From Candidatus Dadabacteria bacterium (GTDB taxonomy: Bacteria; Desulfobacterota_D; UBA1144; Nemesobacterales; JADFKM01), in NCBI GenBank assembly GCA_022564935.1, contig JADFKM010000009.1:1-44651 (forward strand): a stretch of 44,651 bases of DNA, read 5' to 3'. Both the position numbers and the translations under genes were made by a program. Positions 1-44,651 of the stretch are shown piece by piece. Under the pieces are notes generated by a model that was given only the letters and a program-made list of their open reading frames with translations, was not told the DNA's origin and made no database searches. Every line of letters begins with the position of its first letter. Positions within the stretch are counted from its first letter, which is position 1.

Positions 1-55
1 GGTAGCGGGGATTCCAGTCGATGAGGACGTTACCGAGGTCAAAAACAACATTCAT
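1..55 (-). CDS. HAD-superfamily phosphatase, N-terminal 18 residues only
   Basis: The reverse strand starts an ATG at 55 and reads out of the window. The visible 18 residues begin MNVVFDLGNVLIDW, which is motif I of HAD hydrolases: the first Asp of D-L-G is the nucleophile. The FDLGNVL wording is typical of the YihX/epoxide-hydrolase-like HAD-IA branch, which dephosphorylates small sugar phosphates or similar substrates in the cytoplasm. Its start lies 30 bases beyond the stop of the amidase fragment on the same strand, so the two would be co-transcribed. No strong ribosome binding site is visible. Substrate cannot be inferred from this piece. Confidence 0.6.
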   Translation of the reverse strand, partial: MNVVFDLGNVLIDWNPRY

Positions 56-85
56 GTCAGCATAATTTCAGAAAAAATTTCTGGA

Positions 86-268
86 TCAGCGAGACGCCAC
101 CAAGCCTCCGAAACTGGTGAAATGAACTTTCACTGCCTGAGCTAGGGCATTGGCCATTTGCTGCCGCACCTTTGATTTCAGCAGGTTGCGACGGTCCCGC
201 TTGTTGTTGAGGTTGGCCACCTCCAGCAGCACCGAGGTCGGCACCTTGCTGTAGCGCAACACGGCAGG
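86..268 (-). CDS. N-acetylmuramoyl-L-alanine amidase, C-terminal fragment (5' end missing)
   Basis: About 58 codons resemble the end of the Amidase_3 family, zinc-dependent peptidoglycan amidases of the periplasm. The string AVLRYSKVP followed by [11 protein letters not shown] contains the Glu-bearing strand of the active site, and DRRNLL plus an Ala-rich last helix follow, as in full-length members. The similarity stops at about position 265. Upstream of that on this strand the sequence is the antisense of nadE, so the N-terminal two thirds of the enzyme, with its zinc-binding His and Glu residues, are absent. The open frame continues across the junction to 460 only as antisense. The product as written cannot be active. 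Either the locus was broken by rearrangement or the assembly is chimeric here. Confidence 0.6.
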
Positions 269-277
269 GAGCGTCTT

Positions 278-1009
278 GCGGCCCTTGCGGTAGAGGCTCT
301 CGGCGCCGGGAACGTCGTGGGGGTAAGTATGCCATCGCAGTACAGCTCCAAGGGCAGCGTTGATGACACCGAAGCCCTGTGCGCTAATCTTGGCATAACA
401 ATCAACACCATCCCCGTAGAGAAGATATTTTCGGCATACCTCGAGATGTTGACAGACCATTTCGGGGGCGCAGAGCCCGACGTGACGGAGGAGAACATAC
501 AGGCGAGGATTCGGGGCAACCTGCTCATGGCGCTCTCTAATAAGTTCGGCTGGCTTGTACTCACCACGGCAAACAAGAGTGAGACCAGCGTCGGGTATAC
601 CACACTGTACGGGGACATGGCCGGAGGGTTTGCCGTCATCAAGGACGTGTCGAAGACCCTTGTTTACAGGCTGGCAAAATACTGCAACGAAATGAAAGGA
701 GAGGCGGTAATCCCCGAGGAGATATTGAGGAAGCCGCCGTCGGCCGAGCTGCGCCCGGCCCAGCTGGACGCCGACACGCTGCCTCCATATGAAGTGCTCG
801 ACCCGATACTCAAGGCGTACGTCGAGGACGACCTGAGCACCGAGGAGATCGCTTCCGATGAGTTTGATGCGAGCCTTGTCGAGGGGGTCGTTAGGATGGT
901 CGATTCGAACGAGTACAAGCGCAGACAGGGCCCTCCGGGGATCAAGATAACCGCCAGGGCCTTCGGCAAGGACAGGCGCTTTCCCATCACCAACCGCTAC
1001 TCCGAGTAG
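278..1009 (+). CDS. nadE: NAD+ synthase, C-terminal part (5' end missing)
   Basis: This encodes the synthetase domain of the enzyme that amidates deamido-NAD to NAD+ using ATP. The frame is recognisable from about 278 (ALAVEALG, then [15 protein letters not shown]), through [17 protein letters not shown], the [15 protein letters not shown] motif, KPPSAELRP and the [11 protein letters not shown] tail typical of the family. The preceding SGGIDS P-loop and, for the glutamine-dependent form, the whole nitrilase domain are missing. Upstream sequence is the amidase fragment on the other strand. GTG at 317 or ATG at 329 could act as starts but would give a protein without the ATP loop, so I read this as a truncated copy. 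The stop is TAG. Confidence 0.8.
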
Positions 1010-1011
1010 CG

Positions 1012-1036
1012 TGAGTCGAGCTTGATTATTGACTCA
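1012..1036. repeat. Short inverted repeat upstream of gltB
   Basis: TGAGTC (1012-1017) and GACTCA (1031-1036) form a 6-bp inverted repeat with a 13-base spacer, just after the nadE stop. It could be a weak terminator or an operator ahead of gltB. No U-run follows. The rest of 1037-1130 is AT-rich and would hold the gltB promoter, but I see no clear -35/-10 pair. Confidence 0.3.
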
Positions 1037-1142
1037 ATACATTGTAAATTAGTAACCGCGTTCTATAGGCAGCATTTTAAGTCTTGAGATACAATCCGGA
1101 TGTTTTAGCAACTGATTATGTCTTATTAGGAGTATTGTCGCT

Positions 1143-4100
1143 GTGAGAAACCGCATTCAGCACAAAAAACTTTTATACAACCCCTTAAATGAGCACGACG
1201 CCTGCGGTGTGGGGTTCGTAGCCGACATATCGGGGGAAAAGAGCCATTACATAGTCGAGCTTGCCATAGAGTGCGTCATTAAGCTAACTCACAGGGGAGC
1301 CGTAGACGCCGATGCCAAAACGGGCGACGGCGCCGGGATCCTTACACAAATTCCAAAGAAATTGTTTAAGAGAGTGGTACAGGAAATGGGGTGCGGCGGG
1401 GTGAGCGAGGCCGATATCGCCGTGGGGATGATATTTCTTCCAAGCTCCGACCCCTTGGCCAAGGAGCGCTGCAAGACTATAGTGGAAGAGGTCATAAGCT
1501 CCTACGACCTGGGCTTTTACGGCTGGAGGAAGGTCCCGATTGACCCCCACGTGCTTGGCGACAAGGCCCTGGATACGAAGCCCGAGATATTCCAGGTTCT
1601 TATAGGCCGCGCTCCCGGCACGACCGATGACGAATTTGAGCGCACCCTGTATTTAGCCCGGAAGAAGATGGAGCGCCACGTGGTAAGGAACAAGATCGAA
1701 GAATTCTATATCCCTTCCCTGTCACATAAAACCATCGTTTATAAGGGTCTTCTGGTGGCCCCTCAGCTCAGGCGCTTTTATCTCGATTTGAAAGACCCCG
1801 ATTTTCAGTCCAGCCTAGCAGTTTTCCACCAGCGCTACAGCACCAATACGTTTCCCAACTGGTACCTCGCGCAGCCATTCAGAATAATAGCTCACAATGG
1901 GGAGATCAACACTTTGCGCGGGAACATCAACTGGATGCGGGCCAGGGAGCCCGAATTGCACTCCGAGGTCTGGAAAGACAAAATGAGAAAGCTCCTCCCC
2001 GTCATTCAGGAGGATGGGAGCGATTCGGCATGCCTCGATAATATGCTCGAGCTACTGGTTCAGTCAGGCCGCGATATAAGGCACTCCATGATGATGCTCA
2101 TTCCCGAAGCGTACGAAAAAATGGCGGATATGGACCCCGAGCTTAGAGGGTTTTACGAATATCACTCCTGCCTTTCGGAGCCCTGGGACGGGCCCGCCTC
2201 GGTGGTGTTCAGCGACGGAGTAATCGTCGGAGCGTCTCTGGATAGGAACGGACTTCGCCCGGCGCGTTATGTTGTCACGGACGACGGCATAGTGATTATG
2301 GGCTCTGAAGTGGGGATGGTCGATGTAGAGCCGTCCAAGGTGGTCGAAAAGGGCAGGCTGGGGCCGGGGAAAATGATAGCAGTCGACACGGAGAACAGAG
2401 TACTGCTTAAGAACGACGAAATAAAGTCTTATTTTGCAAAACGGAGGGCTTACGCCGACTGGGTCGAGCAAAATATGTTCAGGACCGAAGGGCTTGGCCT
2501 GATCTCGAGCTGGTCCGATGTGGGTGGGATGGATGAGGTCGAGCTAATAAAGCTCCAAAAGGCATTCGGCTACAGTCTGGAGGACATCGAGCGTATCCTC
2601 GAGCCGATGGCCACGAACGCAAAGGAACCGGTTGGCTCAATGGGCGACGACACCCCGCTTTCGGTGCTCTCTACCAGGCCGCAGCTTCTCTACACCTATT
2701 TCAAACAGAGATTCGCTCAGGTTACGAACCCGCCTATTGACTCCTTAAGGGAGCAAGTAGTGATGTCTCTCTCCACCTCTATCGGGCCCAGAAAGAGCAT
2801 ACTCGAGGAGACTCCCGAGCACGCCAAGGTAATAAAGTTCCCGACCCCGATATTGAATAACGAAGAGCTGAAGTGGCTGAGGGGATTTAACGCCCTCAAT
2901 TTTAGCTGTGCCGAGATAAGCATCCTCTTCAACGCGGCGGACGGCCCCGGAGCAATGGAGGGGGCGCTCCAAAGCGTTTGCCGCTTGGCCTCGGAGGCCA
3001 TTGATTCCGGGAAGACCATACTCGTTCTCAGCGACAAGGGCGTCGACGGCGAAAAGGCCCCCATACCCGCGCTTCTTGCCGTAAGCGCCGTTCATCATCA
3101 CCTCATTCGCAAGGGCAAGAGGAAGAACACAAGCATAATAATTGAGACCGGGGAAGCCAGGGAAGACCATCACTTCGCTTGCCTGCTGGGCTATGGAGCG
3201 AGCTTAATCAACCCCTACCTGGTCTATGAGTCCGTAGCAAACATGATAAGGCGCTCGAACGGCATAAGCGTTACGAGGGCGCTTGAGAATTACAGGACTT
3301 CCGCAGAGAAAGGTATTTTAAAGATCATGTCGAAGATGGGAATTTCGACCGTTGCGAGCTACAGGGGGGCACAGATCTTCGAAGCTATTGGAATAAGCAA
3401 GTCCGTTATCGACCAGTACTTTACTGGGAGCGAATCCAGGATCGAGGGTATAGACCTCGACTGTATGGCCGTCGATGTCCTGCGTCTGCATGGAGCGGCC
3501 TTTGCAGAAGAAAAAGCCTCTTTGATCGAGAAGGGCTATTTCAGGTTCAGAAAGACGGGCGAGTACCATGCGCTCAACCCAACGGTCTTCAAGGCCCTCC
3601 ATAAAGTGGCCGAGACAGGCTCATATGAGGATTACCAAGCCTTTGAGAAGGCCGTTGACTCCACCCCCCCGATCGGCATAAGGGATTTACTGGAGTTCAA
3701 AGAAGGCGTCCCCGTTCCTTTGGAAGAGGTCGAGCCCATTGAAGCCGTATTGAAGCGTTTTGTCAATCCAGGAATGTCTTACGGCGCCTTGAGCGCGGAG
3801 GCTCACGAGACGATCGCGATCGGGATGAACAGGCTCGGCGGGAAAACCTGCAGCGGCGAAGGGGGAGAGTCCCCCGCGCGCTTTCACCGCCGTCAGAACG
3901 GAGACTGGCCAAACAGCCTGATCAAGCAGGTCGCCTCGGGCAGGTTCGGCGTGACGCCGGAGTACCTGGCTTCGGCCAAGGAGATCGAGATCAAGATGGC
4001 GCAGGGCTCGAAACCCGGCGAGGGCGGCCAGCTTCCGGGCATCAAGGTCACCCCGGAGATCGCCGAGGTCAGATATTCTATTCCGGGAGTCACCTTGATA

Positions 4101-5456
4101 TCCCCGCCGCCTCACCACGACATATACAGCATCGAAGACCTGGCTCAGCTCATCTACGACCTCAAACACGCAAACACAAGGGCCAAGGTCGCCGTGAAGC
4201 TCGTTTCGGAAGCGGGCGTTGGAACTGTGGCGGCAGGTGTGGTCAAGGCCTATGCCGACTTGGTGCATATTAGCGGCCACGAAGGGGGCACGGGAGCGTC
4301 CCCGCTTGGCTCCATGAAGCACGCGGGCATTTCCTGGGAGCTCGGACTTTCAGAAACACAGCAGGTACTTGTCCTCAACGACCTGAGGGGACGCGTGATT
4401 CTCAGGGTGGACGGCGGATTTAAAACCGCTAGGGACGTAGTTGTTGCTGCAATGCTTGGGGCAGAGCAGTACGGCTTCGGCACTGCGGCCTTGGTCGCCG
4501 TAGGGTGCGTTATGGCCAGGCAGTGCCATCTCAACACCTGCCCTGTGGGCGTGGCCACACAGAAGCCGGAACTGCGGGCGAAGTTCCAGGGCACCCCGGA
4601 GAACATGGTCAATTATTTCACGGGCATAGCCATGGGAGTGAGGGATATTCTGTCCCAGCTAGGGTTTAGGAAGCTTGAGGAGGTCATAGGTAGGGCCTAT
4701 TTGCTCAAAGTCCGCTCTGACATCGAGCTGCCCAAGACCTCGAACATTGACCTAGGGGCGGTGCTCGCTGACGCCGACCCCGACGACACTAGACCCCGCT
4801 ACCATATGAAAGAGCGCAATGACAGGGCGGACGCCCCGCTCGACAACGTCATACTCCAGGACGCCATGGATTCCATCGCCGGAGTCCAGTCCGTAAAGCT
4901 CAGTTACCCCATTACGAATGAGAACCTCACCGTCGGGGCGATGCTTGCCGGGGAAATCGCATACCGCTACGGGGATAAGGGCCTCCCGCCCGGCATTACC
5001 ATAGAGGTGACCTTCAAGGGCACCGCGGGCCAAAGCTTCGGCGGGTACGGCTTGAGTGGTATGAGGCTCGTGCTCGAAGGCGACGCAAACGACTATGTGG
5101 GCAAGAGCATGCACGGCGGAGTAATAATCATAAGGCCCCCGGATGGGAGCAAATTTGAAACACATGAAAATGTCATTTTGGGCAACACGGTGCTCTACGG
5201 CGCTACGGGCGGCGAGCTCTATGCCGCCGGATGCGCGGGTGAGAGGTTCGGTGTGAGGAACAGCGGCGCTAGAGCGGTGGTCGAGGGCCTGGGTGACCAT
5301 GGCTGCGAGTACATGACAGGCGGTGTCGTGGCGGTTATAGGGGAGACCGGAAGGAACTTTGCGGCCGGTATGACGGGCGGCCTGGCCTTTGTTCTGGACG
5401 AAGACGGCTCGTTCCCCAGTAAATACAATCCCGAGCATGTGGGAATAAACAGGTGA
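1143..5456 (+). CDS. gltB: Glutamate synthase large subunit, main open frame (ends at an in-frame TGA)
   Basis: GltB makes glutamate from glutamine and 2-oxoglutarate and pairs with the reductase subunit GltD, which is not in this window. GTG at 1143 follows an AGGAG about 10 bases upstream. Domains in order: a short propeptide, the catalytic Cys21 (NEHDA then CGVGF) of the class II glutaminase, the central linker domain (about 470-760), the FMN/TIM-barrel synthase domain (about 800-1180) with the 3Fe-4S cysteines C1122, C1128 and C1133 in CVMARQCHLNTCP, and the GXGXG beta-helix (about 1230-1430). The frame meets TGA at 5454, yet recognisable GltB sequence continues in the same frame to 5726 (see next entry). 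All catalytic and cofactor residues precede the stop, so a shortened protein might still work. Confidence 0.93.
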   Translation: MRNRIQHKKLLYNPLNEHDACGVGFVADISGEKSHYIVELAIECVIKLTHRGAVDADAKTGDGAGILTQIPKKLFKRVVQEMGCGGVSEADIAVGMIFLPSSDPLAKERCKTIVEEVISSYDLGFYGWRKVPIDPHVLGDKALDTKPEIFQVLIGRAPGTTDDEFERTLYLARKKMERHVVRNKIEEFYIPSLSHKTIVYKGLLVAPQLRRFYLDLKDPDFQSSLAVFHQRYSTNTFPNWYLAQPFRIIAHNGEINTLRGNINWMRAREPELHSEVWKDKMRKLLPVIQEDGSDSACLDNMLELLVQSGRDIRHSMMMLIPEAYEKMADMDPELRGFYEYHSCLSEPWDGPASVVFSDGVIVGASLDRNGLRPARYVVTDDGIVIMGSEVGMVDVEPSKVVEKGRLGPGKMIAVDTENRVLLKNDEIKSYFAKRRAYADWVEQNMFRTEGLGLISSWSDVGGMDEVELIKLQKAFGYSLEDIERILEPMATNAKEPVGSMGDDTPLSVLSTRPQLLYTYFKQRFAQVTNPPIDSLREQVVMSLSTSIGPRKSILEETPEHAKVIKFPTPILNNEELKWLRGFNALNFSCAEISILFNAADGPGAMEGALQSVCRLASEAIDSGKTILVLSDKGVDGEKAPIPALLAVSAVHHHLIRKGKRKNTSIIIETGEAREDHHFACLLGYGASLINPYLVYESVANMIRRSNGISVTRALENYRTSAEKGILKIMSKMGISTVASYRGAQIFEAIGISKSVIDQYFTGSESRIEGIDLDCMAVDVLRLHGAAFAEEKASLIEKGYFRFRKTGEYHALNPTVFKALHKVAETGSYEDYQAFEKAVDSTPPIGIRDLLEFKEGVPVPLEEVEPIEAVLKRFVNPGMSYGALSAEAHETIAIGMNRLGGKTCSGEGGESPARFHRRQNGDWPNSLIKQVASGRFGVTPEYLASAKEIEIKMAQGSKPGEGGQLPGIKVTPEIAEVRYSIPGVTLISPPPHHDIYSIEDLAQLIYDLKHANTRAKVAVKLVSEAGVGTVAAGVVKAYADLVHISGHEGGTGASPLGSMKHAGISWELGLSETQQVLVLNDLRGRVILRVDGGFKTARDVVVAAMLGAEQYGFGTAALVAVGCVMARQCHLNTCPVGVATQKPELRAKFQGTPENMVNYFTGIAMGVRDILSQLGFRKLEEVIGRAYLLKVRSDIELPKTSNIDLGAVLADADPDDTRPRYHMKERNDRADAPLDNVILQDAMDSIAGVQSVKLSYPITNENLTVGAMLAGEIAYRYGDKGLPPGITIEVTFKGTAGQSFGGYGLSGMRLVLEGDANDYVGKSMHGGVIIIRPPDGSKFETHENVILGNTVLYGATGGELYAAGCAGERFGVRNSGARAVVEGLGDHGCEYMTGGVVAVIGETGRNFAAGMTGGLAFVLDEDGSFPSKYNPEHVGINR

Positions 5457-5726
5457 GAAGAAAATTAGGATATAGCAATCCTGAAGTCACTGCTCGAAAG
5501 CCACCATGAGAACACCGGAAGCGAACGCTCGAAGGAGATCTTGGACAATTGGGCGCGCTATCTGCCCCAATTCTGGAGGGTGCTTCCGTATGAGATGGCT
5601 AAGCTCAGGGAAAAGACGCCTGAAGCGGTACCTTCGCATAATGGAGGGATGGTGGGCAAGGAGGGCGAGGTAAAACCCGACGGCGTCTCCATCTCCGTGG
5701 GAGTCATAACCGACGTCAAGCACTGA
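5457..5726 (+). pseudogene. gltB: 3' continuation of gltB beyond two in-frame stop codons
   Basis: After the TGA at 5454-5456 the same frame reads E-E-N, a TAG at 5466-5468, then DIAILKSLLESHHENTGSE and RSKEILDNWARYLPQF. This is the usual C-terminal tail of GltB (a helix, a TGS motif and ILxNW). The frame then runs unbroken to a TGA at 5726, for a total of 1527 codons, close to the family's usual length of about 1500. The two stops lie 12 bases apart. The region 5454-5468 can also be read as one inserted t and one lost base, giving R-E-K-K-I in between. It could therefore be a double sequencing or assembly error, a real lesion, or recoding. Confidence 0.75.
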
Positions 5727-5766
5727 CCTGCAGTATTGATAGCGTTACAACGGAATTTCGATGTTT

Positions 5767-5802
5767 TAGTGGGGGGGAGGGGGCTGACTGCTCAACCCAC
5801 TA
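5767..5802. terminator. Possible hairpin between convergent gltB and tsaD
   Basis: TAGTGGG (5767-5773) and CCCACTA (5796-5802) form a 7-bp inverted repeat around a G-rich loop, between the ends of convergent gltB and tsaD. Placement suits a shared terminator, but there is no flanking U-run, so this is tentative. Confidence 0.35.
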
Positions 5803-5868
5803 CCCAATCAAACCCCGGTTCCTCGGCAAACTGCGCTTTGTGTATCTTCTCTTGTCTAAGCGCTCAGT

Positions 5869-6903
5869 TCACTCCTCTATCAATCCCCGTCCCCTTATGT
5901 ACCTGGGTCTTGTAGTCGAATAGGCCTTTAAGTGTGTTCCCGAGCGGTCTCCCACTTTTAATTTGTGGTATCCGAGCACACCGATCATGGCGGCGTTGTC
6001 CGTGCAGTACTCCGGTGACGGTACGTGTAGCCTGATTCCATGTTCGGCGAACCTTGCCTCTCCCATCTCTCTAAGCCTCGTGTTGCACGCTACTCCGCCT
6101 GAAATTACGGCGGCTTTGACCCCGCGGGTTTTGGCGGCATAAAGGGTCTTCTCGACAAGTGTTTCCACTACCGCCTCCTGGTAGCTGGCGCAGATGTCGT
6201 TTAACATGCTGTCGCTAATGCCGCTGTTTTCCCTCATGAAGTAGACAAGCGCGGTTTTAACGCCGCTGAAGCTAAAGTCGTGAGAGGAGGTGCTCATAAA
6301 CGGCCTCGGGAACTCTATAGCCAACCGGTCACCTGACTTTGAAGCTTTGTCTATCTCCACTCCGCCGGGGTAGCTCAGTCCGAGCAGCTTCCCTGCCTTG
6401 TCCAGCGCTTCTCCGGCCGCGTCGTCCCTGGTTTTGCCAAGCAGTATGTAGTTCGTGTAGTCATTCACCAGGTAGAGACTCGTGTGCCCGCCCGACGTTA
6501 TAAGTCCCACAAAGGGGAACGGGACGTCGTGCTCGATGTGCGCTGCGGCTATGTGGGCTTCAAGATGGTCGACCCCGATAAACGGCACATCGAGCGAATA
6601 CGCAATGGCCTTGGCAGCCGACATTCCTACGAGCAGGCAGCCCATCAAGCCGGGCCCGCACGTCACGCATACTCCCTCAATCTGCTCTAGTTTCATGCCT
6701 GCTTTTGCGATGGATTGCTGGATTACGGGTATGATCAGCTCGACGTGCTTTCTCGATGCGAGTTCGGGCACGACCCCTCCGAACTCCTTATGGATGTCGA
6801 TTTGAGATGCAACCACGCTTGAGAGCACTTCCCTGCCATCCCGTATAACCGAGGCGGCCGTCTCATCGCATGAAGATTCTATGCCGAGGGTGATCGAAGC
6901 CAT
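5869..6903 (-). CDS. tsaD: tRNA N6-adenosine threonylcarbamoyltransferase
   Basis: TsaD (Kae1/Gcp family) transfers the threonylcarbamoyl group to A37 of ANN-decoding tRNAs, working with TsaB, TsaE and TsaC. The 344-residue length matches the family. Visible signatures are the N-terminal LGIESSCDETA phosphate-binding stretch, the metal-binding pair H113 and H117 in VDHLEAH, the TSGGHTSL loop, SFSGVKTA, and ISGGVACN followed by CTDNAAMIG near the C-terminus. ATG at 6903 is the start. The gene is divergent from thiC with 127 bases between the start codons and convergent with gltB. No partner genes for the modification are nearby. Confidence 0.95.
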   Translation of the reverse strand: MASITLGIESSCDETAASVIRDGREVLSSVVASQIDIHKEFGGVVPELASRKHVELIIPVIQQSIAKAGMKLEQIEGVCVTCGPGLMGCLLVGMSAAKAIAYSLDVPFIGVDHLEAHIAAAHIEHDVPFPFVGLITSGGHTSLYLVNDYTNYILLGKTRDDAAGEALDKAGKLLGLSYPGGVEIDKASKSGDRLAIEFPRPFMSTSSHDFSFSGVKTALVYFMRENSGISDSMLNDICASYQEAVVETLVEKTLYAAKTRGVKAAVISGGVACNTRLREMGEARFAEHGIRLHVPSPEYCTDNAAMIGVLGYHKLKVGDRSGTHLKAYSTTRPRYIRGRGLIEE

Positions 6904-6984
6904 GATTATTCTTCGACGGCAACAGTAATGCCTGTGCCGTAATCATATATATTAACACGGAAAATACGGCAATTAAATTTGCAA

Positions 6985-8386
<1,402 letters not shown>

Positions 8387-8722
8387 TGTTTTGCCAGCCT
8401 TGGGTTGATTAGGGAGTCCCCAGGCTGCTCAACAATACCGCCGGTTAATACTAGAGGCGCTGGAAGAAAATGAGTGGAGTAGTGTAGGAGAGTATCTATA
8501 TAAGCTGAATGCGTCCAGTTTATCTCATGACCATGTATATGCCGTTTTGTCGATAGCTTAACTTTAGCAGCGTTTATGAACGGAAATTCTGATTTGGATT
8601 CAAAGATCCAGGGGACATCGTAAAAAGACCCTGGATTTCTTATATCAATTTGTAAGTCCGGTGGTCTGTTGGTAAATTTTACGCGCACCGGTTTTAGTAC
8701 GCACGTGACGGAGAATACAGTT
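8387..8722. other. Non-coding gap between thiC and bpsA with two hairpins
   Basis: Two inverted repeats stand out. CAGCCT..GGG (8395-8404) pairs with CCC.AGGCTG (8418-8427) with one internal mismatch, just after the thiC stop. ATCCAGGG (8606-8613) pairs with CCCTGGAT (8629-8636), about 85 bases before the bpsA ATG, and the stem extends weakly on both sides. Neither is followed by a U-run, so they may be mRNA structures rather than classical terminators. A 50-codon stop-free plus frame (8409-8558) reads like protein in part (YRRLILEALEENEW) but has no ATG or ribosome binding site. It may be a gene remnant or chance. Confidence 0.4.
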
Positions 8723-9769
8723 ATGGAATACGCCGAGCTTGCAAACGAAGTATCGAAGAAGTCTAATATCAAAGTGAGCAAGAAAGACATCGAGAGGCTG
8801 GTCGGGGCACTCCAAAAAACCGGTGACCCGTGGGTCTTGGCCGACATTTCGGATTTTCCGGTGCCTGCGGTTTTCGAGACACTGAACGCTCTCAAAGACA
8901 GGGGCTTGGTGAGTGTTTCAGACTCAAGCGTTACCCTTACGGAAAACGGGCTTCTGGCTGTAGAGAGCGTACACCCGGTCGAGGACTTTTCCTGCGGCGG
9001 TTGTGAAGGCCGGGGAATAAGCTTGGAGCATTTCGTAGATATAAGAGACAGGTTCAACGAGATACAAAGGAGCCGTCCTGCGGCATCTCACGATTTTGAC
9101 CAGGGCTACGTGACCCCCTCCTCGACCTTTTCCAGGTTCCTTATCGGCTACGAGAGGGGAGATATAGAGGGCAGGGACATACTTTTACTCGGAGACGACG
9201 ACCTGCTGAGCATAGTGCTGGGACTGAGCCGTTTGCCAAAGAGCATTACCGTAGTGGAAGTAGACAAAAGGCTTGTGGGTTTCATCGAGGAGGTGGCCGG
9301 GGCCGAGGGGTTAGATGTGAGTGTAAGGGAGTTTGATTTACGAAAGCCCCTTCCACCGGAGCATGTAGGCGCCTACGATACCTTTTACACCGACCCCCCG
9401 GAGACCCTTCCCGCTGTAGATGCGTTCGTCGGAAGGGGGATAGCGTCACTTCGCTCGCCCGGCTCGGCGGGCTATTTCGGCTTCACCCGGAGGGAGGCGT
9501 CGCTAGAGAAGTGGTGGGGCTTGCAACGGCTCTTGCTCGGCTATAAGGTGGTGATAACCGACATCATACACAATTTCAACGAATACATAAACTGGGGGTA
9601 TGAGAGAGATACCCGTGCATGGCGGCTGGCCCCTGTTAAGGTCGAGCCCCGCGTTAACTGGTACCGCTCCGCACTCTACAGGATTGAGGCGCTTCCCGGG
9701 TTCTGCGGCAATGCGAAGGACTATGGCGAAGAAAACATTTACGAAGACGCGGAGAGCTCAACGACCTAG
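8723..9769 (+). CDS. bpsA: Branched-chain polyamine synthase, N4-bis(aminopropyl)spermidine synthase (DUF43)
   Basis: BpsA transfers two aminopropyl groups from decarboxylated S-adenosylmethionine to the secondary amine of spermidine, making a quaternary or tertiary branched polyamine that stabilises nucleic acids in thermophiles. The 348-residue length fits the family (about 350). An N-terminal winged-helix-like part with C91 and C94 (SCGGC) precedes a Rossmann methyltransferase-type core. The signature GDDD (157-160, LLLGDDDLLS) and the downstream TDPPET (224-227 for DPPE) are both intact. ATG 8723 is chosen because GGAG lies 9 bases upstream; TTG at 8669 is in frame but lacks one. PdaD, which could feed the pathway, is at 30501-31046. 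No aminopropyltransferase SpeE or SAM decarboxylase is in the window. Confidence 0.85.
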   Translation: MEYAELANEVSKKSNIKVSKKDIERLVGALQKTGDPWVLADISDFPVPAVFETLNALKDRGLVSVSDSSVTLTENGLLAVESVHPVEDFSCGGCEGRGISLEHFVDIRDRFNEIQRSRPAASHDFDQGYVTPSSTFSRFLIGYERGDIEGRDILLLGDDDLLSIVLGLSRLPKSITVVEVDKRLVGFIEEVAGAEGLDVSVREFDLRKPLPPEHVGAYDTFYTDPPETLPAVDAFVGRGIASLRSPGSAGYFGFTRREASLEKWWGLQRLLLGYKVVITDIIHNFNEYINWGYERDTRAWRLAPVKVEPRVNWYRSALYRIEALPGFCGNAKDYGEENIYEDAESSTT

Positions 9770-9845
9770 CGGGCCGGGCAATATTCTCCACCTCGTTAAG
9801 TTCGCACTATTGAATTACAGTTCGTAGTCCCCTTTTTAAAATCCG

Positions 9846-12800
9846 ATGCCGAAGAGAGATGACCTGCAAAAAATACTCATTATCGGCTCCGGGCCGATTA
9901 TCATAGGACAGGCCTGCGAGTTTGATTATTCGGGCACACAGGCGTGCAAGGCGCTCAAAGAAGAGGGTTATGAGATTGTTCTCGTAAACTCCAACCCGGC
10001 AACGATAATGACCGACCCGGCGTTTTCCAACCGGACTTACATCGAGCCCATCCATCATGACATCGTTGAGAAGATAATCGAGGCTGAGCGTCCCGACGCG
10101 CTGCTTCCCACCGTGGGAGGTCAGACGGCGCTTAACATCGCGGTGAGCCTCGCCGAGTCCGGGGTGCTGGATGCCTACAGCGTAGAGTTGATAGGGGCCA
10201 AGCTCGAAGCGATAAAAAAGGCCGAGGACAGGGAGCTTTTCAAGGAACAGGTGGTCGGCATAGGACTGGAAGTGCCCAGGAGCGGCACGGCAAGCACCCT
10301 TGAGGATGCTTGGAAGGTAGCCGACGGCATTGGGTTCCCCCTTATTATCAGGCCCTCGTTTACCCTGGGCGGCGCAGGGAGCAGCGTGGCGTACAACAGG
10401 GAGGAGTTCGAGGAGTGCGCAAAGTCTGGCCTTGAAACCAGTCCCGTGAACGAGATTTTGATAGAGGAGTCGGTAATCGGTTGGAAGGAGTATGAGCTTG
10501 AAGTGATGCGGGACGGCATGGACAACGTGGTTATCGTATGCTCGATCGAGAACCTTGACCCCATGGGGGTGCATACGGGGGACAGCATAACCGTGGCCCC
10601 CGCCCAGACCCTCACGGATAAGGAATATCAGAACATGCGCGATGCCGCCATAGCAATAATAAGGAAGATAGGCGTGGATACGGGCGGCTCCAACATACAG
10701 TTCGCCCTCGACCCCGAGGACGGGCGCATGATGGTGATCGAGATGAACCCACGTGTCTCGAGGAGCTCGGCGCTTGCCTCGAAGGCCACGGGGTTTCCCA
10801 TCGCTAAGATAGCGGCAAAGCTGGCCGTAGGGTATAACCTCGATGAGATCCCAAACGACATAACACGTTATACTCTGGCTTCGTTCGAGCCGACTATCGA
10901 TTACGTGGTGGTAAAAATCCCACGGTTCGCGTTTGAGAAGTTCCCTCAAACCGACCCTTACCTTACGACTCAGATGAAGTCCGTAGGGGAGGTCATGTCT
11001 ATAGGGAGGACGTTTAAGGAATCTTTCCAAAAGGCGCTGCGCTCCCTGGAGATTGACTCGTATGGACTGGAGCCGCGAACCACCGACCTTAGCGTTATTA
11101 AGCAAAAACTGAGCGTCCCCACCCATGAGAGGATCTACTACGTAGGGGACGCCGTCAGGTGCGGGATGGGCGTGGACGAGATACACAAAATTACGAAGAT
11201 CGATCCGTGGTTTATCAATAACATCCGAGAGATCGTCGAGGCGGAATCGCAGATTATGAACGGCATATCCAACGGCTGCGACCCGTCCGGGGGTGTGGGG
11301 GCTGAGCTTAGCGTGACCGTGCTGCTCGAGGCCAAGAGGATGGGTTTTTCCGATTCCCGTATAGCCGAGCTGTGCGGGATGGATGAGGGCAGCATCGCGC
11401 AGAAAAGAAAGACATCATTAATTACGTCAGTCTATAAAAGGGTGGACACCTGCGCCGCTGAGTTCGAAGCCTACACCCCGTACCTTTATTCGACCTACGA
11501 CTCCGAAGACGAGGCCCCGCCTACCACGAGGAAAAAGATCGTAATTCTAGGCGGTGGGCCCAACAGGATAGGGCAGGGGATAGAGTTTGATTACTGTTGC
11601 GTTCATGCCTCTTTCGCACTTGCCGAAGAGGGGTACGAAACTATAATGGTCAATTGCAACCCTGAGACAGTGAGCACGGACTACGACATTTCCGACAGGC
11701 TGTATTTCGAGCCCCTGACCCTTGAGGACACCCTCTCGATAATAGAGCGGGAAGACCCTGTGGGCGTTATTGTGCACTTCGGCGGCCAGACCCCCCTTAA
11801 GCTCGCCATACCGCTGGAGGAAGCAGGGGTTAAGATCATCGGCACTTCTCCTGAGAGCATTGACCTCGCCGAGGACAGGGAGAGGTTTCACGAGTTGATT
11901 CTTAAGCTGGGGCTGAGACAGGCGCGGGGGGGCATGGCCAGGTGTGAGAGCGAGGCGATCTCGGCGGCTTCCGAGATAGGGTACCCCATAGTGATAAGGC
12001 CGTCCTATGTGCTGGGCGGCAGGGCAATGGAAATCGTGTACACCGAAGCCGCCCTCAAGCACTACATCGAAGAGGCCGTGAAGGTATCCCCTAACCACCC
12101 GGTTCTGATCGACGAGTTCCTTCGGGACGCAAAGGAAGTGGATGTGGATGCCGTATCCGACGGGGAGGCGGTGGTGATTGGAGGCGTGCTGGAGCACATA
12201 GAGGAAGCGGGAGTGCATTCGGGGGACAGCGCAATGGTTCTTCCGCCCTTCTCCCTAGGTGAGGAGACCGTCGAGGAGATCAAACGCCAGACCCGCGAGC
12301 TTGCCCTGGCTTTGGGTGTCGTGGGTCTGGTAAATATCCAATTTGCCGTGAAGGACGGCGAAGTCTACGTGCTGGAGGTAAACCCCAGGGCAAGCCGGAC
12401 CGTACCATTCGTGAGCAAAGCCATCGGTGTTCCCCTTGCCAAGATAGCCGCCAAGGTCATGGTGGGCAAGAGTCTGCGTGAGCTCGGCTTTACGCAGGAA
12501 GTCGTCCCGAAGTACGTGTGTGTGAAGGAGTCTGTGTTCCCGTTTATAAAACTGCCCGGAGTGGACACCATACTCGGGCCGGAGATGAAGTCCACCGGAG
12601 AGGTTATGGGGATAGATTCGGAGCTGTGGAGGGCCTTTGCCAAAGCGCAGTTGGCTTCGGGGGTCGAATTGCCGCTTTCGGGAACGGCTTTCATAAGCCT
12701 CAAGGACGACGACAAGCCCAAGTGCCTTGACATAGCTGTGAAGCTGAAAGAGCTTGGGTTCAACATAATCGCCACACGCGGCACTGCGAAGTACATCAAA

Positions 12801-13091
12801 TCTAATGGGATTAGTTGCAGGACGGTAAACAAGGTCATGGAAGGAAGGCCGCACATCGTCGACCACATCAAAAACGGCGAAGTCCAGATCGTTATAAACA
12901 CCACGCTTGGTGAGAAGGAGATAGCGCAGTCCTACACGATAAGGCGCTCGGCCCTTATGTATAACGTTCCCTACTACACCACTATATCGGGCGCCAGGGC
13001 GGCTGTAGGCGCTATCGAAGTGCTCATTAAGGAGGGGCTTGATGTTAAGCCGCTGCAAGAGTACTACAAAGAGGGTATAATTAATGCTTGA
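9846..13091 (+). CDS. carB: Carbamoyl-phosphate synthase large subunit
   Basis: CarB makes carbamoyl phosphate from bicarbonate, ammonia and two ATP, for arginine and pyrimidine synthesis. At 1081 residues it is full length: first ATP-grasp half (start [17 protein letters not shown], with [15 protein letters not shown]), oligomerisation region (about 400-550), second ATP-grasp half (from about residue 560, [19 protein letters not shown]) and a C-terminal MGS-like allosteric domain (from about 940, with ATRGTAKYI). Both halves keep the [11 protein letters not shown] / [13 protein letters not shown] loops. ATG at 9846 has no obvious ribosome binding site. The glutaminase subunit gene carA is not adjacent, which is unusual. 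greA follows 77 bases later on the same strand, a common order. Confidence 0.96.
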
Positions 13092-13168
13092 TCCTGAATG
13101 TTTAAGTCCCGTATACTTTAAATTCGATGACCTAATAGACAAACCTGTTCGTTTTTTTAGGAGTCATT

Positions 13169-13645
13169 ATGTCCGCAGATAGAGTGCCCATCACCCCGGA
13201 GGGTTATAAGAAGCTCCAGGAAGAGCTAAAGAGGCTTATAACCGTCGAGCGTCCCGATGTTATCGAAATGATTGCGCACGCCAGGTCTCTCGGCGACCTT
13301 TCGGAAAACGCCGAGTATGATACGGCTAAAGAGCGTCAGGGCTTTATTGAGGCCAGGATAAAGGAGCTTGAAAGCAAGCTGGCCAGGGCCGACGTTATCG
13401 ACCCCACAAAACTTACGAACAAAGACAGGGTTGTTTTCGGGGTGCGCGTCACTCTTGAGGATGCCGACTCAGGCGTTACCGTAACCTACCAGCTCGTCGG
13501 CCCGGACGAGTCGGAGCCTGAGAGGGGGATGATATCCATTACTTCTCCCATTGGGAGGGCTCTGGTGGGAAGAGGGCTTGATGATGAGGTGCAGGTCAAT
13601 GCCCCCGGCGGCGTCAGGGAATATATCATAGTCGAGATAGGCTGA
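13169..13645 (+). CDS. greA: Transcription elongation factor GreA
   Basis: GreA enters the secondary channel of RNA polymerase and triggers cleavage of backtracked transcripts. The 158 residues have the N-terminal coiled coil (about 10-75) with the acidic tip LGDLSENAEYD, whose D43 and E46 correspond to the metal-holding residues. An FKBP-like C-terminal domain follows, ending with ISITSPIGRALVGR and the family's conserved final strand. AGGAG at 13160-13164 serves the ATG. It follows carB closely and ends convergently with the ABC permease gene (45 bases apart). Confidence 0.95.
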   Translation: MSADRVPITPEGYKKLQEELKRLITVERPDVIEMIAHARSLGDLSENAEYDTAKERQGFIEARIKELESKLARADVIDPTKLTNKDRVVFGVRVTLEDADSGVTVTYQLVGPDESEPERGMISITSPIGRALVGRGLDDEVQVNAPGGVREYIIVEIG

Positions 13646-13690
13646 GCCGTTCTCAACCTCCTCCCCCTCCGGCATAGACGTTCAGTAGTG

Positions 13691-14473
13691 TTAGACGATT
13701 ACCCTGTTTCTAATCCTGTAAACGGCAAACAGAAAAACTCCACAGGCGAATAGTATAAGCCAGAGTGCGTGCTCAAGCATCTTCCAATGCATCTCTCCCA
13801 TAACCAGCCCGCGCGAAAGCTCAACGGAGTGGAATAGCGGGGTGAACCAGATGAGCTGAGTTACCCAGCCGGGGAGTCTTTCGAGTGGAAAGAATGCACC
13901 CGATAGTAATGACAGCGGTGCTATGACCAGGGTAAAGTAGTAGCTGAAAAAATCCCATGAGTGTGAGAATGATGTGTAGAGAATCGCTGCGGAAGCGAAT
14001 ACAAACCCCGTAAGTAACATCACTAGCGGCACCAGAACGGCCGTCCATGAAGGCACAAGCCCGAACAAGGCCATAATCGATATCATAATGATACTTGCCC
14101 CAAACGCTTTTGTTGTGGCGAATAATATTTCGCCTGTGACCACCTCGTCTATGTTGACTGGGGTGGAGATCATCGCATCGAACGTCTTCTGCACCGTCAT
14201 CCTTGCGTACGCCCCGTATGTGCATTCAAAAGTGGCCGAGTTCATTGCTGAGATGGAAACAAGACCCGGCGCTATGAACTGCACATAGCTCATTCCGTTT
14301 AGGTTTGTAATGAATTGTCCCAAGCCGTAGCCAAATCCGAAGAGGTAAATAAGCGGCTCAACTATGTTTGCCACGAGGCTCGATTTGTAGAACTTCGACC
14401 ATACCACAAGGTTCCTGTACCACACCCATTGGAATCTGTAGCTTATCTTTGGTAGAATAGCCGCTGCTTTCAT
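13691..14473 (-). CDS. ABC-2 type transporter permease (NodJ-like)
   Basis: The 260-residue integral membrane protein has about six hydrophobic segments and the ABC-2 permease layout of the NodJ/DrrB group: an N-terminal amphipathic part, EPLIYLFGFGYGLG, then GMSYVQFIAPGL in the first loop, and LLSGAFFPLERLPGW before the last segments. Such permeases pair with an ATP-binding subunit to export lipids, drugs or polysaccharides. No ATPase gene lies next to it on either side, so the partner must be elsewhere or was lost. It is convergent with greA and divergent from the alanine symporter. Substrate unknown. Confidence 0.85.
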   Translation of the reverse strand: MKAAAILPKISYRFQWVWYRNLVVWSKFYKSSLVANIVEPLIYLFGFGYGLGQFITNLNGMSYVQFIAPGLVSISAMNSATFECTYGAYARMTVQKTFDAMISTPVNIDEVVTGEILFATTKAFGASIIMISIMALFGLVPSWTAVLVPLVMLLTGFVFASAAILYTSFSHSWDFFSYYFTLVIAPLSLLSGAFFPLERLPGWVTQLIWFTPLFHSVELSRGLVMGEMHWKMLEHALWLILFACGVFLFAVYRIRNRVIV

Positions 14474-14659
14474 AATTTTGTTTTTCCCGCCTGAGTGGCT
14501 TAACTTGAGAGCAAATCGATTTTAACGAGCTGGGAAATTATAGACTAATTTTTTTTCATGTTCCAGTGAAGTTGTGTGCATATAGATTACACATAGGCGT
14601 GCAGGAGCCTGTACCTAGAAATGATTCCTTGATTTAACTGCCGTTGCGAGGCCTCGTTA

Positions 14660-16015
14660 GTGGAAAAGACGATAATAGAAATACTCTCTTCGGTGAGCGG
14701 ATATGTTTGGGGAGCCCCTTTGATTGTGCTCCTTTTGGGCACGGGGTTTTATCTGACGGTGGCTCTGCGCGCAATTCAGTTCCGCGCCCTGTGGCCCGCA
14801 CTTCGCCTGGCCTTCACAAGGCACAAGGAAGAAGAGGGCTCCCAGGGCGACATCACCCACTTCCAGGCGCTCATGACGTCTCTTTCGGCCACGGTAGGGG
14901 TGGGAAACATCGCGGGGGTCGCCACGGCCGTGGCCGCCGGAGGGCCGGGGGCGCTGTTCTGGATGTGGATCACGGCTCTGGTGGGAATGGCCACGAAGTA
15001 TGCCGAAGCCGTGCTGGCGGTGAAGTACAGGGAGGTCGATAAGCTCGGCATGATGAGCGGCGGGCCTATGTACTACATCAGCAAGGGATTGGGGTGGAAG
15101 TGGCTGGGCGTAATGTTCGCAGTGTTTGCTGCAATAGCCGCGTTCGGCATCGGCAATATGGTTCAGTCAAACTCCGTCGCCGAGGCGCTCGATACCGCAT
15201 TCGGGATTTCTCCCTGGATATCGGGGGTGTTAATGTGTGTGGGCACCGGGCTGGTGATAATCGGCGGGATTAGGTCTATCGCCAGGGTTACGAGCGCCAT
15301 AGTTCCGTTTATGATCGTGTTCTACCTTATCGGCGGGTTCATATCCCTTGTGGTGTATTGGGAGAACGTTCCGGGCGCATTTTCGCTCATTTTCTACCAC
15401 GCTTTCAACCCAACGGCGGCGGCGGGAGGTTTCCTCGGGGCCACGGTTCAGCATACCATAAAAATGGGCGTTTCGAGGGGGGTGTTCTCCAACGAATCGG
15501 GGCTTGGCAGCTCTCCAATAGCGGCCGCGGCCGCCAGGACGCGCAACCCCGTGCGCCAGGCGCTTGTTTCCATGACGCAGACCTTTATAGACACCATAAT
15601 AGTGTGCACGTTCACTGGAGTTGTGATTATAGCGAGCGGTTTTTGGACGAGCGGGGAGACTGGCGCCGATTTATCGACTATGGCTTTTGAGGGGGGCATT
15701 CCCGGCGCCTTGGGAGGGGATATGGTGGCCGTCAGCCTGGCCTTTTTCGCATACTCCACCATTCTGGGGTGGAGCTATTACGGCGAGAAGGCTGTTGAGT
15801 ACGTGCTCAGGGAGAGGGCCGTGATGCCTTACCGGCTCCTTTTTACGGTTGTCGTGTTGATTGGGGCATTGATTGAGCTTGACACCGTTTGGCTGTTCGC
15901 GGACATTATGAACGGGCTTATGGCTTTCCCTAACTTGATTGGGCTGATCGGTCTCTCGAAGGTCGTTGTTAGCGAGACGAACCGGTATTTGAAGCTTGAG
16001 ATCTCGGGCGGGTAG
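14660..16015 (+). CDS. Sodium:alanine (amino acid) symporter, AGCS family
   Basis: This inner-membrane carrier takes up alanine or glycine with Na+. The 451 residues give about ten hydrophobic helices. Family signatures are [18 protein letters not shown] near residue 75-90, [10 protein letters not shown], the [13 protein letters not shown] loop and [16 protein letters not shown] with the following [11 protein letters not shown]. The start is GTG at 14660; a GCGAGG about 9 bases upstream may serve it. The gene ends convergently with glutamate dehydrogenase, which fits local use of amino acids as nitrogen or carbon source. The exact substrate is inferred from the family only. Confidence 0.92.
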
Positions 16016-16090
16016 CCGAAGTTAAACTAAAGGCACGGCCACGTTCTCTTTGATTCGTCTACAGTACCGCTAACTCTACTGATGCCCGCC

Positions 16091-17377
16091 TCATCTGTTT
16101 ATATAGTAGTCCTTAGTGCCCTTTGCGCTCACTGCGTCTTCAAGCCTGCTAAGGGCGTGGACGTAAGCTGCCGTTCTGTAGGGGATTTTGTTTTCCTCGG
16201 CGATGGAGAAGACCTTTTCAGCTTCGGTTACCATGTAGTTTTTGAGTGATGAGCTGACCTTCTCGAGCGTCCAGTAATAGCCCTTGCGGTTCTGTACCCA
16301 CTCGAAGTAGCTCACCGTTACCCCCCCGGCGTTGACCAGGATGTCGGGCAGTACGGCGATACCCCTGTCTTCGAGTATATCGTCGGCCTCCGGGGTGGTG
16401 GGGCCGTTTGCCACTTCGAAGATTATACCGGCTTTGATCTTGTCTGCGTTAACGCCTGTGATCTGATTTTCAATGGCCGATGGCGCCAGTATGTCCACGT
16501 TCAGCTCAAGCAGCTCTTCGTTCGTGAGGGTTTCATGGTCTACGATGTTGCATACCGTTCCAACGCAGTAAACGGCCTTGAGCTCCTTAGTGGATTCCTT
16601 GTAGTATTTCACGCTCGGTATATCGAGGCCCCCTTCGTTGTATATGGCTCCTTTGGAGTCGCTCACCGCAACGACTTTGTATTCGGCGTTGAACAGCAGC
16701 TCGGCGAGTATGGAGCCTGCGTTGCCGAAGCCCTGAACGGCCACTGTGGTTGATGCGGGCTCCCGACCCTGTTTTTGCATCATCGTTTGTATTACGTGGA
16801 AGGCGCCCATTGCTGTGGCGGATTCCCTTCCCACGCTGCCGCCCATCGACAGCGGTTTGCCCGTGATGACCGCCGGGGTTATCTGTCTCTTGATAATGCT
16901 GTACTGGTCCATCATCCAGCCCATAATCATCTGGTTCGTGTATATGTCGGGGGCCGGAATGTCGACGTCGGGCCCGATGAAATCCGCTATGGCGTCGATG
17001 TACCCGCGGCTGAGCCTCTCCAGCTCAAACCTTGAGAGGGATTTGGGGTCTACCGTTATGCCCCCCTTGCCGCCCCCGAACGGCAGGTTCAACACGGCGC
17101 ATTTAAACGTCATCCAGAACGCCAGCGATACCACTTCATCCTCCGCTACGCTCAGATGGTACCTTATGCCGCCCTTCGTGGGGCCGCGTGTGTCGTCGTA
17201 TCTGACCCTGTAGCCGGTGAATATTTTCAGGTCGCCGCTGTCCATCCGCACGGGAATGGACACTTTAAGAGTGGACTTCGGCTGACTCAGACGCACGAGG
17301 GTGTCGTCTGAGATTTTGGTGTATTTGAGAGCTTCTTGTAGCCTCTTGCTTGCATTTTCGAACAGTGTTTCAGCCAT
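16091..17377 (-). CDS. gdhA: Glutamate dehydrogenase (Glu/Leu/Phe/Val dehydrogenase family)
   Basis: This enzyme interconverts glutamate with 2-oxoglutarate and ammonia. The 428 residues match the hexameric family of archaea and many bacteria. Visible: substrate-binding TRGPTKGGIRYH, PFGGGKGGITVDP with the catalytic lysine, PAPDIYTNQMIMGWMMD, and the Rossmann motif VAVQGFGNAGS followed by VVAVSDSKGAIYN. The SDSKG after the second strand is the archaeal-type wording; cofactor preference (NAD or NADP) is not certain. LPDILVNAGGVTVSYFEW near the end is typical. A strong AAGGAGG on the minus strand (17394-17388) precedes ATG 17377 and overlaps a hairpin described separately. Confidence 0.94.
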   Translation of the reverse strand: MAETLFENASKRLQEALKYTKISDDTLVRLSQPKSTLKVSIPVRMDSGDLKIFTGYRVRYDDTRGPTKGGIRYHLSVAEDEVVSLAFWMTFKCAVLNLPFGGGKGGITVDPKSLSRFELERLSRGYIDAIADFIGPDVDIPAPDIYTNQMIMGWMMDQYSIIKRQITPAVITGKPLSMGGSVGRESATAMGAFHVIQTMMQKQGREPASTTVAVQGFGNAGSILAELLFNAEYKVVAVSDSKGAIYNEGGLDIPSVKYYKESTKELKAVYCVGTVCNIVDHETLTNEELLELNVDILAPSAIENQITGVNADKIKAGIIFEVANGPTTPEADDILEDRGIAVLPDILVNAGGVTVSYFEWVQNRKGYYWTLEKVSSSLKNYMVTEAEKVFSIAEENKIPYRTAAYVHALSRLEDAVSAKGTKDYYINR

Positions 17378-17391
17378 TGTTTTTGCTCCTC

Positions 17392-17409
17392 CTTGACTTA
17401 GCAGTCAAG
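17392..17409 (-). promoter_or_regulatory. Inverted repeat overlapping the gdhA ribosome binding site
   Basis: CTTGACT (17392-17398) and AGTCAAG (17403-17409) are perfect 7-bp arms with a 4-base loop. On the gdhA transcript this folds as a hairpin whose 3' arm includes the AAGG of the AAGGAGG ribosome binding site. It could block translation, or on DNA serve as an operator. A related repeat lies at 17467-17484. Confidence 0.5.
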
Positions 17410-17466
17410 ACCTGGACTAGCCGACGAAGTTTTCCATTCTCATACATCTACCTTTGAGTCGTAAGA

Positions 17467-17484
17467 ATCTTGACTATTCAAGAT
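17467..17484 (-). promoter_or_regulatory. Second, related inverted repeat upstream of gdhA
   Basis: ATCTTGA (17467-17473) and TCAAGAT (17478-17484) are perfect 7-bp arms with a 4-base spacer. The core CTTGACT is shared with the repeat 75 bases nearer gdhA. Two copies of a similar palindrome ahead of a nitrogen gene look like binding sites of one regulator; this is inference. Confidence 0.4.
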
Positions 17485-17890
17485 CACGATCTTTATTTTA
17501 CCTTAGAGAGCGGTTTACAATATCTAGAGATTCGCTTCACAGGGTTTCCCCGCTTTTGCATCATAAAACTGTTTTTTTCACCAATAAGGCCAAGTAAGGG
17601 TCTTAACCCTTGTAGCGGCTTTTCTCATGCTCTAACTAAACCGGCAATTATAAAATTTACCTTGTCTTTCCGTATACATAGTTGGACGCTCCCCCCGGCC
17701 CGGTGTTTCAAGTATAAACGCCGGGCAATAAGAAAGTGAACTGATTAGTTAATTTAGAGCCTTTGGTGGTATCTTTTGATTTGTCGCCCTGGATGAGCGG
17801 GCCGTCGTAATTATGTGTATATAGTGTTTTGTTCCTTCTGTTTGTTAGCTGAAATAACAGTGCAGGAAAGTAGTGTTTGAATATATTAAT
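17485..17890. other. AT-rich non-coding stretch between gdhA leader and structured element
   Basis: No convincing gene is present. A plus-strand frame of 89 codons at 17470-17739 has atypical composition, no ribosome binding site and no recognisable motif, so I leave it out. No tRNA-like fold or repeat array was seen. Confidence 0.5.
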
Positions 17891-17960
17891 AATACCTGAA
17901 TTCCGTTAGAGGGGTAAAACACCTGTTAAAATACCCTTTCGGGTTTTGGGATCAGGTATT
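17891..17960 (+). ncRNA. Candidate structured RNA element, function unknown
   Basis: A perfect 9-bp closing stem, AATACCTGA (17891-17899) with TCAGGTATT (17952-17960), encloses 52 bases. Inside, TACCC (17932-17936) can pair with GGGTA (17912-17916), or its ACCC can pair with the adjacent GGGT (17941-17944) across a TTTC loop; the two options exclude each other. AAAGGAGG (17963-17970) follows directly, but no open frame with a start codon at proper spacing exists behind it. A strong hairpin with U-rich flank follows at 17992-18032. Layout suggests a plus-strand structured RNA or an orphaned riboswitch-like leader. I do not recognise a known class. Confidence 0.35.
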
Positions 17961-17991
17961 TGAAAGGAGGCTTACTTTATATATTTAATGA

Positions 17992-18032
17992 GCTGATGGA
18001 GTGGAGAAAAGAAGCATCTCCCCTCCATCGGC
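17992..18032. terminator. Strong hairpin between gdhA leader region and the 18054 gene
   Basis: GC.GATGGAG (17992-18001) pairs with CTCCATC.GC (18023-18032), and GGAGA (18003-18007) with TCTCC (18017-18021), with one mismatch and a 9-base loop. It lies 22 bases past the stop of the minus-strand gene at 18054. On the plus strand it is followed by CCTTTTAGTCTATTCTATTT, which is U-rich, so it may work for plus transcripts too. Confidence 0.6.
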
Positions 18033-18053
18033 AATCCTTTTAGTCTATTCTAT

Positions 18054-18470
18054 TTAATCTACTGTGATGGTCCAGGCCCTCTGGCTTCCGCCAACTTTAC
18101 CCTTTAACTCAAAATTTTTCCTGTCCCCAGTTCTTTTCTCCATTTTAGTAATTGCTTCCTCTGAGCCTTGAACGGCGTAGACATAACCTTCCTGCTCTCT
18201 CTCCACTAGAAGTACGTGTGCATGAGGGCCAAGGTGATCACATGGGCCGGCCGAAACGATTGTTTGAACCTCTCCTCCCTTGCCGGGAAGAAGGCAATAT
18301 AGGGTTCCCTTTAGCGTGACGTCATCCTTATGCACGCCCTCCATCATTTTGCCATCGTCTTTGGCGCCTTTTTCGTGGTGGTCTGCGAAAGACACATAGG
18401 CAAATGTGAGGGCCAAAGCAAAAACCACAGCCAATGATAATGTCAAAGCCGCTAATGAAAATCTTCGCAT
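18054..18470 (-). CDS. Small exported protein of unknown function
   Basis: The 138-residue protein starts MRRFSLAALTLSLAVV and has one N-terminal hydrophobic segment (about 5-29) that looks like a signal peptide with an AxA-like region before FADHHEK. The mature part is charged, then has a compact domain with two Cys (LYCLL and AGPCDHL), His-rich loops (GPHAHVLL) and a C-terminal strand ending AWTITVD. The VTLKG...ELKGKV pattern suggests a small beta-barrel or OB-like fold; this is inference. On the minus strand AAGGAGA lies about 10 bases before the ATG. The gene stands alone, flanked by a hairpin and an AT-rich gap. No family recognised. Confidence 0.75.
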   Translation of the reverse strand: MRRFSLAALTLSLAVVFALALTFAYVSFADHHEKGAKDDGKMMEGVHKDDVTLKGTLYCLLPGKGGEVQTIVSAGPCDHLGPHAHVLLVEREQEGYVYAVQGSEEAITKMEKRTGDRKNFELKGKVGGSQRAWTITVD

Positions 18471-18808
18471 TGTACATATTCTCCTTAGTTCGTTTTTACT
18501 GTATCTTAGTTTAATTTATTCTTTAAGTCAAGTAAATATTTAAGGCAGAAAACATTCAGCACGCTGTTTGTTAACGCTGTTGACCTTCCCCCAAAGTTGA
18601 TTCCACAGTAAATGAGAATTCACGCTCCATTGTGAGCCTCACCCAAAAGCTGTACCACAAAAATTAGAGATTTCCGGCTTATTTAAATATTTTTTCACAA
18701 AGCTCATTCTAAAAGCAATCGATTGATTATTACGGAACCCAAAGGATTGCCTGAGGATTTCTCCTAACGCTGAGTGAGTCATATAACAGCTAAAATATAT
18801 TTTGAATA
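18471..18808. other. AT-rich intergenic region
   Basis: About 340 bases between the end of the glycosyltransferase gene and the start of the small exported protein gene, both on the minus strand. It must hold the promoter of the latter. Runs such as ATTTAAATATTTTTT occur. I see no open frame, tRNA or clear terminator. Confidence 0.5.
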
Positions 18809-19510
18809 CTAATATCGGGAATACTTAAATATTGTCCACAGTATCTTGTAGCCCGCTTTCATGGTGCCGCCGAGAGTGCCGGTGATTTTCGAGGTGCCTA
18901 TTCTCTTCCTGTAGCTCACGGGAACCTCGGCGCACTTAAACCCCATCTTTGCCGCTTTGACCTGCATTTCCACCGTCCAGCCGAAGGTCTTGTCCTCCAT
19001 GCCGAGCTCTAGCAGCCTCGCGAACTTTATTGCCCTGAACGGGCCGAGGTCTGTGAACCTGACGCCGTATAGCATCTTTATGAGAAAGGTGGCAAGGGCA
19101 TTTCCAAACAGCGCCTGTGGCAGCAGGGCCCCCTTCTCGCGTTTCCCGGCAGTTCGTGATCCGATGACCATGTCACAGCCGTCTTCAACGATGGGTTTTA
19201 TGAGCACGGGCATTTCATCGGGGAAATCGGAGTAATCGCCGTCCAAAAAGACGACTATATCGGGGATGTCATGCTGGGGTTTCGACCCGGCGTACTCTAT
19301 CCCCTTCAGGCATGCGTAGCCGTAGCCCCTTCGGCTCTCTGAGATTACAGTCGCACCGCATCGCCTTGCCACATCGGGGGTGCTGTCAGTGCTGCCATTA
19401 TCCAGCACAACGGTTTCGCTTACAAGGCCGTGGGGAATGTCTGCGAGCACCTTTGATATGGAGTCTTCTTCGTTAAAGACGGGAATGATGACGAGTATAT
19501 TAGGGGTCAT
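18809..19510 (-). CDS. Family 2 glycosyltransferase (dolichyl-phosphate mannosyltransferase-like)
   Basis: The 233-residue GT-A enzyme would transfer a sugar from a nucleotide sugar to a polyprenyl phosphate or similar acceptor on the cytoplasmic face of the membrane. It starts with ILVIIPVFNEEDSI, then VVLDNGSTDST, the metal-binding DGDYSDFP in place of the classic DxD, GSRTAGKREKG and a GW-containing EMQVKAAK stretch, ending with a polybasic RKRIGTSKITG loop and a weak C-terminal hydrophobic segment. This is the DPM1/GT2 layout without the two extra membrane helices of GtrB types. It lies 80 bases downstream of the flavoprotein fusion on the same strand and may share its transcript. Confidence 0.88.
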   Translation of the reverse strand: MTPNILVIIPVFNEEDSISKVLADIPHGLVSETVVLDNGSTDSTPDVARRCGATVISESRRGYGYACLKGIEYAGSKPQHDIPDIVVFLDGDYSDFPDEMPVLIKPIVEDGCDMVIGSRTAGKREKGALLPQALFGNALATFLIKMLYGVRFTDLGPFRAIKFARLLELGMEDKTFGWTVEMQVKAAKMGFKCAEVPVSYRKRIGTSKITGTLGGTMKAGYKILWTIFKYSRY

Positions 19511-19590
19511 TTATATATTCGCTTTGTTCTTCAGCAAAGTTTTGAAGGCACGGAATGCCTCTCAAAAAATTACCACCTCTATATTTAGGG

Positions 19591-21891
19591 TTATTGAACA
19601 TGCGTAGTGCGCATGTCCTTTTTAAAATCCACTTTCGCTTCGGCTCCGTCTCCGAAGCTCAGCACGTCCACGGGACACACCGTGACGCATATACCGCAGC
19701 CGATGCATGAGCTTGTGGTGTTGTCGAGGGTTTCCTGCTTCAGGGCGTAGCGCATCACGTCTATACCTACCAGGCAGTTCCTGGAGCACTCGTTGCATGA
19801 GATGCACTTGTTGTTCGCCGTTATCTTGAACTTCCCGAACCCGAGCTTCGTGAACAGTTTCGATTGAATCTGCATCATCTTCGCAAGCGGGCACCAGTAG
19901 CGGCACCATATTTTCCCTCCCAGGAAAGGGTAAAGCGTCACCGGGAGGATGCCGATGAGCCATATGTCGGCGAAGAGTCTGTATATGTTTATTGACCACT
20001 GCGCGGGGTTTCTAAGGAGCGTGAAGGTGTCTCTGGAAAGCATGGCAACCGTTACGGCGACGGCAAATATGAGCACCGCCGAGTTCATCCATTCCCATTT
20101 GACCGATGTCTTTCCCTTGGGGGCTAGGTGCCTCCACCTGTCTCCGAACGTTTCGGCCAGCCCCCCGCAGCCGCATATCCACGAGCAGTACCTCTTGCCG
20201 TGCCATATCACAAGAATGGGGATGAGTATGAAGGTGAGTGCGACTCCCCATACGACCCATATCATGTGGGGGTCGTAGAAGAACGTGTAGAAGAAAAGGG
20301 GCCAGGCGTAGACCAATCCGTACGACCTCCACGCCTGGTCGGCGAAGGTCGGGTCTGTGGCGAGCCTCTCCCCGATCCATTGGTACTTAACGGCCCACTG
20401 GAAGAGGAACTCGGGTATAAGGAAAAAGAACACCCATTGAAAGGAGATGAGGCTTACGTATCGCCAAATCTGGAACCTGTCCTTTCTGTCGAGTCCCCAA
20501 CGTTTAAGGGCCTGAATGCCGAACCCCGTCATGAGCGCCGTGTACATTACTGTGTACCAGAAAGACCAGGGGCGGTCGAAGAAGGAGAGCAGCTCGTATC
20601 CCCAGTTTTTATACGGCCAGAACTCGCTCCCTTTGCCGACCTTTGCCCCGTATACCGTGTAACTGATGAGAAACGATATCCCGAGCCATGCGAATCGGTC
20701 TCCCTTTAAGCCGGACCTTACCAGCCCCCCAATAGAGCCTGCTGCAATCAGTACTCCTGCCCACAAAGGAATTTGTGAAAGGTCTGCTCCTAACAGCGAG
20801 GCGTGTCCGCCGAAAATCCACAGCCCCACCAGAGTTGCCAGAGTCAGGGCTGCCGTGCGCGCAATGCTGCCCTCCCATTCGTTCTCGAGCTTTATGCCTA
20901 GCAATTTCAGAAACTGTCTTGGAATGTCTGCTCCTATAAGTATAAATGCGTGGTCGTAAGGAACGGCGAGGCTCTCTTTATGTCCGCCCTTATCGATTTC
21001 TAGGGTCGCCTCCCTTTCGCCCAACTCCTTTACCTGTGAGTTAAGTATCAGCTCGATCTTCCCTTCGGATACCCTCTGGTTGAGCAGACTCTCGTTGTCC
21101 TTAAAGATTCTCGCAAACTCGCCCCCTCGGTATGAGAGATATACCTTGTTGCTGTCGCAAAGTGTTATGGCCGCTTCGACCGCGCTGTTGCCTCCGCCCA
21201 CCACAAGTATGTTCTCGTCTTTGTACTGTCTCGGGCTGTAGAGCTGGTGGTAGACCTTCTCCCTTTTCTCCCCCGAAACGTCCAGTTTTCTCGGATTGCC
21301 TCTCATTCCGGTGGCAAGTATTATCCGTTTCGCACTATATCTGGCTTTAGGGGTGTTCAATATAAAGACACCGTCTTTCTTATCGAGCCCCTCAAGAGGC
21401 TCTTCAACCCTGACGTCCAGGCCGTTTTCCTCAACGATTTGATTCCATCTCTTAAGCAGGTCTTCCTTTCTAGCCCCGTCTAGCCACAGCTTCCCCTTCG
21501 GCGGCGAATCGTCAGGCTCGGCGTAGACCCATTTGCCTTCCGGGAAATTTTCGATGGTATTTGCTATTAGGCTCTTCTCGAGCACGATGCATTTTAAGCC
21601 CTTGTCTTTACAGGCAAGCGCTGCGTTGAGTCCGGCCGCTCCCGCCCCAACCACTATTACGTCAAAAACGTCGGAGGAGCCGCCTTTAGCGTCACCCAGC
21701 GAGGAGATGTATTCTACTATATTGACTCCCTGCTCCATTGCGAGCTTGATCACGGGGGCCCCGGCTAGGTCTCCGATTATAAAAAGGCCGGGGATGTTAC
21801 TTTCAAAGTTTTTGCTTATTTGCGGGCGCTCCATCCCCCCGGAGGCGGATGAAAGGATATTATGTATACCGTCTTTAATTCTTCTTAGCAT
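19591..21891 (-). CDS. Fusion of thioredoxin-reductase-like flavoprotein and membrane polyferredoxin (CcoG/NapH-like)
   Basis: The 766 residues comprise three parts. Residues 1-65 carry a flavoprotein 'cap' motif (IPGLFIIGDLAGAPVIK) normally found at the C-terminus. Residues 77-335 form a thioredoxin-reductase-like domain with FAD motif VGAGAAG (81-87) and NAD(P)H motif VGGGNSA (231-237) but no CxxC redox pair. Residues 345-660 hold several hydrophobic helices with CSWICGCGG (C569, C573, C575) and CRYWC (C663, C667) as in the CcoG/NapH/NosR group, then two ferredoxin clusters: C696/C699/C702/C706 and C729/C732/C735/C739. It could pass electrons from NAD(P)H through FAD and Fe-S centres to a membrane acceptor. 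The acceptor is unknown. The gene lies 36 bases after the zinc-ribbon membrane protein gene. Confidence 0.85.
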   Translation of the reverse strand: MLRRIKDGIHNILSSASGGMERPQISKNFESNIPGLFIIGDLAGAPVIKLAMEQGVNIVEYISSLGDAKGGSSDVFDVIVVGAGAAGLNAALACKDKGLKCIVLEKSLIANTIENFPEGKWVYAEPDDSPPKGKLWLDGARKEDLLKRWNQIVEENGLDVRVEEPLEGLDKKDGVFILNTPKARYSAKRIILATGMRGNPRKLDVSGEKREKVYHQLYSPRQYKDENILVVGGGNSAVEAAITLCDSNKVYLSYRGGEFARIFKDNESLLNQRVSEGKIELILNSQVKELGEREATLEIDKGGHKESLAVPYDHAFILIGADIPRQFLKLLGIKLENEWEGSIARTAALTLATLVGLWIFGGHASLLGADLSQIPLWAGVLIAAGSIGGLVRSGLKGDRFAWLGISFLISYTVYGAKVGKGSEFWPYKNWGYELLSFFDRPWSFWYTVMYTALMTGFGIQALKRWGLDRKDRFQIWRYVSLISFQWVFFFLIPEFLFQWAVKYQWIGERLATDPTFADQAWRSYGLVYAWPLFFYTFFYDPHMIWVVWGVALTFILIPILVIWHGKRYCSWICGCGGLAETFGDRWRHLAPKGKTSVKWEWMNSAVLIFAVAVTVAMLSRDTFTLLRNPAQWSINIYRLFADIWLIGILPVTLYPFLGGKIWCRYWCPLAKMMQIQSKLFTKLGFGKFKITANNKCISCNECSRNCLVGIDVMRYALKQETLDNTTSSCIGCGICVTVCPVDVLSFGDGAEAKVDFKKDMRTTHVQ

Positions 21892-21927
21892 CTAAATCAC
21901 CGATGCGTTGAACAAAGATACCGTGGT

Positions 21928-22611
21928 TTATGATGGAATTCCGGCCTTTTTGGTTTCAGAAATTTTCTCAGGCACGAGGTCGGCTCCGCAGCCCGAGCAC
22001 CTTTGGGCGGTTGGATGGTTCTGGTGTCCGCAGTAGGGACAGGGGTTGGGCCGAGAGGTAAGAGGTACTTTAACAAGCCCGCCGGGTATATCGGGGGCGC
22101 CGTCCGCCCTTTCCATGCGTATAAGTAAATATCCGAAGACGTTTATAAGCAGACCGTAGAAAAACCATCTGTGCGGGGGCCGCCCCCTCATGATGGCCTC
22201 ATGGGCGCTGAGCGCACCGAAGATAAGGCTGAGCAGCGCGTATACGCCGAAAAAGAACCATCCGAGAGAAATACGCTTGGGTCTGATAATGTCTTCGGCA
22301 AAAAGGGCGCCTTTCGGTTGAAGGGCTGAGAAGTAGGCATCGGGATTTTCCAGGAAAATTTCGAGCGCCTCGCGTTTCAGGGGGACGCGCCGCCCGAGGA
22401 CTAAGATCGCAATATCGTCTTCCTCCAGGTGAAGTCCCGACACCAGGCATCGGTCACCGGGCATAATCTCGGCTCTTGTGTATTCGATAGCGGGGGAGCT
22501 TCGGCCCTCTGCAGCGCTAAGAGCCTCGCTTCCGTTAGAGAGCGCGGGGAAGGAAAATAACAGCAGCAGCAGTGGAACACTGAGCGTATATTTTTTTGTA
22601 CGCTCCTTCAT
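21928..22611 (-). CDS. Membrane protein with signal peptide and C-terminal zinc ribbon, unknown function
   Basis: The 227-residue protein has an N-terminal signal sequence (LSVPLLLLLFSFPALS, about 10-25), a hydrophilic region of about 85 residues that includes GDRCLVSG and ILVLGRRVPLKREA, two hydrophobic helices (about 116-136 and 150-162), and a C-terminal double-Cys zinc ribbon (CPYCGHQN...CSGCGADL). With the signal sequence cleaved the middle part would be outside and the ribbon inside. It is first in a minus-strand set followed after 36 bases by the flavoprotein/polyferredoxin fusion, so a role in the assembly or regulation of that electron-transfer protein is possible. That is inference; no family is recognised. 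Confidence 0.75.
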   Translation of the reverse strand: MKERTKKYTLSVPLLLLLFSFPALSNGSEALSAAEGRSSPAIEYTRAEIMPGDRCLVSGLHLEEDDIAILVLGRRVPLKREALEIFLENPDAYFSALQPKGALFAEDIIRPKRISLGWFFFGVYALLSLIFGALSAHEAIMRGRPPHRWFFYGLLINVFGYLLIRMERADGAPDIPGGLVKVPLTSRPNPCPYCGHQNHPTAQRCSGCGADLVPEKISETKKAGIPS

Positions 22612-22910
22612 CTATCTCTCCCCTCCCTATATCTATAAACCATTATCGGGCTGGATTTCAAGTTTGATTACGAACCTGCCGAGGGGAGTAGTTTCAAGGG
22701 GGTTGGTGACCGGGGATATTATTTCGGTGATACAGGTGGTGGCGAATGGAAATGGGGAACTTTCCCGGAAGGGTATTTGTTCAAACGGTTAAGTGCACTG
22801 AAGCGAGTATGTAATGTATTCGAGTGAGAGCTTGCCCCGGATTTAAGATCGTAAACACCAAACTGCGGCGCTTAACTGTCGGCACTGAGGAAAACCTGAC
22901 GCCGTTACGT
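22612..22910. other. Intergenic region
   Basis: About 300 bases between the stop of the LLM oxidoreductase gene and the start of the zinc-ribbon gene (both minus). No supported gene, RNA or repeat is visible; it presumably carries the promoter of the 22611-18809 gene set. Confidence 0.5.
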
Positions 22911-23849
22911 CTATTCTTTGAATGTGCCGGTAACGTTCTTCATCACTTCAACGTTGGACTGTTTGCCGACAGGGTTGGGGACTATTATGGGAAGCCTGAG
23001 GCCTGCGTCTATAAAGGCGTCGAGCTTCTCGCGGCATCTGGACGGCGGCCCGATAAGAGCGACCTCGTCGAGGAATTCGTTCGTGAGAGCTTCGGCGGGG
23101 TTCACGCCGTCTTTAATCTTTTCGATGATCTCGGGGTAGCCTACGTTCTTTATCATCCTCTGGTAGAAGGGGAACGTCGCATACATACCCAGCCCCTTCT
23201 TCGCCGCGTCGTAGGCGCTTTCAGTGTCCTCGGAGATGAACGTGGGCAGGCCGTTGGTTATATCTATTTCGTTTGCGAAGCGCCCCGCTTTTTCCGCTCC
23301 TGTTTTCACCGCTTCGACCATTTTCTTCACGTAGCTCGGCGTTGCGATGTATGCCATAATGCCGTCTGAAACCTCCCCGGCAAGCTCACAGGTTTTTTGT
23401 GTCAGACCCGCTATATATATCGGCACGGGGGGAAGGTCTCTCTTGAGCCTGAGCAGCTCAGAGCTTCCGTCTATGAACGACCGTATGGTTGTGACGTATT
23501 TGCGCATCTCTTCGATGAGGTTTCCCATGTTCACACCGAACTTGTCGTTTATGGGCTTGTGGCTTACTCCCAGGCCGAGCACCATCCGGCCTCCCGAGAC
23601 TTCCTGCACCGTGAGTGCCCCGCCCGCGGCTACAACGGGGTGCCGCATGTAGATGTTGGCTATCCATGTGCCGACTTTGATGTTTGAGGTTGCTTCGGCA
23701 AATACCTGAGCGTTGGCGATTGCGCTCCAGGGCTGCACTTCGGGGGAGTATATGGCTTCGAACCCCGCATCCTCGGCTTCGCGGGCAAGCGCCCTTAGGT
23801 CTTCTACGCTGCAACCGAAAACGGGTGAAATGGTCGCTATTCGTCTCAT
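22911..23849 (-). CDS. LLM-class (luciferase-like / F420-dependent) oxidoreductase
   Basis: The 312-residue TIM-barrel protein belongs to the luciferase-like monooxygenase superfamily, which uses reduced FMN or F420. Visible are the N-terminal strand RIATISPVFG, LAREAEDAGFEAIYSPE, a conserved WIANIYMRHPVVAA strand, GGRMVLGLGVSHKP, PVYIAG-like VPIYIAGLTQKT and the final substrate-region helix. F420 usage is possible, since similar proteins are common in F420 producers, but cannot be settled from sequence. ATG 23849 has AAGGAG 10 bases upstream. It follows the radical SAM gene after 24 bases on the same strand, so the pair is probably co-transcribed. Confidence 0.88.
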   Translation of the reverse strand: MRRIATISPVFGCSVEDLRALAREAEDAGFEAIYSPEVQPWSAIANAQVFAEATSNIKVGTWIANIYMRHPVVAAGGALTVQEVSGGRMVLGLGVSHKPINDKFGVNMGNLIEEMRKYVTTIRSFIDGSSELLRLKRDLPPVPIYIAGLTQKTCELAGEVSDGIMAYIATPSYVKKMVEAVKTGAEKAGRFANEIDITNGLPTFISEDTESAYDAAKKGLGMYATFPFYQRMIKNVGYPEIIEKIKDGVNPAEALTNEFLDEVALIGPPSRCREKLDAFIDAGLRLPIIVPNPVGKQSNVEVMKNVTGTFKE

Positions 23850-23873
23850 ATCACTACGCTCCTTCTTTGGCTT

Positions 23874-24773
23874 TTAATACTGGTTGATGACGTCTCTATA
23901 GTAGTCGGGCCGAAGCATCGACTCGTCTCTTTCGTTGAGGACCCTTCTTATTTCTTTCAGCACCCTCGGTTTATCCTCGGGGAATTTGGCCTTGATGGGG
24001 AGGTAGTTGGAAATGTGATTCGAGAAGAAATACCCGTCAGTTAAAGTGGTGTTTTCGACTATGAGCTCAAGCTCCCTAATCATCTGGAACTTGGAAGGAA
24101 GCTGGAATTTGCCCTCCATCGCCTCATTGTAAATCGGCGCTCCGGGTCGGATCTGAAGCGAAAGGGCGCCCACGTATTCGGGGTCTGTAGCGGTAAGAAG
24201 CTTGCCCGTGGCCACGCCGTGCTCTTCGCTCCTCTCAACGCCGCCAACGCCAAGCAGCACCATCGCGGAGTTTATGATTTCTACCTCTTTGAGCATCTTG
24301 CAAGCCTCTATGTGCTGGGCGAAGTTTGCCCCTTTCTGTATCCTTTCGAGCACAACTTCGTCGCCGCTCTCAAATCCTATGTAAACCATCTGGAGCCCCA
24401 GCTTTTTAAGCTCCTTTAAGTTGTCTACCCCCTTCCTCAGTATATCGCCTATGTTGGCGTACATTGATATGCGCTCGACCTGCGGACAGCGCTCCATCAC
24501 ATACTGCATCATTTCGGTGAGTTTTTTTTGAGGCATTACAAGAGCGTTGCCGTCCCCGATAAAAACCCTTGTGAACCCGGGGTTCTCAGCCGCGGAGTCT
24601 ATTATCTGTTTTATCTCGTCGGTCGGCCTCATGCGGAACTTTTGCTCATCCCGGCGGTACATGGCGCAGTATGTGCACTTATTGTGTGAGCAGCCGATAG
24701 TGGCCTGGAGTATAAAGCTCTTGGCTTCGCTTGGCGGCCTGAAGTATGGCATTACATATTCAATCACGGTCAA
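23874..24773 (-). CDS. Radical SAM protein with CX4CX2C cluster motif
   Basis: The roughly 300-residue enzyme has a cluster-binding motif IGCSHNKCTYC near residue 27: spacing is CX4CX2C rather than CX3CX2C, as in a COG1032-type subgroup where this wording recurs. RVFIGDGNALVMP follows, and later GFESGDEVVLERIQKG, both conserved radical SAM strand segments binding SAM. No second Fe-S or B12 domain is visible. The reaction is unknown. Start is uncertain: TTG 24773, GTG 24767 and ATG 24752 are in frame, none with a good ribosome binding site; the family usually begins a few residues before YFRPPSEA, so ATG 24752 is plausible. It is followed by the LLM oxidoreductase gene. Confidence 0.85.
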   Translation of the reverse strand: MTVIEYVMPYFRPPSEAKSFILQATIGCSHNKCTYCAMYRRDEQKFRMRPTDEIKQIIDSAAENPGFTRVFIGDGNALVMPQKKLTEMMQYVMERCPQVERISMYANIGDILRKGVDNLKELKKLGLQMVYIGFESGDEVVLERIQKGANFAQHIEACKMLKEVEIINSAMVLLGVGGVERSEEHGVATGKLLTATDPEYVGALSLQIRPGAPIYNEAMEGKFQLPSKFQMIRELELIVENTTLTDGYFFSNHISNYLPIKAKFPEDKPRVLKEIRRVLNERDESMLRPDYYRDVINQY

Positions 24774-24862
24774 TTCTCAAAATACCGGAATTTACGGGCA
24801 ATTGCAAATTAACTCAGACGGCTCCGCCCCTGAAAAAGCGGGTATGCGGCAAAACGAACTCG

Positions 24863-24890
24863 TTTACATCACCGAAACTTTGGTTATAAT
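24863..24890 (+). promoter_or_regulatory. Near-consensus sigma-70 promoter
   Basis: TTTACA (24863-24868), a 16-base spacer and a perfect TATAAT (24885-24890), with a predicted start about 6-8 bases later at 24896-24898. That coincides with the ATG of the 33-codon frame at 24898, which would make its message leaderless. The spacing equals that of the thiC promoter. Confidence 0.65.
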
Positions 24891-24897
24891 TTTAGGT

Positions 24898-24999
24898 ATG
24901 GAGCAACATGAGAAAGAAGGGTTGGTATATATTCTGGGTGTGGTAGCCCTGATTGTTTTGATTTTGGGCCTCGCTTCGCTTACCCACGTTGTTCTTTGA
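24898..24999 (+). CDS. 33-residue single-span membrane microprotein (possible leaderless message)
   Basis: MEQHEKEG is followed by an uninterrupted hydrophobic stretch of about 21 residues (VYILGVVALIVLILGLA) and a short tail SLTHVVL, the profile of a small inner-membrane peptide with charged N-terminus. It sits between a near-consensus promoter whose start would fall on the ATG and a rho-independent terminator 34 bases after the stop, so it has its own transcription unit of about 165 bases. A second, overlapping frame from ATG 24909 has a GGAG 7 bases upstream but only 12 codons. No family recognised. The alternative is that this is a small non-coding RNA. Coding status is inferred. Confidence 0.5.
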   Translation: MEQHEKEGLVYILGVVALIVLILGLASLTHVVL

Positions 25000-25032
25000 A
25001 CGGCATGTCTTCAGTGGCGCCCGCTTTATAAG

Positions 25033-25066
25033 AAAAAGCCCGTGCGCTTACGGCTGAGGCTTTTTT
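25033..25066 (+). terminator. Rho-independent terminator
   Basis: AAAAAGCC (25033-25040) pairs with GGCTTTTT (25058-25065); CGT/ACG extend the stem inside, and the 3' arm is a run of six T. It closes the mini-transcript starting near 24898. Confidence 0.7.
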
Positions 25067-25299
25067 ACCCCGATACAATCGAAAAATGTGCAAGTTGAGA
25101 GATTCCCTTTCCTTGCCCTTCTATCACAAAAAATTACACTGACAGTGAACCTGCATGTTCTTGGGTCGGGCGCGTCTATATAAGCTCAGAAAAATATGTG
25201 CAGAAACACGGCACTTAACTCAAAGGTGCCATTTTCCCCTCTGCTCGTGTATTATTATTAAGATAAGGCTTGTGATTACATTCCTTCTGGAGCCTTCAA
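25067..25299. other. Intergenic region before the DnaQ-like gene
   Basis: Between the terminator and the exonuclease gene I see no frame, RNA or repeat. It ends in an AT-rich stretch (TATTATTATTAAG, about 25250-25262) that may be part of the exonuclease gene promoter. Confidence 0.4.
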
Positions 25300-25881
25300 A
25301 TGAATCCCGACATACCTAAGAGCGTGGAGTTAGCTTACCTGGACACTGAGACTACGGGTCTGGAGCCTGAGGCCGGGCACAGGATTTGCGAGATAGCCAT
25401 AGTCAGGACGCAAAACGGGAAAGTGGTCAATCAGTTCAGCTCCCTGGTAAACCCGGGCAGGGGCATACCGTCATGGGCACAGCAGATACACGGCATAACG
25501 GATGAAATGGTGCGAGAAGCTCCGTATTTCGGGGATATTGCAATGAAGGTTAACTCCATACTGGACGGGGCTTTCCTGGTTGCTCATAACGCCGCATTCG
25601 ATGTCGGGTTCCTCGATTCGGAGTTTTCCAAAGCTAGGTTGCCCGCGCCGCAAACCGAGATTATAGACACTTTGAAGATAGCCAGAAAATACTACGATTT
25701 TCCAAGCAACAGCCTCGAAGACATCGCTAAGAAGCTCGGCATTGATACGGCTGGCAACCACAGGGCCCTGGCGGACGTTATGATTACCAAAAGGGTGTTT
25801 GAATATTTTCTCCTTGACCTGGGAAAGAGGAAGTTTGATATAGCAGCGGGTGCTCATGACCTCAAATTCAAAAGCGTATAA
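25300..25881 (+). CDS. DnaQ-like DEDDh 3'-5' exonuclease
   Basis: The 193-residue protein contains the three exonuclease motifs of the DnaQ/epsilon family: AYLDTETTGL (Exo I, D15 and E17), VAHNAAFDVGFL (Exo II) and NHRALADV (Exo III with the histidine of the DEDDh type). It has no extra domain, so it may be a stand-alone proofreading or nucleic-acid trimming nuclease rather than the core epsilon subunit; RNase T-like use is also possible. CTGGAG is positioned 7 bases before the ATG. It is followed by 219 bases of non-coding sequence and proA. Confidence 0.88.
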   Translation: MNPDIPKSVELAYLDTETTGLEPEAGHRICEIAIVRTQNGKVVNQFSSLVNPGRGIPSWAQQIHGITDEMVREAPYFGDIAMKVNSILDGAFLVAHNAAFDVGFLDSEFSKARLPAPQTEIIDTLKIARKYYDFPSNSLEDIAKKLGIDTAGNHRALADVMITKRVFEYFLLDLGKRKFDIAAGAHDLKFKSV

Positions 25882-26026
25882 TACAGCTCCTTACGTCAAT
25901 AAATTCACTAAAACTTTAACGAATAAGTGCTTCAGTGTTTTTTTCGAGGACTGCCTGTGAAAAAACCGGGTTCAATTTAACGAACGATTTATCATTCTCC
26001 CACCGTTGCTAGAGTAAAAAAACACC

Positions 26027-26056
26027 TTGACATTGAGAAGGCAGATATACTATTCT
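26027..26056 (+). promoter_or_regulatory. Likely proA promoter
   Basis: A perfect TTGACA (26027-26032), 18-base spacer and TATTCT (26051-26056), about 45 bases before the proA ATG. A TACTAT with a 15-base spacer is an alternative -10. Confidence 0.45.
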
Positions 26057-26100
26057 TTTAAATAACACGCCCACACCCTTAGGAGCATCTGTTTTAACAC

Positions 26101-27402
26101 ATGTCACATTCTTCGAGCTTAGAGAGAGAGGGGTCTTCTACGGAATTAGAGATTGAAAAAATTATCACTGATATAGCAAGAAGCTCAAGGGATTCTTCGC
26201 GGGCTTTGGCTAAAGCCTCCACAAGCGCCAAGAACGGTTCTCTAATTGCTATGGCCGATGGACTCCTAAAAGAGTCCGATTATATTTTAGAAGAAAATAA
26301 AAAGGATTTAGAGGGCTTAGACACCACTAATCTTACCGGCGCCTACCTCGACCGTCTAACTCTCACCCCACAAAGGATAGATGCTATGGCCGACGGTCTC
26401 AGGGAGGTGGCCGCCCTTGGCGACCCCGTGGGTGAAGTGTTGCGTATGTGGAAGCGTCCCAACGGGCTTCTGGTAGGAAAAATGAGGATTCCTCTCGGGG
26501 TGGTTGGCATCATCTATGAGGCCAGGCCCAACGTCACGGCAGATGCCGCCGGGATATGCGTAAAGGCGGGCAACTCCGTTATATTGCGGGGGGGCTCTGA
26601 TTCAATCCGCTCCAACAGGGCGATCGGCGAGATTTTAAGAGGGGCGCTGGAGAGCTTCGACATTCCCGCAGACGCTGTAAATATCGTGCCGATTACCGAT
26701 AGGGTTGCCGTTACGTATATGCTTAAGCTCGAAGACTACATCGATTTGATAATACCCAGGGGGGGCGAGGGGCTAATCAGGTTTGTATCGGAGAACTCAA
26801 GGATTCCTGTGCTTAAACACTATAAGGGCGTGTGCCACGTGTTTGTGGATGAAAGCGCTGATCTAAAAACAGCGCTTGAAATTTCGGTAAACGCCAAAGT
26901 CCAGCGCCCCGGGGTGTGTAACGCTATGGAGACCCTGCTTGTTCACAGAAATATTTCCCGCAGCTTCCTTCCACTTGTCATTGCCAAACTCAGGGAAGAG
27001 GGGGTGGAGCTCAGGGGTTGTGAGCATACAACGCAGATAGATCCCGATGTTGTTCCTGCTACCGAACAAGATTGGTACGAGGAATACCTGGATCTGATCT
27101 TAAGCATTAAGGTTGTTGAGAGCATAGACGATGCCGTTAGGCACATAGAAAAATACGGAACTATGCATACCGAGTCTATAGTGACGAGCGACTACTCAAA
27201 TTCTCAGAAATTTTTGAACAGCGTGAATTCTTCGACAGTTATGGTTAATGCCTCTACCAGGTTCAGCGACGGCTTCGAGCTCGGCCTAGGCGCAGAAATC
27301 GGTATCAGTACTTCCAAGCTCCATGCATTCGGTCCGATGGGTGTAGAGGAGCTTACGAGCACTAAATTCATAATCTACGGACAGGGACAGGTTAGAAACT
27401 AG
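26101..27402 (+). CDS. proA: Gamma-glutamyl phosphate reductase
   Basis: ProA reduces gamma-glutamyl phosphate to glutamate semialdehyde with NADPH, the second step of proline synthesis. The 433-residue length is normal. Visible: LGVVGIIYEARPNVT, LRGGSDSIRSN (cofactor binding), IIPRGGEGLIRFV, and the catalytic Cys273 in VQRPGVCNAMETLL, plus the C-terminal NASTRFSDGFELGLGAEIGIST. AGGAG at 26081-26085 is rather far (15 bases) from ATG 26101. proB is not in the window. The sigma factor frame follows within 35 bases, so these genes form a run proA, sigma factor, recN. Confidence 0.95.
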   Translation: MSHSSSLEREGSSTELEIEKIITDIARSSRDSSRALAKASTSAKNGSLIAMADGLLKESDYILEENKKDLEGLDTTNLTGAYLDRLTLTPQRIDAMADGLREVAALGDPVGEVLRMWKRPNGLLVGKMRIPLGVVGIIYEARPNVTADAAGICVKAGNSVILRGGSDSIRSNRAIGEILRGALESFDIPADAVNIVPITDRVAVTYMLKLEDYIDLIIPRGGEGLIRFVSENSRIPVLKHYKGVCHVFVDESADLKTALEISVNAKVQRPGVCNAMETLLVHRNISRSFLPLVIAKLREEGVELRGCEHTTQIDPDVVPATEQDWYEEYLDLILSIKVVESIDDAVRHIEKYGTMHTESIVTSDYSNSQKFLNSVNSSTVMVNASTRFSDGFELGLGAEIGISTSKLHAFGPMGVEELTSTKFIIYGQGQVRN

Positions 27403-27436
27403 TTTGTATCAGTTGTGGAAATCAAGGAGAGATATT

Positions 27437-28819
27437 GTGAAACAGAGAAGATTAGGGGCGAAAATGCACCCCTCTCAGACTCTCGATGGTGCAAAGCTTA
27501 AACCTCGCAGTAGGCGCAGCTCGGATGGGTTAGATGGGTTAAAGAAAGAACAGGAAGATTCCTATGAGAAGTACAACATTGAAGAAGACGGTGTTTTGCA
27601 GGGGGACGGCGGGTATACTTCCGCTGATATAGAGGATAGGATGGAGCCTGAAATCTCAGAAGGGGAATTCAATACCAATATCGAGTCCGACGGTGCGGCT
27701 AAAAAGGATGTCGAATCTTCCGATAAAAAGCCCGAATGGACCCCCGATGAGGAGTTCAGACTCCTTCAGGCTTACTTCAAGGAAATGGGAACTGAGCCCC
27801 TTTTGACCCAGAGCGGAGAGATAGAGCAATCCTTCGAGATCAAGGAGTGTGAGCGCAAGGCCAGAGAGCTGGTGAAGAAGCTGGGCCTCGATGAGATAAT
27901 TGATACTAGTAATCTGGATTGCTTGGAAGACAATATTGACTTTATGAGGAATGTGCCGAAAGAGAAAATCTCAAGCGGCATATTGAAGTATTATAAGAGC
28001 AATTCCGTAAAAAAGTCGGAGTTGTGGGCTGAAAAAATTACCCCCGAGCTTTCCGAAAGAAGGCGTGGGGTAACAGTGTCTTTTCTAAGAAAGGCCAAGA
28101 GCTGCAAAGAGCGGTTCGTTAAGGCCAATCTGAGGCTTGTGGTAAGCATTGCCAAGAGGTACATGGGCAGGGGACTCCCGCTTCCCGATCTCATACAGGA
28201 GGGCAACGTAGGTCTCATGAGGGCGGTAGAGCGCTTCGACCACACGAAGGGCTATAAGTTCTCAACTTATGCCTCGTGGTGGATACATCAGGCAATCTCA
28301 AGGTCCCTGCTCGACCAGACAAGAACAATCAGGGTTCCGGTGTATGTACTTGAGCAGGCAAGCAAGGTGCACAAGATCAGCTCCAAGCTCCACAAAGAGA
28401 CGGGACGCAAGCCCTTTCCCGAAGAGATAGCGAAACGCTCGGGCATCTCCATAGAGGGAGTTAAGAGGGTGCTTGAGGCTACAAAGGACGTCGTCCATCT
28501 CGACTCGCCGATTATGGACGGTGAGAAGACCACCCTTATCGATTTTATCCCCGATGAAGGCTCCTCTACTCCGGATTCTGCCGTGGCAAAGTTTACTTTG
28601 GCCGACAAGCTCAACTCTGCGCTGTCAACTCTTACCGAAAGGGAGGAGTTGATACTGCAAATGCGTTTCGGCATAGGGTATAAAACCACTTACACCCTTG
28701 ATGAAATAGGGCGTCACTTTAGACTGACCCGTGAGCGCATAAGGCAGATAGAGAAAAGAGCTCTTGAGAAATTAGAAGATTCAGACATTGGCGGTATGCT
28801 GAAAAGCTTCCTTGATTAA
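27437..28819 (+). CDS. Sigma-70 family RNA polymerase sigma factor (primary or stationary-type)
   Basis: Sigma factors direct RNA polymerase to promoters. From GTG 27437 (AAGGAGA 6 bases upstream; TTG 27404 lacks a site) the protein is 460 residues. A charged N-terminal tail (to about 100) precedes region 1.2 (RLLQAYFKEMGTEPLL), a linker of about 70 residues, region 2 (LRLVVSIAKRYMGRGLPLPD, then GYKFSTYASWWIHQAISRSL), region 3 and region 4 (LTEREELILQMRFGIG with helix-turn-helix LTRERIRQIEKRALEKLE). Region 2.4 reads WWIHQAISR where RpoD has WWIRQAITR. It could be the housekeeping factor or a RpoS-like relative; length favours a group 1 or 2 member. It overlaps no neighbour and ends 4 bases before recN. 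Confidence 0.88.
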   Translation: MKQRRLGAKMHPSQTLDGAKLKPRSRRSSDGLDGLKKEQEDSYEKYNIEEDGVLQGDGGYTSADIEDRMEPEISEGEFNTNIESDGAAKKDVESSDKKPEWTPDEEFRLLQAYFKEMGTEPLLTQSGEIEQSFEIKECERKARELVKKLGLDEIIDTSNLDCLEDNIDFMRNVPKEKISSGILKYYKSNSVKKSELWAEKITPELSERRRGVTVSFLRKAKSCKERFVKANLRLVVSIAKRYMGRGLPLPDLIQEGNVGLMRAVERFDHTKGYKFSTYASWWIHQAISRSLLDQTRTIRVPVYVLEQASKVHKISSKLHKETGRKPFPEEIAKRSGISIEGVKRVLEATKDVVHLDSPIMDGEKTTLIDFIPDEGSSTPDSAVAKFTLADKLNSALSTLTEREELILQMRFGIGYKTTYTLDEIGRHFRLTRERIRQIEKRALEKLEDSDIGGMLKSFLD

Positions 28820-28823
28820 GTGA

Positions 28824-30476
28824 ATGCTTCTTGAACTTTCCTTAGCGAACTTCGCGGTAATAGGGCGTCTCGTGGTTCGTTTCGGCGAGGGTTTGAACAT
28901 AATCACGGGCGAAACGGGAACCGGCAAATCTATTATTGTAGAAGCCGTAAACGTTGTGCTTGGCGCAAAGGCCTCGGGTGAATTGGTTAAAACCGGGCAG
29001 AGCGAGGCCCATGTTGAGGCGCTGTTTTCGGTAAGAAATAATCCCTCCTTTCAGGAAAAGCTCGACTCCCTAGGCTACGGGGACAGCGAAGATGAGCTGA
29101 TAATAAAGCGTATAATCCCTCGCAAGGGCCGCGGGCGAGTGTACATTAACGGGAGCCTGGCCACGGCTTCAGTACTTACTCAGATCTCAGGGGGGCTGAT
29201 TGACATATTCTCCCAGCGCGAGCACCAGACCCTGATGCGCGAAGAGTCGCACATCGCGATGCTGGATGAATTCGGCGAACTGGGCACCGTCGCTTCCTCT
29301 ATGCGCAGCAAATACAACAGCTGGAGGGAAACACAAGAGCGGTTGGAGGAGCTTGAGCGCAGCGCTAAGACCCAGGACGAGAGGGGAGATTACCTGAGGT
29401 TCCAGATTAAAGAGATCGATGAGGGGAACCTCGAGCCGGGTGAAGATACTAGATGCGAAGCGGAGATAAATAAGCTCTCAAACGCGCAGCGTCTGCATGA
29501 AGTTTCCTTCGGCTCTTACAACGAATTGTATGAAGAGCAAGACTGCGTCGTGGACAGGTTAAAATCGCTTTGCCGCCGCCTCACCGAAGCGCTTGAGTTT
29601 GACCCCTCGCTCCGCGGGTCTCTTGGCTCCTTGGAGAGTGCGTTGCATGAGCTTGAGGATAGCGCCTTTGAGCTGAGGGATTATGCACGAGGGGTAGTGG
29701 TAGACCCCGACAGGCTGGAGAGCGCTATTAACAGACTGGACGAGATAAAGAGGCTTAAGAAGAAATACGGCGGCTCAATAGAAGATGTGCTCCGCAGGCG
29801 TGAGACGTTTGCGGAGGAGTTGAGCGACATAGAGGGCTTTGAGGAGAGGCTGAGTGAGCTTAAGGGGGAGCTTGAATCACTATCATCCGAGCTTCAGGCG
29901 GTCGCCGGCGAGCTTGGGGAAAAGCGGCAGAAAGCGGCCATCGGGCTCACCGAGATGGTAAACGGCGAGTTTAGCAACATTGGTCTCAAGAACGCAAAGC
30001 TGCACCTGCGCTTTGAGGAAATACCCGTTTCGCAATCCGGCGCGCAGAGGGTGTCGTTCCTGTTCTCGGCAAATCCGGATGAGCAGCCCAAGCCGCTTGC
30101 AAAGGTGGCTTCGGGCGGGGAGCTGTCCCGTATAATGCTCGTGTTAAAAGAAATTCTCACCACTGTGGAAGGGGCGTCAATTCTTATTTTTGACGAGGCT
30201 GACTCGGGGATAGGGGGGGCCGTGGCCGAAACTGTGGGCAGGAAGATAAAGAAGCTTTCCGAGAGCTACCAGGTGCTGTGCATCACTCATCTTCCCCTGG
30301 TGGCGAAATTCGCGGATACCCATATCCGCGTGACGAAAACCTTCGAGCGCGGAAGGACGAAGGTAGGGGTCGAGCAGCTCAGCGGAGAGGAGAGGGTGGA
30401 GGAGCTTGCCCGCATGATGGGTGGGCTGAGAGTAACGGAGAAGACCATAGAGGCTGCAAGGGAGATGTTGAAGTGA
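28824..30476 (+). CDS. recN: DNA repair protein RecN
   Basis: RecN is an SMC-like ATPase that gathers DNA ends at double-strand breaks. The 550 residues show an N-terminal ATPase lobe with Walker A GETGTGKS (30-37), two coiled-coil arms (about 150-230 and 300-370), and the C-terminal lobe with signature ASGGELSRIMLVLKEI, Walker B ILIFDEADSGIGG and the His switch SYQVLCITHLPLVA. ATG 28824 is only 4 bases after the sigma factor stop, indicating translational coupling. It ends convergently with pdaD, 24 bases apart. Confidence 0.94.
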   Translation: MLLELSLANFAVIGRLVVRFGEGLNIITGETGTGKSIIVEAVNVVLGAKASGELVKTGQSEAHVEALFSVRNNPSFQEKLDSLGYGDSEDELIIKRIIPRKGRGRVYINGSLATASVLTQISGGLIDIFSQREHQTLMREESHIAMLDEFGELGTVASSMRSKYNSWRETQERLEELERSAKTQDERGDYLRFQIKEIDEGNLEPGEDTRCEAEINKLSNAQRLHEVSFGSYNELYEEQDCVVDRLKSLCRRLTEALEFDPSLRGSLGSLESALHELEDSAFELRDYARGVVVDPDRLESAINRLDEIKRLKKKYGGSIEDVLRRRETFAEELSDIEGFEERLSELKGELESLSSELQAVAGELGEKRQKAAIGLTEMVNGEFSNIGLKNAKLHLRFEEIPVSQSGAQRVSFLFSANPDEQPKPLAKVASGGELSRIMLVLKEILTTVEGASILIFDEADSGIGGAVAETVGRKIKKLSESYQVLCITHLPLVAKFADTHIRVTKTFERGRTKVGVEQLSGEERVEELARMMGGLRVTEKTIEAAREMLK

Positions 30477-30500
30477 TAGACGTCCACTACAGAGCTGTGA

Positions 30501-31046
30501 CTATGAGACGAACACTACTGCCGCAATAACTGTGGTCCACAACCCGTTTTTATTTCCAACGGCTGACTGAGTGATATTTCTAGTCTTAACTACGTGACCT
30601 GAGATCTGCCAGATGTCCTTCTGCTCGTCGTAGCTTTTATCGGGGTCGAAAGGGGCGCCGAGGATCGTGGCCAGCATATATGCGGCTTGGTCTTCGGCAT
30701 ACTCCCCCGCTACGCTGTCTGTCTCACCGAAGCTGTGATGCTCCGCTATGTACCCATAGTAGTTGGGATCTTTTGGAATAGCCAGGCCCACCGATGCGGC
30801 TGCGAGGCGGTGGGGCTCCTGAGTGGAGTTTTCACTCATCACGACAAACACGACCTGTCCGGGGCTGAGGCGCCGCAAGCCTTGGGAGCGGGTGAGGAGC
30901 TTGCAGTTCGGCGGGAAGATGCTCGAGACCTTTACGAGGTTGTATTCGGCTATCTTGGCGTTCCTAAGGGCCATTTCAAAGCTGGTGAGTTTTTCTTTGT
31001 GCTTGCCGACGCCTTTTGTTATGAAGGCCGCTTTGGGTACAAACAA
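30501..31046 (-). CDS. pdaD: Pyruvoyl-dependent arginine decarboxylase
   Basis: This enzyme converts arginine to agmatine, the entry to polyamine synthesis, using a pyruvoyl group made by self-cleavage instead of PLP. The cleavage site is intact: Ser41-Ser42 in NLVKVSSIFPP. Also visible are TKGVGKHKEKLTSFEMAL, SENSTQEPHRLAAASVGLA and the C-terminal HHSFGETDS and YAEDQAAYML stretches. The 181-residue length is normal. The start is TTG at 31046, chosen because GGGGAG lies 8 bases upstream on the minus strand (31060-31055). It is convergent with recN. Agmatine can be aminopropylated directly in the thermophile route, which leads to the spermidine used by BpsA (8723-9769); the link is functional inference. 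Confidence 0.9.
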   Translation of the reverse strand: MFVPKAAFITKGVGKHKEKLTSFEMALRNAKIAEYNLVKVSSIFPPNCKLLTRSQGLRRLSPGQVVFVVMSENSTQEPHRLAAASVGLAIPKDPNYYGYIAEHHSFGETDSVAGEYAEDQAAYMLATILGAPFDPDKSYDEQKDIWQISGHVVKTRNITQSAVGNKNGLWTTVIAAVVFVS

Positions 31047-31360
31047 TTTATCTACTCCCCAAATAATACAGATTTTCAGTTTAGAGCTAATTGACGCTTA
31101 GAGAATTAAATACAAAAATGAAAAAAAATCAATGATGGAGCGCTCCGAGAATCAAATAATGTACACAATATACCCGTAAGCTCATCGAATAAGCTCCTTT
31201 GTTCCGGAGTTTGTTTCCTTGAGAATCGTTTCTTATCATTGAAGCTTCTTTGTTGAGGCTTATGAGCATTGGAGCGGTTTGCAACAGCCTGCTCAACTAT
31301 GGCCGGGAAGGTGTAAAGGCCGCGGCAAGTGGATTTGTATCATTGCTCGTAGTCTTCACC
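31047..31360. other. Intergenic region upstream of pdaD
   Basis: AT-rich sequence holding the pdaD leader. A short palindrome GGAGCGCTCC sits at 31137-31146. Plus-strand frames of about 60-70 codons that cover 31250-31595 have no motif or ribosome binding site, and one overlaps the DUF1828-like gene antisense; I do not call them. Confidence 0.4.
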
Positions 31361-31687
31361 TTAAGCGAGCTTATAGATGCCCCTGATTGTTCGTATCAAA
31401 CTCTCCTGTTTCGATTCCATGTCCCCCTCTGATGCCCTTACCACAAGGGCGTTGTTCTTGGTGAGGCGAACACCGTATCTAATTAAGATCCGCTCAAAGC
31501 TCCCTTGGTCCAGATTGATTCCGTCCTTTTCAATGCCCTCCATAACGCGGCAATTGTCGTGGATGATGAATTTCCCGTGGCTGGACTGGCGGTAGATTTT
31601 GATTTTACTCTTGCCGGGGTCGAGATAGGGGGTCGTGACAACCGCTTTCCCGTTTCTCTATACAGTCTCGTATTCCATCTCCGTCAT
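31361..31687 (-). pseudogene. DUF1828-like gene interrupted by an amber codon at position 10
   Basis: The minus frame from ATG 31687 reads MTEMEYETV, a TAG at 31660-31658, then RNGKAVVTTPYLDPGKSK, ending YGVRLTKNNALVV, RASEGDMESKQESLIRTIRG. The VTTPYLD, IKIY, ILIRYGV and S-x-x-D pattern, and the closing helix, match DUF1828 domains, whose function is not established. TAGGAGC lies about 11 bases before the ATG. No start codon lies between the TAG and the ATG at 31543, which would give only the last 60 codons. A CAG-to-TAG change, an indel, or sequencing error could explain it. Confidence 0.5.
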
Positions 31688-31762
31688 TTTTGTGCCGGCT
31701 CCTATGCTCTAATATTCCAGTCTTAGGGTTAAAGGATGCTTAAAGCCCAAACGGACCTATTT

Positions 31763-31782
31763 CTCTCAGTTATAACTGAGAG
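31763..31782. promoter_or_regulatory. Perfect 20-bp palindrome
   Basis: CTCTCAGTTA followed by its exact reverse complement TAACTGAGAG, without spacer. It lies between the DUF1828-like gene start (31687) and the end of the SDR gene (31846). It could be an operator for the DUF1828-like gene, 76 bases upstream of that ATG, or the base of a transcript hairpin behind the SDR gene. Confidence 0.5.
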
Positions 31783-31845
31783 TTGTATCGGGTCTAAGCG
31801 TCGTTGTGTTTGTGTCACACCACACATCGACCCCTGTTCCCGCCG

Positions 31846-32577
31846 TCATATTATCATGCCGCCTCCATCAACGAACAGGACCTCACCAGTGATGTAGTCC
31901 GATTCGATCAAGAACTGCACGGCCTTTGCCACATCGGCTGGCGAGCCGGGCCTCTTTAGAACAGTCTCCTCTATAACGGCGTTTTTCTCATCCGCTGTGT
32001 AGTCTTCGGGGAACATCACTGGCCCCGGCGCCACTGCGTTTACCTGCACATCGGGGGCCATAGCCTTGGCCATCCCCTTTGTAAGCATTATAAGGCCCGC
32101 CTTTGAAACACAGTAGGGTATATAGCTCTTCCATGCTCGTACTCCCCCGACGTCTGCGATATTGATGATCTTGCCTGCACCGTGGGAGAGTAGGTGCTTG
32201 GCAGCTTTCCGGGAGCAAAGGAAGGGGCCTTTGAGGTTGGTTTTCATGAAAGCGTCCCAGTCGTTCTCGCTGAGCTCAAAAAAGTCCGTCTTGTAAAAAA
32301 TGGCGGCGTTGTTTATCAGCACATCAAGCCTGCCGAAATGCCCTATTGCGGTTGTGATCATGGCTTCGACGTCTTGGGCGTTTGAAACGTCCGCCTTGAT
32401 GGTAAGAGCGTCTCTCCCCAAGTCGCTGATTTCCCTTGCGACCTGTTGGGCTTGCTCGTGTGAAGTTTTGTAGTTGAGCGCAACGTGAGCGCCCAGCTTG
32501 GCAAGGTGAACTGCAATCTCCCTTCCCACCCTTCTCGCTCCACCCGTTACGAGAGCCACTTTGTTTTCGATGTCCAT
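31846..32577 (-). CDS. Short-chain dehydrogenase, pteridine-reductase-like
   Basis: The 243-residue Rossmann enzyme has the cofactor motif VTGGARRVGREIA (TGxxxRxG, typical of NADPH-using pteridine reductases), DVLINNAA, and the YxxxK pair Y155 and K159. The usual catalytic Ser 13 residues before Tyr is Asp142 here (INIADVGG), exactly as in PTR1 and FolM, where Asp-Tyr-Lys form the active site. That makes reduction of dihydropteridines or dihydrofolate a better guess than ketoacyl-ACP reduction. It begins 107 bases after the ThiF-family gene end on the same strand and may be the last gene of that set. ATG at 32577. Confidence 0.85.
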   Translation of the reverse strand: MDIENKVALVTGGARRVGREIAVHLAKLGAHVALNYKTSHEQAQQVAREISDLGRDALTIKADVSNAQDVEAMITTAIGHFGRLDVLINNAAIFYKTDFFELSENDWDAFMKTNLKGPFLCSRKAAKHLLSHGAGKIINIADVGGVRAWKSYIPYCVSKAGLIMLTKGMAKAMAPDVQVNAVAPGPVMFPEDYTADEKNAVIEETVLKRPGSPADVAKAVQFLIESDYITGEVLFVDGGGMII

Positions 32578-32683
32578 AGCTGCAGTTTGTCGGCGGGTAG
32601 TTTAAAATGGAGTGTCAATTCAGCTCATTCTATCACCCCACACATGGGCAGTCAATTCTGTGTGTGTGTGGGGTGGGCTCCTC

Positions 32684-33508
32684 TTAGCCCGGTATAGGGG
32701 TTCGTTTGGGCTCGTAGCCCGGCTGCTCGTACCTTTCGATCTTGTGAATTGAGGGGTTTTCGCCGCATAGGAGGCATCCGGGGTCTTTATTGATATTCAC
32801 CTCTGTAACATGCATCGGCAGGGCGTTGAACACGAGAAGCCTGCCCTCGAGGGTCGTTCCGATTTGCAGCACTTCTTTCAGGGCTTCAAGCGCCTGGATA
32901 GTGCCTATAATTCCCGCTACAGCCCCCAGGATTCCCGCCTCCTGACAGCTTGGGATCATTCCCACAGGCGGGATCTCGGGGTACAGACACCTGTAACACG
33001 GGCCTCCGGCGTGGGTCTTGAACACGGAAACCTGACCCTCGAAGCCGAGGATGGCGCCCGAAACGAGGGTCTTTTTCTCGAAATAGCATGCGTCGTTAAG
33101 CAGGTAGCGTGTGGGAAAGTTGTCGGAGCCGTCGATCACAATGTCGTAGCCCCTCAAAATATCCCTGATGTTGCGCTCGGTGATAAGCTCTTCATAGACG
33201 TTGACTTTAATGTCGGGGTTTAGCTGCTCCAGTTTTTCTTTTGCGGAATGGGTTTTTAGTCTTCCGATATCGTTTGTGTAGTGGAGCACCTGCCGCTGGA
33301 GGTTTGATATGTCTACCCTGTCTGAGTCCGCAACGCCAAGCGTTCCCACGCCTGCTGCGGCCAGATATAGCGCTATAGGAGAGCCCAGTCCGCCTACGCC
33401 CAGGCAAAATATCTTTGAGCATAGCAGCCTTTCCTGTCCCACTCCTCCGACTTCGGGCAGGAGTATGTTTCTGCTGTATCTATAAATTTGGTCTTCGGTC
33501 AGTTCCAC
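32684..33508 (-). CDS. ThiF/MoeB/HesA-family adenylyltransferase (carrier activase)
   Basis: This E1-like enzyme adenylates the C-terminal Gly of ubiquitin-like sulfur carrier proteins (MoaD, ThiS, CysO). The 274 residues include YSRNILLPEVGG, the ATP loop LGVGGLGSP (about 36-44), DRVDISNLQRQ, IVIDGSDNFPTRYLLND, zinc cysteines C171, C174, C245 and C248, and a conserved C188 in SCQEAG, equivalent to the MoeB/ThiF loop cysteine. No rhodanese domain is attached. GTG start has AGGAG 9 bases upstream. It follows the JAMM peptidase gene after 13 bases and CysM beyond, the context seen for cysteine formation with a protein-bound thiocarboxylate. Confidence 0.9.
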   Translation of the reverse strand: MELTEDQIYRYSRNILLPEVGGVGQERLLCSKIFCLGVGGLGSPIALYLAAAGVGTLGVADSDRVDISNLQRQVLHYTNDIGRLKTHSAKEKLEQLNPDIKVNVYEELITERNIRDILRGYDIVIDGSDNFPTRYLLNDACYFEKKTLVSGAILGFEGQVSVFKTHAGGPCYRCLYPEIPPVGMIPSCQEAGILGAVAGIIGTIQALEALKEVLQIGTTLEGRLLVFNALPMHVTEVNINKDPGCLLCGENPSIHKIERYEQPGYEPKRTPIPG

Positions 33509-33521
33509 TGTTTCGTTTCTC

Positions 33522-33935
33522 CTAAGTTCCGTTGACTTCGAATTGGATTTCAGAAAAAGGCGAGTCCGGGTCGTTGAGAACCCATGCGCGGGCGTTGTTG
33601 AAGCTCCTGTTATTAACGGAAACGATCAGGTAAACCCACTCCGGCCATGCCCTCATCCTGTCTGTCTCAGAAGGCAGCGATGGGTGATCGGGGTGTGAGT
33701 GGTATATTCCCATGATGTTCATATCGCGCTCTCTGGCCCAATCGTCGGCCTCTTTAAACGAGAGCGGGTCCAGCTCGTACCTGTCGCGGGCCCTCTCGGT
33801 GTTTAGATTCCTGCACTCCTTAAAAGTTGCAATCTCGCAGCCGTTTCCGATAAGGACTCCGCATATCTCATATGGGTAGCCCGACTCGGAGTGCTTAATT
33901 ATACCCTCGTATGCCGATTTTGTTATAGTTACCAC
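33522..33935 (-). CDS. JAMM/MPN+ metallopeptidase (M67 family, Mec-like)
   Basis: In the known CysO pathway (mycobacteria), a JAMM peptidase releases cysteine from the carrier protein after CysM has attached it. This 137-residue protein keeps all metal and acid residues: E23 (PYEICG), H79 and H81 (YHSHPDHP), S89 and D92 (SETD). GTG 33935 is preferred over TTG 33938 since GGAGG (33946-33942) is then 6 bases away. The 3' end of the cysM gene (stop at 33929) overlaps this start by a few bases, and the activase gene follows 13 bases downstream. The size and motifs fit a single-domain bacterial Mec-type enzyme. Confidence 0.9.
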   Translation of the reverse strand: MVTITKSAYEGIIKHSESGYPYEICGVLIGNGCEIATFKECRNLNTERARDRYELDPLSFKEADDWARERDMNIMGIYHSHPDHPSLPSETDRMRAWPEWVYLIVSVNNRSFNNARAWVLNDPDSPFSEIQFEVNGT

Positions 33936-34876
33936 CAAAGACCTCCACTAAGATACCTGTACCCGCCGTCTGGAAGCAGCGCAACAAGAACTCCATGCTC
34001 AAGAGCTCTGGCGCGCTCGAGCGCGGCGTGTATGACAGCGCCTCCCGAATGTCCGATGAACAGTCCCTCTTTGTGCAGGACGTCCTTCATAACGGCGTAA
34101 GATATGTCGGTTTCTACGCCAATGATTTCATCGGGGAGCTCGGGGTCATAGATCCCCGGAATGATGGAAGTGGCCATGTGCTTCAGCCCTTCGAGACCGT
34201 GGAGGGCCTCGGCAGGCTCAATGGCCAATATTTTTATGTCTTCATTGTATTCCTTAAGCCGTTTCCCAGTGCCTACTATAGTCCCGCTGGTGCCCATACC
34301 GGCGAAAAAATGGGTAATCCTCCCCTGGGTCTGGCTCCATATCTCCGGGGCGGTCGATTCGTAGTGAGACCTGGGATTGGCGGGGTTGTTGTACTGGTCG
34401 GGCATGTAGTACTTGTCGGGGTTTTGCTCCTTAAGCCTTCTGGCGTCCATGATTGCGCCGTCGGAGCCCTCGAGGGGATCGGAGTATATGACGTTTGCGC
34501 CAAAGGCCAAAATCGTCTTTTTCCTCTCGATGTTCACATTGGCGGGCATTACCAGGTCCAGCTCGTATCCGAGGGCGGCGCAAATCAGGGCATACGCAAT
34601 GGCCGTGTTGCCGGAGGAAGAATCAATAACCACTTTATCACTGGTCAGCTTCCCGGAGCGTATCCCCTCCAGTATCATCCAGAGCGCGGGACGGTCTTTG
34701 ACAGAGCCTCCGGGGTTAAACCACTCGGCCTTTACGTATACCTCTACTCCGGGGCTTATCCCTTCAGTCATTTTGTGAAGTTTTATCAGAGGGGTGTTGC
34801 CTATTAAATCCAGTATCGACTCGACCCTATTAGCCTTGGAGCCCTCCCGTGTCTTTTCCTGTGTAACTGTGTTCAC
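33929..34876 (-). CDS. Cysteine synthase-family PLP enzyme (CysM-like)
   Basis: A fold-type II PLP enzyme of 315 residues that would form cysteine from O-acetyl- or O-phosphoserine. PLP binds K60 in NPGGSVKDRPA; the substrate loop is DSSSGNTAIAYA; the phosphate loop is GMGTSGTIVGTG, and GHSGGAVIHAA closes the cofactor pocket. The C-terminal tail (LVALLPDGGYRYLSGGLWW) is extended and hydrophobic; in CysO-dependent CysM a C-terminal tail closes over the active site, so this is suggestive. GTG start overlaps the TAG of the TusA-like gene by one base, and its end overlaps the JAMM gene, so all four are one transcript. Confidence 0.9.
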   Translation of the reverse strand: MNTVTQEKTREGSKANRVESILDLIGNTPLIKLHKMTEGISPGVEVYVKAEWFNPGGSVKDRPALWMILEGIRSGKLTSDKVVIDSSSGNTAIAYALICAALGYELDLVMPANVNIERKKTILAFGANVIYSDPLEGSDGAIMDARRLKEQNPDKYYMPDQYNNPANPRSHYESTAPEIWSQTQGRITHFFAGMGTSGTIVGTGKRLKEYNEDIKILAIEPAEALHGLEGLKHMATSIIPGIYDPELPDEIIGVETDISYAVMKDVLHKEGLFIGHSGGAVIHAALERARALEHGVLVALLPDGGYRYLSGGLWW

Positions 34877-35133
34877 TAACGGCGCTCTATAAGCAATTTG
34901 TAGAAATTAAGGTCTTTTTCATTGTCAAGCTCGAGTTTGTTAAGCTCAATAATCTTGTGTCCCTCTTCCTTTATGCTTCTCGGCACGTTTATAAGCGGCT
35001 CGCCTTCACGGAGAACGACTTCCAGGATTTGACCCGACTCCATGGTTTCGAGCTTCAGCTTGGTCTTTACGAAGGTCATGGGACAGATGTCTTTCGTTAT
35101 GTCGATTTTTTGGTCCGGTGTGTATGATTCCAT
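34876..35133 (-). CDS. TusA/SirA-like sulfur carrier protein
   Basis: The 85-residue protein has the small TusA fold: strand IDITKDICPMTFVKTKLKLE, helix, the strand GQILEVVLREGEPLINVP and the helix-strand SIKEEGHKI. The persulfide cysteine is C17, in CPMT in place of the usual CPxP. TusA-like proteins carry sulfane sulfur to biosynthetic partners. Here it is the first gene of the TusA-CysM-JAMM-ThiF set, where a Gly-Gly-ended ubiquitin-like carrier would be expected; it has no such tail (ends LLIERR). It may supply sulfur to this pathway. ATG 35133 has only a weak ribosome binding site. Confidence 0.85.
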   Translation of the reverse strand: MESYTPDQKIDITKDICPMTFVKTKLKLETMESGQILEVVLREGEPLINVPRSIKEEGHKIIELNKLELDNEKDLNFYKLLIERR

Positions 35134-35577
35134 CTCAGTTAATCATCGGTCTCCTTGATGAGGCCCAAATATGGATTTGTCACCATTTGCCGTCTCGCGA
35201 GTACTCTAAAATCCTACCATGAGCGGGTTTTCCCCTCAAACCCAGCAGGTATTGTTACCCTATGTTCGAACACGTATTGAGGACTGGTTCTTTTACTAAT
35301 ACTTCCGGGGGGGTTAGGCCATCCTCGTGGTAATCACAATGCTGAATGCCGATTCAGGGTGATTTAACCCACACGTACCGTTTAATATTCTACCATCAAA
35401 AATGGCTCGGGCAGATAAAACGCCCCTATCCCGACCTTGGTTTCCGCCCGGATTTCAAAGAACGGGCTTGAAGTGTTAAGTCCGGCGTGTTTTATCGAAT
35501 AAAACCGTTTATTTATACAGTACTCAAGTCCGCACCCGTATTTGGGGTTTTATGAGGCGGTTGGGTCGAGTTAAGAC
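35134..35577. other. Intergenic region between the CPBP protease and TusA-like genes
   Basis: About 440 bases. It contains the promoter of the TusA-CysM-JAMM-ThiF set on the minus side, a G-run (CCGGGGGGGTTAGGCC near 35308-35323) and a small inverted repeat GAGT.AAG.ACTC near 35568-35578 next to the CPBP gene end. No gene, tRNA or array is seen. Confidence 0.4.
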
Positions 35578-36384
35578 TCAGGGGTTGAAATGAAAAAAGA
35601 GCTCCATCTGAGCCACTGCCAGCATGTTCCACGTAGCATGGAGGATAATAGTAAGCCTTACCGAGCCCGTTTTAAGCCTTGTAGTCCCGAGTATCAATCC
35701 GAGGACAAAAATGTTCAACATGTCTAACCGGTCGTACTGTATGTGATGAAGCGCCCATACGAGGGAGGTGAGTACTACGGCCCCCGGACCCCTTATGGGA
35801 GAGCTTGCAAAGCCCCTGAACATAAACCCTCTAAAAAGCAGCTCTTCATAAAGCGGAGCGGCGACTATCATAGCAACCCACAGCAGGGGATGAACAAAAA
35901 TGGTTTCATGGACATTTACCCAGTATTCCTGTATGCCCCTGTCGAGTACGTGATTTAGGTACCCATAAATAATCAAAAACCCGATCATAACACCGAGCCA
36001 CTTGAGCATGGAAGTGAGTTTAAATTCCCTGCTTCCCAGGTACCCGCCTATGGAGAATCCCCCTCGGAGCCTGACGAAAAATGCGATAAGCACTATGCTC
36101 ATGGGGACAAAAAGTATTGTGGTGATTGAAACTATCAGCCCGCTCCCCGCTATCGGCTGTGTTTGAGTTTTGTCGTTAAGGTCGAGGGTCGGGTCTAGTA
36201 TTTTGAGGGCTATGAACAGGAAGGTTGCGATCAAGAATTGAAATATGAACGACCCTAAAATAACGGCCAGGGACAAGCCAGATGTGGGCCAGAAGCCCCA
36301 GGGTGTGGGTTTTATAGGAGCTTCGGGCTCTGTGCCGTTATCCCCGTCAATTGTAGTGCGGCTGTCGATGGTTCCTTGCCTCAA
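35578..36384 (-). CDS. CPBP-family intramembrane metalloprotease (Abi/CAAX-like)
   Basis: The 268-residue polytopic protein has an N-terminal cytosolic tail, about six to eight hydrophobic segments and the three CPBP motifs: YEELLFRGFMFRGF (paired Glu), VWALHHIQYD (paired His) and the third-motif His in ILHATWN. Such proteins are membrane proteases or protein-interaction factors, sometimes bacteriocin-linked; the substrate is unknown. Start appears to be TTG at 36384. It lies 89 bases downstream of purQ on the same strand. Not obviously functionally tied to purine synthesis. Confidence 0.88.
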   Translation of the reverse strand: MRQGTIDSRTTIDGDNGTEPEAPIKPTPWGFWPTSGLSLAVILGSFIFQFLIATFLFIALKILDPTLDLNDKTQTQPIAGSGLIVSITTILFVPMSIVLIAFFVRLRGGFSIGGYLGSREFKLTSMLKWLGVMIGFLIIYGYLNHVLDRGIQEYWVNVHETIFVHPLLWVAMIVAAPLYEELLFRGFMFRGFASSPIRGPGAVVLTSLVWALHHIQYDRLDMLNIFVLGLILGTTRLKTGSVRLTIILHATWNMLAVAQMELFFHFNP

Positions 36385-36473
36385 AGTGAGTTCTGTTGCA
36401 AAGTCTGCTGTGTTAAACGGTTAGAATTCACCGAAGGAGAAGGACGGGTACAGGGCTATAATAGTGCGGTATA

Positions 36474-37202
36474 TCAAGTCCCGTGTTTCCCTCTGCCCGC
36501 TTCGTGTGAGCCGTTAAGCCAAGATATGATGGATTCGAAAATCAGGGCGCCGTCCCGGCCGCTAAGCGCTTCTTCGCTGCATCTTTCAGGATGGGGCATC
36601 ATCCCCAAAACGTTTAAGCCTTCATTAGCGATGCCGGCGATATTCCGTACCGAGCCGTTAGGGTTGGAGCTCTCGGTAGCGTCTCCCCCTTCATTGCAAT
36701 ATCTGAACACCACCCTGTTGCCCTCTTTGAGGTGGTCTACGACATCTTCCTCAGCAATGTAGTTCCCTTCCCCGTGAGCTATGGGGATTCTGAGCACTTC
36801 ACCTTCTTTAATTTGGTTGGTGAACGGGGTGTTGGAGTTTTCGACCCTGATATTCACCCATTTGCATACGAACCTGAGCGAGGAGTTCTTCCATAGTGCG
36901 CCGGGAAGCATCCCCGATTCTACAAGCACCTGAAAACCGTTGCATATTCCGAGCACAAGGCCGCCACGGGAGGCAAATTCCTTCAAGGCGCTCATAATTG
37001 GGGAGAACCTCGCTATGGCTCCCGCCCTTAAATAATCGCCGTAGGAAAACCCACCGGGAATAATTAGGCACTCAAGCCCCGAGAGGCTCGTTTCTTCGTG
37101 CCACACGAATTCACACTCGGCCCCCATGACGTTTTTAATGACATGATAACAGTCATGGTCGCAGTTCGAGCCGGGAAATACTATTACTCCAAAGCTTGGC
37201 AT
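36474..37202 (-). CDS. purQ: Phosphoribosylformylglycinamidine synthase subunit PurQ (glutaminase)
   Basis: PurQ releases ammonia from glutamine for PurL in step four of purine synthesis, with PurS as bridge. The 242 residues show the class I amidotransferase triad: C87 in LGICNGFQ, H204 and E206 in [16 protein letters not shown] and [15 protein letters not shown] are typical. The C-terminal region [11 protein letters not shown] is a short extension. Its ATG follows the purS stop by 9 bases. purL is not in the window, so the complex depends on a distant gene. Confidence 0.95.
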
Positions 37203-37211
37203 CCGGGCACA

Positions 37212-37463
37212 TCACTCCATCACTTCTATCTCATAGTCTTCTATTACGGGGTTGGCAAGGAGTTTTGAGCACATCTGCTCCACTTGTTCCTTAACAATTG
37301 CGGGGTTGTCTCCTTTTACATCCATCTCAATAAATTTACTTACCCTTGTGTCTTGCACCTGTGAGAACCCGAGGTTTCTGAGGGCGGAGAGAACCGTCTT
37401 TCCCTGAGGGTCGAGAACAACCGACTTAAGGCGAACGACCACTTTTACTTTGTACTCACTCAT
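37212..37463 (-). CDS. purS: Phosphoribosylformylglycinamidine synthase subunit PurS
   Basis: The 83-residue ferredoxin-like subunit links PurQ to small-type PurL. Visible: VRLKSVVLDPQGKTVLSALR (strand then helix), GFSQVQDTRVSKFIEMDV and the final VIEDYEIEV. The ATG overlaps the TGA of a small upstream frame (ATGA overlap). Followed by purQ after 9 bases. The presence of separate PurS and PurQ implies a PurL of the short kind. Confidence 0.94.
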   Translation of the reverse strand: MSEYKVKVVVRLKSVVLDPQGKTVLSALRNLGFSQVQDTRVSKFIEMDVKGDNPAIVKEQVEQMCSKLLANPVIEDYEIEVME

Positions 37464-37534
37464 TTCTTCCCCTTCTCTGTCGGCACGGCAGATTCGTAAT
37501 TGTTTAGGTTTGCTAGATCCGTGCTTCCAAACAT
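37460..37534 (-). CDS. Small upstream frame (24 codons), translationally coupled to purS, uncertain
   Basis: In the 108-base gap between parB and purS the minus frame ATG 37534 to TGA 37460 encodes MFGSTDLANLNNYESAVPTE plus GKGKK-type tail, ending in an ATGA overlap with purS. The frame stays open further up (SPAEAELTKAVLQ) to a stop inside the end of parB, but no clear start or ribosome binding site is seen there. The overlap is what real operon genes look like. It could be a microprotein, a leader peptide, or the remnant of a longer gene. Confidence 0.35.
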   Translation of the reverse strand: MFGSTDLANLNNYESAVPTEKGKK

Positions 37535-37571
37535 TTGCAAGACCGCTTTAGTGAGCTCGGCTTCGGCCGGG

Positions 37572-38417
37572 CTATAAGATTTTACCCACTAACAGCTCAA
37601 TCAGTCTCTGGAGCTCTTCGTTCGAGTAATACTCTATTTCAATCCTGCCCTTACCGCCCTTGTCCGAAATCCTAACCTGTGTGCCGAGGACCTTTTTTAA
37701 TTCATCGCTTAGCTGGTCGATGTAAGGAGAAATGGAGGGCTTTTTACCGGAGGAGCCGCTCTTAGAGCTAGTGAGTGTCTTGACCAGGCTTTCAGTCTTC
37801 CTGACGGACAATTTTTCTTTGACGACGGCTTTGAGCGCTTTTTTTGCCAAGGGCATGGATTGAATACCGAGAAGCGCCCTGGCGTGTCCTGCCGTGATTT
37901 CTCCGTTTATCAGGGCCTGCTTTGCCTCCTCGGGCAGCTTAAGGAGCCTCAATTGGTTTGTAATGGTCGGTCTTTCCTTTCCTATCCTGGCCGATATTTG
38001 TTCGTGAGAGAGGCCGAAGTTGTTGATCAGCTGCTCGTATGCCTGCGCCTCTTCCATAGGATTAAGGTCTTCGCGCTGGAGGTTTTCTACGAGGGCCAGC
38101 TCCAGCGACTCACGATTATCGACGTCTTTTAGAATAGCGGGCACTTGTTTGAGCCCGGCCCTTTGCGCGGCCCTCCACCTCCTTTCCCCCACTATTATTT
38201 CATATCCGTCTTTGGATTTTCTGAGGACAAGCGGTTGTATAATGCCCTTCTCTTTGATGGATGCGGTCAGGCCGTCCAGGGATTTGGTGTTGAATTCCCT
38301 TCGCGGCTGAGAGGTGTTAGGCTTGATCTCCTCGATGCCTACTACTATTTGATATCCGGCTTTGGGCTTCCCTGCCGGTATGAGCGCTCCCAGTCCTTTT
38401 CCAAGCCCGCGTTTCAA
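37572..38417 (-). CDS. parB: Chromosome partitioning protein ParB
   Basis: ParB binds parS sites near the origin and spreads or slides as a CTP-dependent clamp. The 281 residues have the N-terminal KRGLGKGLGALI ParA-interaction stretch, box I IKPNTSQPRREF, box II GERRWRAAQRAG, the NLQREDLNP segment, helix-turn-helix with LSHEQISARIGKERPTITNQ and a C-terminal dimerisation domain. TTG start with GGAGG 9 bases upstream; the start overlaps the parA stop by four bases (TTGA). I found no full parS in the window. Confidence 0.95.
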   Translation of the reverse strand: MKRGLGKGLGALIPAGKPKAGYQIVVGIEEIKPNTSQPRREFNTKSLDGLTASIKEKGIIQPLVLRKSKDGYEIIVGERRWRAAQRAGLKQVPAILKDVDNRESLELALVENLQREDLNPMEEAQAYEQLINNFGLSHEQISARIGKERPTITNQLRLLKLPEEAKQALINGEITAGHARALLGIQSMPLAKKALKAVVKEKLSVRKTESLVKTLTSSKSGSSGKKPSISPYIDQLSDELKKVLGTQVRISDKGGKGRIEIEYYSNEELQRLIELLVGKIL

Positions 38418-39202
38418 CTGTGTTTTCCTCCGCTTCTTATTATTATCTCTTTGGCCAATGAGAAGTAGCTGAGAGCCCCGACCGAGTTTCTGTCGTAAAA
38501 ATAGCCGGGCAGTCCGTGGCTTGGAGACTCGGCCAGGCGTACGCTTCTTGGAATTATGGTACTGAAAACAAGGTCTTTGAAATAGGCCCTCATCTCCTTT
38601 ACGACCATGTGGGCCAGGTTGTTTCTCTGGTCGAACATAGTTAAAAGATAGCCTTCTACCGTTAGGTTCGGGTTCAGGCTGCTATTTATTAGGGTAATGG
38701 TTTGTTGAAGCTGGCTTAGACCCTCCATTGCATAGTACTCGCACTGCACGGGCACCAGCACAGTGTCGGCGGCGCTTAGAGCGTTCACGGTGAGAAGCCC
38801 CAGGGAGGGAGGGCTATCGATTAGAATGAACTCGTATTCGTCCACTATGGGCTTTATTGCCTCTTTCAGCCTCTTTTCCCTTCCCTTGAGGTTCGCTAGC
38901 TCAACCTGTGCCCCGGTCAGGTCCGAGTTCGAGGGGGAAAGGCTCAGGTTTTGGTCGAGCGATGCTGTAAAAACCGGTATTATCGTTTCTTTGATATCCT
39001 TGGCTTTTATGATCGGATAGTATATGGTTGAATTGATCTGCTTCTTATCCACTCCCAGCCCGCTCGTTGCGTTCGCCTGGGGGTCAAAGTCGATAATCAG
39101 CGTCTTTTTCTTAAGGTAGGCAAGGGACGCTCCAACGTTTACTACCGTTGTTGTCTTACCCACACCCCCTTTTTGATTTGCCACACAGATTACTTTCCCC
39201 AT
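38414..39202 (-). CDS. parA: Chromosome partitioning ATPase ParA (Soj)
   Basis: ParA is a deviant-Walker ATPase that binds DNA non-specifically and moves ParB-bound origins. The 262 residues carry KGGVGKTTT (11-19), the deviant Walker A, DFDPQANATSGLG (A' motif), and ILIDSPPSLGLL (Walker B). There is no N-terminal DNA-binding extension, as in chromosomal Soj. It is upstream of and overlapping parB. Presence near purQS and yicC suggests this window may lie within a few tens of kb of the origin; this is inference because parAB usually, not always, is near oriC. Confidence 0.95.
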   Translation of the reverse strand: MGKVICVANQKGGVGKTTTVVNVGASLAYLKKKTLIIDFDPQANATSGLGVDKKQINSTIYYPIIKAKDIKETIIPVFTASLDQNLSLSPSNSDLTGAQVELANLKGREKRLKEAIKPIVDEYEFILIDSPPSLGLLTVNALSAADTVLVPVQCEYYAMEGLSQLQQTITLINSSLNPNLTVEGYLLTMFDQRNNLAHMVVKEMRAYFKDLVFSTIIPRSVRLAESPSHGLPGYFYDRNSVGALSYFSLAKEIIIRSGGKHS

Positions 39203-39381
39203 AACTCCTTGACCTTGATGATATACGCCCCGGGATTGCGAGTCAACACGGTTTTCTTGAGCGATATCCTTAGCTTAGAGCGCCTGTTTTGTATTAAGCA
39301 AACAAACCGGATTTCGCTTCTCATCGAGTGCAGTACGAGTTTAATTTGTGTGGTGCGCCGGAGCTTCTGAGCTTATAAGCA

Positions 39382-40251
39382 TTACTCGATATTTTGAACC
39401 TGCTCTTTTATTCTTTCAAGCTCTGATTTCAGCTCCACGACAAAATGCGATATCTCTGCGTCTTTTGACTTGGCGGACAGTGTGGAGACCTCCCTGTTCA
39501 TCTCCTGAATGAGGAAATCCATTTCCCTTCCCACCGGTACAGTTTTACCGAAGTTCTCATTGAATTTGTTTATGTGTGCTTCGAGCCTTACCAATTCTTC
39601 GGTTATGTCTGACTTTTCGGCGAGATAGGCGATTTCTTGCAAGAGCCTGTACTCATCCAGTTGCACTCCTTCAAGCAGTTTGGCTATGCGCTCCCTTATC
39701 TTTAGTGTGGTGTCGTTTGAGAATGACCGCCGCTTCTTTTTTATTTTCCCTATCAGTTTGACCAGTACCTGCATCCGCTTCATTAAGTCACTTCGGAGCT
39801 TTGAGCCCTCGGAGCTGCGCATTTTGTTGAGGTTCTCAAGGGACCTCTCGACGGCAATTCTTATCAGCTTCTGCTGTGCTTTGGAGAGCGTGATTTTTGT
39901 CTCTGTGTAAAACAACTCCTTTACCGTTAACAGGTGATCAAGGCTGACTTCATCAGTGATCCGCAGCTCTTTCTTTAATTTGTCGATTAATTTAAGGGTC
40001 TCGTTTACAAGCTCTGTGTTTATGCTCGGGTGCTTGTTTTTTAGCCAATCGGCCGCCACGGCAACCCTTATCTTTCCGCGTGATACGGAGTTCTTTATAG
40101 TCTCACTGATCTGCGTTTCCAATGGAGTGAGTGAGTCGGTAAGCTGTATTTTGATATCCAGGAACCTGTGGTTTTCCGTCTTTGTTTCCACAACTATTTT
40201 TCCCAGCTCGGTTTCAACTTCGCTCCTCCCGAACCCGGTCATGCTATTCAT
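39382..40251 (-). CDS. yicC: YicC-family endoribonuclease / stress protein
   Basis: YicC-family proteins form hexamers and cut RNA in several bacteria. The 289 residues start MNSMTGFGRSE and continue with TENHRFLDIKIQL; the C-terminal DUF1732 region has GREMDFLIQEMNREV. All are family hallmarks and the length is normal. Its start overlaps the DUF4416 gene end by eight bases, so the two are coupled. The intergenic 39203-39381 between parA and this gene shows no feature. Confidence 0.92.
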   Translation of the reverse strand: MNSMTGFGRSEVETELGKIVVETKTENHRFLDIKIQLTDSLTPLETQISETIKNSVSRGKIRVAVAADWLKNKHPSINTELVNETLKLIDKLKKELRITDEVSLDHLLTVKELFYTETKITLSKAQQKLIRIAVERSLENLNKMRSSEGSKLRSDLMKRMQVLVKLIGKIKKKRRSFSNDTTLKIRERIAKLLEGVQLDEYRLLQEIAYLAEKSDITEELVRLEAHINKFNENFGKTVPVGREMDFLIQEMNREVSTLSAKSKDAEISHFVVELKSELERIKEQVQNIE

Positions 40252-40786
40252 TGCGTTGTTCCCTTCGCTTTAGGTCTTCGATATAGCGTTTTCGCAGTTT
40301 CAAGAACAGCTCCTTCATCTCGGAGGTGTTGTAGTCTGGATATGTCCACTCAAGGGACTGGTACTTTTTGTTTTTGTACACCAGGGTGAGGTCCGCGAAC
40401 ACCCCGCTACCCAGATATGGACGATGATAGTAACATTTTCCCGTGGCAAGAATCAAGTGCTCCTGGGCGATGTAGCCGGGGTCTATATTGATTTGCCTCC
40501 TGCCTTCTACCGAGTAAGCGGCTTCCAGAGCGCTCGTGAAAATTTTAGACTCGACGAGGAGTTCCCTGCCGCGGAGTTTGTTGAAGCTTGTGATAATTCT
40601 CCTGAGCCCCCCTCCCATCTCTCGGTTGTAGTAATCGGTAAAGTCGAAGGGCAGCGGTTCGCTCACGAAGTCCCACTCCCCAAAGTGTGAGACCAGAGAG
40701 GCTAGGCACTCAGTGACCGGGCCCCCTTCGCCGTAGATGAGGCTTACAATAAACTTCACCGGTTCGGGTGAACGCAGAGTGCTCAT
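40244..40786 (-). CDS. DUF4416 protein
   Basis: The 180-residue protein matches the DUF4416 layout: PVKFIVSLIYGEG, SEPLPFDFTDYYNREMG, INIDPGYIAQEHLILATGK and HRPYLGSGVFADLTL, plus a charged C-terminal helix (LFLKLRKRYIEDLKRR). Function is not established; members are common in Desulfobacterota and Nitrospirae-like lineages. Divergent from the exported-protein gene at 40818. It overlaps yicC on the same strand. Confidence 0.85.
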   Translation of the reverse strand: MSTLRSPEPVKFIVSLIYGEGGPVTECLASLVSHFGEWDFVSEPLPFDFTDYYNREMGGGLRRIITSFNKLRGRELLVESKIFTSALEAAYSVEGRRQINIDPGYIAQEHLILATGKCYYHRPYLGSGVFADLTLVYKNKKYQSLEWTYPDYNTSEMKELFLKLRKRYIEDLKRREQRNE

Positions 40787-40817
40787 TCCTTATTTCACTT
40801 CTATAACATCTAAGAGG

Positions 40818-41438
40818 ATGGGAGGGGATTTGTCAAGTGAAAATCCCTTGAAATTTCCCCTGCAAGCGCTTATCCTATTTGCCGTGACCGTACCGGGCCG
40901 TAATAGGTGTAAATATAATTTTACGCTGGGTGTTTTGTTCTCAATTTCGTTGTTCTTAGTTCCTTCTTGCGTGCAGACAACCGAAACCGGAGGTCCCCCG
41001 CCTTCCAGGAGCATTCGGATCAAGCTGCCCTCGACTTCTCCGAACAGGGTGGTGGAAGGCTACCTCGAAGCGTTGAAAAAAAAGAATTTTGGCAAGGCCT
41101 ACAGGTTAATAACCATGGGGTATGCAGGCAATCTGGATAGGGAAGGTTATGAAATTAATATGCGCAGGGGGCTAGTAGAGAAACTCGAGTGGCTGCTCCT
41201 GAATTATGAGGTCATCGGTATCAAGATTCTGGGCGACCGGGCTTATGTGGTTGCAGAGATCAGCACCAAGTACAAGCCTCTCAATTCCCAGAGCTTTAAG
41301 CTTAAAAACGTCAGGGTTCAGTACGATCTCGGCATAATAGATAAGAGTTGGCTGATATTGGGAGACAAGTGCATCCTTAACTGCGAAGAAGGACCGAACC
41401 CTGAATCTGAGTCCGTAAAACCCATTGAGCTAAATTGA
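40818..41438 (+). CDS. Exported or lipoprotein-like protein with NTF2-like domain, unknown function
   Basis: The protein has a hydrophobic stretch LGVLFSISLFLVPSC that looks like a signal sequence; the Cys could be a lipobox Cys, although Pro at -2 is atypical. After a Pro-rich linker (GGPPPSRS) comes a roughly 120-residue domain (SPNRVVEGYLEALKKKNFGKA, YRLITMGYAG, AYVVAEIS) with the outline of an NTF2-like or DUF4878 fold. The start is uncertain: ATG 40818, TTG 40830 (GGAGG just upstream) and GTG 40884 are in frame; GTG 40884 gives the most normal signal peptide. It is 17 bases before dapB, so co-transcribed. Confidence 0.7.
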   Translation: MGGDLSSENPLKFPLQALILFAVTVPGRNRCKYNFTLGVLFSISLFLVPSCVQTTETGGPPPSRSIRIKLPSTSPNRVVEGYLEALKKKNFGKAYRLITMGYAGNLDREGYEINMRRGLVEKLEWLLLNYEVIGIKILGDRAYVVAEISTKYKPLNSQSFKLKNVRVQYDLGIIDKSWLILGDKCILNCEEGPNPESESVKPIELN

Positions 41439-41455
41439 GGAGAGGATGAATCCGG

Positions 41456-42256
41456 ATGATTAATGTGGCCGTTGCGGGAGCCTCGGGCAGGATGGGCTCC
41501 AGGTTGCTTTACGTATTGAGAGGCGAGGAGGACTTGGTGCTTATCGGAGCCACCGAGCGCGAGGGTCACCCCGACATCGGCCGCGACGCCGGTGAGGCGG
41601 CCGGGGTGGGTGAGCTGGGCGTTAAAATCACGGGCGATATTGCCGAAGCGGCCGCTCGTGCACACGGCATCATTGACTTCACCCTGCCGGCCTCGACCCT
41701 GGCGAATGCGCAGTACGCCTCTCGTAGTGCTAAAGCCATGGTGATTGGCACGACGGGTCTCTCAGACGCTGAAAAATCGAGGCTCAAAGAGCTCACGGAG
41801 GGTTTCCCGTGTGTCTTCGCCCCGAACATGAGTGTGGGAGTGAACGTGATGCTCGAGGTTGCCGGTATCCTGGCGCGTCTTTTAGGAGAGGGCTACGATG
41901 TGGAGATTATCGAGGCGCATCACAAACACAAGGTAGATGCCCCGAGTGGCACGGCTCTCAAGCTGGCCGAGGTGATAGCGGAGGCCCTCTCTAGGGACTT
42001 AAGTAAGGTGGCGAGGTTCGAGCGGCACGGCCAAATTGGGCAGAGACCGGAGGGCGAGATAGGGATACAGACGCTGCGGGGAGGGGATGTGGTGGGTGAG
42101 CATACCGCCATTTTCTTCGGCTCCGGCGAAAGGATAGAGCTCACGCACAGGGCGATGAGCAGGGACAATTTTGCCGTGGGAGCCGTCAGGGCGATGAGGT
42201 GGCTAGTGGGAAAGCCCCCGGGGCTTTACACCATGAACGATGTTCTGGGGATTTAG
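41456..42256 (+). CDS. dapB: 4-hydroxy-tetrahydrodipicolinate reductase
   Basis: DapB reduces hydroxytetrahydrodipicolinate in the lysine and diaminopimelate route. The 266 residues have the N-terminal NAD(P) motif VAGASGRMGSR (7-16), the conserved IDFTLPAST, GTTGLSD, and the catalytic segment EAHHKHKVDAPSGTALKLAE with HxHK. ATG 41456 has GGAGAGG about 11 bases upstream. dapA and lysA are not nearby. Probably ends an operon with the exported-protein gene. Confidence 0.96.
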   Translation: MINVAVAGASGRMGSRLLYVLRGEEDLVLIGATEREGHPDIGRDAGEAAGVGELGVKITGDIAEAAARAHGIIDFTLPASTLANAQYASRSAKAMVIGTTGLSDAEKSRLKELTEGFPCVFAPNMSVGVNVMLEVAGILARLLGEGYDVEIIEAHHKHKVDAPSGTALKLAEVIAEALSRDLSKVARFERHGQIGQRPEGEIGIQTLRGGDVVGEHTAIFFGSGERIELTHRAMSRDNFAVGAVRAMRWLVGKPPGLYTMNDVLGI

Positions 42257-44026
<1,770 letters not shown>

Positions 44027-44044
44027 GGAGGATCGACAGGCGCT

Positions 44045-44651
44045 ATGAGCAGGGTTTCCAGGGGTTGGGTTACCGTTACACTCATAATCACGTTCCTTTC
44101 GCTTGTGTTTTTAACACCGACATTTTTTGGCGAAAAGCTCCCGCAGTGGTGGGGAAAGGTGTTCCCCAAGAAGGGACTCCGGCTCGGTCTCGACCTGAGA
44201 GGCGGTGTTTTCCTCGTTCTGGGCGTAAGCCCTGAAAAGGCCATTGAGTACGAGCTCTCAAGCATAAAGGAAGATATAGCTTCCAGCTTGAAAGATAAAA
44301 AAATAGTGATCAAGCGCACAAAGATAGAAGGCAAGTCAATTACCGTAGTCTTGTTCTCACCGGCCGACCTAAAAAATATAGATGAGATACTGGAGAACTA
44401 CAGGCAGGTGGCCCGCATCGCTATGGACGAGCAGGGGCCTTCCTTCACTCTCACACTAATGGACAGCCAAATTAGTAATGTCCAGGAGAAGACCATCGAC
44501 CAGGTGATACAGGTTATAAGAAACAGAATAGACGAGTTCGGCGTGCTGGAGCCGGTGATACAGAAGAGGGGAGCCAACAGGATTCTCATTCAGATTCCGG
44601 GGGCGTCCTCGAAGGATAGGGAGAGGATAATAGACATTATCAGGCGCACCG
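44045..44651 (+). CDS. secD: Protein translocase subunit SecD, N-terminal part (runs off the window)
   Basis: SecD uses the proton gradient to pull exported proteins through SecYEG. The visible 202 codons start MSRVSRGWVTVTLIITFLSL, with the first membrane helix, then GLRLGLDLRGGVFLVLGV, the diagnostic D1 motif, and continue into the periplasmic P1 region with VIRNRIDEFGVLEPVIQ. ATG 44045 follows yajC by 18 bases. AAGGAGG (44026-44032) lies 12 bases upstream. The 3' end and SecF are outside the window. Confidence 0.95.
   Translation, partial: MSRVSRGWVTVTLIITFLSLVFLTPTFFGEKLPQWWGKVFPKKGLRLGLDLRGGVFLVLGVSPEKAIEYELSSIKEDIASSLKDKKIVIKRTKIEGKSITVVLFSPADLKNIDEILENYRQVARIAMDEQGPSFTLTLMDSQISNVQEKTIDQVIQVIRNRIDEFGVLEPVIQKRGANRILIQIPGASSKDRERIIDIIRRT

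Follow-up and report, generated by a model that had tools for sequence, protein, structure and literature searches.

A cassette of four genes, tusA, cysM, mec and moeB, in the genome of a Candidatus Dadabacteria bacterium very probably encodes cysteine biosynthesis of the CysO-CysM-Mec type, with the carrier protein CysO encoded on another contig, and it is reasonable to suggest, with somewhat less confidence, that this pathway operates together with TusA as its sulfur donor. The cassette lies in a window of 44,651 bp, which is the whole stretch of DNA analysed; the genome it comes from is 1.99 Mb long and 88.6% complete. The assignment draws on gene content, intact motifs, the presence of CysO and co-occurrence across genomes, from which we infer the chemistry, the protein interactions and the donor role of TusA.

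Organization of the cassette

The four co-directional genes occupy 2450 bp of the minus strand and are followed by a gene for a reductase:

34876..35133, minus strand: tusA-like gene, 85 aa, CPMT active-site motif (Pfam TusA, E 7.8e-17)
33929..34876, minus strand: cysM-like gene for a PLP-dependent cysteine synthase, 315 aa, C-terminus GGLWW (Pfam PALP)
33522..33938, minus strand: gene for a Mec-like JAMM metallopeptidase, 138 aa, HSHPDHPSLPSETD (Pfam Prok-JAB, 80 bits)
32684..33508, minus strand: gene for a MoeB/ThiF-like E1 adenylyltransferase, 274 aa (Pfam ThiF, 267 bits, E 2e-79)
31846..32577, minus strand: gene for an SDR-family reductase downstream of moeB (Pfam adh_short_C2)

The end of tusA shares 1 bp with the start of cysM, the overlap between cysM and mec is 10 bp long, and 13 bp separate mec from moeB, coordinates that confirm an earlier note on this DNA in describing the four genes as overlapping or abutting. 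The same note had pointed out that a Gly-Gly carrier is absent from the cluster, which holds for the cluster itself and its surroundings, as the ORFs overlapping the 444-bp gap upstream of tusA are all 41 aa or shorter. No known RNA element was matched in the region at the gathering threshold, promoter and terminator scans of the region gave nothing above chance, and a Pfam scan of six genes of the window, within the cluster and next to it, turned up none for sulfate assimilation. The SDR-family reductase is probably a conserved neighbour outside the pathway; in the moeB-less cassettes of family f8 its gene comes straight after mec. In one genome of the set (G026) cysM and mec are separated by an inserted ORF, TnpB-like as judged by eye (L147:4716-5888).

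Conservation of TusA with CysM and Mec

Cassette-type TusA is present in 38 of the 43 genomes of the order, and the cassette CysM and Mec are confined to exactly these 38. CysM was counted as cassette-type at an identity of 62% or more (in G009 and G037 its gene is divided between contigs), and Mec at an E-value of 6e-20 or better, with the next best match at 1.7e-10. The five genomes without the cassette are G001, G012, G019, G020 and G038, with G012 and G038 being only 74% and 59% complete, and the joint loss of the three genes reflects few independent events, perhaps two to four. Within the same class, four of 14 genomes of family f8 have TusA, each with the gene order tusA-cysM-mec-SDR and no moeB, and the f8 genomes retaining these genes are about 1 Mb in size. 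The linkage of tusA, cysM and mec, kept across the order and again in another family of its class, exceeds chance, so TusA is not merely an unconserved neighbour, a possibility that the earlier note had raised against its own reading. Most of the named relatives found in genome_contigs bear the label Candidatus Dadabacteria or Thermodesulfobacteriota.

The CPMT motif, in place of the CPxP of the family, was read in 53 of 53 locus copies from the order and class, some of which are overlapping loci of one genome. The motif noticed earlier is thus real, although it is normal for this TusA subfamily and gives no sign of a new role; as a marker of new function it was ruled out because it is subfamily-wide. 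TusA proteins with CPMT also occur in unrelated alphaproteobacterial contexts (Rhodospirillales), among unrelated housekeeping genes, the search for loci outside the order having used a CPMT-containing seed and being therefore biased for the motif there. On a Sumerlaeota contig (L049:2254-2508 and following) a CPMT TusA is paired with a rhodanese-less MoeB, at a locus that yielded no relative of cysM or mec.

The carrier protein CysO

The genome of the window possesses a Gly-Gly ubiquitin-like carrier related to CysO and unlinked to the cassette. The only PF02597 match above the cut-off (contig C95, E 4.8e-15) is a protein of 90 aa with the C-terminus SIIPAIAGG (L007:6434-6706), whose best PDB match is CysO of M. 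tuberculosis (3dwg_C, E 2e-19) and whose gene overlaps with its start the 3′ end of thrC. The suggested absence of a carrier with a C-terminal Gly-Gly is consequently wrong for the genome, and of the two options offered earlier, a distant CysO, ThiS or MoaD and a TusA that has taken over sulfur delivery, the former proved correct, with a CysO gene located elsewhere and the same operon found in relatives.

Of the 38 genomes of the order that bear the cassette, 36 have a full-length match to PF02597 in a protein of the length of CysO. In G024 the copy is read for its first 51 residues, up to the contig edge, and in G036 (83% complete) the PF02597 search gave only a spurious match. All four cassette-bearing f8 genomes have CysO, as do nearly all other genomes of that family. 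The proteins read from 30 genomes of the order, including the five without the cassette, are all CysO-like with thrC adjoining; the cysO-thrC adjacency runs across the order (L007:6434-6706; loci L085-L113).

AIAGG stands at or near the C-terminal end of every full-length CysO that was read. In families f2, f3, f7 and f8 many copies have one to four residues past AIAGG, and one has about twenty; such extra residues (e.g. L102, L106, L158) would need trimming before activation, for which a JAMM peptidase is possibly responsible. CysO also occurs without the cassette, being retained in G001, G012, G019, G020, G038 and most of f8, and therefore probably has a further role. Within about 3 kb of cysO in the window's genome there are a rhodanese-like (SseA-type) ORF (L007:3541-4386) and a SufE-like ORF (4521-4949), both named by eye, which could supply sulfur.

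MoeB, MoeZ and Mec

The cassette E1 matches the ThiF domain only and has no rhodanese domain; its best PDB relatives are ThiF and MoeB of E. coli, and it carries two CxxC motifs and the PSCQEAGI cysteine. This rhodanese-less MoeB is found in 21 genomes, all belonging to families f1, f2 and f7. The other 17 cassette-bearing genomes (f3, f4, f6 and G039) have no cassette moeB, and TusA is retained in all of them; inspection by sequence revealed no moeB beyond mec in G039 (L154), G008 (L155), G026 (L147) and G011 (L150). The distribution of TusA follows that of CysM and Mec, not that of MoeB; being kept in the 17 moeB-less cassettes, TusA is therefore more than a substitute for an absent rhodanese domain.

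Fourteen of these 17 genomes possess another full E1 of the ThiF family, mostly in a frame of near 389 aa, and those copies whose protein sequence was read carry a fused rhodanese domain (MoeZ) with an intact CxxGxRS loop. The window's genome also encodes such a MoeZ (C48, L144:2298-3446). The idea that the cassette MoeB is a recent truncation of MoeZ was unsupported, the two forming separate clades (support 0.997 and 0.982) in a tree that took in eight cassette MoeB copies. The JAMM motif of Mec (HxH...SxxD) is intact in the window and retained in all copies read.

CysM and its serine substrate

The best NCBIfam match of the cassette cysM is TIGR01138, at 346.9 bits against a curated cut-off of 394.2, and the PLP lysine is conserved. 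In all 39 distinct cassette CysM copies Lys occupies the position aligned to Arg220 of M. tuberculosis CysM, which we take to bind the phosphate of O-phosphoserine; CysM of E. coli, an O-acetylserine enzyme, has a basic residue at this position too, and the Lys therefore does not settle the substrate. The M. tuberculosis reference sequence was verified over its whole length against PDB 3dwg/3dki. The C-terminus WW is found in 38 of the 39 distinct copies, whereas the M. tuberculosis enzyme has a longer tail with LWA at its end.

Serine acetyltransferase (CysE) exceeds the NCBIfam cut-off in 12 of the 43 genomes, 11 of which are cassette-bearing; none above the cut-off was found in 27 of the 38 cassette genomes or in any of the 17 without cassette MoeB. 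Going by gene content, the absence of CysE fits an O-phosphoserine route in the genomes concerned, short of proving it. The window's genome itself has CysE on contig C51 and a second cysteine synthase (PALP) on contig C85, which weighs against the reading proposed below.

Proposed pathway and the role of TusA

In the proposed pathway the C-terminal Gly-Gly of CysO would be adenylated by MoeB or by the separate rhodanese-fused MoeZ, and a persulfide on the CPMT cysteine of TusA would provide the sulfur of the CysO thiocarboxylate, directly or via MoeB/MoeZ. CysM would then combine the thiocarboxylate sulfur with an activated serine, probably O-phosphoserine, into CysO-Cys, from which Mec would cleave cysteine, regenerating CysO. 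TusA is a likely sulfur donor in this scheme on comparative grounds, and it is best read as an extra feeder of sulfur, not as a replacement of the carrier.

A rather unlikely alternative is that TusA is co-transcribed for historical reasons and serves tRNA thiolation, molybdenum cofactor or Fe-S synthesis, with the cysteine pathway making no use of it. TusA of E. coli is indeed multifunctional (PMC5372717), and no cysM or mec was found near the CPMT TusA genes of Rhodospirillales; against this, the window's genome has no TusA exceeding the Pfam cut-off other than that of the cassette, no relative of this TusA was found elsewhere in the genomes without the cassette, and the linkage persists in f8 even at a genome size of about 1 Mb. 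It is improbable that the TusA persulfide feeds cysteine synthesis directly, passing sulfur to CysM or CysO without a rhodanese, a handover which, if true, would account for TusA going with CysM and Mec and not with MoeB. Least probable of all is the earlier suggestion that TusA replaces CysO, its persulfide being the direct sulfur donor to CysM: tusA does come first in the cassette and follows CysM and Mec rather than MoeB, and the gene for CysO lies apart from the cassette and persists in cassette-less genomes too, but nearly every cassette-bearing genome has a CysO with AIAGG, a Mec-type JAMM peptidase would lack an obvious substrate without a Gly-Gly carrier adduct, and the M. tuberculosis precedent uses CysO.

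Comparison with known systems

The resemblance to CysO-CysM-Mec with an activase, which had been proposed from the cluster alone, is supported by the gene content, the intact motifs and the presence of CysO, here unlinked. The Mec-CysO-CysM system of M. tuberculosis, together with MoeZR, which sulfurates CysO in Mycobacterium (Voss et al. 2011, PMC3227635), shares with the cassette a CysM or CysM-like cysteine synthase, a JAMM peptidase and an E1-like activase, and the carriers have similar C-termini (AVAGG and AIAGG). In the window's genome, by contrast, CysO lies with thrC, the cassette adds a rhodanese-less MoeB and TusA, and its CysM misses the long C-terminal extension.

Two operon classes of Iyer et al. 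2006 (PMC1779556) are also related. Row 4c, with an E1-rhodanese, JAB, a Ubl (ThiS/MoaD) and cysteine synthase, likewise unites E1, JAB and cysteine synthase, whereas in the cassette the E1 has no rhodanese, TusA is added and the Ubl is elsewhere. Row 4e comprises an E1 without rhodanese, JAB, a Ubl and sulfate-assimilation genes, and always includes SirA, of the TusA family, which those authors predicted to play the rhodanese role; it shares the grouping of a rhodanese-less E1, JAB and TusA in one cluster, and differs in that the cassette has cysteine synthase in place of the sulfate-assimilation genes and its Ubl on another contig. The cassette thus combines classes 4c and 4e with the carrier detached. 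In E. coli a TusA persulfide leads to the MoaD thiocarboxylate with a rhodanese-less MoeB (2017 review, PMC5372717), a relay similar to the one proposed here in that TusA would feed a Ubl thiocarboxylate, although its product is molybdopterin instead of cysteine and neither a JAMM peptidase nor CysM takes part. The cassette was not found described in the open literature on TusA with CysO, or on TusA with JAMM, thiocarboxylate and cysteine synthase.

By its predicted gene products, the cassette represents a variant CysO-type pathway to cysteine, and it illustrates how a carrier believed to be lacking from an operon can just have its gene in another part of the genome. The sulfur source for the CysO thiocarboxylate was stated to be unknown in the work on Mycobacterium (PMC3227635); a TusA locked to CysM and Mec would be a testable donor for this thiocarboxylate in cysteine synthesis.
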